This document shows, in pieces, positions 1 through 64,000 of a stretch of 64,000 nt of DNA. The notes beneath the pieces are model-generated. The model made no database searches. It saw only the letters and a program-made list of their open reading frames with translations, and was not told where the DNA came from. The stretch is taken from assembly GCF_027533845.1 (NCBI RefSeq), contig NZ_JAPZVN010000001.1, positions 124,001 to 188,000 on the forward strand. The letters run 5' to 3'. The translations under genes and the position numbers were made by a program. This stretch comes from Streptomyces sp. RPT161. Its GTDB lineage: Bacteria > Actinomycetota > Actinomycetes > Streptomycetales > Streptomycetaceae. The stretch's first letter is position 1, and the number at the start of each line of letters is the position of its first letter.

Positions 1-629
1 GCGAACCGCTCCTCGACCATGGCGACCAGGTCGGCGGGATCGAACGGGCGCTCCGGAACGCAGATGCCGTGCGCACCGCCCGCCATGCCGGACTCCAGGG
101 CGATCCAGCCCGCGTGGCGGCCCATCACCTCGACCACCATCACCCGCTGATGGGACTCGGCGGTGGTCTTGAGCCGGTCGATGGCCTCGGTGGCGACCAT
201 GACGGCGGTGTCGAAGCCGAAGGTCCGGTCGGTGGCCGAGATGTCGTTGTCGATCGTCTTGGGCACACCGACCACCGGCATCCCGGCGTCGGCGAGCATC
301 CGGGCCGCGGTCAGGGTGCCCTCGCCGCCGATCGGGATGAGCACGTCGATGCCGTACTTGCGGCACAGCGCGTCGGCGTTGTCGGCGGCCTCGTGCAGCC
401 GGGCCCGCTCCAGCCGGGCGGAGCCGAGGATGGTGCCGCCGCGGGCCAGGATGCCGCTGACCGCGTTGAGGTCCAGTGGGCGGTAGCGGCCCTCCAGCAG
501 TCCCTTGAAGCCGTCCTCGAAGCCGATCACCTCGTCGCCGTGCCCGGTGAGTCCGCGGTGCACGACCGACCGGATCACGGCGTTCAGCCCCGGGCAGTCA
601 CCGCCGGCGGTGAGGACTCCGATGCGCAT
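1..629 (-). CDS. pfkA: 6-phosphofructokinase, N-terminal part (gene runs off the window)
   Basis: Phosphorylates fructose 6-phosphate to fructose 1,6-bisphosphate in cytosolic glycolysis. About 209 N-terminal residues are present; the C-terminal third lies left of position 1. The nucleotide loop GGDCPG is at residues 9-14. GGEGT is at 102-106, where the Gly after Glu is the residue associated with ATP rather than pyrophosphate use. PKTIDND is at 124-130 with the catalytic Asp128, and MGRHAGW at 170-176. The Lys in PKTIDND is typical of group III (actinobacterial) enzymes. The ATG at 629 is preceded by AGGAG at suitable spacing. It is divergent from pta, with two inverted repeats just upstream that could be operators. 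Function is secure; the phosphoryl donor is inferred from one residue. Confidence 0.95.
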   Translation of the reverse strand, partial: MRIGVLTAGGDCPGLNAVIRSVVHRGLTGHGDEVIGFEDGFKGLLEGRYRPLDLNAVSGILARGGTILGSARLERARLHEAADNADALCRKYGIDVLIPIGGEGTLTAARMLADAGMPVVGVPKTIDNDISATDRTFGFDTAVMVATEAIDRLKTTAESHQRVMVVEVMGRHAGWIALESGMAGGAHGICVPERPFDPADLVAMVEERF

Positions 630-666
630 CGCGGTCAATCTCCTGTGTCGGGGGCGGCCGTTCGGA

Positions 667-711
667 ACTGTGAGCCAGGGGGTCACAGTGGGTAATCGTG
701 ATCGGATTACC
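667..711. promoter_or_regulatory. Two abutting inverted repeats upstream of pfkA
   Basis: ACTGTGA (667-673) pairs with TCACAGT (683-689) around 9 bases. Directly beside it GGTAATC (691-697) pairs with GATTACC (705-711) around 7 bases. Both lie 38-82 bases before the pfkA start and about 150 bases before pta, so control of pfkA is more likely. The spacer of the first repeat fits neither Crp (N6) nor Rex. The binding proteins are unknown. Confidence 0.4.
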
Positions 712-857
712 ACATCCTTCATACCTTATGAGAACTTTGCGATGGCGGGGTCCGGCGCGCATCCCCGGCCCGGCGCGCGCCGCAAAGGGGGGCGGGTTAG
801 CTTCGAAGGGCAGAACAGGCGCGATACAGCGATCGCGATGAAGGATGGAGAACGCGC

Positions 858-2969
858 GTGACGCGCAGCGTGTACGTGACCGGGATCGGACGCGGCGACG
901 GCCGCCAGGTCGTGGAACTGGGGGTCATGGAACTGCTGACCCGCCAGGTCGACCGGGTGGGGGTCTTCCGGCCGCTGATGCACGAGGGTCCCGACCGGCT
1001 GTTCGAGCTGCTGCGCGCCCGCTACCGGCTCAGCCAGGACCCGAAGACCGTCTACGGGCTCGGCTACGACGAGGCCGCCCGGCTCGCCGCCGAACAGGGC
1101 ACCGAGGAGCTGGTCTCCCGACTGGTCGACCGCTTCCACGCGGTGGCCAGGGAGTACGAGTTCGTGCTCGTCCTCGGCTCGGACTACGCCGACACCCAGC
1201 TGCCCGCCGAGCTGAACCTCAACGCCCGGCTGGCCAACGAGTTCGGCGCCTCCGTGCTCCCGATCGTCGGCGGCCTGGACCAGAGCGCCGACTCCGTCGT
1301 CGCCGAGGTGCACAACGCCCACCGCGCCTACGCCGACGAGGGCTGCTACATCCTGGCCATGATCGCCAACCGGGTCGCCCCGGACGCCGCCAAGATCGCC
1401 GCCGACCGGCTGGCCGACCGTCTTCCGGTGCCGGTCTACGTACTGCCCGAGGAGCCGTCGCTATCCGCGCCGACCGTGGCGCAGGTCGTGCAGAAGCTCG
1501 GGGCCGAGGTGCTGCTCGGCGATGACGCCGGGCTGGCCCGCAACGTCATGAACTTCGTCTTCGGCGGTGCCATGCTGCCGACGTTCCTGCCCGCGCTGAC
1601 CCCCGGCTGCCTGGTGGTCACCCCCGGCGACCGGGCGGACCTGATCATCGGCTCGCTGGCGGCGCACTCGGCGGGCGCGCCGCCCATCGCGGGCGTGCTG
1701 CTCACCCTGGACGAGCGCCCCGGCCGGGACATCATCGCGCTGGCCGAGCGGCTGGCACCGGGCACCCCGGTGATCTCGGTGCCGGGCGGCTCGTTCCCGA
1801 CCGCCGCCGAGCTTTTCGCGCTGGAGGGCAGGCTGACCGCGGCCACGCCGCGCAAGGCGGAGACCGCGCTCGGCCTGTTCGAACTCCACGTGAACACCGG
1901 CGAGTTGACCGATCGCCTGTCGGTCGCCCGAAGCGGCCGGGTGACGCCGATGATGTTCGAGCACGAGCTGCTGGAGCGGGCCCGCTCCGGTCGCCGCCAC
2001 GTGGTGCTGCCCGAGGGCACCGAGGAACGCATCCTGCGCGCCGCCGAGGTGCTGCTGCGCCGCAACGTCTGCGACCTGACGCTGCTGGGCGACCCGGACG
2101 CGGTCCGCAAGCGCGCCGGTGAGCTGGGCGTCAACCTCGGCCTGGACGTCGAGGACCACGGCTCCGCCGCCATCGCCCGGGTGGTGGACCCGCAGACCTC
2201 GCCGCTGCGGGAGAACTTCGCCGAGCTGTACGCCAAGCTGCGCGCCCACAAGGGCATGACGGTGGAACTGGCGCACGACGTGGTCGCCGACGTGTCGTAC
2301 TTCGGCACCCTGATGGTGCAGGAGGGGCTGGCCGACGGCATGGTCTCCGGCGCGGTGCACTCCACGGCGGCCACCATCCGGCCCGCCTTCGAGGTCATCA
2401 AGACCTCACCGGGTGCCTCGATCGTCTCGTCGGTGTTCTTCATGTGCCTGGCCGACAAGGTGCTGGTGTACGGCGACTGCGCGGTCAACCCCGACCCGAA
2501 CGCCGAGCAGTTGGCGGACATCGCGATCCAGTCGGCCACCACCGCCGCCCAGTTCGGGGTGGAGCCGCGGGTGGCGATGCTGTCGTACTCCACCGGCACC
2601 TCGGGTTCCGGCGCGGACGTGGACAAGGTGCGCCGGGCCACCGAGATCGTCCGGGAGCTCCGCCCCGACCTGGCGGTCGAGGGCCCGATCCAGTACGACG
2701 CGGCGGTCGACCCGGCGGTCGCGGCGACCAAGCTGCCGGGCTCGGAGGTGGCGGGCCGGGCGACGGTGCTGATCTTCCCGGACCTGAACACCGGCAACAA
2801 CACCTACAAGGCGGTGCAGCGCTCGGCGGGCGCGATCGCCGTCGGCCCGGTGCTCCAGGGTCTGCGCAAGCCCGTCAACGACCTGTCGCGCGGCGCGCTG
2901 GTCCAGGACATCGTCAACACCGTTGCCATCACGGCCATCCAGGCCCAGGGCGACGCCAACAACCAGTGA
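858..2969 (+). CDS. pta: Phosphate acetyltransferase, long form
   Basis: Interconverts acetyl-CoA plus phosphate and acetyl phosphate plus CoA; with acetate kinase it forms the overflow and acetate-assimilation pathway. The 703 residues match the long Pta class. An N-terminal P-loop-like region (about 1-200, VYVTGIGRGDGRQ at the start) is followed by a DRTGG domain (about 210-330) and the catalytic PTA_PTB domain from about residue 380 (HVVLPEGTEERIL). The first motif is a degenerate P-loop, usual for this family. The start is GTG at 858, with GGAG at 847-850. Acetate kinase follows 35 bases after the stop, so the two are probably one transcript. Confidence 0.95.
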   Translation: MTRSVYVTGIGRGDGRQVVELGVMELLTRQVDRVGVFRPLMHEGPDRLFELLRARYRLSQDPKTVYGLGYDEAARLAAEQGTEELVSRLVDRFHAVAREYEFVLVLGSDYADTQLPAELNLNARLANEFGASVLPIVGGLDQSADSVVAEVHNAHRAYADEGCYILAMIANRVAPDAAKIAADRLADRLPVPVYVLPEEPSLSAPTVAQVVQKLGAEVLLGDDAGLARNVMNFVFGGAMLPTFLPALTPGCLVVTPGDRADLIIGSLAAHSAGAPPIAGVLLTLDERPGRDIIALAERLAPGTPVISVPGGSFPTAAELFALEGRLTAATPRKAETALGLFELHVNTGELTDRLSVARSGRVTPMMFEHELLERARSGRRHVVLPEGTEERILRAAEVLLRRNVCDLTLLGDPDAVRKRAGELGVNLGLDVEDHGSAAIARVVDPQTSPLRENFAELYAKLRAHKGMTVELAHDVVADVSYFGTLMVQEGLADGMVSGAVHSTAATIRPAFEVIKTSPGASIVSSVFFMCLADKVLVYGDCAVNPDPNAEQLADIAIQSATTAAQFGVEPRVAMLSYSTGTSGSGADVDKVRRATEIVRELRPDLAVEGPIQYDAAVDPAVAATKLPGSEVAGRATVLIFPDLNTGNNTYKAVQRSAGAIAVGPVLQGLRKPVNDLSRGALVQDIVNTVAITAIQAQGDANNQ

Positions 2970-3004
2970 GTACAGTGCCGTTCACCAAGGAAGAACCCGA
3001 TCCC

Positions 3005-4189
3005 GTGACCGCGACCCGCGTCCTCGTCCTCAACTCCGGCTCCTCGTCGCTGAAGTACCAGCTGCTCGACATGGCCCGCCCGTCGCCCACCACCCTCAAC
3101 GGAGCCGAAACGGACAGCTCCCGCCTCGCCTCCGGCATCGTGGAGCGGATCGGCGAGGCGGGCGGGGTCGCCGACCACTCCGCCGCGCTCAAGCAGGTCG
3201 CCGACGAGCTGTCCTCCCAGGGCCTCGGCCTGGACTCCCCGGAACTGGCCGCCGTCGGGCACCGGGTGGTGCACGGCGGCACCCGGTTCACCGAGCCGAC
3301 GCTGATCACCGACGAGGTGGTCAGCGAGATCGAGAAGCTGGTGCCGCTCGCCCCGCTGCACAACCCGGCCAACGTCACCGGCATCAAGGTGGCCCGCGAA
3401 CTGCGGCCCGACCTGCCGCAGGTCGCGGTGTTCGACACGGCCTTCCACTCGGGCATGCCGGAGGCGGCGGCCCGGTACGCCATCGACCGGGCCACCGCCG
3501 ACCGGTACGGGGTGCGCCGGTACGGCTTCCACGGCACCTCGCACGCGTACGTCTCCCGGGCCACCGCCGCGCTGCTGGGCAAGGAGCCGTCCGAGGTCAA
3601 CGTGATCGTGCTGCACCTGGGCAACGGCGCCTCCGCCTCGGCGGTGCGCGGCGGGGTGTGCGTGGACACGTCCATGGGGCTCACCCCGCTGGAGGGCCTG
3701 GTGATGGGCACCCGGTCGGGCGACATCGATCCGGCGGTGGTCTTCCATCTGGCGCGGGTCGCCGGACTGGGCGTGGACGACATCGACAACCTGCTCAACA
3801 AGCGCAGCGGGCTGGTCGGGCTGTGCGGTGACAACGACATGCGCGAGATCGGCCGCCGGATCGCGGAGGACGACGCCGACGCGCAACTCGCCTTCGACGT
3901 CTACGTCCACCGGCTGCGCAAGTACGTCGGCGCCTATTCGGCGGTACTCGGACGGGTGGACGCGATCGCTTTCACGGCCGGAGTGGGCGAGAATTCGGCC
4001 GCGGTGCGCGAGGCCGCGCTCATCGGCCTCGAACCCCTCGGCATCGAGATCGACGCGGTACGCAACGCTGTGCGCGGCAGCGCGGCACGGCTGGTCTCCA
4101 CCAGGACCAGCCGGGTCGCGGTCGCCGTCGTCCCCACCGACGAGGAACTGGAGATCGCACAGCAGGCCTACTCGCTGGTCCGCCCGTAA
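3005..4189 (+). CDS. ackA: Acetate kinase
   Basis: Transfers phosphate between acetyl phosphate and ADP to give acetate and ATP. The protein is about 394 residues, normal for the family. Visible motifs are VLVLNSGSSSLKYQ at residues 6-19 (acetate/phosphate loop), GFHGTSH near 176, EGLVMGTRSGDIDP near 226 and GVGENS near 326, all acetokinase signatures. I chose GTG at 3005 because AAGGAAG lies about 10 bases upstream; an in-frame GTG at 2966 that overlaps the pta stop has no good ribosome site. It forms the pta-ackA operon, and pyk follows 82 bases later on the same strand. Confidence 0.95.
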   Translation: MTATRVLVLNSGSSSLKYQLLDMARPSPTTLNGAETDSSRLASGIVERIGEAGGVADHSAALKQVADELSSQGLGLDSPELAAVGHRVVHGGTRFTEPTLITDEVVSEIEKLVPLAPLHNPANVTGIKVARELRPDLPQVAVFDTAFHSGMPEAAARYAIDRATADRYGVRRYGFHGTSHAYVSRATAALLGKEPSEVNVIVLHLGNGASASAVRGGVCVDTSMGLTPLEGLVMGTRSGDIDPAVVFHLARVAGLGVDDIDNLLNKRSGLVGLCGDNDMREIGRRIAEDDADAQLAFDVYVHRLRKYVGAYSAVLGRVDAIAFTAGVGENSAAVREAALIGLEPLGIEIDAVRNAVRGSAARLVSTRTSRVAVAVVPTDEELEIAQQAYSLVRP

Positions 4190-4271
4190 ACCGGGCCGGA
4201 ACGGGAGGCCTCCGCACGGGGGCCACCGGGTAAATTCCGGGCCGGAACAAAACATCGATAGGATCGTCCAC

Positions 4272-5702
4272 ATGCGCCGAGCGAAAATCGTCTGCACCCT
4301 GGGTCCCGCCGTCGACTCCTACGACCAGCTCAAGACGCTGGTCGAGGCCGGAATGAACGTGGCCCGGTTCAACTTCAGCCACGGCACCCACGCCGAGCAC
4401 GAGGAGCGCTACCACCGGGTGCGCAAGGTCTCCGAGGAGACCGGCCGCGCCGTGGGCGTCCTCGCCGACCTGCAGGGTCCCAAGATCCGCCTGGAGACCT
4501 TCGCCGACGGTCCGGTGGAGCTGGTGGCCGGTGACGAGTTCGTCATCACCACTGAGGACGTTCCCGGTAACCGGCACATCTGCGGCACGACGTACAAGGG
4601 CCTGCCCGCTGACGTCAGCCAGGGCGACCCGGTGCTCATCAACGACGGCAACGTCGCGCTGCGGGTCATCGAGGTCGAGGGTCCGCGGGTGCGCTGCCTG
4701 GTGGTCGAGGGCGGCATCATCTCCGACCACAAGGGCATCAACCTGCCCGGCGCCGCCGTCAACGTCCCTGCGCTGTCCGAGAAGGACATCGACGACCTGC
4801 GGTTCGCGCTGCGCATGGGCGTGGACATGGTCGCGCTCTCCTTCGTCCGGGACGCCAAGGACGTCCGGGACGTGCACCGGGTGATGGACGAGGTCGGCCG
4901 CCGGGTCCCGGTCATCGCCAAGGTGGAGAAGCCGCAGGCGGTGGCCAACATGGAGGACGTCGTCGCCGCCTTCGACGGTGTGATGGTGGCCCGCGGCGAC
5001 CTGGCGGTGGAGTACCCGCTGGAGAGGGTGCCGGTCGTCCAGAAGAGGCTGATCGAGCTGTGCCGCCGCAACGCCAAGCCGGTGATCGTCGCGACCCAGA
5101 TGATGGAGTCGATGATCACCAACTCCCGGCCCACCCGCGCCGAGGCGTCCGACGTGGCCAACGCGGTGCTGGACGGCGCGGACGCGGTGATGCTGTCCGC
5201 CGAGTCCTCGGTCGGCAAGTACCCGATCGAGACCGTCAAGACGATGTCCCGGATCGTCGAGGCGGCCGAGGAGGAACTGCTCAAGCGGGGCCTGCAGCCG
5301 CTGGCGCCGGGCAAGAAGCCGCGCACCCAGGGCGGTGCGGTGGCCCGCGCCGCCGCCGAGCTGGCGGACTTCCTGGACGCCAAGACGCTGGTGGCCTTCA
5401 CCAAGTCCGGTGACACCGCGCGCCGGCTCGCCCGCTACCGGGTGCCGGTACCGGTGCTGGCGTTCACCACCGACGCCGCCACCCGCAACCAGCTCACGCT
5501 CACCTGGGGCGTGCAGACGCACCTGGTCAAGCACGTCGACCACACCGACGCGATGGTCGACCTGGTCGACCAGGAGATGCTCAAGCTCAACGAGTACGAC
5601 AAGGGCGACACCGTGATCATCACGGCGGGCTCCCCGCCCGGTGTCCCCGGCACCACCAACCTGGTCCGCGTCCACCACCTGGGCGGCGGCCACCAGAACT
5701 AG
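4272..5702 (+). CDS. pyk: Pyruvate kinase
   Basis: Catalyses phosphoenolpyruvate plus ADP to pyruvate plus ATP, the last step of glycolysis. The 476-residue protein has KIVCTLGPA at 5-13, RFNFSHG near 32-38, KVEKPQAVANM near 217 with the catalytic Lys, VARGDLAVE near 237, and a C-terminal allosteric domain (about 350-470) with TKSGDTARRLARYR. The ATG at 4272 is used; its ribosome site is weak (AGGAT about 10 bases upstream). It ends with a strong hairpin terminator, so pta-ackA-pyk may be one unit closing here. The two Streptomyces pyruvate kinases differ in effectors; the sequence alone does not settle which this is. Confidence 0.96.
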   Translation: MRRAKIVCTLGPAVDSYDQLKTLVEAGMNVARFNFSHGTHAEHEERYHRVRKVSEETGRAVGVLADLQGPKIRLETFADGPVELVAGDEFVITTEDVPGNRHICGTTYKGLPADVSQGDPVLINDGNVALRVIEVEGPRVRCLVVEGGIISDHKGINLPGAAVNVPALSEKDIDDLRFALRMGVDMVALSFVRDAKDVRDVHRVMDEVGRRVPVIAKVEKPQAVANMEDVVAAFDGVMVARGDLAVEYPLERVPVVQKRLIELCRRNAKPVIVATQMMESMITNSRPTRAEASDVANAVLDGADAVMLSAESSVGKYPIETVKTMSRIVEAAEEELLKRGLQPLAPGKKPRTQGGAVARAAAELADFLDAKTLVAFTKSGDTARRLARYRVPVPVLAFTTDAATRNQLTLTWGVQTHLVKHVDHTDAMVDLVDQEMLKLNEYDKGDTVIITAGSPPGVPGTTNLVRVHHLGGGHQN

Positions 5703-5712
5703 CCCTCCGGCC

Positions 5713-5750
5713 CGGGCGGGCCTGCCCCCTGACAGGGACAGGCCCGCCCG
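5713..5750 (+). terminator. Terminator after pyk
   Basis: GGGCGGGCCTG and its complement CAGGCCCGCCC form a long GC stem around a short loop 11 bases after the pyk stop. A short T run (CTTTTGT) follows at about 5754-5760. Confidence 0.7.
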
Positions 5751-5865
5751 TGGCTTTTGTAGCGCGACACGCCCGACCTTAAGGTGAACCGGTCGCCCGT
5801 TCGCCGACCGGCGGACGGGTCATCGCACCGGTGATGTCCGTTTCCCCAGCCTCCGGAGAAGCCCC

Positions 5866-7113
5866 ATGGTCGACGTAGCCCCGCCGCCCGACAGCTCCGC
5901 CACCGTGAGCGGGTCGGGGGACTCCGGGGCGGGCGGGACGGCCGCCGACTGGCGGGGACGGCTCGCCGAGCTGCTGCGCCGGGAACCGGTGACGATACGC
6001 TTCGCGCGCCGCGAGGCGCTGAACGCCGCGGGCATCTACCTGGCGGTCTCGGCGCTCGCCTTCGCCGTGCTGCTGCTGATCTGCCACCACCTCGGCTACG
6101 GCGTCGTGCAGGTCCTGAGCAAGTGGGACAGCAAGAACTACCTCAGCGTCGCCGAGCACGGCTATCCCCACCACCTCAGCTATCAGCCCGACGGCGTGCC
6201 GAAGTGGTCCACACTCGCCTTCTTCCCGCTGGTCCCCGCGCTGATAAGAACCGTCCACCTGGTGACCGGCCTCGGCTACCCGTACGCGGGCGTGGCGGTC
6301 TCCTGGCTGGCCGCCACCGCCGCGGCGGTCGCGGTGCACACCCTCGCCCGCTCGGTGCTCGGGCGGCGCGTCGGCTACGCGTGCGTCGGGCTGTGGGCGT
6401 GCTCCCCGTACGCGTTCGCGCTGTGGGTGCCGTACTCCGAGGCGTGCTTCAGCGCGGCGCTGATGTGGGCGCTGATCGCGGTCATCGCCCGCCGCTGGGT
6501 GGCGGCCGGCGTGCTCACCGCGCTCGCCGGGACCATCAGGCCGACCGCGTCGGTGCTGGTCGGCGTGCTGGTGCTGAGCGCGGGCTGGGCGCTCCTACGG
6601 CGCCGGGACGGCTGGCGGCCGTGGCTGGCGCTGGCCCTGGCGCCGCTCGGGCTGGTCTTCAGCTGGCTGTACCTGGGCAGCCGGGTGGGCCGCTGGGACG
6701 GCTGGTTCGAGGCGGAGAAGGCCTGGGGGCAGTCCTTCGACTTCGGCCGCGGCTCGCTGCACTTCCTCAAGCAGGTGGCGACCTACCAGCACATCGACAT
6801 CCGCTACCCGGTGGTGCTGGCGCTGATCCTGCTGGTCGCGGTGGCCGTGGTGGCGCTGGCCATGGACCGCAAGGTGCCGTGGCCGCTGGTACTGGCGCTG
6901 GCCGGGGCGTGGGAGCTGATGTTCGGCACGCCCGGCTCCCCGCTGTCCAAGCCGCGCTTCATGCTGCCGTTCCTGCCGATACTGCTCCTGCTGGTGGCCC
7001 GCCCGGTCGCCCGGCTGCCCCGGCTGGTGCAAGGGTGCCTGTACGGCTGCGGGGCGGTGTTCGCCGGGTGGTACGCGGTCGGGTTGCTCATGTTGTTCAA
7101 GTGGTCACCGTGA
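5866..7113 (+). CDS. Multi-pass membrane mannosyltransferase-like protein (PIG-V/GT-C type)
   Basis: 415 residues: a hydrophilic N-terminus (about 1-55) followed by around ten hydrophobic segments. WDSKNYLSVAEHGYP near residues 87-101 resembles the luminal motif of PIG-V-type GT-C mannosyltransferases (WD, then Y, then a GYP turn). WYLG-type and RWDGW segments recur later. GT-C enzymes take sugar from a polyprenyl phosphate donor outside the membrane. A polyprenyl-phosphate-mannose synthase sits two genes downstream, which supports a mannose donor, but acceptor and product are unknown. GGAG precedes the ATG at 5866. Family assignment is moderate; it could be another GT-C glycosyltransferase. 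Confidence 0.65.
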   Translation: MVDVAPPPDSSATVSGSGDSGAGGTAADWRGRLAELLRREPVTIRFARREALNAAGIYLAVSALAFAVLLLICHHLGYGVVQVLSKWDSKNYLSVAEHGYPHHLSYQPDGVPKWSTLAFFPLVPALIRTVHLVTGLGYPYAGVAVSWLAATAAAVAVHTLARSVLGRRVGYACVGLWACSPYAFALWVPYSEACFSAALMWALIAVIARRWVAAGVLTALAGTIRPTASVLVGVLVLSAGWALLRRRDGWRPWLALALAPLGLVFSWLYLGSRVGRWDGWFEAEKAWGQSFDFGRGSLHFLKQVATYQHIDIRYPVVLALILLVAVAVVALAMDRKVPWPLVLALAGAWELMFGTPGSPLSKPRFMLPFLPILLLLVARPVARLPRLVQGCLYGCGAVFAGWYAVGLLMLFKWSP

Positions 7114-7130
7114 GCGGATCCGGTGAAAAG

Positions 7131-7147
7131 TCACTGAGATCCAGTGA
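7131..7147. promoter_or_regulatory. Inverted repeat in the 215-base gap before the nucleotidyltransferase
   Basis: TCACTG (7131-7136) and CAGTGA (7142-7147) flank five bases. The gap between the membrane protein and the nucleotidyltransferase gene suggests a promoter there. A weak candidate is TGGACA (7254-7259) with TAGGTA (7276-7281) at 16-base spacing. No regulator can be named. Confidence 0.3.
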
Positions 7148-7328
7148 GAACTCTCTGAGAGCGGCCGACGTGACCCGACCCGCCATAGCGGCGTTCACTA
7201 CCATGCCGGGCACGTTGTTCCACGCGGCGTCACGGACACCCCGTCGTCCCTCGTGGACAACCCGCAGCAAAAGCGTAGGTAGTATCCCTACCCGTCCGTC
7301 GACCCGTAAGTGATTGAGGTACTTGTCA

Positions 7329-8408
7329 GTGGAAGCGATCCTCCTGGTCGGCGGGAAGGGCTCCCGTCTCCGCCCCGTCACGGAACACACGCCGAAGCCG
7401 ATGGTTCCGACCGCCGGTGTGCCGTTCCTCGCCCACCAGCTCGCCAAGGCCCGGGCCGCCGGCGTCACCCATGTGGTGCTCGCCACCTCCTACCTGGCCG
7501 AGGTCTTCGAGCCGTACTTCGGTGACGGCTCCGACCTGGGCCTGCGCATCACGTACATCCACGAGACCGAGCCGCTGGGCACCGGTGGCGCGATCCGCAA
7601 CGCGGCCGACGCGCTGACCTGCGGGCCCGACGAGCCGGTACTGATCTTCAACGGCGACATCCTCACCGGCCTGGACATCGTGGGCCTGGTCGACAGCCAC
7701 CGCGCGGCCGGGGCCGACGTCTCGCTGCACCTGACCCGGGTCGAGGACCCCAGCGCCTTCGGCCTGGTCCCCACCGACGGGACCGGTCGGGTACTGGCCT
7801 TCACCGAGAAGCCGCAGCGCCCCGAGGAGATCGTCACCGACCAGGTCAACGCCGGTTGCTACGTCTTCCGCCGCTCGGTGATCGACACCATCCCGGCGGG
7901 CCGGGTGGTCTCCGTCGAGCGCGAGACCTTCCCCGGGCTGCTGGAGTCCGGTGCGCACCTGCACGGTGTGGTGGACCAGACGTACTGGTTGGACCTCGGC
8001 CGCCCGGCGGCCCTGATCCAGGCCTCGGCGGACCTGGTCCGCGGTGTGGTGCGCTCTCCGGCGCTGCCCGGACCCACCGGTGAGTACCTGGTGCTGCCCG
8101 GCGCCACCGTGGAGGACGGCGCGAAGCTGGCCGGTGGAACCGTGGTGGGCGCCGGTTCGTTCATCGCGGCGGACGCGGTGGTCGAGGGCTCCATCGTGCT
8201 GGACGGCGCACGCGTCGAGTCCGGTGCGCAGGTGCGGGCCTCGCTCGTGGGCGCTGGAGCCCGCGTCGGCTCGCGTACCGTACTGGAGAACGCCGTGATC
8301 GGAGACCGGGCCGAGGTCGGCGAGGACAACGAACTGCAGGGCGGGGCGCGAGTGTGGTGCGACTCGACGCTCCCCGACGCCGCGATCCGCTTCTCTCCGA
8401 AGCCCTGA
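7329..8408 (+). CDS. Sugar-phosphate nucleotidyltransferase, mannose-1-phosphate guanylyltransferase type
   Basis: Probably makes GDP-mannose from mannose 1-phosphate and GTP in the cytosol. The N-terminal nucleotidyltransferase domain (about 1-235) has LLVGGKGSRLRP at 5-16, KPM at 23-25 and NGDI near 107. The C-terminal part (about 245-345) is a left-handed beta-helix of hexapeptide repeats (VEDGAKLAGGTVVGAGSFI and following). This is the ManB/ManC-like architecture of actinobacteria. I chose GTG at 7329 since TTGAGGT lies 10 bases upstream; a TTG at 7314 is the longer alternative but would consume that ribosome site. The adjoining Ppm-like synthase would use the GDP-mannose. Specificity for mannose rather than glucose is inferred from context. 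Confidence 0.8.
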   Translation: MEAILLVGGKGSRLRPVTEHTPKPMVPTAGVPFLAHQLAKARAAGVTHVVLATSYLAEVFEPYFGDGSDLGLRITYIHETEPLGTGGAIRNAADALTCGPDEPVLIFNGDILTGLDIVGLVDSHRAAGADVSLHLTRVEDPSAFGLVPTDGTGRVLAFTEKPQRPEEIVTDQVNAGCYVFRRSVIDTIPAGRVVSVERETFPGLLESGAHLHGVVDQTYWLDLGRPAALIQASADLVRGVVRSPALPGPTGEYLVLPGATVEDGAKLAGGTVVGAGSFIAADAVVEGSIVLDGARVESGAQVRASLVGAGARVGSRTVLENAVIGDRAEVGEDNELQGGARVWCDSTLPDAAIRFSPKP

Positions 8409-8437
8409 GTCCGCGGCCCGACAGAGAAGACCACTTG

Positions 8438-9262
8438 ATGACGACGACGACCCCCCAGGCAGTACCGACGGCCGCCACGCTGCGTCGGCCGGTACAGCTC
8501 CCTCCGGAGTGGAGCGGCATCCCGCTGACCGTGGTGATGCCCACCTACAACGAGGCCGAGAACCTGCCAGGGATGGCCGAGAAGCTGATGGCGCTCGACC
8601 TGCCGGGGCTGCGGCTGCTGGTGGTGGACGACAACAGCCCCGACGGCACCGGTGAGGTCGCCGAGCGGCTGGCCGAGCGATACAACGAACCGGACCGCAC
8701 CCGGATCTCCGTGCTGCACCGCACCGCCAAGGACGGCCTCGGCCGCGCCTACGCGGCGGGCATGGACCAGGCGGTCGCGGACGGGGCGCAGTACGTGCTG
8801 CAGATGGACGCCGACGGCAGCCACCCGGTCGAGTACGTGCCGCAGATGCTGGGCACCGCGCTGGCCACCGGCGCCGGGTTCGTCGTCGGCAGCCGCTACG
8901 TCTGCGGCGGTCGGCTCGCCGAGGAGTGGGGCCTGCACCGCAGGCTGCTCTCCCGCTGGGCCAACGCCTATGTGAGCACGGTGCTGCGCACCGGGCTGCG
9001 GGACGTCACCGCGGGCTTTTGCATGTGGCGGGCCGACACGGTCACCGAGATGAAGCTGTCCGAGGTGCGCAGCAACGGCTACAGCTTCCAGGTCGAGCTC
9101 AAGTACCAGGCGGTGCGCGCCGGTTACACGGGCGTCGAGGTGCCGATCCACTTCGAGGAACGGCAGATCGGCGCGTCCAAGATGAACCTGGCCGTGCAGG
9201 TCGAGTCGGCCGTCCTGCCCTGGCGACTGCGACTGGACTCCGCTCGTGCCCGCCGCGGCTGA
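8438..9262 (+). CDS. Polyprenol-phosphate mannosyltransferase (Ppm1/DPM-type GT2)
   Basis: Transfers mannose from GDP-mannose to a polyprenyl phosphate at the inner face of the membrane, supplying donor for GT-C mannosyltransferases. The 274-residue single-domain GT2 shows VVMPTYNEAENL near 32, VVDDNSPDGTGE near 61-72, MDADGSH with the metal-binding DAD near 125, and the GSRYV and FCMWR segments typical of dolichol-phosphate-mannose synthases. There is no Lnt-like acyltransferase domain, unlike mycobacterial Ppm1. The ATG at 8438 has a weak purine-rich ribosome site. The next gene overlaps it by 17 bases, suggesting coupled translation. Confidence 0.88.
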   Translation: MTTTTPQAVPTAATLRRPVQLPPEWSGIPLTVVMPTYNEAENLPGMAEKLMALDLPGLRLLVVDDNSPDGTGEVAERLAERYNEPDRTRISVLHRTAKDGLGRAYAAGMDQAVADGAQYVLQMDADGSHPVEYVPQMLGTALATGAGFVVGSRYVCGGRLAEEWGLHRRLLSRWANAYVSTVLRTGLRDVTAGFCMWRADTVTEMKLSEVRSNGYSFQVELKYQAVRAGYTGVEVPIHFEERQIGASKMNLAVQVESAVLPWRLRLDSARARRG

Positions 9263-10811
9263 GCGGGCCACGTCGGGAACCGGCGGACCGGAGGGGCGTA
9301 TAGCACGCCTGGGCCGGTCCGCCCAGACCCGTTGGCAGGCCGCCGGTCTGCTGGAGAAGGCGGTGTCCGCCGCCGCGCTGCTGGTCGTCGTACTGCTCGC
9401 GCTGATGGTGGTGAAGCTGCCGTGGGCGGGCGACCTGGGAATCCACGCCGCCACCCTCGACCGGCTGCGGCACGACCTCGGCAACCCGGGCGATCCGCTG
9501 GTCAAGGCGGATGTCGACAGCCCGTACTACTCGCCGTGGATGCTCTTCCTGGCGCTGATCGGCAAGGTCACCGGGGCGACCACGTTCCAGGTGCTGCACC
9601 TCGCCGCCGCGATCAACCTGGTGCTGCTGGTCACCGGCATCCGGCAGTTCGTGCGTACGCTCACCTCCCGCCGGGCGGCGGTGCCGCTGGCCATCCTGTG
9701 CGTCACGCTGCTGTACGGCTGGGAGCTGTTCACCTGGAGCGGCTTCCCCGGGGCAACCTCGCTGGCCCTGTGCATCGCCTACCCCAGCACCTTCGCCATG
9801 GGCGTGGCGTTCCACCTGTGGGCGATGCTGCGCACCGCCCTGGCCAGGGACTGGGGGATGGCCCGGTACCTCATGCTCGGCGCGCTGCTGGCGGTGGTCG
9901 CGCTCAGCCACCAGTTCACCGGTGTGGTGACCGTCTTCGGGCTGCTGGCGATACTGCTGGGGGCGCGTCCGTGGCCGGGCAGAGCGGCCTGGCTGCGGAT
10001 CGGCGCGGCGATAGCGCTGTCGCTGGCGATCCTGCTCGTCTGGCCGTACTACTCGTTCTTCTCGCTGCTGAACGTCGGCGGCCTGGAGGAGATCCACCGG
10101 CCGCTCTACGACCACCTGGTCTCCCGGTTCGGTCTGCTGTCGCTGGGCATCGTGGCGCTGGCGCTGCGGTTCCGGCGGGACCGGCGCGATCCGCTGGTGC
10201 TGTTCTTCGCCTTCGGCGCGCTGGTGTACGCGCTGGGCGGACTGACCCAGCACTGGTCCTACGGTCGGGTGCTGCCCGCGGTCTTCATCTCCGCGCAGGT
10301 CGCGCTGGCGGTGGAGCTGGCGGGCGAGGCCGGACGGCGGGCGCGCCGGGTCCTGGTGCCGCTCACCGCGCTGGCGCTGCTGGTCGGTTGCTGGTCGCAG
10401 GTGGGGGCGCTCAACTACGTGGCGTCCACGAAGTCGGTTCCGGTACTGGGCAGTGCGCCGGCCCAGCATGAGTGGGGCGGCTACCAGTGGATCACCAAAC
10501 ACGTGAAGTACGGCCAGGTGATCATGACGAAGGACTACTTCGCCCTTCGCCAGGCGCCCGCGTACGGGCCGTACACCGTCGCGTCCGGTTACCCGGACTT
10601 CTTCCTCAAGGACGAGGCGCAGCGGTCGAAGGACACCAAGAAGTTCTTCGAGAAGGGCACTTCGCGTGCGCAGCGGTTGGCGCTGCTGCACAAGTACCAC
10701 GTGCGCTGGGTCATCCAGTTCCGCAGCGACGGGGGCTTCGCCCCCGGCGACCCCGCCCTCAAGAAGGTGGCCAAGGGACCGAACGGCGAGCTGCTGCTGA
10801 AGGTGGTCTGA
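9246..10811 (+). CDS. Uncharacterised multi-pass membrane protein, GT-C-like
   Basis: 521 residues with about eleven hydrophobic segments between residues 38 and 385, then a soluble C-terminal domain of about 130 residues. The first outside loop carries several acids (GDLGIHAATLD and VDSPYYSPWM), a layout common in GT-C glycosyltransferases; no family signature is certain. The GTG at 9246 lies inside the end of the polyprenyl-phosphate-mannose synthase gene, so the two are translationally coupled. The simplest inference is a transferase, flippase or assembly partner using that lipid-linked mannose. It ends at a large palindromic terminator. Confidence 0.6.
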   Translation: MPAAAERATSGTGGPEGRIARLGRSAQTRWQAAGLLEKAVSAAALLVVVLLALMVVKLPWAGDLGIHAATLDRLRHDLGNPGDPLVKADVDSPYYSPWMLFLALIGKVTGATTFQVLHLAAAINLVLLVTGIRQFVRTLTSRRAAVPLAILCVTLLYGWELFTWSGFPGATSLALCIAYPSTFAMGVAFHLWAMLRTALARDWGMARYLMLGALLAVVALSHQFTGVVTVFGLLAILLGARPWPGRAAWLRIGAAIALSLAILLVWPYYSFFSLLNVGGLEEIHRPLYDHLVSRFGLLSLGIVALALRFRRDRRDPLVLFFAFGALVYALGGLTQHWSYGRVLPAVFISAQVALAVELAGEAGRRARRVLVPLTALALLVGCWSQVGALNYVASTKSVPVLGSAPAQHEWGGYQWITKHVKYGQVIMTKDYFALRQAPAYGPYTVASGYPDFFLKDEAQRSKDTKKFFEKGTSRAQRLALLHKYHVRWVIQFRSDGGFAPGDPALKKVAKGPNGELLLKVV

Positions 10812-10820
10812 GATTTTTTT

Positions 10821-10871
10821 GGGGCTCCGCCCCAAACCCCCCACTGTGTCGGGGGTTTGGGGCGGAGCCCC
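10821..10871. terminator. Long palindromic terminator between convergent genes
   Basis: GGGGCTCCGCCCCAAACCCC pairs with GGGGTTTGGGGCGGAGCCCC around CACTGTGTCG. It separates the rightward membrane-protein gene (ends 10811) from the leftward glycosyltransferase gene (ends 10914), so it can stop both. It carries the GGGGCTNCGCCCC core that recurs elsewhere in this window. Confidence 0.7.
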
Positions 10872-10913
10872 TTGTCTTTCGAGGCCGGGGGACGAGCCCC
10901 CCGGCCAGCAGCC

Positions 10914-12593
10914 CTACTTCGCCAGGCCTCGGACGAGGCCGCTCACCTTCCGCAGGCCAGGGCCTGCCACCCGGGCCAGCGTCGGGAGGTGGGGCTCCGC
11001 CTTCGCCAGCAGGCCCGCCCGCTCCCAGCGGACCTGGATGCGGCCGGCGCCGTGGCCCTCCGGCTCCACCGTGACGGTGTGCTCGGCCACGCCGCGGTGG
11101 TACGCGATCCGCTTGCTCAGCGCCGGGAAGTCCAGCGGCGCCAGCAGCAGACCGGTGTTGTGCTGCCGGTGCTGGGTGATCGCCAGCACCGGATGCCGTA
11201 CCCCGGCGAACCCGTGCGGCGGCAGCGGCACCGAGGACAGGTCAAGGGTGACCGTCCCCTCGAACAGCCCCGGCCGCACCGGGTCCAGCCGGAACGACAC
11301 GCTCAACCGCTTGGTGGCGGGCGCCAGATGGATCGTCGCCACCACCGGGGCCATCGGCAACTGGTTGCCCGGGTCGTAGGTGCGCACGTCCAGCGTGATC
11401 CGCGAGCCCGACTCCGGCTCGATCCGGGTGATCTCGTGCCGCAGCAGCGCGTTCTTGAACGGCCGGGTGCGCAGGTCGAGGTCGCTGACCTCCAGCTCGC
11501 GCGCCGACTCGGGGTCGGCGGGAACCACCGAGCCCCAGTAGACACGGCCCGTGCCGTCCTCGGTCACCTCGCGCGGCGCCACCTCGCGGCTCATGCCGCG
11601 GGAGGCCGACTGCGCCTCCTCATAACGGCCGTCGCGCACCAGCTGGATCACCACGCGCTGGTCGCGCGGCAGTCGGCGGAACGCCTCGGGGGCGAGCGTC
11701 TCCAGGTACGGGCCGATCTCGTCGGCGAACTGCTTGATCCAGTCGTGGCTGCGGTACGGCAGGTCACCGGTGTACATCCGCAGGTCGTGCTTGAGGAACT
11801 TGAAGTCCTTGTCCGCCTTGATCGCCTGGTGACCGCTCTCCACCAGGAAGTCGTCGATCAGCCGGGCGACGTTGATCCGGTCCCGGACGTTCTCGATCCG
11901 GTGCCGCTGGTTGGAGATGGACAGCGCGCCCACCGCCTCGTACGGCGAGATGTACCAGCGGTACACCGGGTCCGGCACGATGGTGAACGCCCGCGCCAGG
12001 CAGTACGCCTGGGCGGAGAACAGCTGGTCCTCGTAGTGGATGCCCTCGGGGAAGCGCAGCGCGTGCCGGTCGATGAACTCCCGGCGGTACATCTTGTTGG
12101 TCGACAGGTGCTCGAACAGCACCCCGGGGTGGTGCTCGATGCCGCGCACCGTCTGCTTCTTGGTGAACAGGTGCGGATGCCAGGCCGACACGGACCCGGT
12201 GTCGGTGCGCACCCGCTCGACCCCGCCCATCGCGAAGTCGACGGTGTCGTCCGAGCGCAGCTCGTCCAGCAGCAACTCCAGTGCCCGCTCGGGCAGTTCG
12301 TCGTCGCTGTCGAGGAACATCAGGTACGGCGCCTTGGCGATCTCGATCGCCGAGTTGCGCGGGCGGCTGCAGCCACCGCTGTTCTGCGGCAGGCGGTTGT
12401 AGACGATGCGCTCGTCCCGCGCCGCCAACGCACGGGCCACCTCGGGAGTGTCGTCCGTCGAGTGGTCGTCGCTGATGATGATCTCGATGTTGCGCAGCGT
12501 CTGACGGCGCAACGACTCCACCGCACGCGGCAGTCGCTCCGCGTCGTTGTAGACGATCACCGTGACGGTGACGTCGGGGGCCGTCGGGGCCAT
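10914..12593 (-). CDS. Family 2 glycosyltransferase with C-terminal accessory domain
   Basis: 559 residues. The N-terminal GT-A domain has TVIVYNDAERL at 11-21, SDDHSTDDT at 41-49, the SGGCSRPRNSAI segment at 72-83 and the metal-binding DSDD at 95-98, so it should use a nucleotide sugar. After about residue 310 comes a beta-rich region of some 240 residues without a recognised family. The ATG at 12593 has an excellent ribosome site (GGAGG, 8 bases upstream). The TagF-like gene lies 86 bases upstream on the same strand, and a related GT2 lies at 16149-17723. A role in a wall teichoic acid-like or capsular polymer is inferred from neighbours; sugar and acceptor are unknown. Confidence 0.8.
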   Translation of the reverse strand: MAPTAPDVTVTVIVYNDAERLPRAVESLRRQTLRNIEIIISDDHSTDDTPEVARALAARDERIVYNRLPQNSGGCSRPRNSAIEIAKAPYLMFLDSDDELPERALELLLDELRSDDTVDFAMGGVERVRTDTGSVSAWHPHLFTKKQTVRGIEHHPGVLFEHLSTNKMYRREFIDRHALRFPEGIHYEDQLFSAQAYCLARAFTIVPDPVYRWYISPYEAVGALSISNQRHRIENVRDRINVARLIDDFLVESGHQAIKADKDFKFLKHDLRMYTGDLPYRSHDWIKQFADEIGPYLETLAPEAFRRLPRDQRVVIQLVRDGRYEEAQSASRGMSREVAPREVTEDGTGRVYWGSVVPADPESARELEVSDLDLRTRPFKNALLRHEITRIEPESGSRITLDVRTYDPGNQLPMAPVVATIHLAPATKRLSVSFRLDPVRPGLFEGTVTLDLSSVPLPPHGFAGVRHPVLAITQHRQHNTGLLLAPLDFPALSKRIAYHRGVAEHTVTVEPEGHGAGRIQVRWERAGLLAKAEPHLPTLARVAGPGLRKVSGLVRGLAK

Positions 12594-12679
12594 GGGTCCT
12601 CCGGGAACTTCCTCGGCTGGCGGTCCGGGGGTCGCCCCCCGGGAAAATCCACTACAAGAGCTGTCCGGCGCGGCAGCGC

Positions 12680-14905
12680 TCACCGTGCGTTGTCGGCCAC
12701 TAGTCGGGCGGCCACCTCCGGCGCCGGCGCCGGAGTGCGCTCCTCCAGTGGTATCACCGGCGGCACGTTCGCCTGCCCGAGGAAGACGTGGCGCACCACC
12801 CGCTCGGCGGCGTGCCCGTCGTCGAAGTCGCAGAACTTCCGGCGGAACTCGGCCCGCTTGGCGGTGGCGTGCTCATCCCGCCAGCCGCCGTCCAGGAACA
12901 GCCGCTCCACCTCCTCCTGGCTGCGGCCGACCGCGCCCGGGGACAGCTCGGTCAGGTCGAAGTAGACGCCACGGGTGACCGAGTAGGTCTCCCAGTCGTC
13001 CGCGAAGACCACTATCGGCCGGTCCAGGTTGGCGTAGTCGAACATCACCGAGGAGTAGTCGGTGATCAACGCGTCGGAGGCCAGGCCGAGTTCCTCCACC
13101 GAGTCATAGCGCGAGACGTCGATGATCAGGCCGCGCCGGTGCAGCTCCTCCAGCGGGGACAGGCCCCGGTCGTAGAAGTAGTGGCCGCGCACCAGCAGCA
13201 CGAAGTCCTCGCCGAGGTTGCGGGCCATCCGCTCCAGGTCCAGGCGCGGCTTCCAGTCGGCCTCGTAGTCGCGGTGCGTCGGCGCGTACAGCAGCGCCTT
13301 GCGGCCCGGCGCGATGCCCAGCCGCTCCCGGATGCGCAGCACGTCCTCGGCGGTGGCCGTGTAGTAGACGTCGTTGCGCGGGTAGCCGTAGTCGAGCGAG
13401 GTGAACGGCACCGGGTAGGCGCGCTCCCAGGTCTCGGTGGAGTGCGAGTTGGCCGAAACGCTGTAGTCCCAGCGGGCGCAACGCTCCAGCAGCGCCTCGT
13501 AGTCGACACCGCGCGAGGTGGCCGGGAACGGGATCTGGTCGGTGCCCATCCGCTTCAGCGGCGTGCCATGGTGGGTCTGCACATGGATCTGGCCGGGCCG
13601 CTTGGTCACCGAGTCGGGGAAGTTGACGTTGTTGACCAGGTACTTGGCGCGCGCCATCACGCTCCAGTAGCGGCGGCTGCCCGGCACCACGTAGTCCACA
13701 CCGGCGGGCACCAGCGGCACGTCGGCGCGGCGCACCACCCACACCTGGCGGATGTTCGGGGCGAGTTCGGCGAGCTTGGCCGAGATCGCCGCCGGGCTGC
13801 AGGCGACACCGCGGTCCCAGTACGCGGAGAAGACCGCCAGGTCCTCCTCCAGGGGGTGCCGCAGCTGCTCGCGGTAGGCGCTCTCCTTGGCCAGGTCCGC
13901 CGCCTTGCGCTTGGCCTTCACGGCCAGCGTGCGCACGGTACGGCGCTTGCGGTTGGCGGACTGCAGGGCGCGGTAGCCGGAGTACGAGTCGCGCTCCAGC
14001 ATGGCGTGCCGCACACCGTTGAGGTTCGACGGGCGCTGGTAGTCGTTCGGCTTGTAGCGCAGGAAGTGCTCGGAGGCGCGGTGGAAGAACGCGGCCTGCT
14101 CCCGCTCGTCCAGGCCGGGCACGGTGAGCACCTTCAGATAGCGGCGGATCATGCCGCTGAAGACGATCGCCCGGTGCTCGGGGAGCACCGAACGGCTGCC
14201 CAGCAGCTCCCACAGCGCGTCGTACTGGTCGAACAGGTTGAACTGCCCGCGCTCGCGCACCGGCGTCTCCGGCTCGCGGCGGCGCAGGCAGACCTTGTCG
14301 AGTATGGCGATCCGGTCGGCGGCCAGCAGGCTGCCGATGGCGGGCAGCACCTCGGCGTACTCGTCCTTGTCGAACAGCTCGCGGTGCGCCTCGTAGAAGT
14401 CGGCGCGCAGCACGCGGTTGCTGAGCGTGGGGGTCAGGTGCAGCGTCTCCGGCTGCTGGTACACCGAGAAGACCTCGCGCCCGGGGGCGATGAACAGGCG
14501 GCCGTCGCCGCTGGCGATCGCGTCGTTCCACCAGTGCGAGCGGACGTGGTCGAAGACCACCGCGTCCGGCTCACCGGTCTCGGCGATCCGCCGGCCCAGT
14601 GCGGCCAGCGCGCCGTCGGTGAGGCAGTCCCGGCCGTCGATGAACAGCAGGTAGTCGCCCTTGGCCTGCTTCGCCGCGACGGCGCGGGCGGCACCGTTGG
14701 TCAGCGGCTTGGGGAGGTGGACGGCGTGCACCCGCTCGTCCCGCTCCGCGTACTCGTCGACGATGGCTCTCGTGGCGTCGGTCGAGCCGTTGTCCACGGC
14801 GATGACCTCCACCCCTTCGGCGGGCAGGCCGAGTGCGCTGTCGAGGCACTCCCGGAGGTAGCCCTGGGCGTCGAGGGCGGTGACGATGACGCTGAACGTT
14901 GTCAT
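12680..14905 (-). CDS. Two-domain GT2 plus CDP-glycerol:glycerophosphotransferase (TagB/TagF-like)
   Basis: 741 residues. Residues 1 to about 230 are a GT2 domain (SVIVTALDAQGY at the start, VDNGSTDAT near 36-44). Residues about 370-705 match the CDP-glycerol poly(glycerophosphate) glycerophosphotransferase family: HHGTPLKRMG near 442, YAPTHRD near 538 and LITDYSSVMFDYA near 612, which hold the catalytic His and Asp positions of TagF. Such enzymes add polyol-phosphate units from CDP-activated donors to a lipid-linked acceptor at the membrane. The GT2 fusion suggests a polymer alternating sugar and polyol phosphate. Upstream is an AT-rich divergent promoter region shared with galE. Confidence 0.85.
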   Translation of the reverse strand: MTTFSVIVTALDAQGYLRECLDSALGLPAEGVEVIAVDNGSTDATRAIVDEYAERDERVHAVHLPKPLTNGAARAVAAKQAKGDYLLFIDGRDCLTDGALAALGRRIAETGEPDAVVFDHVRSHWWNDAIASGDGRLFIAPGREVFSVYQQPETLHLTPTLSNRVLRADFYEAHRELFDKDEYAEVLPAIGSLLAADRIAILDKVCLRRREPETPVRERGQFNLFDQYDALWELLGSRSVLPEHRAIVFSGMIRRYLKVLTVPGLDEREQAAFFHRASEHFLRYKPNDYQRPSNLNGVRHAMLERDSYSGYRALQSANRKRRTVRTLAVKAKRKAADLAKESAYREQLRHPLEEDLAVFSAYWDRGVACSPAAISAKLAELAPNIRQVWVVRRADVPLVPAGVDYVVPGSRRYWSVMARAKYLVNNVNFPDSVTKRPGQIHVQTHHGTPLKRMGTDQIPFPATSRGVDYEALLERCARWDYSVSANSHSTETWERAYPVPFTSLDYGYPRNDVYYTATAEDVLRIRERLGIAPGRKALLYAPTHRDYEADWKPRLDLERMARNLGEDFVLLVRGHYFYDRGLSPLEELHRRGLIIDVSRYDSVEELGLASDALITDYSSVMFDYANLDRPIVVFADDWETYSVTRGVYFDLTELSPGAVGRSQEEVERLFLDGGWRDEHATAKRAEFRRKFCDFDDGHAAERVVRHVFLGQANVPPVIPLEERTPAPAPEVAARLVADNAR

Positions 14906-14986
14906 GGAGTGACGGTTCCTGGGGTGGGCGCGACGGGTATGGGGCGACGAGAGACGGTGAGATCTGAGTGAATTTTTAGTTCTGAA

Positions 14987-14999
14987 ATCCTACGGTAGG
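14987..14999 (-). promoter_or_regulatory. Putative -10 element and palindrome before the TagF-like gene
   Basis: On the minus strand TAGGAT (14992-14987) is a perfect Streptomyces-type -10 hexamer. It sits in the perfect palindrome CCTACGGTAGG (14989-14999) and next to an AT-rich stretch (14970-14988). No good -35 was found, so an activator may be needed. The gap also serves galE in the other direction. Confidence 0.35.
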
Positions 15000-15083
15000 C
15001 AGTCCACGCCCCGCACATGTGTGTGCCCGGGCGTAGCACGGACCGGCCACACCCTACGGGAGCGGCCCCTTAGGGTGTCTGGC

Positions 15084-16055
15084 ATGACGTGGTTGATTAC
15101 AGGCGGTGCGGGGTACATCGGCGCGCATGTGGCGCGAGCCATGGCGGAGGCCGGGGAGCGGGTCGTGGTCTTGGACGACCTGTCGACCGGCATCCCGGAG
15201 CGGCTGCCCCAGGACGTCCCGCTGGTGACCGGCTCCACGCTGGACCGCCAGGTGCTGGACCGCACCCTGGCGGAGCACGGGGTGACCGGGGTCGTCCACC
15301 TCGCCGCGAAGAAGCAGGTGGCGGAGTCGGTCGAGCAGCCCCTGATGTACTACCGGGAGAACATCCACGGTCTTGAGGTGCTGCTGGGCGCCTGCGCGGC
15401 GGCCGGTGTGAAGCACTTCGTCTTCTCCTCCTCCGCTGCCGTCTACGGGATGCCGGATGTGGACCTCGTCACGGAGGACACCCCCTGCCTGCCGATCAAC
15501 CCGTACGGCGAGACCAAGCTGGCCGGTGAGTGGCTGGTCCGGGCGGCCGGCAAGGCGTACGGCATGGGCACCACGTGCCTGCGGTACTTCAACGTGGCCG
15601 GGGCGGCCCGGCCGGAGCTGGCGGACGTGGGCGTGTTCAACCTGGTGCCCATGGTCTTCGAGAAGCTGGACGCGGGCGAGCCGCCGATGGTCTTCGGCGC
15701 GGACTATCCGACGCCGGACGGCACCTGCATCCGTGACTACATCCATGTGCGCGACATCGCCTCCGCCCATCTGGCGGCGGCTCGTCGACTGGCCGGCGGG
15801 GCCACCGGCGACCTGACGGTGAACATCGGGCGCGGCGAGGGGGTGTCGGTCACCGAGATGGTCCAGCGCATCTGCGCCGTGACCGGGCATGAGGACGTCC
15901 AGCCCAAGGTCCTGGACCGCCGCCCCGGCGACCCCGCCCGGGTGGTGGCCTCCGCGGCCCGCATCCGCGAGGAGCTGGGCTGGTCGGCTCAGTACGACGT
16001 CGACGAGATGATCGACTCGGCGTGGGCCGGTTGGCGGGCACGGCACGACGCCTGA
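15084..16055 (+). CDS. galE: UDP-glucose 4-epimerase
   Basis: Interconverts UDP-glucose and UDP-galactose using tightly bound NAD. The 323-residue extended short-chain dehydrogenase has GGAGYIGAH at 7-15 (NAD loop), FSSSAAVYG near 115-123 with the catalytic Ser/Thr region, and the YGETK catalytic Tyr-x-x-x-Lys near 139. The ATG at 15084 has AGGGTG about 7 bases upstream; an upstream GTG gives a longer unlikely protein. It is surrounded by glycosyltransferase genes on the other strand, so it may supply UDP-galactose or its N-acetyl form for the same envelope polymer. Confidence 0.9.
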   Translation: MTWLITGGAGYIGAHVARAMAEAGERVVVLDDLSTGIPERLPQDVPLVTGSTLDRQVLDRTLAEHGVTGVVHLAAKKQVAESVEQPLMYYRENIHGLEVLLGACAAAGVKHFVFSSSAAVYGMPDVDLVTEDTPCLPINPYGETKLAGEWLVRAAGKAYGMGTTCLRYFNVAGAARPELADVGVFNLVPMVFEKLDAGEPPMVFGADYPTPDGTCIRDYIHVRDIASAHLAAARRLAGGATGDLTVNIGRGEGVSVTEMVQRICAVTGHEDVQPKVLDRRPGDPARVVASAARIREELGWSAQYDVDEMIDSAWAGWRARHDA

Positions 16056-16110
16056 GCGCCCGGCCGCGGCCGGTCCGGGGGCTGTGCGACGCCGTGGTGC
16101 CTGCCGCCGC

Positions 16111-16137
16111 CCATCAGCGGCCCACGGCCGCGGGCGC
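16111..16137. repeat. 27-base palindromic repeat, copy 1
   Basis: Matches positions 48207-48233 at 26 of 27 bases. The core GCGGCC-CAC-GGCCGC is a perfect 6-bp hairpin. It lies between the convergent galE and glycosyltransferase genes, so it may act as a terminator; the other copy lies upstream of the cobalamin adenosyltransferase gene. Confidence 0.55.
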
Positions 16138-16148
16138 CGCGGCCCGGC

Positions 16149-17723
16149 CTACCCCCGCCGCAGGCGCCGCCGCAGGACGGAGACCGCGCCGCGCAGGCCG
16201 GGCGCCACGCGGAGGGCCAGCGCGCCGTCCACCGTGGCGTAGGGCTGGACCAGCAGGGCGCCGCCGCGCCTGCTCAGCACGGCGGCGCGGCGCAGGGCGC
16301 CGCCGGCCGCCTGGGCGGCGGTCACCGTGCGACCGCCGTCCGCGAAGTGGACGGTGAGCCGTAGGTCCCGTACCGCCAGATCGCCCTCGGCCAGCGCGGT
16401 CAGGTGGACCGGCGCCTCGGCCGTCCAGGCCGAGGCCTGCGGGGTGAGGCCGGTGGTGTGCGAGGTGATCGTGCGACCGGTGTGGCGGTCGGTCCACTCG
16501 ACGTCGACCGCGACCGGACGTGCCGCGGCCAGCCGCCCGTACAGCTCGTGCACCCGCAGCATCAGCGTCCCCCGCACCGGGCTGAGGGCCAGCGACGCCT
16601 CGGCGGCAAGCGCCAGTTCGCCGATCGGGCAGGCCACCAGCCCGCCGAGAGCGACCTTCGGCAGGTCCTCGCTCCACACCTGCCCCTCGGCGTAGGGGGG
16701 CAGCAGCCGGGCCGGGCGGGCGGCGAGCGCCACGAGCCGGGTCAGGTCACGGGGCTCCGGGGCGGCCAGCACGACCTGGGCGATGGTCCGCGCGGGCGGC
16801 GGTGCGGCGGCCAGGTCGCGTTCCTCGAATCCGGCGAGGTACTCCCGGGCCAGTCGCCACCACTCCCGGCGGTACTCGGCGCCACGCCCGCCCAGCTCAC
16901 GTACGTACATCCGCACCGAGCGGTCGAGGAAGCTGGCCCTGGCGGCGCTGGCCAGCGTCTTCTCCCCCGCCGCGGTGTGGATCGCGACCACCTGGCGGTG
17001 GGCCTCGATCCGGGAGCGCCAGTTGTCGATGCCCGCGCGGTCGAGGGAGATCGACAACCGCTTGGCGGCCCGCCGTACGTGCCACACGTACACGGTGTCG
17101 GGCACCAGGGCGACCCGCGGGGCGGCGGCGAGCACTCGGGCGGTGAAGACGAAGTCCTCGTAGACGAACCGGCCTTCGGGGAAGACGATGCCGTGCTCGC
17201 GCAGGAAGCCGGTGCGGTAGAGCTTGTTGACGCACAACGTGTCGTCCACCAGCCGCGGTTCGTCCTCCGGCCGCTCGACGAGCGCGGGCGCCGCGTACAG
17301 CTCGGAGCGCCACAACGTGTCACGTCCCTCGGGCAGTTCACGCCGTACGCACTGGCCCGCGGCGACGTCCGCGTCGTGGGCGCGGGCGGCGGTCAGCAGG
17401 GCGTCGACCGCACCGGTGGGCAGTACGTCGTCGCTGTCGAGGAACATCACGTACGGGGTGGCGGCGGCGCGGATGCCGTCGTTGCGCGGGGTGCCGCAGC
17501 CCCCGCTGTTCTCGGTCCGCCGCAGCACGCGCAGCCGGTCCTCTCCGGCGGAAAGCCGCTCCAGGACGTCGCCGGTGCCGTCCGTGGAGCAGTCGTCCAC
17601 GGCGATCACCTCGGCGACGGCCGGGCCCTGGGCGAGCGCGGAGCGCACCGCGTCGGTGATGTGCGCGGCGTCGTTGTAGCCGATCACCACGACCGTCACC
17701 GCACGCTGTTCGCTCGTCGTCAT
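16149..17723 (-). CDS. Family 2 glycosyltransferase
   Basis: 524 residues with the same layout as the enzyme at 10914-12593. The N-terminal GT-A domain has VVVIGYNDAAH at 11-21, VDDCSTDGT at 42-50, SGGCGTPRNDGI near 80 and FLDSDD near 103. It is followed by an alpha-helical region and a C-terminal beta-rich segment (about 330-500) that is not recognised. The two probably arose by duplication and may add different sugars to the same polymer. The ATG at 17723 opens the gene. It is convergent with galE and downstream of, but separate from, the DUF6230 locus on the same strand. Sugar and acceptor are unknown. Confidence 0.78.
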   Translation of the reverse strand: MTTSEQRAVTVVVIGYNDAAHITDAVRSALAQGPAVAEVIAVDDCSTDGTGDVLERLSAGEDRLRVLRRTENSGGCGTPRNDGIRAAATPYVMFLDSDDVLPTGAVDALLTAARAHDADVAAGQCVRRELPEGRDTLWRSELYAAPALVERPEDEPRLVDDTLCVNKLYRTGFLREHGIVFPEGRFVYEDFVFTARVLAAAPRVALVPDTVYVWHVRRAAKRLSISLDRAGIDNWRSRIEAHRQVVAIHTAAGEKTLASAARASFLDRSVRMYVRELGGRGAEYRREWWRLAREYLAGFEERDLAAAPPPARTIAQVVLAAPEPRDLTRLVALAARPARLLPPYAEGQVWSEDLPKVALGGLVACPIGELALAAEASLALSPVRGTLMLRVHELYGRLAAARPVAVDVEWTDRHTGRTITSHTTGLTPQASAWTAEAPVHLTALAEGDLAVRDLRLTVHFADGGRTVTAAQAAGGALRRAAVLSRRGGALLVQPYATVDGALALRVAPGLRGAVSVLRRRLRRG

Positions 17724-17802
17724 GGCCCAGACATTACAGGTGGGCGCCGGTCCCCCCGAGGGGACCGGCGCCCACCGTGCGGCTCCCGGAATGGTCTGCG
17801 GA

Positions 17803-19041
17803 TCAGCCGGGGTACACGTGCATGCCGGGGATGGTCAGCGTGCCGCCGAACTGCCCGGCCTGGACGACCGTGCAGTTGCTGAAGATCGCCAGCGGGATGT
17901 TGAGCGGTGGCGGGGTCTGCGGGCTGAAGGTGACCGGGATCAGCCCGAAGAGGTTGCCACTGATCTTCTCGGTGTACATCGTCACCGTGCCGTTGCGGAC
18001 CGTGGACGTACTGCCGTCGCGCCCCTGCACGTTCCAGTGCGTACCCAGCGCCCCCTCCGTGATCTGGTGGAGGTTCTTGATGTCCACCGCGCTCGCGGTG
18101 AACTTCAGTACGTCCTTGACGGTGCCGTTCTCCGTCTTGACCTTCACGATGCCGTGGTAGTCCAGGCCCATCAGGGTCAGCAGGTCCGTCTTGAGGATCC
18201 ACGGGTCGTTCGGCAGCAGTGACGACGTCGGTTCCAGTCCGGCGTCCGCCAGCGCCTTGGCGTTGTACGTCGGGCACGGGAACGGCTGCGGCCCGGTGGA
18301 CGAGGGCGACGGAGCCGCGGACGGGCTGTCCGACGGGGACGTGGTGGGGGCCGCGGACTTCGCCGCCTTGGTGGCGTTCGCCAGGGCGTTCCTGACGGCC
18401 TGCGTCGCGCCCTGGGCCGCCGAACCGGCCGCGCTCGCCGGGGCGTTGGCCGTGGGGCTGGCGCTCGGCGTGGGCGTGGCGCTGGGGGTCGGCGAGGCAC
18501 TGGGCGTCGGACTGGCCGCGGAGCCGCCGCCGAGCAGGCCCTTGAGCGTGTTGCCGAGGCCCAGCGGGTCCCAGGGGTTGTTCGACTGGCTGGGCGACGG
18601 CGTCGCACTGGCCGTGGAGCGCGGTGCGCTGCTGTCCGGCGTCGAAGCGTGCGGTGCGCTGCTCGGCGCCGAAACACCCTTGTCCTGACCGCTCTTGGGC
18701 GTGTCCGTCTGCGCCGAGGGCGACGCGCTCGCGGACGGCAAGGGCGACTCGGACGGCGTGGCGGACGGTGAAGCGGAGGGCGAGCTGGACGGCGACGGGC
18801 TGTCGGACTGGCTGACGCAGTGGTCACCGCTGAACGGGTTCTTCGGCAGTTCGTCGGCCTGCGCGAGCCGGGGTGTCAGTCCCATGCCCATCAGTACTGC
18901 GGTGGGCATCGCGGCCAGCGCGATCGCCTTGCCCACGGGGGCGCGGGTGAGCAGCGACCTGCGCGGGGCCGCGTGCCTCGGCCCGGTTCTGGCACGAGGG
19001 GCGCTGCCCTCGTTCTCGGGTTGAGCCTCATCACCCCGCAC
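17803..19041 (-). CDS. Exported Ser/Pro-rich protein, third gene of the DUF6230-DUF6114 locus
   Basis: 412 residues. After a basic start, a hydrophobic segment at about 38-62 ending in AQADE looks like a signal peptide or anchor. Residues about 78-240 are almost wholly Ser, Pro, Ala and Thr with repeated SPSPSA-type units, an extended linker that may cross the wall. The C-terminal 160 residues form a compact domain with Cys in PFPCPTY and SNCTVV that could make a disulfide. Homologues are sometimes labelled hydrogenase expression protein HypF; nothing here supports that. It overlaps the upstream DUF6114 gene by 11 bases, so translation is coupled. Function unknown. Confidence 0.75.
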   Translation of the reverse strand: MRGDEAQPENEGSAPRARTGPRHAAPRRSLLTRAPVGKAIALAAMPTAVLMGMGLTPRLAQADELPKNPFSGDHCVSQSDSPSPSSSPSASPSATPSESPLPSASASPSAQTDTPKSGQDKGVSAPSSAPHASTPDSSAPRSTASATPSPSQSNNPWDPLGLGNTLKGLLGGGSAASPTPSASPTPSATPTPSASPTANAPASAAGSAAQGATQAVRNALANATKAAKSAAPTTSPSDSPSAAPSPSSTGPQPFPCPTYNAKALADAGLEPTSSLLPNDPWILKTDLLTLMGLDYHGIVKVKTENGTVKDVLKFTASAVDIKNLHQITEGALGTHWNVQGRDGSTSTVRNGTVTMYTEKISGNLFGLIPVTFSPQTPPPLNIPLAIFSNCTVVQAGQFGGTLTIPGMHVYPG

Positions 19042-19537
19042 GGTGCCTCCCGTTCATCGACTCGTCGTCCAACCCGTTGCCCGAGAGCACCGGCCCGGCG
19101 ATGACCGGTTCGGGGTCCCCGTTGGTCGCGGGCTGGGTCGGCGGAGCACCGGGCGCCCACGAGACGGACAGGCCGCCGCCGATCAGGGCGAGCAGGAAGC
19201 CCACCATGAAGCCGCCGAAGTTGGAGACCACCAGCGACACCAGGGCCAGCAGGATGGCGGCCACCCCGGCGAAGACCCGGGCGGTCGACTGGAACCACAT
19301 GGTGAAGCCGAGCACCACCAGCAGCACGCCGATGATCAGCGAGCCGGAACCGGCGGTGGTGGCCATCCGAACGGTCAACTGACCGAGGGTGAGGTTGGCA
19401 TAGGGGAAGTACATGATCGGCAGTCCGCCCAGCAGCGTCAGCAGGCCCGCCCAGAAGGGGCGTTGGCCACGCCACGTACGGAAGGACCGGCGCCAACTGC
19501 CGATTCGGTCACGCGGTCCTAGCGACTCGGCGCTCAT
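19031..19537 (-). CDS. DUF6114 membrane protein
   Basis: 168 residues with four hydrophobic helices (about 30-50, 60-82, 86-104 and 106-128) between a basic N-terminus and a polar tail. This looks like the small actinobacterial DUF6114 family, known to me mainly as the middle gene of a trio with a DUF6230 protein and a Ser/Pro-rich exported protein, exactly the order seen here. It probably sits in the cytoplasmic membrane and may anchor or export its partners; no activity is known. Confidence 0.75.
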   Translation of the reverse strand: MSAESLGPRDRIGSWRRSFRTWRGQRPFWAGLLTLLGGLPIMYFPYANLTLGQLTVRMATTAGSGSLIIGVLLVVLGFTMWFQSTARVFAGVAAILLALVSLVVSNFGGFMVGFLLALIGGGLSVSWAPGAPPTQPATNGDPEPVIAGPVLSGNGLDDESMNGRHRAG

Positions 19538-19636
19538 TGAAAACAGCTCCCTGCGACCGGCGATCGGTGGTTCGTTGGGGTGGCCGAGCGAGGGACAGCG
19601 AACCGTCCCCCACTCGCCCTACTCAATGGGAGTGCG

Positions 19637-20260
19637 TCAGTAGCACTCTTGCTTGCCCGTGAGCAGACGCAGGGACAGCCCGTTGAGCTTGAAGGTGCCC
19701 GCGCTGGTGGCCCATGCGGTCTGCTTGACACCGGTCAGCGTGGCCGAGTCGGCTTCCTGGGCGAAACCGCCCGGGTCCGCGTGCTCGGGGAGGCCCTTCA
19801 TACCGGGTCCCTTGGACTGGTCCCCGGCGGCGACGCCGATGTTGATGTTGTTGAACTGGGCGTCGGCGTTCAGCTGGTCCAGGTCGATGTAGAGGTTCTT
19901 GGCCTCGACAGCGGTTCCGTTGCCGCCCGCCTGCAGCCTCATGGTCACGTTGCCGACCAGCGGCACGGGCATGACCACGGACTGGCACATGTTGGTGATC
20001 TTGGCGCTCTTGAACGCCGAGACCGCCACCGGGATGTTCTTTCCGCCGTGCTGGACATCATAGGCGCCGTACTGCAGGAAGCCGTCACCGTCGAGCCTGT
20101 CGGCGGTGACCTTGAAATCCTGGCCGGAGACGCTGAACGACGCGGCGAGCGCACCCTGTGCCAGGGCGACGCCGATCGCGGCCGTGGCCGCGACACTCGG
20201 CACCATGACGACGGCGAACCGCTTCCATCTGGTCCCGCCACGAGTCGGCTCTGACTCCAT
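19637..20260 (-). CDS. DUF6230 cell-surface protein
   Basis: 207 residues. One hydrophobic segment (about 14-40, after KRFAVVMVP) serves as signal or anchor, followed by a beta-rich exported domain with Cys near 92 and near the C-terminus (KQECY). I recognise it as DUF6230, often mislabelled cholesterol esterase; no lipase GxSxG motif or catalytic triad is visible. The ATG at 20260 has an exceptionally good ribosome site (AAGGAGGAAAG), suggesting high expression. It heads the three-gene operon, with a roughly 630-base upstream region rich in palindromes. Confidence 0.78.
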   Translation of the reverse strand: MESEPTRGGTRWKRFAVVMVPSVAATAAIGVALAQGALAASFSVSGQDFKVTADRLDGDGFLQYGAYDVQHGGKNIPVAVSAFKSAKITNMCQSVVMPVPLVGNVTMRLQAGGNGTAVEAKNLYIDLDQLNADAQFNNINIGVAAGDQSKGPGMKGLPEHADPGGFAQEADSATLTGVKQTAWATSAGTFKLNGLSLRLLTGKQECY

Positions 20261-20452
20261 GACTTTCCTCCTTCTCGGACGTACATCTCCGGTCCGGACT
20301 CGGGATCCGAACCTGGGATGGGAGAAGTGCTACGTCCTCGGGAAGGAGAGCGCCGTCATCGGCGGCCGTCGCGTGCAGGCGGACGGCGGGTCCGAAGTAC
20401 CGGCGATCACCCCCGAGCGACAACCACTGGCCACGCTCTCGCGCAACCTGCT

Positions 20453-20490
20453 GGACAGGCCCTGCCTATGAGGCAGGGACCCCCCTGTCC
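20453..20490. promoter_or_regulatory. Nested hairpin in the DUF6230 leader
   Basis: CCCTGCCT-ATG-AGGCAGGG (20460-20478) is a perfect stem-loop, enclosed by GGACAGG (20453-20459) and CCTGTCC (20484-20490). It lies about 200 bases before the DUF6230 start and could be an attenuator or stabilising leader structure. Confidence 0.4.
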
Positions 20491-20630
20491 TAGGGCGGCG
20501 GCGGTCACCGCACGCCCTGCTCGGTGGGGAATCCTTCACCCTCGCGCCGACCGGCTTGCCGGGCTTGGGGGAACGGACCGAGCGTGGGGCCGATCGTGGT
20601 CCATTCGGGGCCGGTACACAAGGCCTTTCA

Positions 20631-20644
20631 TTACTAGCGAGTAA
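20631..20644. promoter_or_regulatory. Operator-like palindrome TTACTAGCGAGTAA
   Basis: TTACT and AGTAA flank AGCG; the reverse complement keeps the arms. A near copy, TTACTAGAGGTAA, lies at 20761. On the minus strand the site contains a possible -10 (TAGTAAT), which would let a repressor block the DUF6230 operon. Confidence 0.45.
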
Positions 20645-20760
20645 CGCCGAGATAACCGCTGTGCGACCGGGCAGCCTACTGTGAACACGCAGGGTGTTCG
20701 GAGCGCGGTCGGCAGAGCCCGACATGCGGGGGCATAGCGGGACAGAAAAAGTCGCTTGAC

Positions 20761-20773
20761 TTACTAGAGGTAA
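20761..20773. promoter_or_regulatory. Second operator-like site TTACTAGAGGTAA
   Basis: Shares TTACTAG, then GTAACG, with the site at 20631 but is one base shorter in the centre. The two are 130 bases apart, which suits looping or dual repression by one regulator. Confidence 0.35.
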
Positions 20774-20816
20774 CGGCAGTCGCCTTTCATCAAGATTTGA
20801 TAAAGGCGACTGCCGT
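20773..20816 (-). terminator. Long hairpin downstream of the thioredoxin-TPR gene
   Basis: ACGGCAGTCGCCTTT (20773-20787) pairs perfectly with AAAGGCGACTGCCGT (20802-20816). The loop adds an ATCA/TGAT extension. It lies 77 bases past the stop of the minus-strand gene; a T-rich stretch on that strand (CTTTTTCTG) follows some 20 bases on. Confidence 0.55.
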
Positions 20817-20892
20817 GTGCAACTTTCCGCCGCACCGTGGTGGCGCGCGGTACCCGGGCGTTGACGCCCGGTCATCTGCCTCCGAGGTCCGG

Positions 20893-21843
20893 TCAGAAGA
20901 GCACGCGGGCAAGCGCGGTGCGCGCCGAGGTCACCCTCGGATCCTCCGCGCCGACGACCTCGAACAGTTCGAGCAGATGGATCCGGGCGCGCTCACGGTC
21001 CTCGCCCGCGGTGCGCTTGACGGTGTCGACCAACCGCCCGAAGGCGTCCTCTACATGGCCGCCTACCAGATCGAGGTCGGCCGCGGCGATCTGGGCGTCC
21101 ACATCGGTGGGGTTGTCGGCCGCCGCCTTGCGGACCGCCTGCGGGTCGGCGCCCTCCACCCGCTGGAGCAGCTCGGCCTGAGCCAGCGCCAGCTTGGCCT
21201 CGATGTTGCCCGGGTCGCCGGACAGCACGTTCTTGTACGCCTGGATCGCGCCGCCGAGGTCACCTCGGTCCAGCGCCTCGTGCCCGGCGGCCAGCGCCGG
21301 GTCCATCGGCGGCTCCTCCGCGGCGGCGGGGGCGGCGCCCTCGACCGGGATGCCGGTGATGCCGAAGCGCTGCTCGGCCACCGCGATCAACTGGTCGAAC
21401 ACCTCGCGGACCTGCGCTTCCGGGGCCGCGCCCTGGAACAGCGGCATCATCTGGCCGCCGATCACCGCGAAGACCGCGGGGATGCCCTGGACACCGAACT
21501 GCTGGAAGAGGAGTTGGTTGGCGTCGACGTCGATCTTGGCGAGCAGGATCCGACCCGCGTAGGACTCGGTGAGCCGTTCGAGCAGGGGGCCGAGCTGCTT
21601 GCAGGGCTCGCACCACTCGGCCCAGAAGTCGATGACCACCGGGACCTCGGCGGAGCGCTGGAGCACCTCGCGCTCGAAGGTCGCCTCGGTGACGTCGATC
21701 ACCAACTGGGAGGGGGCGGCGCCCTGGTCACCGCGGGCGGCCTGCTGTCGGCGGGCCTGCTCCGCCTTCTGCTTGGCCTCACCGGCCGCCTTCACCGCGG
21801 CGAGGTCGACCACGCCGCTCATGGACATGTTCCGTGGCTGCAT
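20893..21843 (-). CDS. Thioredoxin-like protein with TPR tail (CnoX/YbbN-like)
   Basis: 316 residues. A thioredoxin domain (about 47-150) carries the active site WCEPC at 77-81, Glu replacing the usual Gly, and the cis-Pro in GIPAVF. After an Ala/Pro linker, tetratricopeptide-like helices fill about 185-310. This is the architecture of CnoX/YbbN, a cytosolic chaperone-redox protein that holds clients for chaperonins; both active-site Cys are kept here, so redox activity is likely. I chose the ATG at 21843 (GGGAGGATT upstream) over longer starts. The same locus in S. coelicolor is, from memory, SCO5419. It is divergent from a TetR gene. Confidence 0.85.
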   Translation of the reverse strand: MQPRNMSMSGVVDLAAVKAAGEAKQKAEQARRQQAARGDQGAAPSQLVIDVTEATFEREVLQRSAEVPVVIDFWAEWCEPCKQLGPLLERLTESYAGRILLAKIDVDANQLLFQQFGVQGIPAVFAVIGGQMMPLFQGAAPEAQVREVFDQLIAVAEQRFGITGIPVEGAAPAAAEEPPMDPALAAGHEALDRGDLGGAIQAYKNVLSGDPGNIEAKLALAQAELLQRVEGADPQAVRKAAADNPTDVDAQIAAADLDLVGGHVEDAFGRLVDTVKRTAGEDRERARIHLLELFEVVGAEDPRVTSARTALARVLF

Positions 21844-22117
21844 GAGGCCAATCCTCCCCCCTCGCCGGGACAAGCGTGAACAGCCCCTGGATACCCCACC
21901 GGAATGCGGGATATCCGTAAAGCGCGCACGCCGCTCACTGTGCCGCGGTACGTGCCGGTACGCACCGCGCGGTGCGCGGATCCCCATCCGCGCGTTGTGG
22001 TTGTCGCTCTTTCGCTACGGGTCGTAGCGTAACTGGGCGGTACCCCGGGGCCGCAAGTGCTGGCCGTGACTTTCACGTGATCTCCCTCACTGACTACTTG
22101 GCGGTAGGGTCCGATGG

Positions 22118-22762
22118 GTGACCAGAACCGGACGCCCGCGCAGCGCGGAGGCGGATCTGGCGATCCTGGACGCGACCCGTTCCGCGCTGGTGGAGCTGGG
22201 TTGGGGCAAGCTCACGATGGGCGACGTCGCGACGCGCGCCGGGGTCGCCAAGACCACGCTGTACCGACGCTGGGCCAACAAGAACGAGCTGGTGGTCGAC
22301 GCCGTCGCCGCTCTCTTCGACGAACTCCAACTGCCCGACAGGGGAAGCCTGCTGGCGGATGTCGAGGGCGTCGTGATGGAGTTCGCGGAGCTGCTGGAGC
22401 GGCCGGAGGCCAAGACGGCGCTGATGGCGGTGATCGCCGAGTCCACGCATGACGACGCGCTGCGGGTGCGGATCCGTGAGGCGATCGTGGACCGTCAGAA
22501 GCGCCTGGTCGTACTGGGCCGCCAGCGGGCCCAGGCCCGCGGTGAACTGCCGCCGGACGTGCCGCCCGACGGCTGCGCGGGCGATCCGCTCGCCGAGCAG
22601 GCCGCCGCGCGCAACGCGGACCTGATCTTCGACGTGATCGCGGGGGCGGTCGTGCACCGCATCCTGGTCAGCGGTGAGCGCATCGACTTCGCCTGGGCGC
22701 GGATGTTCTCCGCCCTGCTCGTGGGCGGCCTCCCGGCCGCGATGGCGGTCGCGGCGCGATGA
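22118..22762 (+). CDS. TetR-family transcriptional regulator
   Basis: 214 residues. The N-terminal helix-turn-helix spans about 20-62 (MGDVATRAGVAKTTLYRRW). The C-terminal ligand domain has a TetR_C-type tail with no recognisable ligand. It starts at GTG 22118 and is divergent from the thioredoxin gene and convergent with icmA. Its targets may be the divergent gene or itself. Confidence 0.88.
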   Translation: MTRTGRPRSAEADLAILDATRSALVELGWGKLTMGDVATRAGVAKTTLYRRWANKNELVVDAVAALFDELQLPDRGSLLADVEGVVMEFAELLERPEAKTALMAVIAESTHDDALRVRIREAIVDRQKRLVVLGRQRAQARGELPPDVPPDGCAGDPLAEQAAARNADLIFDVIAGAVVHRILVSGERIDFAWARMFSALLVGGLPAAMAVAAR

Positions 22763-22779
22763 CGTCCGCGGCGGGCCGA

Positions 22780-22820
22780 CCTGCCGGACATTTGAGGTGG
22801 AGCCCCAAATCCCCGGCAGG
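22780..22820. terminator. Hairpin between convergent tetR and icmA
   Basis: CCTGCCGG (22780-22787) pairs with CCGGCAGG (22813-22820), with an inner ATTTG/CAAAT pairing. It can end transcripts from both sides; no clear T run is present. Confidence 0.5.
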
Positions 22821-22843
22821 CGCCGCCTTGACGGCCGTACCGC

Positions 22844-24544
22844 CTAGAACCGAGCGGGCTCGGTGTAGTTGCCCCACAGGTCGCGCAACGCGCCGCAGAT
22901 CTCGCCGAGTGTGGCCTCGGCGCGGACCGCGTCCAGCATGGGCGCGATCATGTTGCCGTCCCCGCGCGCCGCGTCCACCATGGCCGCCAGCGCGCTTCGC
23001 ACCGCCGTCTCGTCCCGTTCCGCCTTGCGGGCCGCCAGCACGCGGACCTGCTCGCGCTCCACCTCGTGGCTGACCCGCAGGATCTCCAGGTCCCCGGTGA
23101 CCGAACCGGTGTGGCAGTTGACGCCCACGACCCGCTTGTCGCCCTTCTCCAGGGCCTGCTGGTACTGGAAGGCGGAATCGGCGATCTCGCCCGTGAAGTA
23201 GCCGTCCTCGATACCGCGCAGGATGCCGGAGGTGATCGGTCCCACCGGGTGCTCCCCGGTCGGCACGGCGCGGGCGCCGAGTTCCCTGATCTTGTCGAAG
23301 ATCCGTTCCGCGTCGGCCTCGATGCGGTCGGTCAGCGCCTCGACATACCACGAACCGCCCAGCGGATCCGCCACGTTGGCGACGCCGGTCTCCTCCATCA
23401 GCACCTGCTGGGTGCGCAACGCGATCTCCGCGGCCTGCTCGCTGGGCAGCGCCAGCGTCTCGTCCAGGGCGTTGGTGTGCAGCGAGTTGGTGCCGCCGAG
23501 CACGGCGGCGAGCGCCTCCACCGCGGTGCGCACCACGTTGTTGTACGGCTGCTGCGCGGTCAGCGAGACCCCCGCCGTCTGGGTGTGGAACCGCAGCCAC
23601 TGCGCCTTGTCGGACGTGGCCCCGTACACCTCCCGCATCCAGCGGGCCCAGATCCGGCGCGCGGCGCGGAACTTGGCGATCTCCTCGAAGAAGTCCACGT
23701 GCGCGTCGAAGAAGAACGACAGGCCGGGCGCGAACGTGTTCACGTCCAGGCCCCGGGAGAGGCCGAGTTCGACGTAGCCGAAACCGTCGGCCAGGGTGTA
23801 CGCCAACTCCTGCGCCGCCGTCGCCCCGGCCTCGCGGATGTGGTAGCCGGAGACGGACAGCGGCTTGTACGCGGGGATTCCGGCCGCGCAGTGCTCCATC
23901 AGGTCGCCGATCAGCCGCAGGTGCGGCTCGGGCGCGAACAGCCACTCCTTCTGGGCGATGTACTCCTTGAAGATGTCCGTCTGGAGCGTGCCGTTGAGGG
24001 TCGCCGGGTCGACCCCCTGGCGCTCGGCGGCCACCAGGTACATGCAGAAGACCGGCACGGCGGGGCCGCTGATGGTCATGGAGGTGGTGACGTCGCCGAG
24101 CGGGATGTCCCGGAAGAGGACCTCCATGTCGGCGGCGGAGTCGATGGCCACCCCGCAGTGCCCGACCTCGCCCAGCGAGCGCGGGTCGTCGGAGTCGCGG
24201 CCCATCAGGGTCGGCATGTCGAACGCCACGGACAGGCCGCCGCCACCGGCGGCCAGGATCATCTTGTAGCGCTCGTTGGTCTGCTCGGCGTTGCCGAAGC
24301 CCGCGAACTGGCGGATGGTCCAGGTGCGGCCTCGGTAGCCGGTGGGATGCAGGCCCCGGGTGAACGGGTACTCACCGGGCCAGCCGATGCGTTCGAACCC
24401 GGGCACCACGGCGCCCGGCGGCGGGCCGTACACCGGGTCCACCTGGTCCCCGGACAGCGTGCTGAAGTCGGCCTCGCGCTTCTTGGCCTGGTCGTAGCGG
24501 GCCTGCCAGCGACGGCGGCCTTCCGCAATGGCTTCGGCGTCCAT
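22844..24544 (-). CDS. icmA: Isobutyryl-CoA mutase large subunit
   Basis: Interconverts isobutyryl-CoA and n-butyryl-CoA by an adenosylcobalamin radical mechanism, linking valine breakdown with C4 and polyketide precursors. The protein has 566 residues, the length of known IcmA. The RQFAGF segment places Phe at residue 80 and the YIAQKEW segment places Gln at 198; these are the residues that mark isobutyryl-CoA mutase, where methylmalonyl-CoA mutase has Tyr and Arg. There is no C-terminal B12 domain, as expected, since the separate small subunit IcmB binds cobalamin. No icmB is in this window. The start is ATG 24544; no strong ribosome site is visible. Confidence 0.93.
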
Positions 24545-24587
24545 GGGTCAAATTTACTTGGACGTCCTACTAATTGTCGATGGTTAA

Positions 24588-24612
24588 ACGCTCCCTGACT
24601 CGCAGGGAGCGT
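24588..24612 (-). terminator. Terminator after the DUF3817 gene
   Basis: ACGCTCCCTG (24588-24597) and CAGGGAGCGT (24603-24612) form a perfect 10-bp stem just after the stop at 24616. On the minus strand TTTAACC follows. It separates this gene from icmA. Confidence 0.7.
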
Positions 24613-24615
24613 CGC

Positions 24616-24951
24616 TCAGGCCTTGGCCAGCTCCGGAGCCTCCGCGAAAAGCGGCTCCAGCTCACGGGTGATCCGCCGCTCGACGAAGAACGCGGCGGTC
24701 GGGATGGTGCCGGCCAGCAGCATCCACAGCAGCTTGCCGAACGGCATCTTCGCCTTGCTGCCCAGGTCGAAGGCGAGCACCAGGTAGAGCACGTAGAGCC
24801 AGCCGTGCGCGATGCCGACGACGGTGACGAACGCGGTCGCCCCGTTGACGTCCAGCAGGTACTTGGCGATGCAGCCGATTGTCAGCAGGATCAGAAGGAC
24901 ACCGGTCACATACGCCATCACGCGGTACCGGTTCAGGACACTCCGCTTCAT
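24616..24951 (-). CDS. DUF3817 small membrane protein
   Basis: 111 residues with three hydrophobic helices (about 12-32, 40-62 and 72-92). The pattern GIAHGWLYVLYLVLAFDLGSK with FGKLLWMLLAGTIPTAAFF is the DUF3817 signature. These small inner-membrane proteins have no known function. A second member lies at 25883-26230, with a MarR regulator and a thiamine-binding-like gene between them, an arrangement I recall as conserved in Streptomyces. Confidence 0.85.
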   Translation of the reverse strand: MKRSVLNRYRVMAYVTGVLLILLTIGCIAKYLLDVNGATAFVTVVGIAHGWLYVLYLVLAFDLGSKAKMPFGKLLWMLLAGTIPTAAFFVERRITRELEPLFAEAPELAKA

Positions 24952-25017
24952 GACAGTCGAGCGTACGCGGCCCCCTGGGCGATCTTTCCGCCAGCCCCGC
25001 CGAGCGGCCGCCCGGGC

Positions 25018-25527
25018 TCAGTCCTCGGTGAAGTCGCCCGAGGCTATCCGCAGCGGCCGCAGCAGCGTGAAGATCTCCGCGCACTGCTGGGCGTCGTACG
25101 TGCCGAGCCCGAAGTCCATCGCCATCAGATCGCGGGTGGCCGCCTCCACGACCTCGCGGCCCTTCTCGGTGATGGAGGCGAGCGTGCCGCGTCCGTCGTT
25201 GGGGTTGGGCCGCTTGTCGACCAGACCGGATCTGACCAGCCGGTCGACGGTGTTGGTCACCGAGGTGGGGTGCACCATCAACCGCTCGCCGATCTTGGAC
25301 ATGGGCAGTTCCCCGGCCCTGCTGAAGGTCAGCAGCACCAGGGCCTCGTAACGGGCGAAGGTCAGCCCGTAGGGCTTGACGACCGCGTCGACCTGGCCGA
25401 GCAGGATCTGCTGGGCGCGCATGATCGAGGTGATGGCGGCCATGGAGGGCACGTCGCCCCAGCGGTGCCGCCACAGTTCGTCGGCGCGCGCGATGGGGTC
25501 GAAGGGCAGGCTCAACGGCTTTGACAC
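25018..25527 (-). CDS. MarR-family transcriptional regulator
   Basis: 169 residues with the MarR winged helix: dimer helices at both ends, recognition region MSKIGERLMVHPTSVTNTVDRLVRSGLV near 78-105 and wing near 107-120 (PNPNDGRG). It starts at GTG 25527 with a poor ribosome site. It is flanked by the two DUF3817 genes on the same strand. The ligand is unknown; in MarR proteins it is usually a phenolic or lipophilic compound. Confidence 0.88.
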   Translation of the reverse strand: MSKPLSLPFDPIARADELWRHRWGDVPSMAAITSIMRAQQILLGQVDAVVKPYGLTFARYEALVLLTFSRAGELPMSKIGERLMVHPTSVTNTVDRLVRSGLVDKRPNPNDGRGTLASITEKGREVVEAATRDLMAMDFGLGTYDAQQCAEIFTLLRPLRIASGDFTED

Positions 25528-25589
25528 GCCCAGGAGCCTACCCGGCGGTCACATGCCGGGCGGGCGCGTTCCGCGATCCGGACGGGCGG

Positions 25590-25886
25590 CTAGCCACCCG
25601 CCAGATGCCGCTCGACGGCCGCCACCTTGCCGGTGAGGGCGTCGGTCACGCCCGGCCGGATGTCGGCCTTGAGCACCAGGGAGACACGCGGTGCGCGGGC
25701 CTCCACGGCGGCGACGGCGCGCCTGACCACGTCCATCACCTCGTCCCACTCGCCCTCGACCGAGGTGAACATCGCGTCGGTGCGGTTCGGCAGCCCGGAC
25801 TCCCGGACCACCCGCACCGCGTCCGCGACGTACTCGCCGACGTCCTCACCGACGCCCAGCGGGGTGACGGAGAAGGCGACGATCAT
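25590..25886 (-). CDS. MTH1187 family thiamine-binding-like protein
   Basis: 98 residues forming one ferredoxin-like domain (DUF77, now described as thiamine-binding or MTH1187/YkoF-like). Visible are [11 protein letters not shown] at the start, [17 protein letters not shown] in the middle and [13 protein letters not shown] near 68-80. It may bind thiamine or its pyrimidine part in the cytosol. The ATG at 25886 overlaps the stop of the upstream DUF3817 gene by four bases, so the two are co-translated. Confidence 0.85.
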
Positions 25887-26230
25887 GCGTTGACCACGCC
25901 TTCCTTACGCGCCCTGGCGGCGATCACACCGGCCGCCTCCTCCTTCTTGATCATGCGGTCACCGAAGAAGCCGCCGGTCGGGAGGATGGAGAGCAGGAAG
26001 AACAGGCCGACCCTGCCGCGCGTCCACTTGGCCTTGCTCCACACATCGGCGAGGAGCACGAGGTAGAGGATGAACAGCACGCCGTGGATCATGCCCAGCG
26101 GCATCACCAGGTTGATGCTGGAAACCCGGCTGAGCACGGAGCCGAGGAGCAGCAGCGCGAGGAAGGAGATGGCCTCGGCGATCGAGATGATGCGCAGTCG
26201 GCGCAGGGCGGCGGCGGTCTTCACGTCCAC
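25883..26230 (-). CDS. DUF3817 small membrane protein, second copy
   Basis: 115 residues from GTG 26230, with three hydrophobic helices and the motif [25 protein letters not shown] prefer GTG 26230, which has GAGG about 10 bases upstream and begins near the first helix as relatives do, over an ATG at 26299 with no ribosome site. The longer start would also place a strong palindrome (26271-26290) inside the gene. It forms a two-gene unit with the MTH1187 gene. Function unknown. Confidence 0.75.
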
Positions 26231-26270
26231 GAGGTACCTCGTCTGGAAGCTGGGGCGTTGTCCGGTCGAT

Positions 26271-26290
26271 CTTGTGAAAGGTTGCACAAG
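26271..26290 (-). promoter_or_regulatory. Rex-like operator before the DUF3817-MTH1187 operon
   Basis: CTTGTGAAAGGTTGCACAAG. The central 18 bases (26272-26289) match 13 of 14 defined positions of the Rex operator TTGTGAA-N4-TTCACAA. It lies 41 bases upstream of the GTG start at 26230. Rex senses NADH/NAD and represses when NADH is low. The rex gene is not in this window. Confidence 0.5.
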
Positions 26291-26459
26291 CTCAGCCATT
26301 GTCGCAGTCCGGCACCAGAACTCCCGCAGGGGGTCGGCTCTCGGCGGCCCGGGGGACGCCCCCTCCCCGGAAGAAACGCTCCACCTCCGCCAGGGCCCCG
26401 TCGGGCAGGCCCTAGCATCGTGGCGTCAAGCGATCTACGGACCACGGGGGACGACCCGG

Positions 26460-27263
26460 ATGAAGCTCGACTGGAACCGCCGCACCTGCGCCCGGCGCGG
26501 ACACATCACCTACGCACCGGACGAGGGCGCGCTGCGCGAGCGGCTGCGGGCGGCCACGGGGGCCGGTGAGGCCTGGCGCTGCCTGCGCTGCGGCGACTTC
26601 GCGCTGGGCGCGCCGCACGGCTCGGGCCCGGCGGACCGGGCGCCGCAGGTGCCGCGCGGGCGGGCGCTGCGGGACCTGTTCATCCTGCGGCTGCTGGCGT
26701 TCGAGCGGGTGGTGCGCGGGGTGTTCATCGTGCTGGCCGCGGCGGCGGTGTGGAAGTTCAGCAACTCCCAGACGGCGGTACGCCAGTTCTTCGAGCAGAA
26801 CCTGACCGTCTTCCGGCCGGTCGCCCAGCACTTCGGCTACGACGTCGACCACTCCCCCGTGGTCGACACGATCCGCAGGACCTTCGACTACAAGCACTCC
26901 ACGCTGGTCGTCGTGGCGGCGGCGCTGCTGACCTACGCGCTGATCGAGCTGGTCGAGGGCGTGGGGCTGTGGTTCGCCAAGCGCTGGGCGGAGTACCTGA
27001 CGGTGGTGGCCACCGCGGCGTTCCTGCCGCTGGAGATCTACGAGTTGAGCGAGAAGGTCAGCGGCCTGAAGATCGCCACCTTGCTCATCAACGTCCTCGC
27101 GGTGGTCTACATCGCCGTGGCCAAGCGGTTGTTCGGGCTGCGCGGCGGCGCCAAGGCGTTCGAGGCGGAGCGGCGCGGCGCCTCGTTGCTGGAGGTCGAG
27201 CACGCCGCCGGCGCGGAGGCCGGGCCGGGTACGGCGGGCACGCAGGGCGCGGCGATGGCTTGA
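26460..27263 (+). CDS. DUF2127 membrane protein with N-terminal zinc-ribbon-like segment
   Basis: 267 residues. The N-terminus has RRTCARRGHITYAP and WRCLRCGDF, a CxxC pair that may bind metal together with the first Cys and His. Hydrophobic helices follow at about 88-105, 155-178, 182-202 and 210-230, matching DUF2127, a family of small membrane proteins of unknown role. The ATG at 26460 has GGGGGAC 8 bases before it. The last 30 residues are polar. It is divergent from the DUF3817 operon and followed by absC. Confidence 0.75.
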   Translation: MKLDWNRRTCARRGHITYAPDEGALRERLRAATGAGEAWRCLRCGDFALGAPHGSGPADRAPQVPRGRALRDLFILRLLAFERVVRGVFIVLAAAAVWKFSNSQTAVRQFFEQNLTVFRPVAQHFGYDVDHSPVVDTIRRTFDYKHSTLVVVAAALLTYALIELVEGVGLWFAKRWAEYLTVVATAAFLPLEIYELSEKVSGLKIATLLINVLAVVYIAVAKRLFGLRGGAKAFEAERRGASLLEVEHAAGAEAGPGTAGTQGAAMA

Positions 27264-27367
27264 TCGCAGTGGTCCGGGACCGCCAGGGCGGCTTCGGATT
27301 GTGAGGAGTAGTCTGCGGACTGTAATCTCGAACAATTGTCGAAGATCACCTGCCATTACGGTATTTA

Positions 27368-27395
27368 TTCAAATTTCAACTTAAATGGGTAGACT
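27368..27395 (+). promoter_or_regulatory. Putative absC promoter, possibly leaderless
   Basis: TTCAAA (27368-27373), 16 bases, then TAGACT (27390-27395). The expected transcription start would fall about at the A of the ATG (27403), and no ribosome site is present. The surrounding 60 bases are markedly AT-rich. Confidence 0.4.
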
Positions 27396-27402
27396 GGACG
27401 CT

Positions 27403-27879
27403 ATGGAGACCGAGAACGGCGCCCGCTGGCTCAGCGACGAGGAGCAGCGCACGTGGCGCACCCACCTTGAGGTGTCGCGGCTGCTCACGTACCAGCTCGA
27501 ACGGGATCTGCAGCCATTCGGCCTGACCTACAACGACTACGAGATCCTGGTGAACCTCTCCGAGGCCGAGGACCACCAGATGCGGATGAGCGATCTGGCC
27601 CGCGCCACGCTCCAGTCCAAGAGCCGCCTGTCCCACCAGATCACCCGGATGGAGAACGCGGGGCTGGTGCGGCGGGAGAACTGCGAGTCCGACCGGCGCG
27701 GGCTGTTCGCGGTGCTCACCGACTACGGGTGGGAGACGATGAAGCGGGTCGCACCGCATCATGTCGCCGCGGTGCGGGAGCACTTCATCGACCTGCTGTC
27801 GCCGCGGGAACTGGAGTCCCTGCAGGCGGCGTTGGAGCCGGTCGCCAAGCATCTGCGCGCCACGCGCGGGCGGGCGTAG
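27403..27879 (+). CDS. absC: Zinc-responsive MarR-family regulator AbsC
   Basis: 158 residues. The first half, with HLEVSRLLTYQLERDLQPFG and NDYEILVNLSE, and the winged helix LQSKSRLSHQITRMENAGLVRRENCESDRRG match Streptomyces AbsC, a pleiotropic regulator needed for antibiotic production under low zinc and involved in zinc-uptake control. AbsC resembles streptococcal AdcR; His119, His120 and His127 near the C-terminus fit the zinc-binding helix of that family. I chose ATG 27403; ATG 27385 is an alternative. It ends in a convergent inverted repeat shared with meaB. Confidence 0.85.
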   Translation: METENGARWLSDEEQRTWRTHLEVSRLLTYQLERDLQPFGLTYNDYEILVNLSEAEDHQMRMSDLARATLQSKSRLSHQITRMENAGLVRRENCESDRRGLFAVLTDYGWETMKRVAPHHVAAVREHFIDLLSPRELESLQAALEPVAKHLRATRGRA

Positions 27880-27983
27880 GTCTTTTCCCGCCCCCCGCCC
27901 GCCTGCCCCGGCGCGCGGGCGCGCCCCACAACCGACCGCGCGCAACGGCAGGCACGGGGCGCACGGCGGGCGGGAGAAGACCT
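27878..27983. terminator. Long imperfect inverted repeat between absC and meaB
   Basis: AGGTCTTTTCCCGCC at the left (27878) mirrors GGCGGGAGAAGACCT-like sequence at the right (ending 27983), with further GC pairing inside. The outer arms overlap the stop codons of both convergent genes, so it can terminate both. Confidence 0.6.
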
Positions 27984-28941
27984 AACCGCCGTTGGTCAGG
28001 CCCTCGATCAGTTCGTCAGCCGCCGTGTAGGGGTCCGTCCCCCCGGAGACGATCCGCTCCGCCAGCGCGTCCAGCCGGCGATCTCCGTGGAGATCGCCGA
28101 TCCGCTGGCGCAGGGCCGTCACCGCGATGTGTTCGACCTCCAGGGCCGCGCGGTGGCGCCGGCGGTCGGCCAGGACGCCCCGCTCCTCCATCCAGGCGCG
28201 GTGCTTCTCCAGGGCCTCGACCACCTCGTCGATGCCCTCTCCCCGGGCCGCGACCGTCTTGACGATGGGCGGGCGCCAGTCGCCCGGGCCGCGGGCCTCG
28301 CCCAGGCCCAGCATGTGGTTCAGCTCGCGGGCCGTCGCGTCCGCGCCGTCCCGGTCGGCCTTGTTGACCACGTAGACGTCGCCGATCTCCAGGATCCCGG
28401 CCTTGGCCGCCTGGATCCCGTCGCCCATCCCCGGCGCCAGCAGCACCACCGAGGTGTCCGCCTGAGCGGCGATCTCCACCTCGGACTGGCCCACGCCGAC
28501 CGTCTCCACGAGGATCACCTCGCAGCCCGCCGCGTCCAGCACCCGGATGGCCTGCGGCGCCGCCCAGGCCAGACCGCCGAGGTGACCGCGGGTCGCCATG
28601 GACCGGATGTAGACGCCCGGGTCCGAGGCGTGCTCCGACATCCGCACCCGGTCGCCCAGCAGCGCACCGCCGGAGAACGGCGAGGACGGGTCGACCGCCA
28701 GCACGCCGACCCGCTTGCCGCGCTTGCGGTACGCGGTCACCAGTGCCGACGTCGAGGTGGACTTGCCGACACCCGGCGACCCGGTGAGCCCCACCACGTA
28801 CGCGCCGCCGGTCAGCGGTGCGAGCGCCGCCATAACCTCGCGCAGTTGCGGCGACGCCCCCTCCACCAGTGAGATCAGCCGCGCCACAGCGCGCGGCCTG
28901 CCGGCGCGCGCCTGCTCGACCAGCGTGGGGACGTCCGCCAT
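27982..28941 (-). CDS. meaB: Methylmalonyl-CoA mutase-associated GTPase MeaB
   Basis: G-protein chaperone that loads and protects adenosylcobalamin-dependent acyl-CoA mutases. 319 residues. Walker A GSPGVGKS is at 54-61, the switch segments AVDPSSPFSGGALLGDR near 84-100 and VETVGVGQSEVE near 146-157, and the base-specificity motif NKAD near 192. The C-terminal helices (about 240-319) make the dimer arm. It lies 31 bases after the thiolase gene on the same strand. With icmA at 22844 and a cobalamin adenosyltransferase at 48278, its client may be isobutyryl-CoA mutase, methylmalonyl-CoA mutase or both. Confidence 0.93.
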   Translation of the reverse strand: MADVPTLVEQARAGRPRAVARLISLVEGASPQLREVMAALAPLTGGAYVVGLTGSPGVGKSTSTSALVTAYRKRGKRVGVLAVDPSSPFSGGALLGDRVRMSEHASDPGVYIRSMATRGHLGGLAWAAPQAIRVLDAAGCEVILVETVGVGQSEVEIAAQADTSVVLLAPGMGDGIQAAKAGILEIGDVYVVNKADRDGADATARELNHMLGLGEARGPGDWRPPIVKTVAARGEGIDEVVEALEKHRAWMEERGVLADRRRHRAALEVEHIAVTALRQRIGDLHGDRRLDALAERIVSGGTDPYTAADELIEGLTNGG

Positions 28942-28972
28942 CGGTGCTCCGTTCCTGGAAGGGACTGGCCGC

Positions 28973-30172
28973 TTACTTGGCCGGTACGTGGATGATCAGC
29001 GCGTCGCCCTGACCACCGCCGCCGCACAGCGCCGCGGCGCCGGTCCCGCCGCCGCGCCGCTTGAGCTCCAGCGCGAGGTGCAGCACCAGCCGGGCACCGG
29101 ACATCCCGATCGGGTGACCCAGCGCGATGGCGCCGCCGTTGACATTCACCTTTTCGACGGAAACGCCCAGGTCCTTCATTGACTGCACGGCGACCGCCGC
29201 GAACGCCTCGTTGATCTCGATCAGATCGAGGTCGTCGACCGTCAGGCCGGCCTTGGTCAGCGCCTGGTTGATCGCGTTGGACGGCTGCGACTGCAGCGAG
29301 TTGTCCGGGCCCGCCACGTTGCCGTGCGCGCCGATCTCGGCGATCCACTCCAGGCCCAGTTCCTCCGCCTTGGCCTTGCTCATCACCACCACGGCGGCGG
29401 CGCCGTCGGAGATCTGGGAGGCCGAACCGGCGGTGATGGTGCCGTCCTTGCGGAACGCCGGGCGCAGCTTGCCCAGTGACTCGGTGGTGGTCTCCGCGCG
29501 GATGCCCTCGTCCTGGCTGAAGACCACCGGCTCGCCCTTGCGCTGCGGGATCTCCACCGGAGTTATCTCCGCCTCGAACAGGCCGTTCTTCTGCGCGGCG
29601 GCGGCCCGCTGGTGGGACAGCGCGGCGATCTCGTCCTGCTCGGCGCGGCCGATACCCAGCCGGGCGTTGTGCTTCTCGGTGGACTCGCCCATCGGGATGT
29701 TCTCCCACGGGTCGGTCAGACCGTCGTACGCCATCGCGTCCAGCATCTCGACGGCGCCGTACTTGTAGCCCTCACGGGACTTGGGCAGCAGGTGCGGCGC
29801 GTTGGTCATCGACTCCTGGCCGCCGGCGACCACCACGTCGAACTCGCCGGCGCGGATGAGCTGGTCGGCGAGCGCGATGGCGTCCAGGCCGGAGAGGCAG
29901 ACCTTGTTGATGGTGAGCGCGGGGACGCTCATCGGGATCCCGGCCTGCACCGCGGCCTGCCGGGCCGGGATCTGGCCCGCGCCGGCCTGCAGCACCTGGC
30001 CCATGATCACGTACTCGACCTGGTCGCCGCCGATGCCCGCCCGGTCCAGCGCGGCCTTGATCGCCAGGCCGCCGAGGTCCGATGCGGAGAAGCTGCGAAG
30101 GGATCCGAGGAGACGGCCCATGGGCGTCCGCGCACCGGCGACGATCACGGACGTACCTGACTGGCTGGTCAT
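28973..30172 (-). CDS. Acetyl-CoA C-acetyltransferase (thiolase)
   Basis: Condenses two acetyl-CoA to acetoacetyl-CoA, or runs in reverse in fatty-acid breakdown. 399 residues. The nucleophile Cys92 lies in KVCLSG, His353 in [10 protein letters not shown], and the second acid/base Cys383 in [15 protein letters not shown] is present as well. An ATG at 30172 has AAGGGG upstream. meaB follows 31 bases downstream, so they are likely cotranscribed. Upstream is the palindrome TTAACGAGGGTTAA and a divergent epimerase gene. A biosynthetic role is plausible since Streptomyces uses such a thiolase in the ethylmalonyl-CoA pathway; both directions are possible. Confidence 0.93.
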
Positions 30173-30199
30173 GGCGCTGACCCCTTTGCGGATGGGGAG

Positions 30200-30213
30200 T
30201 TAACGAGGGTTAA
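30200..30213. promoter_or_regulatory. Palindrome TTAACGAGGGTTAA between thiolase and epimerase
   Basis: TTAAC and GTTAA flank GAGG, 27 bases upstream of the thiolase start. A related 14-mer, TTAACGTCCGTTCA, lies upstream of the 3-hydroxybutyryl-CoA dehydrogenase gene (45809). This suggests one repressor of acyl-CoA genes. Confidence 0.45.
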
Positions 30214-30258
30214 GGCCAATGTACTTACGGGTAGCACGCCGGTCACCGGCGATGCGGT

Positions 30259-30288
30259 GTGATCGCGCGCACGTTGCGTGATCGCGCG
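30259..30288 (+). repeat. Direct repeat GTGATCGCGCG before the epimerase gene
   Basis: GTGATCGCGCG occurs at 30259-30269 and again at 30278-30288, a 19-base period, ending 21 bases before the epimerase ATG. It may be a tandem binding site or part of the promoter. Confidence 0.35.
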
Positions 30289-30309
30289 TGCGAGCGGTGC
30301 ACTGGTGGC

Positions 30310-30750
30310 ATGCTGACGCGCATCGACCACATCGGTATCGCCTGCTTCGACCTGGACAAGACCGTCGAGTTCTACCGTGCCACGTACGGCTTCGAGGTGT
30401 TCCACACCGAGGTCAACGAGGAGCAGGGCGTCCGCGAGGCCATGTTGAAGATCAACGAGACCTCGGACGGCGGCGCCTCCTACCTCCAGTTGCTGGAGCC
30501 GACCCGCGAGGACTCCGCGGTCGGCAAGTGGCTGGCCAAGAACGGTGAGGGCGTCCACCACATCGCCTTCGGCACCGCGGACGTGGACGGGGACGCCGAT
30601 GACATCCGCCAGAAGGGCGTCCGCGTCCTCTATGATCAGCCGCGCACCGGATCCATGGGCTCCAGGATCACGTTCCTGCACCCCAAGGACTGCCACGGGG
30701 TGCTCACCGAGCTGGTGACGGCCGCCGAGGCCACCGCCGCCGATCACTGA
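30310..30750 (+). CDS. mce: Methylmalonyl-CoA epimerase
   Basis: Interconverts the 2R and 2S forms of methylmalonyl-CoA so that the mutase product can feed propionyl-CoA and polyketide metabolism. The 146-residue glyoxalase-fold protein has the metal ligands His7 (RIDHIGIA), Gln60 (YLQLLEP), His84 (VHHIAF) and Glu134 (LTELV), and the catalytic Glu near 43. The ATG at 30310 follows a GC-rich leader. It is divergent from the thiolase-meaB pair and followed by a hairpin, then scy. Confidence 0.92.
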   Translation: MLTRIDHIGIACFDLDKTVEFYRATYGFEVFHTEVNEEQGVREAMLKINETSDGGASYLQLLEPTREDSAVGKWLAKNGEGVHHIAFGTADVDGDADDIRQKGVRVLYDQPRTGSMGSRITFLHPKDCHGVLTELVTAAEATAADH

Positions 30751-30804
30751 CCGGCCGGGCACCGACCTGGTTCGCTGACCGGGAGGGTCCCGCCCCGGTA
30801 CTGT

Positions 30805-30831
30805 GTCCCCCGGGGCTGGGCGCCGGGGGAC
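30805..30831 (+). terminator. Hairpin after the epimerase gene
   Basis: GTCCCCCGG (30805-30813) pairs perfectly with CCGGGGGAC (30823-30831) around nine bases, 55 bases past the stop. No T run follows. Confidence 0.55.
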
Positions 30832-30853
30832 GGGCCCGGACTGCGGTGAAGAT

Positions 30854-30882
30854 CTGACACCATTCTCCCGAATGGCTATGTT
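30854..30882 (+). promoter_or_regulatory. scy promoter with an operator-like palindrome in its spacer
   Basis: CTGACA (30854-30859) and TATGTT (30877-30882) are 17 bases apart, a good housekeeping-type promoter. The spacer itself contains CCATTC-TCCC-GAATGG (30860-30875), a perfect 6-bp inverted repeat where a repressor would block polymerase. The start codon lies about 55 bases downstream. Confidence 0.5.
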
Positions 30883-30941
30883 CACCGGAGAGCTCACCCG
30901 GTTGGCGGGTGGGCAGTCCAGGAGACGGATGGGACCGCGGA

Positions 30942-33900
30942 GTGCGGGGCTACGACCGCTACGAGGCTGACGACCACCTCTCGCAGTTCGAGGCCGAGAT
31001 GGAGCGGCTGAGGACGGAGCGGGACAAGGCCGTCGACCACGCAGACGATCTCGGCTACCAGGTCGAGGTGCTGCGCGCCAAGCTGCACGAGGCGCGGCGT
31101 CAGCTTGCCCAGCCGCGGGCCTACGAGAACATCAGCCACCAGGCCGAGCAGCTGCTGCGCAACGCGCAGATCCAGGCCGACCAGCTGCGCGCGGACGCCG
31201 AGCGCGAGCTGCGCGAGGCGCGCGCCAACACCCAGCGGATGCTCCAGGAGCAGGCCGAGCGCCAGTCCCAGCTGGAGGCGGAGTGGCACGCCGAGGCGGT
31301 CGCCCGGCGCCGCCGCCTGGACGAGGAACTCGCCGAGCGCCGCAGCACCGTAGAGACGCACGTCAACGAAAACGTGGCGTGGGCCGAGCAGTTGCGGGCC
31401 CGCACCGAGGCGCAGGCGCGGCGGCTGATGGACGAGTCGCGCGCCGAGGCCGAGGCGGCGCTGTCCACCGCCCGCGCGGAGGCGGCCCGGCTGGCCCAAC
31501 AGGCCCGTGAACGGCTGGAGTCGGCGGCCACCGAGGCCCGTACGGAGGCCGAGGCGATCCTGCGCCGGGCCCGTACCGACGCCGAGCGGCTGCTGACCGC
31601 CGCGGGAACGCAGGCCCAGGAAGCCACCGACCACGCCGAGCAGTTGCGCACCGGGGCCCGTACCGAGGCCGAGGAGGCGCGCCGCGAGGCCGCCCAGCTG
31701 AACCAGCGGGCCGAGCAGGCGCTTGCCGAGGCGGATCGGGCGCTGCGCGAGGCACGCACCGAGGCCGAACGGCTGCGCGCCGAGGCCGAGGAGGCGGCGG
31801 CCAAGCGGCTGGCCGACGCGGAGTCGGACAACGAGCAGCGCACCCGTACCGCGCGCGCCGAGATCGCCCGACTGGTCGCCGAGGCCACCAAGGAGGCCGA
31901 GGCCCTCAAGGCCGAGGCCGAGCAACTCCGCGACGACGCACGGGCGCAGGCCGAGCGCGCGGTCGCCGAGGCGCAGGAGGCGGCCCGTTCCGCGGCGGCA
32001 GAGGAGGCCGCCGAACGGCTGGCCAAGGCCGCCCGTAGCGCCGAGGAGATCCTGGCCAAGGCGTCCCAGGACGCCGAGACCACCACCAGGTCGGCGGCCG
32101 AGGAGGCCGAACGGATCCGGCACGAGGCGAGCACCGAGGCCGAACGGCTGCGCGCCGAGGCCGAGGAGGCCGCCGAGCAGCTCAAGGGCGCGGCCAAGGA
32201 CGACACCAAGGAATACCGCGCCAAGACCGTCGAGTTGCAGGAGGAGGCCCGCCGACTGCGCGGCGAGGCCGAGCAGTTGCGCGCCGAGGCGGTCGCCGAG
32301 GGCGAGCGGATCCGCGGCGAGGCGCGGCGCGAGGCGCTCCAGCAGATCGAGGAGGCCGCCGGTACCGCCGAGGAGCTGCTCACCAAGGCACGTACCGATG
32401 CTGACGAGTTGCGTCAGGGCGCGGCCGCCGAATCCGACCGGGTACGCACCGAGGCCACCGAGCGCGCCGCGACGCTGCGCCGCCAGGCCGAGGAGTTGCT
32501 GGAGCGGGCCCGCGGCGAGGCCGAGGAGCTGCGCGCCGAGGCCGAGCAGGCGGCCGGTCAGGTCAAGGACGACGCCGAGCAGGCCGCCGCGCGGATGCGC
32601 GAGGACGCCGAGGAGGCCGCTCGCCGCCTGCACGAGGAGGCCGCCGAGGAACTCGACCGGCAGCGCGACGAGTTGCGCCGTCGGCTGGCGGCTGCCGAGG
32701 AGGCGGTGCGCGCCGCGGCCGACGATGCGGACACGCTGCGCCGCGAGGCTGCCGAGGAGGGCGAGCGGCTGCGGTCCGAAGCCGCCGAACGGGCCAGGGC
32801 GTTGACCGCCGAGGCCGAGGAGGAGGCCGAGCGGCTGCGCAACGAGGCGGCGGCGGACGCCTCCCAGGCTCGCGCCGAGGGCGAGGCGGTCGCGGTACGG
32901 CTCCGCGGTGAGGCCACCGCGGAGGCCGAGGAGCTTCGGGTCCAGGCGCGCGAGGCGGCCGACCGGCTGCGCACCGAGGCGGCGTCGGCCGCGGAGCGTA
33001 CCGAGGCCGAGGCGGCCGAGGCACTGGCGGCGGCCCGCGAGGAGGCGGCCAGGCGCCGCCGGGAGGCCGAGGAGCTGCTGGCCGACGCGCGCGCCGAGGC
33101 CGAGCAGGAGCGCGGCCAAGCCCGCGAGCAGAGCGAGGAGTTGCTGGCCGCCGCGCGCAAGCGGGTGGAGGACGCGGACGCGGAGGCCGAACGGCTGGTC
33201 GCCGAGGCCGAGCAGCGCGCCACGGAGCTGGTGGGGGCGGCCGAGCAGACCGCCCAGCAGGTGCGGGACTCGGTGGCCGGGCTGCACGAGCAGGCCGAGG
33301 AGGAGATCGCCGGGCTGCGTTCGGCGGCCGAGCACGCGGCGGAGCGGCTGCGCGAAGAGGCCCGCGAGGACGCCGACCGGATGCACGCGGAGGCCAACGC
33401 CGAGCGGGAGCGCGCCGGTTCCGACGCGGTGCGCATCCGGCGGGAGGCGAACGAGGAGGCCGAGCACGCCAAGGCGCTGGCCGAGCGGACGGTGGCCGAG
33501 GCGCTCGCCGACGCGGAGCGGATCCGCGACGAGGCCCGGGAGGACGCCAACCGCAAGCGCAGCGAAGCCGCGCAGCAGGCCGACGAGTTGGTCTCCGGCG
33601 CCGCCACCGAGGCGGAGCGGCTGCACGCCGAGGCCGAGGAGCGGGTGGCACGCGCGGAGCGGGACGCCGAGCGGATCACCATCGAGGCGGAGAAACTGCG
33701 TCAGGCGGCCGAGGAGCACGCCGAGCAGACCCGCGCCGAGACCGAGCGGCTGGCGGCCTCGGCGGCCGCCGAGGCCGAGCGCGTCGTCGACGAGGCCCGG
33801 GACGACGCCAACCGCAAGCGCAGCGAAGCCGCCCAGCAGGCGGACGAGTTGATCGGCGAGGCGACCACCGAGGCCGAGCGGGTCACCAGCGAGGCGCTGG

Positions 33901-34679
33901 AGGCGGCGGTACGCACCGCCGCCACCGCGGAGGAGCAGGCGGACGCGATGGTCGGCGCCGCCCGCGCCGAGGCGGAGCGCCTCGTCGCCGAGGCGCGGAG
34001 CGAGGCCAACGGCATCGTGGAGCGGTCCCGTGCCGACGCCGACACACTGCTGGCCGAGGCGCGCCGGGACGCCACCTCGATCCGGGAGCGGGCCGACGAG
34101 CTGCGCACCCGGGTGGAGGCCGAGGTCGAGGAGCTGCACGAGCGGGCCCGCAAGGAGTCCGCCGAGGCGATGAAGTCGGCGGGCGAGCGGGTCGACAAGC
34201 TGGTGGCCGCGGCCACCGAGCAGTTGTCCGAGGCCGAGGAGAAGGCCCGCAAGCTGGTGGCGGACGCCAAGCAGGCGGCCGAGGAGCTGTCGGCGGAGGC
34301 GAACTCCGAGGCGAGCAGGGTTCGCATCGCGGCGGTGAAGAAGGCCGAAGGACTGATCAAGGAAGCCGGCCAGAAGAAGACCGAGGCGGAGCGCAACGCC
34401 GAACGCACGATCGCCGAGGCGCGGGCCGAGGCGGAGCGTATCGTCGACGAGGGTCGTCGTGAACTCGATGTCCTCAAGCGCCGCCGCGAGGACATCAACG
34501 CGGAAATCTCCCGAGTTCAGGATGTGTTGGAGGCGCTGGAGTCGTTCGAGGGAACGTCGTCCTCAGGAGGCAAGAAGTCGGGTGACCGCAGGGACGGACC
34601 CAGCGTGGTGAAGGCAGGCGCTGGCGCCGGAGTCACTCGTTCGAGTGGCAAGCGCTCCGATGACCCGCCACTCGATTGA
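30942..34679 (+). CDS. scy: Polarity and scaffold coiled-coil protein Scy
   Basis: 1245 residues, almost wholly Glu, Ala, Arg, Gln and Leu in one very long coiled coil. Scy organises the hyphal-tip polarisome of Streptomyces with DivIVA and FilP, fixing branch sites and tip number. The N-terminus (RGYDRYEADDHLSQFEAEM) and the segment DLGYQVEVLRAKLHEARRQL are typical. The rod shows AEAERLRAEAEEAA-type units with the 51-residue periodicity described for Scy. The C-terminal 60 residues are Ser/Gly/Lys-rich. I chose GTG 30942, which matches the expected start; GTG 30909 is an in-frame alternative. filP follows 103 bases later with its own promoter. Confidence 0.92.
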   Translation: MRGYDRYEADDHLSQFEAEMERLRTERDKAVDHADDLGYQVEVLRAKLHEARRQLAQPRAYENISHQAEQLLRNAQIQADQLRADAERELREARANTQRMLQEQAERQSQLEAEWHAEAVARRRRLDEELAERRSTVETHVNENVAWAEQLRARTEAQARRLMDESRAEAEAALSTARAEAARLAQQARERLESAATEARTEAEAILRRARTDAERLLTAAGTQAQEATDHAEQLRTGARTEAEEARREAAQLNQRAEQALAEADRALREARTEAERLRAEAEEAAAKRLADAESDNEQRTRTARAEIARLVAEATKEAEALKAEAEQLRDDARAQAERAVAEAQEAARSAAAEEAAERLAKAARSAEEILAKASQDAETTTRSAAEEAERIRHEASTEAERLRAEAEEAAEQLKGAAKDDTKEYRAKTVELQEEARRLRGEAEQLRAEAVAEGERIRGEARREALQQIEEAAGTAEELLTKARTDADELRQGAAAESDRVRTEATERAATLRRQAEELLERARGEAEELRAEAEQAAGQVKDDAEQAAARMREDAEEAARRLHEEAAEELDRQRDELRRRLAAAEEAVRAAADDADTLRREAAEEGERLRSEAAERARALTAEAEEEAERLRNEAAADASQARAEGEAVAVRLRGEATAEAEELRVQAREAADRLRTEAASAAERTEAEAAEALAAAREEAARRRREAEELLADARAEAEQERGQAREQSEELLAAARKRVEDADAEAERLVAEAEQRATELVGAAEQTAQQVRDSVAGLHEQAEEEIAGLRSAAEHAAERLREEAREDADRMHAEANAERERAGSDAVRIRREANEEAEHAKALAERTVAEALADAERIRDEAREDANRKRSEAAQQADELVSGAATEAERLHAEAEERVARAERDAERITIEAEKLRQAAEEHAEQTRAETERLAASAAAEAERVVDEARDDANRKRSEAAQQADELIGEATTEAERVTSEALEAAVRTAATAEEQADAMVGAARAEAERLVAEARSEANGIVERSRADADTLLAEARRDATSIRERADELRTRVEAEVEELHERARKESAEAMKSAGERVDKLVAAATEQLSEAEEKARKLVADAKQAAEELSAEANSEASRVRIAAVKKAEGLIKEAGQKKTEAERNAERTIAEARAEAERIVDEGRRELDVLKRRREDINAEISRVQDVLEALESFEGTSSSGGKKSGDRRDGPSVVKAGAGAGVTRSSGKRSDDPPLD

Positions 34680-34735
34680 GCGCACATTTTCCAGATCCCT
34701 AGCGCAATGACTCGATGACACGCCGTTTCCACCCC

Positions 34736-34741
34736 TAGGAT
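34736..34741 (+). promoter_or_regulatory. Putative filP promoter (-10)
   Basis: TAGGAT is a perfect -10 hexamer 41 bases before the filP ATG. ATGACA at 34715-34720 is a -35 candidate at a short 15-base spacing, and TCGATG (34712-34717) at 18. This would let filP be expressed apart from scy. Confidence 0.4.
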
Positions 34742-34782
34742 TCCCCCCATCACCTCACCCGGCCTGAATTGACAGGAACCCC

Positions 34783-35718
34783 ATGAGCGACACTTCCTCC
34801 CCCTTCGGCTTCGAGCTCGTGCGGCGTGGTTACGACCGCGGACAGGTGGACGACCGCATCACGAAGCTCGTCGCCGACCGAGACAGTGCACTGGCCCGGA
34901 TCAGCGCGCTGGAGAAGCGCATCGAGGAGTTGCACCTCGAAACCCAGAACGCGCAGGCCCAGATCAATGACGCGGAACCGTCGTACGCCGGTCTCGGCGC
35001 TCGCGTAGAGAAGATCCTCCGGCTCGCCGAGGAGGAGGCCAAGGACCTGCGCGAGGAGGCCCGCCGCGCCGCCGAGCAGCACCGGGAGTTGGCGGAGGGG
35101 GCCGCCAACCAGGTGCGTTCGGATGCCGAGGCGTACGCGGCCGAGCGCAAGCAGAAGGCCGAGGACGAGGGTTCGCGGATCGTCGACAAGGCCAAGTCGG
35201 ACGCGAACCAGCTGCGAGCCGAGGCGAACAAGGACGCGCAGAACAAGCGCGAGGAGGCGGACGCCCTCTTCGAGGAGACCCGCGCCAAGGCGGCGCAGGC
35301 CGCCGCGGACTTCGAGACGAACCTCGCCAAGCGGCGTGAGCAGTCGGAGCGGGACCTGGCCTCGCGTCAGGCGAAGGCGGAGAAGCGTCTCGCCGAGATC
35401 GAGCACCGTGCGGAGCAGCTGCGTCTGGAGGCGGAGAAGCTGCGCACCGACGCCGAGCGCCGGGCCCGGCAGACGGTGGAGACCGCCCAGCGGCAGGCGG
35501 AGGACATCGTGGCCGACGCCAATGCCAAGGCGGACCGTATCCGCAGCGAATCCGAGCGCGAGCTGGCGGCGCTGACGAACCGTCGCGACAGCATCAACGC
35601 CCAGCTGACCAACGTCCGCGAGATGCTCGCCACCCTGACGGGCGCGGCGGTGGCCGCCGCCGCCACCCCCGACGACGAGCCCATCTCCCGCGGCGTCCCC
35701 GCCCAGCAGTCCCGCTAG
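34783..35718 (+). CDS. filP: Intermediate-filament-like protein FilP
   Basis: 311 residues. A short non-helical head with FGFELVRRGYDRGQVDDRI (a DivIVA-like GYD motif) is followed by a coiled coil with a break near residue 70 and a rod from about 75 to 290, then a short Ala/Pro tail. FilP assembles into filaments near hyphal tips, gives mechanical strength and interacts with DivIVA and Scy. Older annotations call it a cellulose-binding protein. AGGAA lies 8 bases before the ATG at 34783. It is followed by a textbook terminator. Confidence 0.93.
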   Translation: MSDTSSPFGFELVRRGYDRGQVDDRITKLVADRDSALARISALEKRIEELHLETQNAQAQINDAEPSYAGLGARVEKILRLAEEEAKDLREEARRAAEQHRELAEGAANQVRSDAEAYAAERKQKAEDEGSRIVDKAKSDANQLRAEANKDAQNKREEADALFEETRAKAAQAAADFETNLAKRREQSERDLASRQAKAEKRLAEIEHRAEQLRLEAEKLRTDAERRARQTVETAQRQAEDIVADANAKADRIRSESERELAALTNRRDSINAQLTNVREMLATLTGAAVAAAATPDDEPISRGVPAQQSR

Positions 35719-35734
35719 GCGCTAGGCCCGGCCC

Positions 35735-35765
35735 AAGAAACCCCCGCCTACGGCGGGGGTTTCTT
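35735..35765 (+). terminator. Rho-independent terminator after filP
   Basis: AAGAAACCCCCGCC and GGCGGGGGTTTCTT form a perfect 14-bp stem with the loop TAC, 17 bases after the stop. It ends in a T-rich arm, the strongest terminator in the window. Confidence 0.88.
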
Positions 35766-36026
35766 CATGTGGCGGAGGTTTCTTCTTTCTCTTCCCGGGG
35801 GCTGCGCCCCCGGACCCCCTCTTCCGGGGCTACGCCCCCGGCCCCCGCTGGGGCGCGGCCCCGGCGAGCTTGGGAGGCCCAGGGCGGGGCCCCCAGCCCC
35901 GAGGGCTGGGGCCGGGGGCGGAGCCCCGAGGGGTGGGCGGGTGGGAAGGTGGGCGGGTGGGAAGGTAGGGGGACAGGCCGGGCGGAAAAGGGTGCGTGGT
36001 GGGCACAGCGCCCGTAGCGTGTTGGC
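35766..36026. repeat. GC-palindrome cluster and G-rich tandem repeat between filP and an ABC gene
   Basis: No gene is seen. GGGGCTGCGCCCC (35798), GGGGCTACGCCCC (35826) and an inverted GGGGCTCCGCCCC (35915) are copies of the palindromic core seen also at 10821 and 41587. Then a 16-base unit GGTGGGCGGGTGGGAA occurs twice in tandem (35932-35963). Its GGG runs with one-base loops could form a G-quadruplex on the plus strand about 65-95 bases before the ABC gene start. Confidence 0.55.
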
Positions 36027-36998
36027 ATGATCGAGCTCCGGGCCCTCACCAAACACTTCGGTGAGAAGGTGGCCGTGGACCACCTGACCTTCACCGTGCG
36101 GCCGGGCATCGTCACCGGCTTCCTGGGCCCCAACGGCGCGGGCAAGTCCACCACCATGCGGATGATGCTGGGCCTGGACCGCCCCACCGCGGGCGACGTA
36201 CGCATCGACGGCAAGCACTACGCCGACCTGCACGACCCCCTGACGAACATCGGCGCCCTGCTGGAGGCCAAGGCCTGGCACCCGGGCCGCAGCGCGTACC
36301 ACCACCTGCTCTGCCTGGCGCAGTCCAACCGCATCCCGGCCCAGCGGGTCCACGAGGTGCTGGACACCGTCGGCCTGACCTCGGTCGCGAAGAAGCGCAC
36401 CAAGGGCTTCTCGCTCGGCATGGGCCAGCGCCTCGGCATCGCCGCCGCCCTGCTCGGCGACCCGCGGGTGCTGCTGTTCGACGAACCGGTCAACGGCCTG
36501 GACCCCGAGGGCATCCACTGGATCCGCAACCTGATGAAGGGTCTGGCGGCCCAGGGCCGCACCGTCTTCGTCTCCAGCCATCTGATGAGCGAGATGGCAC
36601 TCACCGCCGACCACCTGGTGGTCATCGGACAGGGCCGCCTGCTCGCCGACACCTCGATGGCGGAGTTCATCGCGCGCAACTCGCGCGCTTTCGTACGCAT
36701 CCGCACCCCGCAGCCGGAGGCGCTGCGGGACGCGCTGCACACCGCTGGAATCACCGCGGTGGCCTCCGCCGACGGGACGTTCGAGGTCTGCGACGCGCAG
36801 GCGGCGCAACTCGGCGAGCTGGCCGCCGAGCACCGGATCGTGCTGCACGAACTGTCACCGCAGCGGGCCTCGCTGGAGGAGGCGTTCATGCGGCTGACCG
36901 CGGAAACGGTGGAATACCACGCACACGACGGCGAGCCGCCACCGGAGCAGGACCGGCCCGCCTGGGGCGAGGGCTGGCGACAGGGCAGGGGAGCGTGA
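36027..36998 (+). CDS. ABC transporter ATP-binding protein
   Basis: 323 residues. Walker A GPNGAGKS is at 34-41, the signature FSLGMGQ near 127 (degenerate from LSGGQ), Walker B VLLFDEP near 148, and SSHLMSE supplies the H-loop. Residues about 215-300 form an extra C-terminal domain common in the CcmA/NatA-like exporter group. It powers the permease encoded next, with which it overlaps by four bases. The substrate is unknown; antibiotic or lipid export is the usual role for this type. Confidence 0.88.
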   Translation: MIELRALTKHFGEKVAVDHLTFTVRPGIVTGFLGPNGAGKSTTMRMMLGLDRPTAGDVRIDGKHYADLHDPLTNIGALLEAKAWHPGRSAYHHLLCLAQSNRIPAQRVHEVLDTVGLTSVAKKRTKGFSLGMGQRLGIAAALLGDPRVLLFDEPVNGLDPEGIHWIRNLMKGLAAQGRTVFVSSHLMSEMALTADHLVVIGQGRLLADTSMAEFIARNSRAFVRIRTPQPEALRDALHTAGITAVASADGTFEVCDAQAAQLGELAAEHRIVLHELSPQRASLEEAFMRLTAETVEYHAHDGEPPPEQDRPAWGEGWRQGRGA

Positions 36999-37771
36999 CC
37001 ATGGCGGCGACGGCGGCGGTCCTGAGGTCGGAGTGGACCAAGATCCGGTCAGTACGGTCCACGGTGTGGACGCTCTCGCTGGCGGCGGTCATCACGGTGG
37101 GACTCGGCCTGCTGATCTCGCTGCTGGTCAACAACGAGTTCGACAAGATGCCCCTCACCGAGCGACTGACCTTCGATCCCACCTACACCAGCTTCGCGGG
37201 CATGGGCATCGGACAGTTGCTGATGATCGTCTTCGGTGTGCTGGTGGTCTCCAACGAGTACTCCACGGGCATGATCCGCAGCTCGCTGGCGGCGGTACCG
37301 CAACGGGGCAGGTTCCTGTTCGGCAAGATCACCGTCGCCACGGCGCTGGCCCTGGTGGTCGGCGAGGTGACCTCGTTCGTCTCCTTCTTCGTCGGCCAGT
37401 CGGTACTGGGCGGCCACCGCACCCAGATCGGCAGCCCCGGTGTGCTGCGCGCGGTGGTCGGCGGCGGGCTGTACATGACGCTGATGGCGGTGTTCGCGAT
37501 GGGCTGTGCGGCGATGCTGCGCAGCCCGCTGCTGTCGCTGTCGATCCTGATGCCGTTCTTCTTCCTGATCTCCAACATCCTCGGCGGGGTCAGCGCCACC
37601 AAGAAGATCGCCCGCTATCTGCCCGACCAGGCGGGCCAGAAGATCATGATGGTGGTCACCCGCAACGACGGCCGCCCGTACGGTCCTTGGTTGGGCCTGC
37701 TGATCATGGCGGCCTGGGTGGCCGCCGCGCTGGTCGGCGGGTACGCGCTGCTGAAGAAGCGGGACGCCTGA
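36995..37771 (+). CDS. ABC transporter permease (ABC-2 type)
   Basis: 258 residues with six hydrophobic helices at about 20-42, 62-85, 108-130, 152-172, 180-200 and 228-250. The VVSNEYSTGMIRSSLAAVPQR segment between helices 2 and 3 is the typical ABC-2 permease loop. It starts at GTG 36995 inside the stop of the ATPase gene (GTGA overlap), so the two form one transporter. Confidence 0.85.
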   Translation: MTMAATAAVLRSEWTKIRSVRSTVWTLSLAAVITVGLGLLISLLVNNEFDKMPLTERLTFDPTYTSFAGMGIGQLLMIVFGVLVVSNEYSTGMIRSSLAAVPQRGRFLFGKITVATALALVVGEVTSFVSFFVGQSVLGGHRTQIGSPGVLRAVVGGGLYMTLMAVFAMGCAAMLRSPLLSLSILMPFFFLISNILGGVSATKKIARYLPDQAGQKIMMVVTRNDGRPYGPWLGLLIMAAWVAAALVGGYALLKKRDA

Positions 37772-37800
37772 GCGCGACGCCCGCGCGGTACCCTCGCGGT

Positions 37801-38646
37801 GTGGTGACACGACCGCGGCCGCGCAGCCTGGAGGCGCTGGGGCTGGACGCCATCGCCGCCCAACAGCCGCTCGGCTACCCGGGCGGCCAGGTGCCGGAAC
37901 CCGGACTGCTGCACCGCGACGAACTGCTGCCGCTGCGCCCGCTGCCCGGGCCGGTCGGCAGGTGGCACGTCGACACCCCGGGGCGCCGACTGGACGACAT
38001 GCTCGCCGAGTTGGAGCTGGCACCGGTCGCCGAGCGCGTCCCGGTCATGGCGGTCGGCTCCAACGGCTCCCCCGGCCAGGTGCGGCACAAGCTCACCTCG
38101 GTCGGGCTCACCGCGACCGTCCCCATGGTCCCGGTCCGCGTCACCGGTATCGCGGTCGGCGTCTCCGCGCACGTCAGCGTGCACGGGTACGTGAGCGCCT
38201 CGCCGTACCCGGACGGCTCGCGGGAGTCGACACTGGTCACCTCCTGGCTCGACGCCGATCAACTGAGCGCGATCGACGCCTCGGAAGCGCTCAACTTCCG
38301 GCGTATCAAGGTCGCTTGCGACCGCTTCCCCCTGCGGCTGCCGAACGGCGCCCGGCTGCCGGTCGCCTACCTGTACGCCAACATCCACGGTGTGCTGTCC
38401 CTGGACGGCCGCAGCCCCCACCCCACCACGGACCAGCACACCCTCCTGAGCGAACTGCTCGCCGCCTCACCCCGGTTGCGCGAGCTCCTCGGCCCCGACC
38501 CGCGCAGCTGGGTGGAACGGGTGTCCGCCGACCCCACCACCCCCGCCGAGGCCACCCGCCTCTTCAAGGCCCACGGCTGGGCCCTCCCCCAGCCGGAGCT
38601 CCTCTCCCACCAGATCCCCTTCGCGAAACCGGCCGACCCCCGGTAG
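37801..38646 (+). CDS. Conserved hypothetical protein with an AVGSN motif
   Basis: 281 residues, soluble, not recognised with confidence. VPVMAVGSNGSPGQVRHKL near 78-96 recalls the glycine loop of gamma-glutamylcyclotransferase-like folds (YGSN), but the rest is not diagnostic. The C-terminal third includes PVAYLYANIHGVLSLDG. Two consecutive GTG codons (37801 and 37804) can serve as start; neither has a good ribosome site. It follows the ABC genes by 29 bases, which may mean cotranscription, and has a convergent small gene downstream. Confidence 0.65.
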   Translation: MVTRPRPRSLEALGLDAIAAQQPLGYPGGQVPEPGLLHRDELLPLRPLPGPVGRWHVDTPGRRLDDMLAELELAPVAERVPVMAVGSNGSPGQVRHKLTSVGLTATVPMVPVRVTGIAVGVSAHVSVHGYVSASPYPDGSRESTLVTSWLDADQLSAIDASEALNFRRIKVACDRFPLRLPNGARLPVAYLYANIHGVLSLDGRSPHPTTDQHTLLSELLAASPRLRELLGPDPRSWVERVSADPTTPAEATRLFKAHGWALPQPELLSHQIPFAKPADPR

Positions 38647-38653
38647 CCGCCGG

Positions 38654-38968
38654 TCAGTGGCGCGGCGCGTTCCGTGATCGAAGGAGCTTCGCACCGCGCC
38701 GATCCCGAGCGTCCCAGCAGCCCCGATGCCAGTGCCGCCGGTCGTCCACTCCCCCGTACTCGGGCCAGGCCACCACATGGCCGACGCCGGGCGGGATCTC
38801 CTGGTCGCAGCCGGGGCAGCGGTACGTCTTGCCGCCGCTGCCCGCCACCGGACGCATCACCCACTCCTCGCCGCGCCAGGTCTCCACGCGCTCAAGGCCG
38901 TGCCGGTCCCCCTCGGGCCGCGGTTCGAACTTGTCGGCCCGGTACGGGCGGTTGCGGCGCGGCGACAC
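38654..38968 (-). CDS. Small zinc-finger-like protein
   Basis: 104 residues. YRCPGCDQEIPPGVGHVVAWP and RRHWHRGCW contain CxxC followed by His and Cys residues, suggesting a zinc ribbon; both ends are basic (SPRRNRPYR and RGAKLLRSRN). It is sometimes labelled ATP/GTP-binding protein; no P-loop is seen. I chose GTG 38968 because GAGGTG lies six bases upstream and it gives the MSPRRN start I recall in relatives; a longer start at 38998 is possible. Role unknown. Confidence 0.7.
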   Translation of the reverse strand: MSPRRNRPYRADKFEPRPEGDRHGLERVETWRGEEWVMRPVAGSGGKTYRCPGCDQEIPPGVGHVVAWPEYGGVDDRRHWHRGCWDARDRRGAKLLRSRNAPRH

Positions 38969-39174
38969 GGGACACCTCACGGACGGGCGGCTTGCCAAGG
39001 GTCACCTCCAGCGTACGCGGCGCCGTCGCCCTCGGGTAACCGCCGCATTCCCGGGTAGACGCCTGTCCGACAATCACGCAGTCACGAAATAGCGGCGCCA
39101 GCCCGTGCCTTCGGCACGTGTCGCGCGTTATTGCCACTGGGGAGCCTCGCCGGGCGAGGAGAGGTGAATCAACA

Positions 39175-40200
39175 ATGCGCGTAGGGGTATTCGCGCTCTC
39201 GGCCCAGTTCCCGGGTCAGGGCCACACCGAGGCGCTGCACCGTACGCTGCGCACCGCGGATGCCGCCGAGGCCGCCGGGCTCGACGCCGTATGGCTGGCC
39301 GAGCACCATTTCATGCCGTACGGGGTGTGCCCGCAGGGCGCCACGCTGGCCGCGATGCTGCTCGGCCGCACCCGGCGGATCGGCATCGGCACCGCGGTCA
39401 GCGTGCTGCCCACCGCCCATCCGGTCACCCTCGGCGAGCAGGCCGCGCTGCTGCATCTGACCTCCGGCGGGCGCTTCACGCTGGGCGTCGGCCGCGGCGG
39501 CCCCTGGCAGGACCTGGAGGTCTTCGGCACCGGGCTGGCCGCCTACGAGGAGGGCTTCCCCGAGGCGCTCGACCTGCTGCTGCGCTGGCTGCGCGAACCA
39601 CGGGTCAGCGCGGACGGGCCGCGCTACCGGTTCCGCGAGGTCCCGGTCGTACCCCGCGCCGACGAGTTGGAGGAGTCGTCAGGGCCGCCGGTGGTGCTCG
39701 CCTGCACCTCACCCGCGAGCGTACGGCTCGCGGCGCAGCGCGGTCTGCCGATGCTGCTCGGCATGCACTGCGGGGACGAGGAGAAGGCGGAGATGACCGC
39801 GCTGTGGCGCAACACCGCGCTGGCGCTGGGACGTTCACCCGAAGAGGTGGCCCGGGTAGCGCATGTCTCCGCCGGGCTGGTGCAGTTGGCGGACACCGAG
39901 CGGGACGCCGTGGAGATCCTGACCAAGGCGATGCCGGAGTGGCTACGCCAGGGGCTCGCCGCGCATGTGACGGTGGACGGCCGGGCACGGCGGATGCGGG
40001 ACGTGGAGGAGTACACGGAGTTGCTGTGCCGACTGCACCCAGTGGGCACCCCCAGGCTGTGCGCCGACCGGCTCGCCGCGACCGCGGAGCGCACCGGGAT
40101 CAGCCGCTTCGCGCTGCTCGCCGAGGGCTCCGGCGATCTGACCGGTACTGAACTGAACGTGGCGCGACTGGGCAGCGAAGTACTCCCGCTGCTGACATAG
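39175..40200 (+). CDS. LLM-class flavin-dependent oxidoreductase
   Basis: 341 residues with a TIM-barrel bacterial-luciferase-like fold. MRVGVFALSAQFPGQGH opens the first strand, DAVWLAEHHFMPYG is the usual substrate/flavin helix, and FTLGVGRGGPWQDLEVFG is the phosphate-binding region. Such enzymes use FMNH2 or F420 to oxidise organic substrates. The cofactor and substrate cannot be told here. The ATG at 39175 has an excellent ribosome site (GAGGTGA). It stands alone between convergent neighbours. Confidence 0.85.
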   Translation: MRVGVFALSAQFPGQGHTEALHRTLRTADAAEAAGLDAVWLAEHHFMPYGVCPQGATLAAMLLGRTRRIGIGTAVSVLPTAHPVTLGEQAALLHLTSGGRFTLGVGRGGPWQDLEVFGTGLAAYEEGFPEALDLLLRWLREPRVSADGPRYRFREVPVVPRADELEESSGPPVVLACTSPASVRLAAQRGLPMLLGMHCGDEEKAEMTALWRNTALALGRSPEEVARVAHVSAGLVQLADTERDAVEILTKAMPEWLRQGLAAHVTVDGRARRMRDVEEYTELLCRLHPVGTPRLCADRLAATAERTGISRFALLAEGSGDLTGTELNVARLGSEVLPLLT

Positions 40201-40232
40201 CAGCGGGAGACCCAAGGCGGCGCTGTACGGGC

Positions 40233-40625
40233 TCAGCAGTCCCTCAACTCGGGGGACTGGTTGAGCAGTTGGGCCCGCACCGAGGTGAAGCGGGCGTACG
40301 TGGGGTCGGCGGAGGAGTCGAGCGGGAAGACGGCGACCCGATGGCAGTTCTGGAATGCGAGACGGACCCCGAAGTGCCGCTGCAAAGCGCCGCGCATGGC
40401 GTCACTGGCAAGCGCGCGCAACAGCTGGCCGCGCGCCTGCTCGTCCGGCGGCGGAACCAGGTTGTCGGCGAAGTCGCCGCCGTCAACCTTAAGTTGGGCC
40501 ACCAGTGAGCTGATCAGCTCCCATGCGTACGGCAGGGAGGTCCGGACGCAGTCGACGAATTCCGCTTCGTCGACCTCGCCTCGCTCGGCCTGTTCGAGGA
40601 GGGCCGGTGAGACGTCGAGCGACAT
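40233..40625 (-). CDS. SCO5389-family conserved protein
   Basis: 130 residues, soluble, mostly helical: [43 protein letters not shown] and a C-terminal [18 protein letters not shown] segment. It matches the actinobacterial family named after SCO5389; function unknown. The ATG at 40625 has GAGGAG upstream; longer starts up to 40766 lack one. It is convergent with the flavin oxidoreductase and divergent from nucS. Confidence 0.75.
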
Positions 40626-40890
40626 GGGTTCTCCTCTCGCGACCCCGCGCGGCGCACGGGGCCTAACGGATGTCGGAGGGAAGCCACCGAAATATCTCCC
40701 GCACGGCGGACTCCCGCTACCCACGGTAGGTGGATCGGTACTGCCGCACCAGAAGCTTGCGCCCACAACCAGCCAACCTCGGGTGCCCGCCCTGTCCCCG
40801 AATGCGCATCCTGTCGCCGGCCCGTTCCAGGTCCCGGACGACCAAGATCAGAATGCGCGGCGGGGGCAGGTTCGAGTAGCGTTGCGGACC

Positions 40891-41550
40891 GTGCGTCTCG
40901 TCATTGCTCGTTGCTCCGTGGACTACGCGGGTCGGCTCACCGCCCACCTGCCGTCGGCGCCGCGACTTCTGCTGATAAAAGCCGATGGCAGTGTGTCGAT
41001 CCATGCGGACGACCGCGCCTACAAACCCCTCAACTGGATGTCGCCGCCGTGCACCCTCAAGGAGGGGGACGGCGTGTGGACCGTGGTCAACAAGGCGGGG
41101 GAGAAGCTCATCATCACCTTGGAGGAGGTGCTGCACGACTCCTCCCACGAACTGGGTGTGGACCCGGGCCTGATCAAGGACGGTGTGGAGGCGCACCTCC
41201 AGGAACTCCTCGCCGACCGCATCGAGACCCTCGGTGAGGGCTGGACGCTCATTCGACGCGAATACCCCACGGCCATCGGCCCGGTCGACATCCTGTGCCG
41301 GGACGCCGACGGCGGCACGGTCGCGGTGGAGATCAAGCGGCGTGGCGAGATCGATGGTGTGGAACAGCTCACCCGCTATCTTGAACTGCTCAACCGCGAC
41401 CCGCACCTGGCCCCGGTGAAGGGCGTCTTCGCCGCCCAGGAGATCAAGCCGCAGGCCCGCGTACTGGCCACGGATCGTGGCATCTCCTGCGCGGTCCTGG
41501 ACTACGACGGCCTGCGCGGCATCGAAGACGACAAGCTGCGGCTTTTCTAG
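40891..41550 (+). CDS. nucS: Mismatch-specific endonuclease NucS
   Basis: Cuts mismatched DNA and serves the non-canonical mismatch repair pathway of actinobacteria that lack MutS/MutL. 219 residues. The N-terminal dimerisation and DNA-binding domain (1 to about 115) is followed by a RecB-like nuclease domain with Asp133 (PVDILC) and Glu147-x-Lys149 (VAVEIK), and a conserved C-terminal tail (DKLRLF) for clamp contact. The GTG at 40891 has no ribosome site; TAGCGT at 40877-40882 eight bases before suggests a leaderless transcript. This is the single likely mismatch-repair nuclease seen here. Confidence 0.93.
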
Positions 41551-41735
41551 GGCTTCGGGGGCGTGGCGCCCTCGCCCTGGTTTTTTGGGGCTACGCCCCC
41601 AAGCCCCCGGTGGCGAAGGAACGCCCCGGGGGCTTCGCTTTCCGCCCCCGCAGGGGGTATTGGGGGCCCCAAGCCCGCCGCAAAAGACCACCGCGGCGGC
41701 GCCCCCGTCTCGAACTGCCTCCGGCCCCGGGGGCG
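41551..41735. terminator. Palindrome-rich intergenic region after nucS
   Basis: Contains TTTTTTGGGGCTACGCCCCC (41581-41600) and further GC-rich palindromes through about 41680, between the convergent nucS and ATPase genes. It shares the GGGGCTNCGCCCC core with 10821 and 35826 and probably ends both transcripts. Confidence 0.5.
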
Positions 41736-44225
41736 TTACGCGGTGCTGCCGCTGGGGGCCGCGCTGGGCTTCGCTGGACCGCCGCTGGAAGCGGGCCCGC
41801 TCATCGACTCGCTGGGCGCCGCACCGCTGGCCGTCGTGGACGTGCCGGTGCTCGGGGCCACCGGGGATTTGGACGGCGACGTCGGGGGCGCTGGCGAACT
41901 CGGCGTCGCTGTGGGCGGCTTGGACGGTTGCGATGGCGATGACGGCGGCGTCGAGGGCGGTGGCGTCTTCGAGGGCGGAGGGGTCGACCCGGTACCGGTC
42001 GGCGAGGTCGGCCCACTGGACGGCGCCCCGCTGGACGACACCGTGGGGCTCGTCGACGCACCGTGCACCGGGGAGCCGGACGGCGGCGTGTGCCGCGGCG
42101 TACCGCCTCCGGTCGACGGCTGCCCGGCCGGCAGATCACCGTCGCCGTTGGTGTCCTGGGTGGCCGATTCCGAGGTGTTGACATTCATCGGCGCGTTCTG
42201 CTCGGACTGGTGCCCGGACGTGGCGCCGAGCGTCACGACCGTCCCGAGCACGGCGACCAGCACCGCCCCCGCCCCCGCGGCGATGAGGTTGCGGCGCGAT
42301 CCGGCGAGCGCGCCGAGCCGCCGCCGGGACGGCGCCTCGGCGGCGAGCTGTGGGGTGACCACGGTCGGCGCCGTCCGTTCCACCGCGAGCGGCGGCCGCA
42401 CCGTCAGCGGCGACTGGGAGGCCTCACTGCGGGAGACCGGGATCTCCTCCGCGGACTGGGTGCGCACCGGCGACGGCCCGGCCGCCCGGTCGGTGACCAG
42501 CGCGAGCGTGCGCCGCCCGACGATGGTGCCCTGCCGGTCGGCCAGCACGCCGCGCATGCCGATGGACGCCTCCAACTCGGTGCGCGCCCGCTCCAGATTG
42601 CCGGTGCACAGCGCGAGTACGCCCAACTCATGGTGGAAGTAGGCCTCTTCACCCACCTCGCCGGCGAGCCGCGCGGCCTCCTGCCCGATCCGCAGCGCAC
42701 GCTCCCACGCGCTCCAGTTCAACGCGGCGGCGAACGCCGGTGCGGCGGTGTGCGCCAGCAGCACCGCGGCGCTGGGGTGGCCGCCGTCGCGGCTCGCGGA
42801 CATCGCGGCGAGGATCGCGTCCGCCTCGGCGGCGACCCGTTCCGCGTCCACCGACGGATGCCCCGCCCACCACGCGTAGTGCTGGGCGGGTGCCTGGGCA
42901 CGTTCCCGCTGCCCCGCGTCGCCTCCGGCGGTGAGCTGCTGGAGCACCCCGGCGGCCAGCCGGAAGTGCGAGCCCACGGGGGTGGCGAGCCCGCAGTCGA
43001 CGAGTTCGGCGAGCGCCGTGTCGGCGTGCGTGTCCCCGACCAGCGCGGGCAGATGCGACTGGTGCGGGCACTCGCCGCCGAGCGCGATGGCGAAGGCGAG
43101 CGCCTCGGCGGCGTTCTCGCTCAGCCGGGAGGCGAGCAGTTGGGCCGGTGCGGCGCTCTCCGCCAGCGAGGGCAGCGCGGCACGGCCGCGTACCGCCTCG
43201 GGGTCGAACGGGTTGTCGTCCACCCGTTCCGCGGACCGCTCGGCGTCCTCCGCCGCGGACTTTCGAGCCGCCTCGCGGTGCCGCAGCAGCGCGGCGGCCT
43301 GGACGAAGCGCAGCGGCAGACCCTCGGACTCGAACCACAGGTCCGACGCCCAGGCGCGCTCCTCTTCGGTGAGCGAGCGCTCGACGGCCCGCTCCAGCAG
43401 TTCCGTGCAGGCGGCCTTGGACAGGCCGGGCAGGAAGACCTCTTCGAGGTGCGAGTCGGGCGAGGGGGCGGCCACCTCGGGGGTGGCGGAGATCAGGAAG
43501 GCGCATTCCGGGGCGGCGGCGAGGAGTTCCTCCAGGGCCGCGCCGCCGAACTCGATGTCGTCGAGTACGACGACGGCGCCGATGTCGGCCGCCAGCTCAC
43601 GCAGCCGCGGCCGGTCCGGACGGTGGCCGTCCGCCCGGTAGACCATTGTGTAGAGGTCGTACAGCAGGTCAGCGGGGGTGCGCCGGTAGCCGGACAGACG
43701 GATCACGCCGTCGGGCGCGAGGCCCGCGCAACGGTCTGCTGTCACGGCCAGCAACGCGGTACGGCCGGAGCCCGAGGGCCCGGTGACCCGTACCGAACGG
43801 CCCCGGCCGAGCAGCCGTACCAGCCGCTCGATCTCCTCCGACCGCTCCAGCAGCGGCGGCCCCGGCGTCGGCGTACCGGCGGAGGCCACCGGCCGGGCGG
43901 AGGGGATACTGCCCACACCCCGAAGACCATGGGAGAGATCGCGGGCCGCCCGCTGCTCGGGGGTTCGGCGAGCGGCCGGGGATATCCGGCCGGGTGGGCA
44001 CAGCACGACCTCGCTGCCGTCTATCGGGTTGACGGTCAGGAGGTACTCCCCCGCCACCACCTGCGCGACCCGCGCGGTCCCCTGGGCACCGGTCCCGTCG
44101 GCGAGCGGTGGGCGCGGCGGCCGCCGGGTCGACAGGGTTTCCTCACCACCGGTCACCGGTCGCTCCCCTGGCACCGGCGTACCGGAGGCTTCGTGGTCCT
44201 CGGGGCCACGGCTGTGTGGTTCCAT
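41736..44225 (-). CDS. P-loop ATPase with TPR-like helices and a membrane anchor, Ser/Pro-rich exported tail
   Basis: 829 residues. A disordered N-terminus (1 to about 110) is followed by an AAA/STAND-like ATPase with Walker A GPSGSGRT near 148 and Walker B VVVLDD near 205, a helical region (about 330-560) with TPR-like character, one hydrophobic helix near 645-665 (AAGAGAVLVAVLGTVV), and 160 residues of Ser, Thr, Pro and Gly outside. The architecture suggests a membrane-tethered signalling switch. The ATG at 44225 has GGAG upstream; a longer frame to 44333 lacks support. A STAS protein gene lies just upstream on the same strand, so the two may act together. Target unknown. Confidence 0.75.
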   Translation of the reverse strand: MEPHSRGPEDHEASGTPVPGERPVTGGEETLSTRRPPRPPLADGTGAQGTARVAQVVAGEYLLTVNPIDGSEVVLCPPGRISPAARRTPEQRAARDLSHGLRGVGSIPSARPVASAGTPTPGPPLLERSEEIERLVRLLGRGRSVRVTGPSGSGRTALLAVTADRCAGLAPDGVIRLSGYRRTPADLLYDLYTMVYRADGHRPDRPRLRELAADIGAVVVLDDIEFGGAALEELLAAAPECAFLISATPEVAAPSPDSHLEEVFLPGLSKAACTELLERAVERSLTEEERAWASDLWFESEGLPLRFVQAAALLRHREAARKSAAEDAERSAERVDDNPFDPEAVRGRAALPSLAESAAPAQLLASRLSENAAEALAFAIALGGECPHQSHLPALVGDTHADTALAELVDCGLATPVGSHFRLAAGVLQQLTAGGDAGQRERAQAPAQHYAWWAGHPSVDAERVAAEADAILAAMSASRDGGHPSAAVLLAHTAAPAFAAALNWSAWERALRIGQEAARLAGEVGEEAYFHHELGVLALCTGNLERARTELEASIGMRGVLADRQGTIVGRRTLALVTDRAAGPSPVRTQSAEEIPVSRSEASQSPLTVRPPLAVERTAPTVVTPQLAAEAPSRRRLGALAGSRRNLIAAGAGAVLVAVLGTVVTLGATSGHQSEQNAPMNVNTSESATQDTNGDGDLPAGQPSTGGGTPRHTPPSGSPVHGASTSPTVSSSGAPSSGPTSPTGTGSTPPPSKTPPPSTPPSSPSQPSKPPTATPSSPAPPTSPSKSPVAPSTGTSTTASGAAPSESMSGPASSGGPAKPSAAPSGSTA

Positions 44226-44411
44226 CGTCTCCGCCCCCCATAGCGACTCGCGTACGGGATGTCGTACCGGAAGCCCGTACGTCCGAACTTGGGACCGGCC
44301 CGGTTGCCTTTGCGACGGCGTGCCGGACGGCACGCCGGGAACCGAACCCTACTGTGTTCTCCCCCGGACTGTGACACCACCGGTCGGCATCGCCGGAACC
44401 GGCCCCCGGCG

Positions 44412-44735
44412 CTAGGGGCGAGCCGACGGATCCACCGTGACACCCCGCTCGATGGTGAGGATCCGGTGCAGCCGCGTGGCCACCAGCAGCCGTTCCATCT
44501 GCGGGGGCACACCGCGCAGCACGAGGCGGCGGTTGGCACGTCCGGCGCGCCGGTGCGCGCCCATGATCACGCCGAGGCCCGTGGCGTCCCACGAGTCCAG
44601 TTCGGTCAGATCCAGCACCAGGTCCCCGTGGCCGGAGTCGACAGCGGAATGCAGGACGGTACGGGCGTCCGCCGCGCTCCGGACGTCGAGGCGGCCCCCG
44701 ACGCTGAGCTGGGCATGGTCGCCCCTGATGTGCAT
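44412..44735 (-). CDS. STAS-domain protein, anti-sigma factor antagonist-like
   Basis: 107 residues forming a single STAS domain. DLVLDLTELDSWDATGLG at about 38-55 is the switch region. In SpoIIAA/RsbV the motif is Asp-Ser-(Ser/Thr)-Gly-Leu-Gly with the phosphorylated Ser after Asp; here it reads Asp50-Ala51-Thr52-Gly53-Leu54-Gly55, so the normal phosphoacceptor is Ala. It may be permanently active or use Thr52. The ATG at 44735 has GGGAG six bases upstream; a longer start at 44816 exists. It lies upstream of the membrane-anchored ATPase on the same strand. Confidence 0.85.
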   Translation of the reverse strand: MHIRGDHAQLSVGGRLDVRSAADARTVLHSAVDSGHGDLVLDLTELDSWDATGLGVIMGAHRRAGRANRRLVLRGVPPQMERLLVATRLHRILTIERGVTVDPSARP

Positions 44736-44924
44736 GCGCGCTCCCAAGGTGTGTGGATCCCCGTGGTCCGTACCGATCGTCTCTCCAGTCTCACCGCAAC
44801 TGACGATTCGTCGCATCCAAGGGTTGCCGTCCGTGAGCGAACCGATACCGAATTCACTCGTCGGGGTGAAGGCGCGAGTGCCAACGCGGTTGTCCGCACT
44901 GGCACGGACGCACCGTCCGCCGCT

Positions 44925-45773
44925 TCAGTAGCGGTAGAAGCCCTGGCCGCTCTTGCGGCCGATGTCACCGGCGTCAACCATGCGCCGCATCAACTCCGGC
45001 GGGGCGAACTTCTCGTCCTGGGACTCGGTGTAGATGTTGCCGGTGGCGTGCAGCAGGATGTCGACGCCGGTCAGGTCGGTGGTGGCCAGCGGTCCCATGG
45101 CGTGGCCGAAGCCGAGCTTGCAGGCGATGTCGATGTCCTCGGCGGAGGCCACACCGGACTCGTAGAGCTTGACGGCCTCCACCACGAGGGCGGAGATCAG
45201 CCGGGTGGTGACGAAGCCCGCGACATCGCGGTTGACGACGATGCAGGTCTTGCCGATCTCCTCGGCGAAGGACCGGGCGGCGGCCAGCGTCTCGTCGCTG
45301 GTCTTGTAGCCGCGGACCAGCTCGCACAGCTGCATCATCGGCACCGGCGAGAAGAAGTGCGTACCGACGACGCGCTCCGGCCGCTCGGTCACCGCGGCGA
45401 TCTTGGTGATCGGAATGGCGGAGGTGTTGGAGGCGAGGATCGCCTCCTCGCGCACCAGCTTGTCGAGGGCGCGGAAGATCTCCTGCTTGACCTCGATCTT
45501 CTCGAAGACCGCCTCGACGACGATGTCGGCGTCGGCGACCGCGTCGAGGTCGGTGGTCGTGGTGATGCGGCCGAGCGCGGCTTGCGCGGCGTCGGCGTCC
45601 AGCTTGCCCTTGGCGACGAACTTCTCGTACGACGCCTGGATCCCGCCCTTGCCCCGGGCCAGCGCCTCGTCGGTGACATCGCGCAGCACGACCTCGTAGC
45701 CCGCCTGGGCGGATACCTGTGCGATGCCGGAGCCCATGAGACCGGCTCCGATGACGGCGAGCTTCTTCGCCAC
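44925..45773 (-). CDS. 3-hydroxybutyryl-CoA dehydrogenase
   Basis: Oxidises or forms 3-hydroxyacyl-CoA with NAD(P). 282 residues. The Rossmann loop GAGLMGSG is at 9-16, VEAVFEKIEVKQE near 87-99, the active-site His is in GTHFFSPVPMM near 138, and the C-terminal domain carries GFGHAMGPLATTDLTGVD and GRKSGQGFYRY. I chose GTG 45773 since GGAGGGG sits 8 bases before it; an ATG at 45788 overlaps that site. With the thiolase at 28973 it could make 3-hydroxybutyryl-CoA for the ethylmalonyl-CoA route. A TetR gene lies upstream on the same strand. Confidence 0.9.
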   Translation of the reverse strand: MAKKLAVIGAGLMGSGIAQVSAQAGYEVVLRDVTDEALARGKGGIQASYEKFVAKGKLDADAAQAALGRITTTTDLDAVADADIVVEAVFEKIEVKQEIFRALDKLVREEAILASNTSAIPITKIAAVTERPERVVGTHFFSPVPMMQLCELVRGYKTSDETLAAARSFAEEIGKTCIVVNRDVAGFVTTRLISALVVEAVKLYESGVASAEDIDIACKLGFGHAMGPLATTDLTGVDILLHATGNIYTESQDEKFAPPELMRRMVDAGDIGRKSGQGFYRY

Positions 45774-45802
45774 GACACACCCCTCCATTTGACGTCTTTG
45801 GG

Positions 45803-45836
45803 CGGACCTTAACGTCCGTTCACCACTGCGCGCAGT
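45803..45836. promoter_or_regulatory. Palindromes before the 3-hydroxybutyryl-CoA dehydrogenase gene
   Basis: TTAACGTCCGTTCA (45809-45822) is a near-perfect 14-base palindrome (TTAACG, TC, CGTTCA), nested with CGGAC/GTCCG (45803 and 45814). ACTGCGCGCAGT (45825-45836) is a perfect 12-base palindrome. They lie 30-63 bases before the start. The first resembles the site before the thiolase gene at 30200. Confidence 0.45.
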
Positions 45837-45854
45837 ATGAAGAGGCTCGCGTCA

Positions 45855-46496
45855 CTATGTGTTCTTCACCGCATAGTTGAGGACGCGCTCGCCCAACAGG
45901 TCCTCCATCTCGTCCAGCACGGCGAGCGCCTCGCGGGAGACCTCGGCGGGAGCGCGTCCGGCGACCATCTGCGCGCCGATGTACTCCATGAGCGTCCGCT
46001 GCAGCCAGGCGAGTTGGGAGCCGACCAGCAGCGGCAGCGGATCGTCGGGGGCGGCGCCGGTCTCCTCGCGCAGCGTGCGCTCGACGGCCCGCATGACCTC
46101 CTGCTGCAGATGGGCGAGCCGGGCCTTGAGGGCGGACGAGCCGTCCACGACACGCATGAAGCGGTCGTAGCCGTCCATCAGCCCTATGGCGGGCGAGACC
46201 TCCTCCACCTGAGCGCGCAGTTCACGCAGTACGGCCACGGCGGCCGACTCCCCCTTGTCCCGGCCGCGTACGTACCGGGGCAGCCGGTCGATCAGGCCCG
46301 CGCTCCGGTCGAAGAACAGGTCCTCCTTGGCGGGGAAGTAGTTGTACACGGTGTTGACGGAGACCTCGGCGGCCTCGGCGATCTCCGCGATCGTCACCGC
46401 GTCGAACCCGCGCTCCAGGAACAGCCCGGTGGCGATGTCCGAGATGTTCTGCCGCGTCCGCCGCTTCTTGCGCTCCCTGAGCCCCTCTGCCGCCAT
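45855..46496 (-). CDS. TetR-family transcriptional regulator
   Basis: 213 residues. The N-terminal helix-turn-helix spans about 17-60 (IAEIAEAAEVSVNTVYNYF). The C-terminal domain ends LGERVLNYAVKNT. It is divergent from an ABC exporter gene with a clear AT-rich palindrome between them (46527-46551), the classic arrangement for a repressor of its own gene and the exporter. Downstream on the same strand, 81 bases on, is the 3-hydroxybutyryl-CoA dehydrogenase gene. Confidence 0.9.
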   Translation of the reverse strand: MAAEGLRERKKRRTRQNISDIATGLFLERGFDAVTIAEIAEAAEVSVNTVYNYFPAKEDLFFDRSAGLIDRLPRYVRGRDKGESAAVAVLRELRAQVEEVSPAIGLMDGYDRFMRVVDGSSALKARLAHLQQEVMRAVERTLREETGAAPDDPLPLLVGSQLAWLQRTLMEYIGAQMVAGRAPAEVSREALAVLDEMEDLLGERVLNYAVKNT

Positions 46497-46526
46497 GCTC
46501 CCATCCTAGCTTCGCTGGGGTCCAGT

Positions 46527-46551
46527 AAATTTTGGTGGCATTGCAAAATTT
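46527..46551. promoter_or_regulatory. AT-rich operator between tetR and the ABC exporter
   Basis: AAATTTTG (46527-46534) and CAAAATTT (46544-46551) are exact inverted repeats around nine bases, unusually AT-rich for this genome. They lie 30 bases before tetR and 24 before the ABC ATPase start, so a TetR dimer here could shut both promoters. Confidence 0.6.
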
Positions 46552-46575
46552 AAGTGAGCCTGGTTTTCTTGCGCC

Positions 46576-47358
46576 ATGGCAGTCATCAGCACGGCCGGGC
46601 TCGCCCGGACCTTCGAGACCAGACACGGACCGGTACACGCGGTCCACGGCATCGACCTCACCGTGCCGGCGGGCGAGATCCTCGGCTTCCTCGGCCCCAA
46701 CGGCGCCGGGAAGACCACCACCCTGCGGATGCTCACCACCCTGCTGGCACCGACCGGCGGCGCCGCCACCGTGGCGGGCCACGACCTGGTCCGCGACCCC
46801 CGCGGGGTACGGAGGGCGACCGGCTACGTGGCACAGTCGGGCGGTGTCGACCCGACCGTCTCGGTACGGGAGGAACTCACCACCCAGGGACGCCTCTACG
46901 GCCTGACCCGCAGCCAATCCACCGCACGAGCCGAGGAGTTGGCGGACCGGCTCGACCTGACCGGGCTGCTGGACCGCAGGTGCGCCGCACTGTCCGGCGG
47001 GCAGCGGCGACGGCTGGACATCGCCATGGGCCTCACCCATCGGCCCGCGGTGCTGTTCCTGGACGAGCCGACCACCGGACTCGACCCGGGCAGCCGCGCC
47101 GACCTGTGGGACACGGTCCGGCGCGTCCGCGCGCAGTGGGGCACCACCGTCTTCCTCACCACGCACTACCTGGACGAGGCCGACGCGCTCGCCGACCGCC
47201 TGGTCGTCGTCGACCAGGGCCGGATCGTCGCGGAAGGCACGCCCGCCGCGCTGAAGACGCGGTACGCGGGCTCGCCCGACGCGAGCCTGCACGACGCCTT
47301 CCTCGCCATCACCGGGCGTGCCGCCACGCCACCGGATGCCGCCCCCGTAGCCGTCTAG
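46576..47358 (+). CDS. ABC exporter ATP-binding protein, DrrA-type
   Basis: 260 residues. Walker A GPNGAGKT is at 40-47, signature LSGGQRRRLDIAM near 139, Walker B VLFLDEPTTGLDP near 156, and H-loop TTHYLDEADALADR near 194. The family handles drugs and antibiotics (DrrA-like). Its partner permease starts nine bases after the stop with its own ribosome site. The control region is shared with a TetR gene. Substrate unknown. Confidence 0.9.
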   Translation: MAVISTAGLARTFETRHGPVHAVHGIDLTVPAGEILGFLGPNGAGKTTTLRMLTTLLAPTGGAATVAGHDLVRDPRGVRRATGYVAQSGGVDPTVSVREELTTQGRLYGLTRSQSTARAEELADRLDLTGLLDRRCAALSGGQRRRLDIAMGLTHRPAVLFLDEPTTGLDPGSRADLWDTVRRVRAQWGTTVFLTTHYLDEADALADRLVVVDQGRIVAEGTPAALKTRYAGSPDASLHDAFLAITGRAATPPDAAPVAV

Positions 47359-47367
47359 GAGCCCTCG

Positions 47368-48123
47368 TTGACCACCTTCGTCTCCGACACCGCGCTCGTC
47401 TTCGGGCGGTACGCCCGGCAGACCCTGCGCTCCCGCACGCAGATCCTCTTCGGCGCGCTGATGCCGCTGCTGTACCTGCTGTTCTACGGGCCGCTGCTGA
47501 CCGGCGTGCCACTGGCACCGCACGGCGGCTCCTGGCAGGTGCTGGTGCCCGGCCTGCTGCTGCAACTCGGGCTGTTCGGCGCCGCGTTCAGCGGTTTCGG
47601 CCTCCTCATCGAGAAGCAGCACGGCGTCGTGGAGCGGATGCGCGTCACGCCGGTCAGCCGACTGGCGCTGCTGCTCGGCCGGGTGCTGCGGGACGCGGCA
47701 CTGCTGGTCTTCCAGGCCGCGCTGGTGGTCCTGGTCGCGCTGGCGATGGGGCTGCGGGCGCCACTGCTCGGCATCCTGATCGGTTTCGGCTTCGTCGCCG
47801 CGATGACGGTGTCGCTCGCCTCGCTGTCCTACGCGCTGGCGATGCGGGTCGCCACCCCGCAGACGTTCGCCCCGCTGGTCAACGCCGTCAACCTGCCCGC
47901 GATGCTGCTGTCGGGCCTGCTGCTCCCGATGTCCCTCGCGCCCGGCTGGCTCAACGCCCTCTCCCACCTGATGCCGCTGCGCTACCTGGTCGACGCGGTA
48001 CGGGCCGCCTTCGTCGGCGACTACGACGGCACGGCCATGCGGTACGGGGTACTGGTGACGGCGGCCCTGCTCGTGGCCTCCGTCACCACCGGCACACACC
48101 TCTTCCGCAAGGCGGGGGCGTAG
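47368..48123 (+). CDS. ABC exporter permease, DrrB-type
   Basis: 251 residues with six hydrophobic helices (about 25-45, 58-80, 105-130, 135-160, 168-190 and 222-242), an ABC-2 permease. IEKQHGVVERMRVTPVSRLALLLGRVLRD is the usual cytoplasmic loop. It starts at TTG 47368 with AGGAG seven bases upstream, overlapping the end of the ATPase gene's stop region. It forms the exporter with that ATPase. Confidence 0.88.
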   Translation: MTTFVSDTALVFGRYARQTLRSRTQILFGALMPLLYLLFYGPLLTGVPLAPHGGSWQVLVPGLLLQLGLFGAAFSGFGLLIEKQHGVVERMRVTPVSRLALLLGRVLRDAALLVFQAALVVLVALAMGLRAPLLGILIGFGFVAAMTVSLASLSYALAMRVATPQTFAPLVNAVNLPAMLLSGLLLPMSLAPGWLNALSHLMPLRYLVDAVRAAFVGDYDGTAMRYGVLVTAALLVASVTTGTHLFRKAGA

Positions 48124-48206
48124 AGAGTCCTTTGGGGCTTGCCCCGAGAGAAGACCGCCGCGGCGGCGAGCAACCCGGCGGCGCGTCCCGGCAGCGCAAA
48201 CAGCGT

Positions 48207-48233
48207 CCATCAGCGGCCTACGGCCGCGGGCGC
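48207..48233. repeat. 27-base palindromic repeat, copy 2
   Basis: Matches 16111-16137 with a single C/T change. The core GCGGCC-TAC-GGCCGC folds into a perfect hairpin. It lies after the exporter operon and 45 bases before the adenosyltransferase gene; it may terminate the exporter transcript. Confidence 0.55.
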
Positions 48234-48277
48234 ACCGCCACCCCACCGCCGGAAACCGCCGGAGGCATACTCGTGCC

Positions 48278-48850
48278 ATGGTCAATCTGACACGTATCTA
48301 CACCCGGACCGGCGACGACGGCACCACCGCGCTCGGCGACATGAGCCGGGCGCCCAAGACCGACCCGCGGATCGCGGCGTACGCCGACGCCAACGAGGCG
48401 AACGCCGCGATCGGCGTGGCGATCGCGCTCGGCGCCCTGCCGGAGGAGGTCACCACGGTCCTGGCCAGGGTGCAGAACGACCTGTTCGACGTCGGCGCCG
48501 ACCTCGCCACACCGGTGGTGGAAGACCCCAAGTACCCGCCGCTGCGCGTCGAGCAGAGCTACGTCGACAAGCTGGAGGCGGACTGCGACCGCTTCCTCGC
48601 GGACCTGGAGAAGCTGCGCAGCTTCATCCTCCCCGGCGGCACCCCCGGCGCCGCACTGCTCCACCAGGCCTGCACCGTGGTGCGCCGTGCCGAGCGCACC
48701 ACCTGGGCGGCACTGGAGTCGCACGGCGACACGATGAACCCGCTGACCGCGAAGTACCTCAACCGCCTGTCCGACCTGCTGTTCATCCTGGCCCGCACGG
48801 CCAACAGGGAGCAGGGGGACGTGCTGTGGGTGCCGGGAGAGAACCGCTAA
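48278..48850 (+). CDS. Cob(I)yrinic acid a,c-diamide adenosyltransferase, PduO type
   Basis: Makes adenosylcobalamin by transferring adenosyl from ATP to cob(I)alamin. 190 residues with the PduO signature IYTRTGDDGTTALGDMSR at 7-24, DLFDVGADLATP near 68-79, the FILPGG loop near 116-121, and the helix containing RRAERTTW near 136. It supplies cofactor for isobutyryl-CoA and methylmalonyl-CoA mutases; icmA, meaB and epimerase genes are elsewhere in this window. The ATG at 48278 is followed by a short conserved start (VNLTRIYT). Confidence 0.92.
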   Translation: MVNLTRIYTRTGDDGTTALGDMSRAPKTDPRIAAYADANEANAAIGVAIALGALPEEVTTVLARVQNDLFDVGADLATPVVEDPKYPPLRVEQSYVDKLEADCDRFLADLEKLRSFILPGGTPGAALLHQACTVVRRAERTTWAALESHGDTMNPLTAKYLNRLSDLLFILARTANREQGDVLWVPGENR

Positions 48851-48910
48851 CCCGACACGGGGGCCGGGGCGTGCCGTCTGATCCGGCTCGCCCCGAGCGC
48901 CAGAAGGCGG

Positions 48911-49357
48911 CTAGGCCACGTTCACGCGCTGGCCTGGAGGCGCCGCCTCCAGCCAGGCCAGAAAGCCCGTGAGGGCATCGTCGCTCATGGCGAGTTCGAG
49001 GCGCGCGCCTCGATGGGTGCAGACCAGCACGACCGCGTCGGAGAGCAGCGCCAGCTCCTCCTCGCCCTGCGGGGTGCGGCGCTGGATGACCTCGATCGCG
49101 GAGCGCTCCAGCACCCGGCGCGGGCGCGGGGCGTAGGAGAAGACCCGGAACCACTCGACGCGGTCGCCGCTGTACCGGGCCACGCCGTACACCCAGCCCT
49201 TGCCGGTGGGCTCGGCGGCCGTCTCCCCGACGGACCGCAGACTGCAGTCGAAGGTGCCGCCCGGCCGCTGGATCAGCCTGCGGCGCAGTCCGAAGACGAA
49301 AAGGCCGATCGCGGCCACCGCGACGGCCAGTCCGAACAGCTGCAGAGCGAGGACCAC
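48911..49357 (-). CDS. DUF2550 membrane-anchored protein
   Basis: 148 residues. One N-terminal hydrophobic helix (about 3-24, LQLFGLAVAVAAIGLFVFGL) is followed by RRRLIQRPGGTFDCSLR and a soluble domain ending in ALTGFLAWLEAAPPG. This is DUF2550, conserved beside the atp operon in actinobacteria; role unknown. The GTG at 49357 has a full AGGAGG ribosome site. It lies 112 bases downstream of atpC on the same strand and may be read through from it. Confidence 0.85.
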   Translation of the reverse strand: MVLALQLFGLAVAVAAIGLFVFGLRRRLIQRPGGTFDCSLRSVGETAAEPTGKGWVYGVARYSGDRVEWFRVFSYAPRPRRVLERSAIEVIQRRTPQGEEELALLSDAVVLVCTHRGARLELAMSDDALTGFLAWLEAAPPGQRVNVA

Positions 49358-49469
49358 GCCGACTGACCTCCTCGCCTTCAGGTCCGGTGTGCCCGGACAC
49401 CTTTACAGACTGCCCCTACTGCGGCCGGGCCGCGGACCCCGTTCGGTGGTCCGCGGCCCGGCTCACGTA

Positions 49470-49841
49470 TCAGTACGTGCCGGTGGCGACACGCAGTCGC
49501 GCGGCGGCCTTCACTTCGGCCTGCGCGTCCGCCTCCGCCTTGGCGACCTCGAGCTCGCGCTCGGCGCGCTCGACGTCGATCTCGTCCGCCAGCTCGGCGA
49601 TCTCCGCGAGAATCGAGAGCTTGTTGTCCGAGAACGAGATGAACCCACCGTGCACCAGCGCGACGACCGGGCCGTCGGCGGTGCGGATGGTCACCGGACC
49701 GAACTCCAACACACTGAGCAGCGGCTGGTGGCCCGGCATGATGCCTACGTCGCCCGACACCGTGCGCGCGACGACGATGTTGGCTTCACCGGTCCAGACC
49801 TTGCGGTCGGCGGCGACCAGCTCGACGTGCAGCTCGGCCAA
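49470..49841 (-). CDS. atpC: F1Fo ATP synthase subunit epsilon
   Basis: Epsilon of the central stalk, which damps ATP hydrolysis. 123 residues. The N-terminal beta sandwich has AELHVELVAADRKVW and VGIMPGHQPLLS, and the C-terminal helical hairpin has DEIDVERAERELEVAKAEADAQ. I chose TTG 49841 with GAGGAG upstream, which gives the usual AELHV start; ATG 49862 is longer. It is the last gene of the atp operon. The 117-base gap to atpD contains a strong hairpin (49911-49933). Confidence 0.93.
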   Translation of the reverse strand: MAELHVELVAADRKVWTGEANIVVARTVSGDVGIMPGHQPLLSVLEFGPVTIRTADGPVVALVHGGFISFSDNKLSILAEIAELADEIDVERAERELEVAKAEADAQAEVKAAARLRVATGTY

Positions 49842-49910
49842 GATGGCTCCTCGGGTCTCCACCCACCGCTGCCGGCAGGTGTTGGGTCACAGGATAACGG
49901 GGTGCGAGAC

Positions 49911-49933
49911 GGGGGCGGGACCAGCCCGCCCCC
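49911..49933 (-). promoter_or_regulatory. Intercistronic hairpin between atpD and atpC
   Basis: GGGGGCGGG (49911-49919) pairs exactly with CCCGCCCCC (49925-49933). No T run follows, so partial termination or mRNA-end protection is more likely than full stop. Confidence 0.5.
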
Positions 49934-49958
49934 CATCACACGTGCGAAGCGTCAGGCG

Positions 49959-52333
<2,375 letters not shown>

Positions 52334-52335
52334 GC

Positions 52336-53907
52336 TCAGCCCTCACCCAGCAGCTTGCCGTCCGAGGTCTCGAACTGCTTCTTGAAGGTGTCGACCGCCT
52401 CGGAGATGGCCTCGATGGTCGCGTCGGACATCTTGGCGCCCTCGCGGATGCTGGTGAGCAGCTCCTTCTTCTCGCGCTCCATCCAGTCCAGCAGCTCGCG
52501 CTCGAAGCGGCGGATGTCCTCCACCGGGACGTCGTCCAGCTTGCCGTTGGTGCCGGCCCAGATGGAGACGACCTGCTCCTCGACCGAGTACGGGGCGTAC
52601 TGGCCCTGCTTGAGCAGCTCGACCATGCGCTTGCCGCGCTCCAGCGACGCCTTGGAGGCCGCGTCCAGGTCGGAACCGAAGGCGGCGAACGCCTCCAGCT
52701 CGCGGTACTGGGCGAGGTCCACCCGCAGGCGGCCGGAGACCTGGCGCATCGCCTTGTGCTGCGCGGAGCCACCGACACGGGAGACCGAGATACCCACGTT
52801 CAGCGCCGGGCGCTGGCCCGCGTTGAACAGGTCGGACTCCAGGAAGCACTGGCCGTCGGTGATGGAGATGACGTTGGTCGGGATGAACGCCGACACGTCG
52901 TTGGCCTTGGTCTCCACGATCGGCAGACCGGTCATCGAACCGGCGCCCATGTCGTCGGAGAGCTTGGCGCAGCGCTCCAGCAGCCGGGAGTGCAGGTAGA
53001 AGACGTCACCCGGGTAGGCCTCACGGCCCGGCGGGCGGCGCAGCAGCAGGGAGACCGCGCGGTAGGCGTCGGCCTGCTTGGACAGGTCGTCGAAGACGAT
53101 CAGGACGTGCTTGCCCTGGTACATCCAGTGCTGGCCGATGGCCGAACCGGTGTACGGCGCGAGGTACTTGAAGCCCGCCGGGTCGGACGCCGGGGCGGCG
53201 ACGATGGTGGTGAACTCCAGGCAGCCCGCCTCCTCCAGCGCGCCGCGCACGGACGCGATGGTGGAGCCCTTCTGGCCGACGGCGACGTAGATGCAGCGGA
53301 CCTGCTTCTTCGGGTCGCCGGAACGCCAGTTGTCGCGCTGGTTGATGATCGTGTCGACGGCGAGCGCGGTCTTGCCGGTCTGCCGGTCGCCGATGATCAG
53401 CTGACGCTGACCGCGGCCGATCGGGGTCATCGCGTCGACGGCCTTCAGGCCGGTCTGCATCGGCTCGTGCACCGACTTGCGCTGCATGACCGTGGGGGCC
53501 TGCAGTTCGAGGGCGCGACGGCCTTCGGTCTCGATCTCACCGAGGCCGTCGATCGGATTGCCCAGGGGGTCGACAACGCGGCCGAGGTAGCCCTCGCCCA
53601 CCGGTACGGACAGCACCTCGCCGGTGCGACGAACGGTCTGCCCCTGCTCGATGCCGCTGAACTCACCGAGGATGACGGTACCGACCTCCCGCTCCTCAAG
53701 GTTGAGGGCGAGGCCGAGGGTGCCGTCCTCGAACTTCAGCAGCTCGTTCGCCATGGCCGAGGGCAGGCCCTCGACGTGCGCGATACCGTCACCGGCATCG
53801 CTGACCGTACCGACCTCCTCGCGCGAGGCCGCGTCCGGCTTGTACGACTGGACGAATTCCTCCAGCGCGCTCCGGATCTCCTCCGGCCGGATCGTGAGCT
53901 CCGCCAT
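52336..53907 (-). CDS. atpA: F1Fo ATP synthase subunit alpha
   Basis: Non-catalytic nucleotide-binding subunit of F1; it supplies the arginine finger. 523 residues. Walker A GDRQTGKT is near 173-180, [20 protein letters not shown] near 290, the SVSRVG segment with the catalytic Arg near 375, and a C-terminal helical domain. The start ATG 53907 is followed by the usual ELTIRPEEI. The 114-base gap to atpH holds two hairpins. Confidence 0.97.
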
Positions 53908-53927
53908 CTGGGTTCCCTGCTCTCCTT

Positions 53928-54008
53928 GTTGGGCCCTAAGTATCTTTACGGCCCAACTCGGGCCGCTTCAGTGCTACGCGTGTTCTTCGGGGGCTGTCGC
54001 CAGCCCCC
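53928..54008 (-). promoter_or_regulatory. Two hairpins between atpH and atpA
   Basis: GTTGGGCC (53928-53935) pairs with GGCCCAAC (53950-53957); GGGGGCTG (53989-53996) pairs with CAGCCCCC (54001-54008). They fill most of the only sizeable gap inside atpBEFHAGD and could act in mRNA processing that raises F1 subunit yield. Confidence 0.45.
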
Positions 54009-54021
54009 CATCGGTGGCTGG

Positions 54022-54837
54022 TCAGCCGGTCAGCCGCCGGGTCGCCTCTTCGAGGCGGCTGGCGACCGTGCCGTCGATGACCTCGTCGCCGACCCGCACG
54101 CTGATCCCGCCGAGGACCTCGGGGTCCACGTCCAGGTTCAGGTGCACTTGGCGGCCGTACAGCTTGGCCAGCGCCGCACCGAGACGCTGCTTTTGCTGGT
54201 CGGACAGTGGAGTCGCCGACGTGACCACCGCGACCAGCCGACCGCGACGCTCCGCGGCCAGCTTGGAGAGGGCGTCGAGCCCTGCTTCCAGGCTACGGCC
54301 CCGCGGATGTGCCACAAGACGCGCGACGAGGCGGACGGTGACGGGGTGCGCCCTGCCGCCCAGCAGCTTCTTGATCAGCTCGGCCTTGGCCGATCCGCTG
54401 GTTCCGCCGTCCGTCAGCACGGCACGCAGCTCGGGGGACGAGCCGATGATCCGCGCGGTGCGGAACAGCTCGTCCTCCACGTCGTCGAGCGCACCGGAGC
54501 GCTCGGCGGCGATGAGCTCCGCGGTGTCCGAAAGGTTCTCGACCGCGTCGACCAGGTCGCGCGACGCCGACCAGCGCGACCGGACCATGCCGGCGACCAG
54601 GTCGAGGGTCTCGCCGCTGACCTGGCCGGTCAGCAGTCGCCGGACCAGCTCCGCCTTCTCCTCGCCGCCCTGTGCGGGGTCGGTGAGGAGTCGGCGCAGC
54701 GACACCTCCCGGTCGAGCAGCGCCGTTACGGCAGCCAGTTCCTCGGCGAGCTGCGCCGCGTCGACGGACGTGTTGTCGGTCAGCGCGTCGAGCCGCTCGC
54801 GTGCGTCGGCCAGTGCCTCGCGGCTCGCTCCGCTCAT
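54022..54837 (-). CDS. atpH: F1Fo ATP synthase subunit delta
   Basis: Links the peripheral b stalk to the F1 head. 271 residues, longer than the usual 180 as in other Streptomyces, due to extra helical sequence. Visible are SGASREALADARERL at the start and VHLNLDVDPEVLGGISVRVGDEVIDGT at the C-terminus, which is the delta signature (GGI-x-V-x-x-G-x-x-x-x-D). The ATG overlaps the stop of atpF by four bases. Confidence 0.95.
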   Translation of the reverse strand: MSGASREALADARERLDALTDNTSVDAAQLAEELAAVTALLDREVSLRRLLTDPAQGGEEKAELVRRLLTGQVSGETLDLVAGMVRSRWSASRDLVDAVENLSDTAELIAAERSGALDDVEDELFRTARIIGSSPELRAVLTDGGTSGSAKAELIKKLLGGRAHPVTVRLVARLVAHPRGRSLEAGLDALSKLAAERRGRLVAVVTSATPLSDQQKQRLGAALAKLYGRQVHLNLDVDPEVLGGISVRVGDEVIDGTVASRLEEATRRLTG

Positions 54838-55376
54838 CGCGTTGCCTCGGCCTTCTCCTCAAGCTCGTCGAGGAAACGGTCGATGACACCGCTCTGCCGG
54901 GCGTGCTCCTCAAGCGCCTCGCCGACCAGCTTGCTGGCCAGTTCGACGGCGAGCTTGCCCACGTCCTGACGCAGCGCGAGGGCGGCCTGCTTGCGGTCGG
55001 CCTCGATCTGGGCGTGGCCCGCGGCGATGATCTCCTCGCGCTGGCGCTGGCCTTCGCTGCGCATCTCGGCGATGAGCGCGGCACCCTGCTCCTGCGCCTC
55101 CTGGCGCAGGCGGTTGGCCTCGTGGCGAGCCTCGGCGAGCTGCTGGCGGTACTGCTCCAGCGTCGCCTGTGCCTCGGCCTGGGCGGCCTCGGCCTTCTCC
55201 ATGCCGCCTTCGATGGCCTCGTGCCGCTGCTCCAGCACCTTGTTGATGCGAGGGAGCAGCACCTTGGCCAGGAAGCCGAAGACGATAAGGAAGGCGATCA
55301 GGCCGATGACCAGCTCCGGGATCGGCGGGATGAGCGGATTCTCCGCCTCGCTCGCCGCAGTCTGCAGGAGAGTCAC
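54834..55376 (-). CDS. atpF: F1Fo ATP synthase subunit b
   Basis: Peripheral stalk of Fo. 180 residues: one N-terminal membrane helix at about 24-44 (VIGLIAFLIVFGFLAKVLL) and a long charged helix rich in Glu, Ala, Gln and Arg that dimerises and reaches F1. The start is GTG 55376 with AAAGG upstream. It lies 41 bases from atpE and overlaps atpH by four. Confidence 0.95.
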   Translation of the reverse strand: MTLLQTAASEAENPLIPPIPELVIGLIAFLIVFGFLAKVLLPRINKVLEQRHEAIEGGMEKAEAAQAEAQATLEQYRQQLAEARHEANRLRQEAQEQGAALIAEMRSEGQRQREEIIAAGHAQIEADRKQAALALRQDVGKLAVELASKLVGEALEEHARQSGVIDRFLDELEEKAEATR

Positions 55377-55417
55377 ATCGGGACCTTTCGTCTGTTAAGG
55401 GCTGTCGGTCGGCTCGG

Positions 55418-55696
<279 letters not shown>

Positions 55697-55758
55697 TCAC
55701 AGCCGGTGGGCGGGCCACCGAGGGCGGGTCGGAGGTCTGGGGTGGACGCGGGCGTCCG

Positions 55759-56571
55759 TCAGTGACCGGCGATCGCGCCGCGGACGTAGTCCGAGGCGAG
55801 GACGACGAACACATAGGCCTGCAGAGCCTGGATGAACAGCTCGAAGAGGGTCAGTACGACGACCATCACGAAGGCGACGGCCGAGTACGCGATACCAATG
55901 CCGTTCAGCGTGTACCAGGCGCCGACCGTGAAGATCAGCAGGAGCAGGTGACCCGCGAACATGTTCGCGAAGAGTCGCACCGTGTGCGTGAAGGGCCGGA
56001 TGATCGTGTTGGAGAGGAACTCCAGCGGGAACACCAGGAAGGCGACGGCACCGAGGCCCTTCTGGTAACCGCAGAGGCTCTTGATCCCTCCCACGAAACC
56101 GTGGCGCTTGAAGGTCAGCGTCATCCACGTCAGGTAGACGATCGCCGCGAGACCGGCCGGGAAGGCGATGATCGACGTGACCGGGAACTGGGCGACCGGG
56201 ATGATCGCCCACAGGTTCATGATCCAGATGAAGAAGAAGAGCGAGACCATGAGGGGAACGAACTTCTCCCCCTCCTTGCGGCCCATCGTCTCGTGGACCA
56301 CACCACGCCGTACGAAGTCGTAACCGGCCTCGCCGATCATCTGGAGCTTGCCCGGCAGCAGCTTCGGCTTGGCGAACGCCGCCCAGAAGAAGCCGACCAC
56401 GATGATCGTGGTGAGCACGGCGAGCAGCATCGGCTTGTTGAAGTGGAAGCCGCCGACCGTGAACAGGGGCTTGAAGACGAAGGAGTTCAGGCCGGGAGAC
56501 GGGAAGCCGCAACCGCTGAAGATGTGGCAGTTGGTCTCGAAGGCGAGCATCTGGGGGTCAGCACTCACCAC
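55759..56571 (-). CDS. atpB: F1Fo ATP synthase subunit a
   Basis: Proton channel half of Fo. 270 residues with five to six membrane helices; the essential Arg lies in HTVRLFANMFAGHLL, near residue 197. The C-terminal helix ends AYVFVVLASDYVRGAIAGH. GTG 56571 has AAGGAG nine bases upstream; an adjacent GTG 56568 is equally possible. The 273-base gap before it (56572-56844) contains no gene and only a weak promoter-like TATGGT, so most transcription probably comes from upstream of atpI. Confidence 0.95.
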   Translation of the reverse strand: MVSADPQMLAFETNCHIFSGCGFPSPGLNSFVFKPLFTVGGFHFNKPMLLAVLTTIIVVGFFWAAFAKPKLLPGKLQMIGEAGYDFVRRGVVHETMGRKEGEKFVPLMVSLFFFIWIMNLWAIIPVAQFPVTSIIAFPAGLAAIVYLTWMTLTFKRHGFVGGIKSLCGYQKGLGAVAFLVFPLEFLSNTIIRPFTHTVRLFANMFAGHLLLLIFTVGAWYTLNGIGIAYSAVAFVMVVVLTLFELFIQALQAYVFVVLASDYVRGAIAGH

Positions 56572-56844
56572 GGGCTCCTTCGGCGGCTTGACGCATGGTT
56601 ACGGCAACCTCGGTGTGTCGGCGTGACGCGTGGCCACGGTGCGGCACTGGACTGGTCTCACTGATCAGGGGGTGGGACCGCAGCGGGCCAAGAGGACCGG
56701 CGGTCAGCGGCAGCGGGGGCTGTCGCACCGAGTGATGGCGCGACGCGGCCCGGATCCGCACGTCCGCGTGCTGGCACGGACCATAGCAGGACGTGAGGAA
56801 CACATAAGAACGGGGGATAGCCGTCCGGAAGCGGTTCGCCAAGA

Positions 56845-57255
56845 TCACGGCTTGCGCTCCGCTACGGGCTGTACGTAGAAGGTCTTCGCCTTCAGGTGGC
56901 CTCGGGTCTGCCCGATGAGCCAGACCACGGTCGCGGCGATCACGGTGAAGGCGAACGCCCGGGGGCTGAGGAAGCTGACGCGCTGGAAGACGGCGATCAG
57001 GATGGCCATGGCCAGCAGCTGGGTCATGTACATCACCAGCCCGGCGGCCATGAACATCTCGGGGAACTTCTCCGCCGCCTTGTTCAGGCCGATCACGGCC
57101 AGACCGAAGAACAGCCCGGCCACGGCGACTCCGATCACGGAGCCGATCGCACCTTTGCCTCCGGCGAGGACGGTGCTGAGAACCACCGCGACCACCCCCA
57201 CGGCGAACGTGGGAATCGCGGCGCTCCGCAGGATCCGGGCGTCGTTGGACTGCAT
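56845..57255 (-). CDS. atpI: AtpI-like membrane protein at the head of the atp operon
   Basis: 136 residues with four hydrophobic helices (about 14-32, 36-56, 70-92 and 98-116). The position ahead of atpB and the size match AtpI, a helper for c-ring assembly or magnesium supply in other bacteria; sequence similarity is weak, so the name rests mostly on position. The ATG at 57255 has GGAG upstream; longer frames run through the promoter and are rejected. A Rex-like site and a direct repeat lie upstream. Confidence 0.75.
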   Translation of the reverse strand: MQSNDARILRSAAIPTFAVGVVAVVLSTVLAGGKGAIGSVIGVAVAGLFFGLAVIGLNKAAEKFPEMFMAAGLVMYMTQLLAMAILIAVFQRVSFLSPRAFAFTVIAATVVWLIGQTRGHLKAKTFYVQPVAERKP

Positions 57256-57374
57256 GGGGGCGGCTCCGAAGTTGGAGTCGGGGGCGGGGATTGGGGCGAT
57301 CGTACAACCGGGCGGAAGGCATTCTTCCGGCCGGAAGACCATCTCGGTGGGGTCTTTCGGCCGTCGTCCCTGTT

Positions 57375-57392
57375 TCGTGAACCGTATCACAA
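57375..57392 (-). promoter_or_regulatory. Rex-like operator upstream of the atp operon
   Basis: Read on the minus strand it is TTGTGATACGGTTCACGA, matching 12 of 14 defined positions of the Rex operator TTGTGAA-N4-TTCACAA. TACGGT inside it could be the -10 of the atp promoter, with a start near 57373 and a leader of about 118 bases. Rex would then link ATP synthase level to NADH/NAD. Confidence 0.55.
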
Positions 57393-57437
57393 ACTATTTG
57401 ATGAGGTCTTTACCTACATCGTGTGCTCACAATCACA

Positions 57438-57472
57438 CCTACGGGTGACAGATGAGCGCCTACGGCTGACAG
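57438..57472. repeat. 14-base direct repeat with 21-base period upstream of the atp promoter
   Basis: CCTACGGGTGACAG (57438-57451) and CCTACGGCTGACAG (57459-57472) differ by one base and are exactly two DNA turns apart. They would lie about 65-100 bases before the inferred atp start, where an activator would bind. The protein is unknown. Confidence 0.5.
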
Positions 57473-57524
57473 CGGCTTTCGCGCCTGCTATGTGGCGAAA
57501 ACAGGTAGTTCTGTCGGGTGGATT

Positions 57525-58868
57525 TCAGCGCGCGCTGCTGACCCGGCGGCGATCCGGCAGCCGCGAACGGTCGCCGATCGCGGTCGAGCCGTGCAGTCCG
57601 GGCACGGGCTGCCCGGTCGCGGCCGGCTCGGCGAGCGCCAGCTCGGCCTCCGCCTCGGCGGCCAGAGCCGCCGCCTTCGCGGCCCGCGCCGCCTGCCGCC
57701 GGCTGCTGCGGTAGCGCGGCGGAACGAAGGACTCCGCCCAACGCGGGGCCCGCGGCTTGAACCGCGGCAGCAGCAGCACGACCAGGCCGACCGCGCTCAG
57801 CGCGACGACCACCAGCACGATCCACAGGCTGGACGAACGCGCCGAGAACGCCACCGTGCCGAACGCGATCAGCGCCGACCAGAAGTACATGATCAGCACC
57901 GCCCGGCTGTGCGAGTGCCCGATCTCCAGCAGCCGGTGGTGCAGATGCCCGCGGTCGGCGGCGAACGGCGACTGGCCGTTCCAGGTGCGCCGCACGATCG
58001 CCAGCACCAGGTCGGCGGCCGGGATGGCGATCAGCGTCAGCGGCAGCAGCAGCGGGATGTACACCGGCACCATCGCGTGCACCGCCTCGCGCACCGAACC
58101 CGCGTTGCTGGTGATCACGTCCGGGTCCACCTGGCCGGTGATCGAGATCGCGGAGGCGGCCATCACCAGTCCGATCAGCATGGAGCCCGAGTCCCCCATG
58201 AAGATCCGCGCCGGATGGATGTTGTGCGGCAGGAAGCCCATGCAGATGCCGATGAGGATGGCACTGAACAGGGTCGCCGGAGCGGCGTTCTCCACCCCGT
58301 ACCCGAACCACAGCCGGTAGGCGTACATGAAGAACGCGATCGCCGCGATGCCCACCATGCCCGCGGCCAAACCATCAAGCCCGTCAACGAAGTTGACGGC
58401 GTTGATGGTGATGACGACCAGCGCCACCGTCAGCAGCGTGGACTGCATCGGGCTGAGCGACACCGGGCCGATGCCGGGCACCGGCAGGTAGAGGATCGTC
58501 AGCCCCTGCATCACCATCACGCCCGCGGCGATCATCTGGCCGCCGAGCTTGATCAGCGCGTCCACGCCCCACTTGTCGTCCAGCACACCGAGCAGCCAGA
58601 TCAGCCCGGCGCCCGACAGCAGTGCGCGCGGCTCGTTGGAGAGGTTGAACACATCACCGAGATTGGGCAGCGACGACGCCACCAGCAGCCCCGCGCACAA
58701 CCCGCCGAACAGCGCGATGCCCCCGAGCCGCGGCGTCGGCTCCCGGTGCACGTCACGTGCCCGGATCTCCGGCATCGCGCCCGCGGCAATGGCGAACTTC
58801 CGCACCGGCCCGGTCAGCAGATACGTGACCGCCGCTGCGACGCAGAGTGTCAGGAGGTATTCGCGCAC
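57525..58868 (-). CDS. Undecaprenyl-phosphate N-acetylglucosamine 1-phosphate transferase (WecA/TagO-like)
   Basis: Transfers GlcNAc 1-phosphate from UDP-GlcNAc to undecaprenyl phosphate, the first step of wall teichoic acid or other lipid-linked polymers. 447 residues with about eleven membrane helices. LGVLDDKWG near 92-100, NAVNFVDGLDGLA near 153-165, FMGDSGS near 223-229 and the GHLHHRLL motif near 300 are the MraY/WecA catalytic and substrate motifs; the HLHHR form separates it from MraY. The last 75 residues are a polar Ala/Glu/Arg tail. I chose GTG 58868 with AAGGTG upstream. It may feed the TagF-like and GT2 enzymes at 10.9-17.7 kb. Confidence 0.9.
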   Translation of the reverse strand: MREYLLTLCVAAAVTYLLTGPVRKFAIAAGAMPEIRARDVHREPTPRLGGIALFGGLCAGLLVASSLPNLGDVFNLSNEPRALLSGAGLIWLLGVLDDKWGVDALIKLGGQMIAAGVMVMQGLTILYLPVPGIGPVSLSPMQSTLLTVALVVITINAVNFVDGLDGLAAGMVGIAAIAFFMYAYRLWFGYGVENAAPATLFSAILIGICMGFLPHNIHPARIFMGDSGSMLIGLVMAASAISITGQVDPDVITSNAGSVREAVHAMVPVYIPLLLPLTLIAIPAADLVLAIVRRTWNGQSPFAADRGHLHHRLLEIGHSHSRAVLIMYFWSALIAFGTVAFSARSSSLWIVLVVVALSAVGLVVLLLPRFKPRAPRWAESFVPPRYRSSRRQAARAAKAAALAAEAEAELALAEPAATGQPVPGLHGSTAIGDRSRLPDRRRVSSAR

Positions 58869-58985
58869 AGCGTCACACCTTATTCGCCTCCGAGCCGGGA
58901 GCGTGAACAAAGATGAGGACACACAGGAACCCCGAACGGTTCCACAGCGTCTTCACATTGATCACAGTGGTGATCGGCTGTCGCA

Positions 58986-60281
58986 TCACAACCGGGTGTA
59001 CGGCGGGAACGCGGCAGCCAGTTCGGCGGCCTCCCCCGCCACTCCCTCCTCTCCACGCAGCGCCCGCCCCAGCAGTTTCGCGATCCGTTCCATCTCGGAC
59101 TCGCGCATGCCCTGGGTGGTCACCGCCGCTGTGCCCAGCCGTATCCCGGAGACCGAACCGGCCGGGGCCGGGTCGGACGGCAGGGCGCACTTGTCCAGCG
59201 AGATCCGGGCCGCCGCGCACCGCCCTCGGGCCACCAGGCCGGTCAGCCCGAGCGCGGAGACGTCGACGGTGATCAGGTGGGTGTCGGTGCCGCCGGTCTG
59301 CGGGATCAGCTCCTGCGCGCCGAGCGCCGCCGCGAGCACCTGGGCGTTGGCGACCACCTGGTGTGCGTAGCCCGCGAAGGCGGGCGTGGCGGCCTCGCCG
59401 AGGGCGACCGCGGTGGCCGCCACGGTGTGCATCTGCGGGCCGCCCTGGGTGAACGGGAAGACCGCGCGGTCGACGCGGTCGGCCAGCTCCGAGCCGCACA
59501 GGATGATGCCGCCGCGCGGGCCGCGCAGCGTCTTGTGCGTGGTGGCGCACACCACGTCGGCGTACGGCACCGGGCTGGGCGCGGCGCCGCCCGCCACCAG
59601 GCCCAGGGTGTGCGCGGCGTCCACGATCAGGTAGGCGCCCACCTCGTCGGCGATCTCCCGGAACGCCGCGTAGTCGATGTGCCGGGGGTACGAGGTGGAG
59701 CCCGCCACGATCGCCTTGGGACGGCGGGCCTGCGCCAGGTCGCGCAGCTGCCGGTAGTCGATCAGGCCGGTTCCGGGGTCCACCCCGTACCCGGTGAAGT
59801 CGAACCACCGGCCGGAGAAGTTCGCCGGGCTGCCGTGCGTGAGGTGGCCGCCGTGCGGCAGCGACATCGCCAGTACGGCGTCACCGGGCACCAGAAGGGC
59901 CGCGTACGCCGCCAGGACGGCCGAGGAGCCGGAGTAGGGCTGGACATTGGCGTGCGCGCAGCCGAACAGCGCACAGGCCCGTTCGATGGCCATCCGCTCG
60001 GCGAGGTCGACCAGTTCGCAGCCGCCGTGGTGGCGGTGGCCCGGGTAGCCCTCGGCGTACTTGTTGGCGAGCGGGGAGCCGAGTACCGCGAGCACCGCGG
60101 GTGAGGCGAAGTTCTCGGCGGCGATCAGCTGGAGTCCGGCGGTCTGGCGCTCGTACTCGGCGAGCAGGACGCCCGCCAGCTCCGGGTCCTGGCGGCGCAG
60201 TACATCGAAGTCCGCGGCGTGCGCGGCGGCGTACGGCGCCGTGTGGGCGTCCGTCTCGGGGCTGGTGCCGGCAACCGCCAT
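58986..60281 (-). CDS. glyA: Serine hydroxymethyltransferase, divergent type
   Basis: PLP enzyme converting serine and tetrahydrofolate to glycine and methylene-tetrahydrofolate. 431 residues. Lys250 in ATTHKTLRGPRGG binds PLP; Asp221 and His224 sit in VDAAHTLGLV. Several residues conserved in housekeeping enzymes are changed: LIAAENF has Ala55 where E. coli has Ser35, and GHRHHGG has His84-His85 where E. coli has Tyr64-Tyr65. It is thus a specialised paralogue or an enzyme with shifted preference, though Streptomyces relatives share these changes as I recall. ATG 60281. The neighbour is a phosphatase gene. Confidence 0.85.
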   Translation of the reverse strand: MAVAGTSPETDAHTAPYAAAHAADFDVLRRQDPELAGVLLAEYERQTAGLQLIAAENFASPAVLAVLGSPLANKYAEGYPGHRHHGGCELVDLAERMAIERACALFGCAHANVQPYSGSSAVLAAYAALLVPGDAVLAMSLPHGGHLTHGSPANFSGRWFDFTGYGVDPGTGLIDYRQLRDLAQARRPKAIVAGSTSYPRHIDYAAFREIADEVGAYLIVDAAHTLGLVAGGAAPSPVPYADVVCATTHKTLRGPRGGIILCGSELADRVDRAVFPFTQGGPQMHTVAATAVALGEAATPAFAGYAHQVVANAQVLAAALGAQELIPQTGGTDTHLITVDVSALGLTGLVARGRCAAARISLDKCALPSDPAPAGSVSGIRLGTAAVTTQGMRESEMERIAKLLGRALRGEEGVAGEAAELAAAFPPYTRL

Positions 60282-60380
60282 GGATCCACGATAGGCGCGC
60301 CACCGCGGTGGCGCGCCTTGACCGTTAGGTCCGGGTTGCGGGGATTCTTCCGCGGAGCGCGCCCCGATCCCCGACGGCCC

Positions 60381-61028
60381 TCAGCTCACCCGTGACGGGA
60401 CGCCGGTGAGGGCCGTCACGACCGGGTCCAGGGCGGAGTGGATCTCCGCGCCGATGTGGCGGAAGACGGTGACCGGCGCGCCGTACGGGTCGTAGACCTC
60501 GTCGTCCTCCGCGTTGGGCGCCTGGAGCCAGCCGCGCAGCGCCGCCGCCGCGCGGACCAGCGCGCGGGCGCGGTCGATCACGCAGCCGTCCGGCAGCGTC
60601 GCCGGGTCTATCGCCCGGACCAGCCGGGTGAACTCCTTGAGCGTGAAGGTGCGCAGGCCCGCCGCGTGGCCCATGGACACCACCTGGGCGCGGTGGTCGC
60701 GGGTGGCGGTGAGCACCAGGTCGGCCTCGATGACGTGGTCGTCGACGAGTTCCCGGCCGCGGAAGCCGTCCGGGTCCGCGCCGTACTCGCTCAGCACGGT
60801 GGCCGCGTGCGTCTCCATGGGCGCGCCGACATGGCCCCAGGTGCCCGCGCTGCGCAGCGCGATCTGGGACGCGCCGTCGCCCAGCCTGCGGTCGAGCTCC
60901 AGCCGGGTCAGCCGCTCGGCCATCGGCGACCGGCAGACGCTTCCGGTGCACACGTACAGCACGCGGAAACGGTCCTCCGCGTCAGTTCCGCCCGTTATGC
61001 CCCGCTCGTCAGGGCGGGTCAGCACCAT
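60381..61028 (-). CDS. Low-molecular-weight protein tyrosine phosphatase
   Basis: 215 residues. The phosphate loop CTGSVCRS is at 27-34 (Cys27 nucleophile, Arg33) and the acid loop YDPYG near 185 supplies the general acid Asp, as in LMW-PTPs. In Gram-positive bacteria such enzymes act on tyrosine kinases of polymer export or on low-level arginine phosphate. I chose ATG 61028; longer frames overlap the Sua5 gene stop. It lies 37 bases after the Sua5 gene on the same strand, so both are probably in one operon with prmC and prfA. Confidence 0.88.
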   Translation of the reverse strand: MVLTRPDERGITGGTDAEDRFRVLYVCTGSVCRSPMAERLTRLELDRRLGDGASQIALRSAGTWGHVGAPMETHAATVLSEYGADPDGFRGRELVDDHVIEADLVLTATRDHRAQVVSMGHAAGLRTFTLKEFTRLVRAIDPATLPDGCVIDRARALVRAAAALRGWLQAPNAEDDEVYDPYGAPVTVFRHIGAEIHSALDPVVTALTGVPSRVS

Positions 61029-61065
61029 GGGTCCGCCCCGCCGCGGTAACAGCTGCTGGTGCCGC

Positions 61066-61713
61066 TCACGCCGACTCCTCCAGCTCGGGTACGACCTCGC
61101 GCAGCTGCGCGGCGCTGAGCGCACCGGCCCGCAGCAGCACCGGTACCTTGCCGGTGACGTCCACGATCGAGGACGGCACGGCGTCCGGGGTCGGGCCGCC
61201 GTCGAGGTAGACGGAGACCGAGTCGCCGAGCATGTTCTGGGCGGCGTCGCAGGTCTGCGGGGACGGCTGTCCGGTCAGGTTGGCGCTGGAGACGGCCATC
61301 GGCCCGGTCTCGGTGAGCAGTTCGATGGCGACCGGGTGCAGCGGCATCCGGATCGCGACCGTGCCGCGGGTGTCGCCGAGGTCCCACTGGAGCGACGGCT
61401 GGTGGCGGGCGACCAGGGTCAGCGCGCCCGGCCAGAACGCGTCCACCAGCTCCCACGCCAGCTCGGAGAAGTCGGTGACCAGGCCGTGCAGCGTGTTGGG
61501 GGAGCCGACCAGCACCGGCGAGGGCATGTTGCGGCCCCGGCCCTTGGCCTGCAGCAGGTCGCCGACCGCCTCGCCGTTGAAGGCGTCCGCGCCGATGCCG
61601 TACACGGTGTCGGTGGGCAGCACCACGAGCTCACCGCGGCGCACCGCCGAGGCGGCCTCACGCAGCCCGGTGGCGCGGTCGGACGCGTCGGAGCAGTCGT
61701 AACGCCGAGCCAT
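61066..61713 (-). CDS. L-threonylcarbamoyladenylate synthase (Sua5/YrdC)
   Basis: Makes threonylcarbamoyl-AMP from threonine, bicarbonate and ATP for the t6A modification of tRNA. 215 residues, single YrdC domain with VVLPTDTVYGIGADAF near 29-44, GRGRNMPSPVLV near 58-69 and SSANLTG near 141-147, which contact ATP and threonine. No C-terminal Sua5 domain, so it is the short (TsaC) type. GGAGGACAGC precedes the ATG at 61713. Upstream lies a 140-base gap with an inverted repeat. Confidence 0.92.
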   Translation of the reverse strand: MARRYDCSDASDRATGLREAASAVRRGELVVLPTDTVYGIGADAFNGEAVGDLLQAKGRGRNMPSPVLVGSPNTLHGLVTDFSELAWELVDAFWPGALTLVARHQPSLQWDLGDTRGTVAIRMPLHPVAIELLTETGPMAVSSANLTGQPSPQTCDAAQNMLGDSVSVYLDGGPTPDAVPSSIVDVTGKVPVLLRAGALSAAQLREVVPELEESA

Positions 61714-61750
61714 TAGCTGTCCTCCATCTGATGGACCTGGGGGTTGTACG

Positions 61751-61824
61751 GGGGTTCCGGGTTCACGACGTCGCCCTGCGGGCGGTGGTACTGCGATCTT
61801 CCGGAGGACAACCCCCGGAACCCC
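61751..61824 (-). promoter_or_regulatory. Inverted repeat between prmC and the Sua5 gene
   Basis: GGGGTTCCGGG (61751-61761) pairs with CCCGGAACCCC (61814-61824) around 52 bases. It spans most of the gap and could be a processing or attenuation structure in the prfA-prmC-Sua5 transcript. Confidence 0.35.
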
Positions 61825-61854
61825 GGCCTTCGAGGGCGGGGTGATCCAGCGTGG

Positions 61855-62700
61855 TCATGGCGTCGCCTTACGGGCGGTCGTGAATCTCGGGCGGTTGTTC
61901 AGGTCGCGGTGGTCGGCCGCGTCGGCCCAGCCGGTCTCCTCGTTGAAGATCCAGGGGACCTGGTGGCCCTGGGTGTCGGCGTGTTCCACCACCACGACAC
62001 CGCCGGGCCGCAGCAGCCGGTGCGCGGTGCGCTCCAGGCCGCGGATGGTGTCCAGACCGTCCTCGCCGGAGAAGAGGGCGAGCTGCGGATCATGGTCCCT
62101 GGCCTCGGGCGCCACGTACTCCCACTCGGTCAGCGGGATGTACGGCGGGTTGCTGATCACCAGGTCGAACTGGCCGTTCAACTCGGGCAGCGCGGACAGC
62201 GCGTCCCCCTGGTGCAGCGTCACCCGGGAGCCCTCGACGTTCTTGCGCGTCCAGTGCAGCGCGCCCTCGTCCAGCTCCACCGCGTGCACCCGGGACCGCG
62301 GCACCTCCTGCGCCAGCGCCAGCGCGATCGCGCCGGAGCCGGTGCACAGGTCGACGATGAGCGGCTCGGCGACGTCCATCGCCCGTACCGCGTCTATCGC
62401 CCAGCCGACCACCGACTCGGTCTCCGGCCGGGGCACGAACACCCCTGGCCCGACCTGGAGTTCCAGGTACCGGAAGAAGGCGCGGCCGGTGATGTGCTGG
62501 AGCGGCTCGCGGTTCTCCCGCCGGGCGACCGCCTCCCAGTACCGGGCGTCGAAGTCGGCGTCGGCGACGTTGTGCAGCTCACCGCGCTTGACCCCGTGCA
62601 CGTACGCGGCCAGTTCCTCCGCGTCGAAACGGGGTGAGGGCACACCGGCATCGGCCAACCGCTGGGTGGCCTGGGCCACCTCCGCGAGCAGCAGGTTCAC
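61855..62700 (-). CDS. prmC: Peptide chain release factor glutamine methyltransferase
   Basis: Methylates the Gln of the GGQ loop in release factors with S-adenosylmethionine. 281 residues. An N-terminal helical domain (about 1-85) is followed by the methyltransferase fold with VDLCTGSGAIALALA near 115-129 (SAM) and the catalytic NPPYIP near 184-189. It begins at GTG 62700 with AAGGACGGA upstream, 39 bases after prfA, whose product is its substrate. Confidence 0.94.
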   Translation of the reverse strand: MNLLLAEVAQATQRLADAGVPSPRFDAEELAAYVHGVKRGELHNVADADFDARYWEAVARRENREPLQHITGRAFFRYLELQVGPGVFVPRPETESVVGWAIDAVRAMDVAEPLIVDLCTGSGAIALALAQEVPRSRVHAVELDEGALHWTRKNVEGSRVTLHQGDALSALPELNGQFDLVISNPPYIPLTEWEYVAPEARDHDPQLALFSGEDGLDTIRGLERTAHRLLRPGGVVVVEHADTQGHQVPWIFNEETGWADAADHRDLNNRPRFTTARKATP

Positions 62701-62739
62701 GCGCGATCCGTCCTTCTCGGTGAGCCGTTTTGGGCGGCC

Positions 62740-63810
62740 TTACTGTGCCGCGGCCAGCTTCGCCGCGGCGTCGGCGTCGACGCACGCCTGGATGACGGCG
62801 TCGAGGTCCCCGTCGAGTACCTGGTCCAAGTTGTACGCCTTGAAGCCCACCCGGTGGTCCGAGATCCGGTTCTCGGGGAAGTTGTACGTCCGGATCCGCT
62901 CCGAGCGGTCCACGGTGCGGACCTGGCTGCGGCGCGCGTCCGACGCCTCCCGCTCGGCCTCCTCCTGGGCGGCGGCCAGCAGCCGGGAACGCAGGATGCG
63001 CATCGCCTGCTCCTTGTTCTGCAGCTGGCTCTTCTCGTTCTGGCAGGAGACCACGATGCCGGTGGGCAGGTGGGTGATGCGCACCGCGGAGTCGGTGGTG
63101 TTCACCGACTGGCCGCCGGGGCCCGACGAGCGGTAGACGTCGATACGCAGGTCGTTGGTGCTGATCTCCACCTCGACCTCCTCGGCCTCCGGGGTGACCA
63201 GCACACCCGCGGCCGAGGTGTGGATCCGGCCCTGGGACTCGGTGGCGGGCACCCGCTGTACCCGGTGCACGCCGCCCTCGTACTTCAGCCGGGCCCAGAC
63301 GCCCTGGCCGGGCTCGCTGTTGCCCCTGGCCTTGACCGCGACCTGTACGTCCTTGTAGCCGCCGAGGTCGGACTCGTTGGAGTCCAGGATCTCGGTCTTC
63401 CAGCCGACCCGCTCGGCGTACCGCAGGTACATCCGCAGCAGGTCTCCGGCGAACAGCGCGGACTCCTCGCCGCCCTCGCCCGCCTTGACCTCAAGGATCA
63501 CGTCCTTGTCGTCGTTGGGGTCACGCGGCACCAGCAGCAGTCGCAGCCGGTCGGTGAGCCCCTCGCGGTGCTGCTCCAACTGCTTGACCTCAGCGGCGAA
63601 CTCCGGGTCGGCCTGGCCGAGTTCACGGGCGGTCTCGATGTCGTCGCCCGCCTGCTTCCACTCCCGGTACGTGCCGACTATGGGGGTCAGCTCGGCGTAA
63701 CGCTTGTTGAGCCTGCGCGCCTCGGCCTGGTCGGCGTGGACCGCCGGGTCGGCAAGCCGCTTCTCGAGGTCGGCGTGCTCGCCGATCAGTTCCTCGACCG
63801 CCTCGAACAT
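62740..63810 (-). CDS. prfA: Peptide chain release factor 1
   Basis: Reads UAA and UAG and triggers peptide release. 356 residues. The PAT stop-codon motif is in [13 protein letters not shown] near 185-197 and the GGQ hydrolysis loop in [15 protein letters not shown] near 229-234. Other segments, such as [20 protein letters not shown], are standard. The ATG at 63810 opens the gene. It lies downstream of rpmE on the same strand, beyond a terminator, and upstream of prmC. Confidence 0.97.
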
Positions 63811-63851
63811 CTTCGGTTCCCTTGTTACGTACGGGATTGGGGACGAACGCC

Positions 63852-63898
63852 AAAAAGCCGGTCCGGCCGCCCCCGAGCAGGGGCGACCGAGGACCGGC
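63852..63898 (-). terminator. Terminator after rpmE
   Basis: GCCGGTCC (63857-63864) pairs with GGACCGGC (63891-63898), with an inner GCCGCCCC/GGGGCGAC stem. On the minus strand it is followed by TTTTT (63856-63852). A clear rho-independent terminator between rpmE and prfA. Confidence 0.85.
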
Positions 63899-63909
63899 GT
63901 ACGGACCCG

Positions 63910-64000
63910 CTACTTCTTGGCGGAACCGGCGTTCTTGCCGAAGCGGGCCTCGAAGCGGGCGACGCGACCGCCGGTGTCGAGGATCTTCTGCTTGCCGGTG
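63910..64000 (-). CDS. rpmE: 50S ribosomal protein L31, C-terminal part (gene runs off the window)
   Basis: The last 29 residues end in TGKQKILDTGGRVARFEAR, FGKNAGSAKK and a TAG stop at 63910. KxKxxxDxxGRVxxFxxRF is the L31 signature. The N-terminal part, including any zinc-binding Cys pair that would tell the two L31 types apart, is beyond position 64000. Ordering rpmE-prfA-prmC is standard in actinobacteria. Confidence 0.92.
   Translation of the reverse strand, partial: TGKQKILDTGGRVARFEARFGKNAGSAKK

Follow-up and report, generated by a model that had tools for sequence, protein, structure and literature searches.

The closest described counterpart of the promoter analyzed here is that of the ATP synthase operon of Streptomyces avermitilis (atpIBEFHAGDC, SAV2888-2880), whose Rex operator, TTGTGATACGGTTCACGA, is given in the main-text account of Rex in that species (PMC5355995). 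According to the same account, Rex-His6 binds this 18-mer in EMSA, ChIP and DNase I footprinting, atpI mRNA increases in a rex mutant, and NADH weakens the binding of Rex to DNA, as shown on the cydA1 promoter (PMC5355995). A second system is that of Corynebacterium glutamicum, in which GlxR activates atpBEFHAGDC (PMC7026483). It resembles the present case in the Crp-family control of an actinobacterial ATP synthase operon and in the motif GTG-N8-CAC; however, the regulator was demonstrated there, whereas here the likeness is drawn through the operon and the motif. The cis-regulatory leader RNAs of Rfam offer a third comparison. Like them, the leader described below stands upstream of a single operon and combines a branched fold with covariation, but it matches no family at gathering scores and has no known ligand, terminator or switch.

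The 64-kb stretch of DNA that we analyzed (hereafter the window) contains the corresponding promoter of the atpIBEFHAGDC operon in a bacterium of the Streptomyces family. The promoter region, on the minus strand, is bounded by the atpI start codon (57255) and by a gene for a WecA-like glycosyl-phosphate transferase (57525..58922), and the rest of the F0F1 operon follows downstream of atpI and atpB. Read toward atpI, the order of the elements is ...CTGTCAGCCGTAGGCGCTCATCTGTCACCCGTAG, GTGTGATTGTGAGCACAC, GATGTA, GGTAAAGACCTCATCAAATAGT, TTGTGATACGGTTCACGA, AACAGGG..., in which the 18 letters of the Rex operator are identical to those of S. avermitilis. The coordinates of all features are collected in Table 1. 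For comparison, 159 atpI loci were used; these are loci and not independent species, and two of them can be one species counted twice. The genus of the window is represented by three genomes in the collection and forms a cluster separate from the large ones.

Table 1. Features of the atp promoter region and their coordinates in the window.
Feature	Position	Strand	Remarks
Rex operator (ROP), TTGTGATACGGTTCACGA	57375..57392	-	12/14 against the consensus TTGTGAAN4TTCACAA, two mismatches; upstream of atpI-atpB
Probable extended -10 (TGA-TACGGT) inside ROP	57381..57389	-	inferred from invariant operator positions
Predicted atpI transcription start	57373..57374	-	7-8 nt below TACGGT, where the 5' strand of P1 begins
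Near-invariant block, GGTAAAGACCTCATCAAATAGT (GGTAAAG..TCAAATAG)	57393..57414	-	-35/spacer region; 12 of 22 columns invariant in 88 loci
CRP/GlxR-type palindrome, GTGTGATTGTGAGCACAC	57421..57438	-	GTGTGA-N6-GCACAC; GTG-N8-CAC core at 57436..57423
Direct repeat, CTGTCAGCCGTAGG and CTGTCACCCGTAGG	57472..57459 and 57451..57438	-	13/14 identical, 21 bp apart
Structured 5' leader of atpI	57288..57378	-	folding, covariance model, covariation
P1	57374..57365 with 57314..57306	-	leader fold
P2	57362..57351 with 57340..57329	-	leader fold
P3	57327..57324 with 57318..57315	-	leader fold
atpI, first gene of the operon	56845..57255	-	NCBIfam: Cg1360 family ATP-synthase-associated protein
atpB, F0F1 ATP synthase subunit a	55759..56571	-	downstream of atpI

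The Rex operator stands above chance, since the whole 7.69-Mb genome holds 11 sites with at most two mismatches to the Rex consensus and a reversed control pattern returned none. The exact form TTGTGAN5TTCACGA occurs once in the genome, and the operator is kept at the orthologous promoter across the loci compared. The initial annotation had described a Rex-like operator matching at 12 of 14 positions upstream of the atp operon, and its letters and coordinates were confirmed. It had also proposed that Rex represses the operon at low NADH, which is supported and which had previously been shown for the identical S. avermitilis operator (PMC5355995). Because that operator is already proven, the Rex half of the present case carries a documented mechanism over to a further species, in another genus of the family. 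The Rex switch at atpI is thus already known, and what the sequence comparison adds is its conservation across most genera of the family. Rex binding and its release by NADH at the operator of the window are predicted from the identical S. avermitilis sequence.

The genome encodes one Rex protein, identified by a single match to PF06971, a score of 391 bits with the NCBIfam Rex equivalog and matches to PDB Rex structures. The promoter of rex itself carries a Rex operator, TTGTGCACGCGTTCACAA, and the genome-wide consensus search returned further operators at genes that, from reading their sequences, we take to be cydA (ATGTGAACGCGTTCACAA), wblE (ATGTGAACGCTTTCACGA) and nuoA. Another operator, TTGTGAAGGGGCTCACGA, closely precedes a reading frame that begins MSTTERPRILVV, presumably ndh judging from its sequence. 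The operators of rex, cydA and wblE are letter-for-letter identical to those in the S. avermitilis list, and ndh is a known Rex target in that species (PMC5355995). Within the window, TTGTGAAAGGTTGCACAA (26272-26289) is a Rex operator with one mismatch, nearer the consensus than the atpI operator; it falls at or slightly ahead of the 5' end of a small-membrane-protein gene on the minus strand (25883..26299) and also lies upstream of a plus-strand reading frame.

We consider it reasonably likely that the region is a composite promoter, conserved across most of the family, with Rex repression at low NADH and probable tuning of the Crp type. At low NADH/NAD+, Rex would occupy the 18-bp operator and sterically block RNA polymerase, because the operator would contain the extended -10 TGA-TACSGT, and NADH would release Rex and allow the promoter to open. 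The palindrome GTGTGA-N6-GCACAC would most likely be the binding site of the genome's own Crp/GlxR-type protein, in line with the action of GlxR at the Corynebacterium atp operon, and transcription would probably begin near position 57374, giving a transcript with a branched leader RNA. Rex binding and repression were shown elsewhere, and the present comparison shows the conservation, the rex and crp genes and the covariation of the leader; from these we infer the -10, the start site, the binding of Crp with its sign, and any function that the leader may have. If the proposed elements work in this way, antibiotic producers would adjust their ATP synthase levels to redox state and to a second messenger through a single promoter. 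The -10 within the operator would then account both for the exclusion of polymerase by Rex and for an operator that has never drifted to the Rex consensus. The operator is real, ordinary and already known, and it is the conserved composite promoter and leader around it that are worth testing.

To describe conservation by column, the loci were anchored on the operator and reduced to 88 non-redundant loci. The resulting profile was near-random at the direct repeat, rose at GTGTGA-N6-GCACAC, passed through variable bases to a near-invariant run, GGTAAAG-ACCTCATCAAATAGT-TTGTGATAC(C/G)GTTCACGA, and then decayed. The pattern GTAAAG-N7-CAAATA-N2-TTGTGATA-N2-GTTCAC occurs exactly once in 119 of the 121 genomes of the family, and in 15 of its 17 genera, whereas its reversed form gave no match. 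A shorter pattern gave no match in the 15 genomes that represent two further families of the order. Rex and the block showed no joint loss; Rex is present in genomes and genera that lack the block, indicating that the two are not tied to each other. An ECF-type -35/-10 reading of GGTAAAG..GTT was set aside, as a spacing of 15 would be too short for SigR/SigH promoters.

GTG-N8-CAC is present at the palindrome position in 158 of the 159 loci, compared to 0.5 expected from shuffling. The distance between palindrome and operator is nearly fixed, varying by 1-2 bp across the loci, and in the window the palindrome ends 28 bp upstream of the operator. The palindrome of the window matches the E. coli-type TGTGA-N6-TCACA at 9 of 10 positions. 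GTG-N8-CAC is the GlxR motif, and the S. coelicolor Crp motif is GTG-N6-GNCAC (PMC10033298). The window departs from the latter, with A in place of the inner G (GTGATTGTGAGCAC); the motif is matched in 49 of 158 loci, the sites often missing its G, while sites of other genera often fit it exactly (for example, GTGACAGGTGCCAC). The genome encodes a Crp orthologue (L192) that matches M. tuberculosis CRP structures over almost its whole length, has the same recognition helix as M. tuberculosis CRP (SRETVNKAL) and also matches the shorter Crp-type domain 2pqq. The second protein at the atp promoter would probably be Crp, acting at the palindrome.

An unlikely alternative is that a regulator other than Crp occupies the palindrome and that the GGTAAAG..TCAAATAG block binds another protein, which would give the atp promoter an unknown activator. 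In favor of this, the block hardly varies and is confined to this promoter, with a single copy in each genome. The placement of the palindrome points the same way: its center and the predicted start are about 55 bp apart, the palindrome being upstream. Usual Crp activation distances are about 41, 61 or 71, which makes this distance unusual for Crp activation. Genome-wide, near-matches to GTGTGA/GCACAC show no clear enrichment (19 vs 14 in the control), and on this count a spread of the palindrome as a genome-wide Crp regulon was rejected. Against a regulator of another kind stand the GlxR motif itself (PMC10033298), the close Crp orthologue encoded in the genome and the control of the same operon by GlxR in Corynebacterium (PMC7026483). 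Genome-wide, GTGTGA-N6-GCACAC has just one other perfect copy (L123, 1501-1518), which neighbors a ferredoxin gene and a reading frame resembling an acetyltransferase. The Rex operator also holds a CRP-type sequence, TGTGA-N6-TCACG, matching at 9 of 10 positions, which makes competition between Rex and Crp at the operator possible.

In the composite promoter favored here, transcription would begin with a leader RNA. In Streptomyces, the sequences directly below the operator (CCCGGGACAGAGCCGAAGGACCGTAGTGCGACGGTCCATTGGCGTGAGG..CTCATCCCGGG) form a three-way junction in which P1 encloses P2 and P3, and the leader of the window has the same fold in different letters (AACaGGG/CCCgGTT; GGCCGAAAGACC/GGTCTTCCGGCC). 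Folding of 57374..57300 gave a z score of -2.1. A covariance model, R1, was built from 21 sequences; it scores the window, itself one of the 21, at 47.9 bits and recovers the leader from 83 of the 84 sources searched, which were preselected as likely positives and include the 21 model sequences. In the R1 alignment of 83 loci, 80.9% of cells pair. Two-sided changes were counted in 110 cells compared to 52 in shuffles, none of 500 shuffles reached the observed value and all slid versions scored lower, although these counts lean toward the structure because the alignment was fitted to the R1 model. In several other genera, single-sequence folds show a similar closing stem. No description of this leader was found in the literature searched, and Rfam gave no match to it at gathering scores, a laxer threshold returning two weak minus-strand matches far below them.

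The fold could also lack an RNA function and reflect GC-rich inverted repeats free of selection, an explanation that we regard as doubtful. It would fit the fold energies, which in 33 divergent leaders are only modestly better than those of shuffled sequences (mean z of -1.0), and it would fit two further results: RNAalifold on the leader alignments recovers only part of P2, and R1 gave no detection in seven of 10 genera tried, four of which are outside or distant. However, the excess of compensatory changes, even in an alignment fitted to the structure, argues for a maintained fold. Moderate independent support comes from the 33 divergent leaders, 22 of which have a P1 of 6 bp or more, compared to 12.4 expected. 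These observations suggest a branched leader RNA with covariation in part of the family, for which any regulatory role would be a further step. It is conceivable, but held only tentatively, that part of the family has a three-layer device composed of a Rex operator around an extended -10, a Crp-family site at a near-fixed distance and an undescribed leader at the 5' end of the transcript. Redox, cyclic-nucleotide-type and RNA-level signals would then converge on one operon.

The predicted start depends on a -10 element within the operator. Operator positions T6, A7 and G10 are invariant in the 88 non-redundant loci. The Rex consensus prefers A at position 6, where T is found here, and does not ask for A7 and G10. 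Together with T11, these letters spell TGA-TACSGT, of the form TGN-TANNNT, and the -10 element of S. avermitilis and S. lividans is TANNNT (PMC8780764, PMC6742748). TGA-TACSGT is therefore a probable extended -10, which would place the atpI start at about 57374-57373, in agreement with the start guessed in the initial annotation. That annotation had also placed the operator over a -10, TACGGT; the box is present (57386..57381) and its conservation favors this reading, but the published start lies further downstream. In S. avermitilis, the Rex footprint is reported at -50 to -22 of the atpI start, and the operator is placed at the -35, in an account whose main text takes up neither a -10 within the operator nor the palindrome or the leader (PMC5355995). 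The published start is about 20-30 nt downstream of the one predicted here, in conflict with the embedded -10; we suggest that it could be a reverse-transcription stop or a processed end. The main texts of transcriptome papers on S. coelicolor, S. avermitilis, S. lividans and S. griseus gave no start site for atpI. The best -35 candidate, AAGACC, is poor, and initiation thus probably needs help. Further down, the leader holds a second TANNNT-like box on the minus strand (57304-57299; TACGAT, or TACGCT in most Streptomyces), which persists even where the neighboring hairpin TCGTC/GACGA is lost and is possibly a second promoter or an RNA motif.

If the published start is taken at face value, about 36 bp below the operator center, the operator could be the sole functional element, acted on by Rex alone, and the conservation upstream of it would reflect promoter and spacer. 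This simpler account, which we judge quite improbable, draws on the footprint and start site given in the S. avermitilis main text (PMC5355995) and on the literature searched, in which no other regulator has shown binding at a Streptomyces atp operon. It would, however, set the start, in the alignment, close to the apical loop of P2, the covarying hairpin, and the positions 7-12 nt above it read GCCGAA, which has no TANNNT box, whereas TACSGT in the operator fits. An operator serving as the -35 for the published start was rejected for the same reason, as the 88 loci show no conserved TANNNT at the right place. The palindrome in nearly all loci, beside fast-evolving sequence, would also be left unexplained.

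The composite promoter as proposed here does not include the direct repeat. The initial annotation had noted a 14-base unit repeated with a 21-base period at 57438 and 57459 and had suggested activation by a second protein at this repeat. The letters are real, and the nearer unit lies 46 bp upstream of the Rex operator, but such pairs are common: at distances of up to 60 bp, the window holds 35 pairs of 14-mers that agree at 13 or more of 14 positions, many of them in repetitive coding DNA. At the repeat position of the 159 loci, 13/14 identity was found in the genome of the window only, with 10/14 as the best other value and at most 7/14 in most loci. When the repeat unit was sought upstream of atpI in related species, it proved to be lost even in two congeners, which retain partial repeats (CTGTCAGCCGGTCG/CTGTCACCCCTAGG in L003 and CTGTCAGCCGCATG/CTGTCGCCCATTGG in L004); this is the outcome that the initial annotation had itself named as counting against its proposal. 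An unknown activator binding one DNA face here is accordingly very improbable despite the intergenic position, the near-identity of the units and a spacing of two helical turns; the repeat was rejected as a conserved activator site and, on sequence grounds, is incidental. The conserved second site near the repeat is the CRP-type palindrome immediately downstream of it, and interest moves from the repeat to the near-invariant block, this palindrome and the leader.

Two further elements were observed in the window. The gap of about 270 bp between atpI and atpB (56572-56844) holds an extended -10-like sequence, TGCTATGGT (TATGGT, 56785..56780), which might serve atpB as an internal promoter. On the minus strand at 20401-20491, a full-length match to the Rfam che1 RNA (RF02935) was found with a score of 99 bits.
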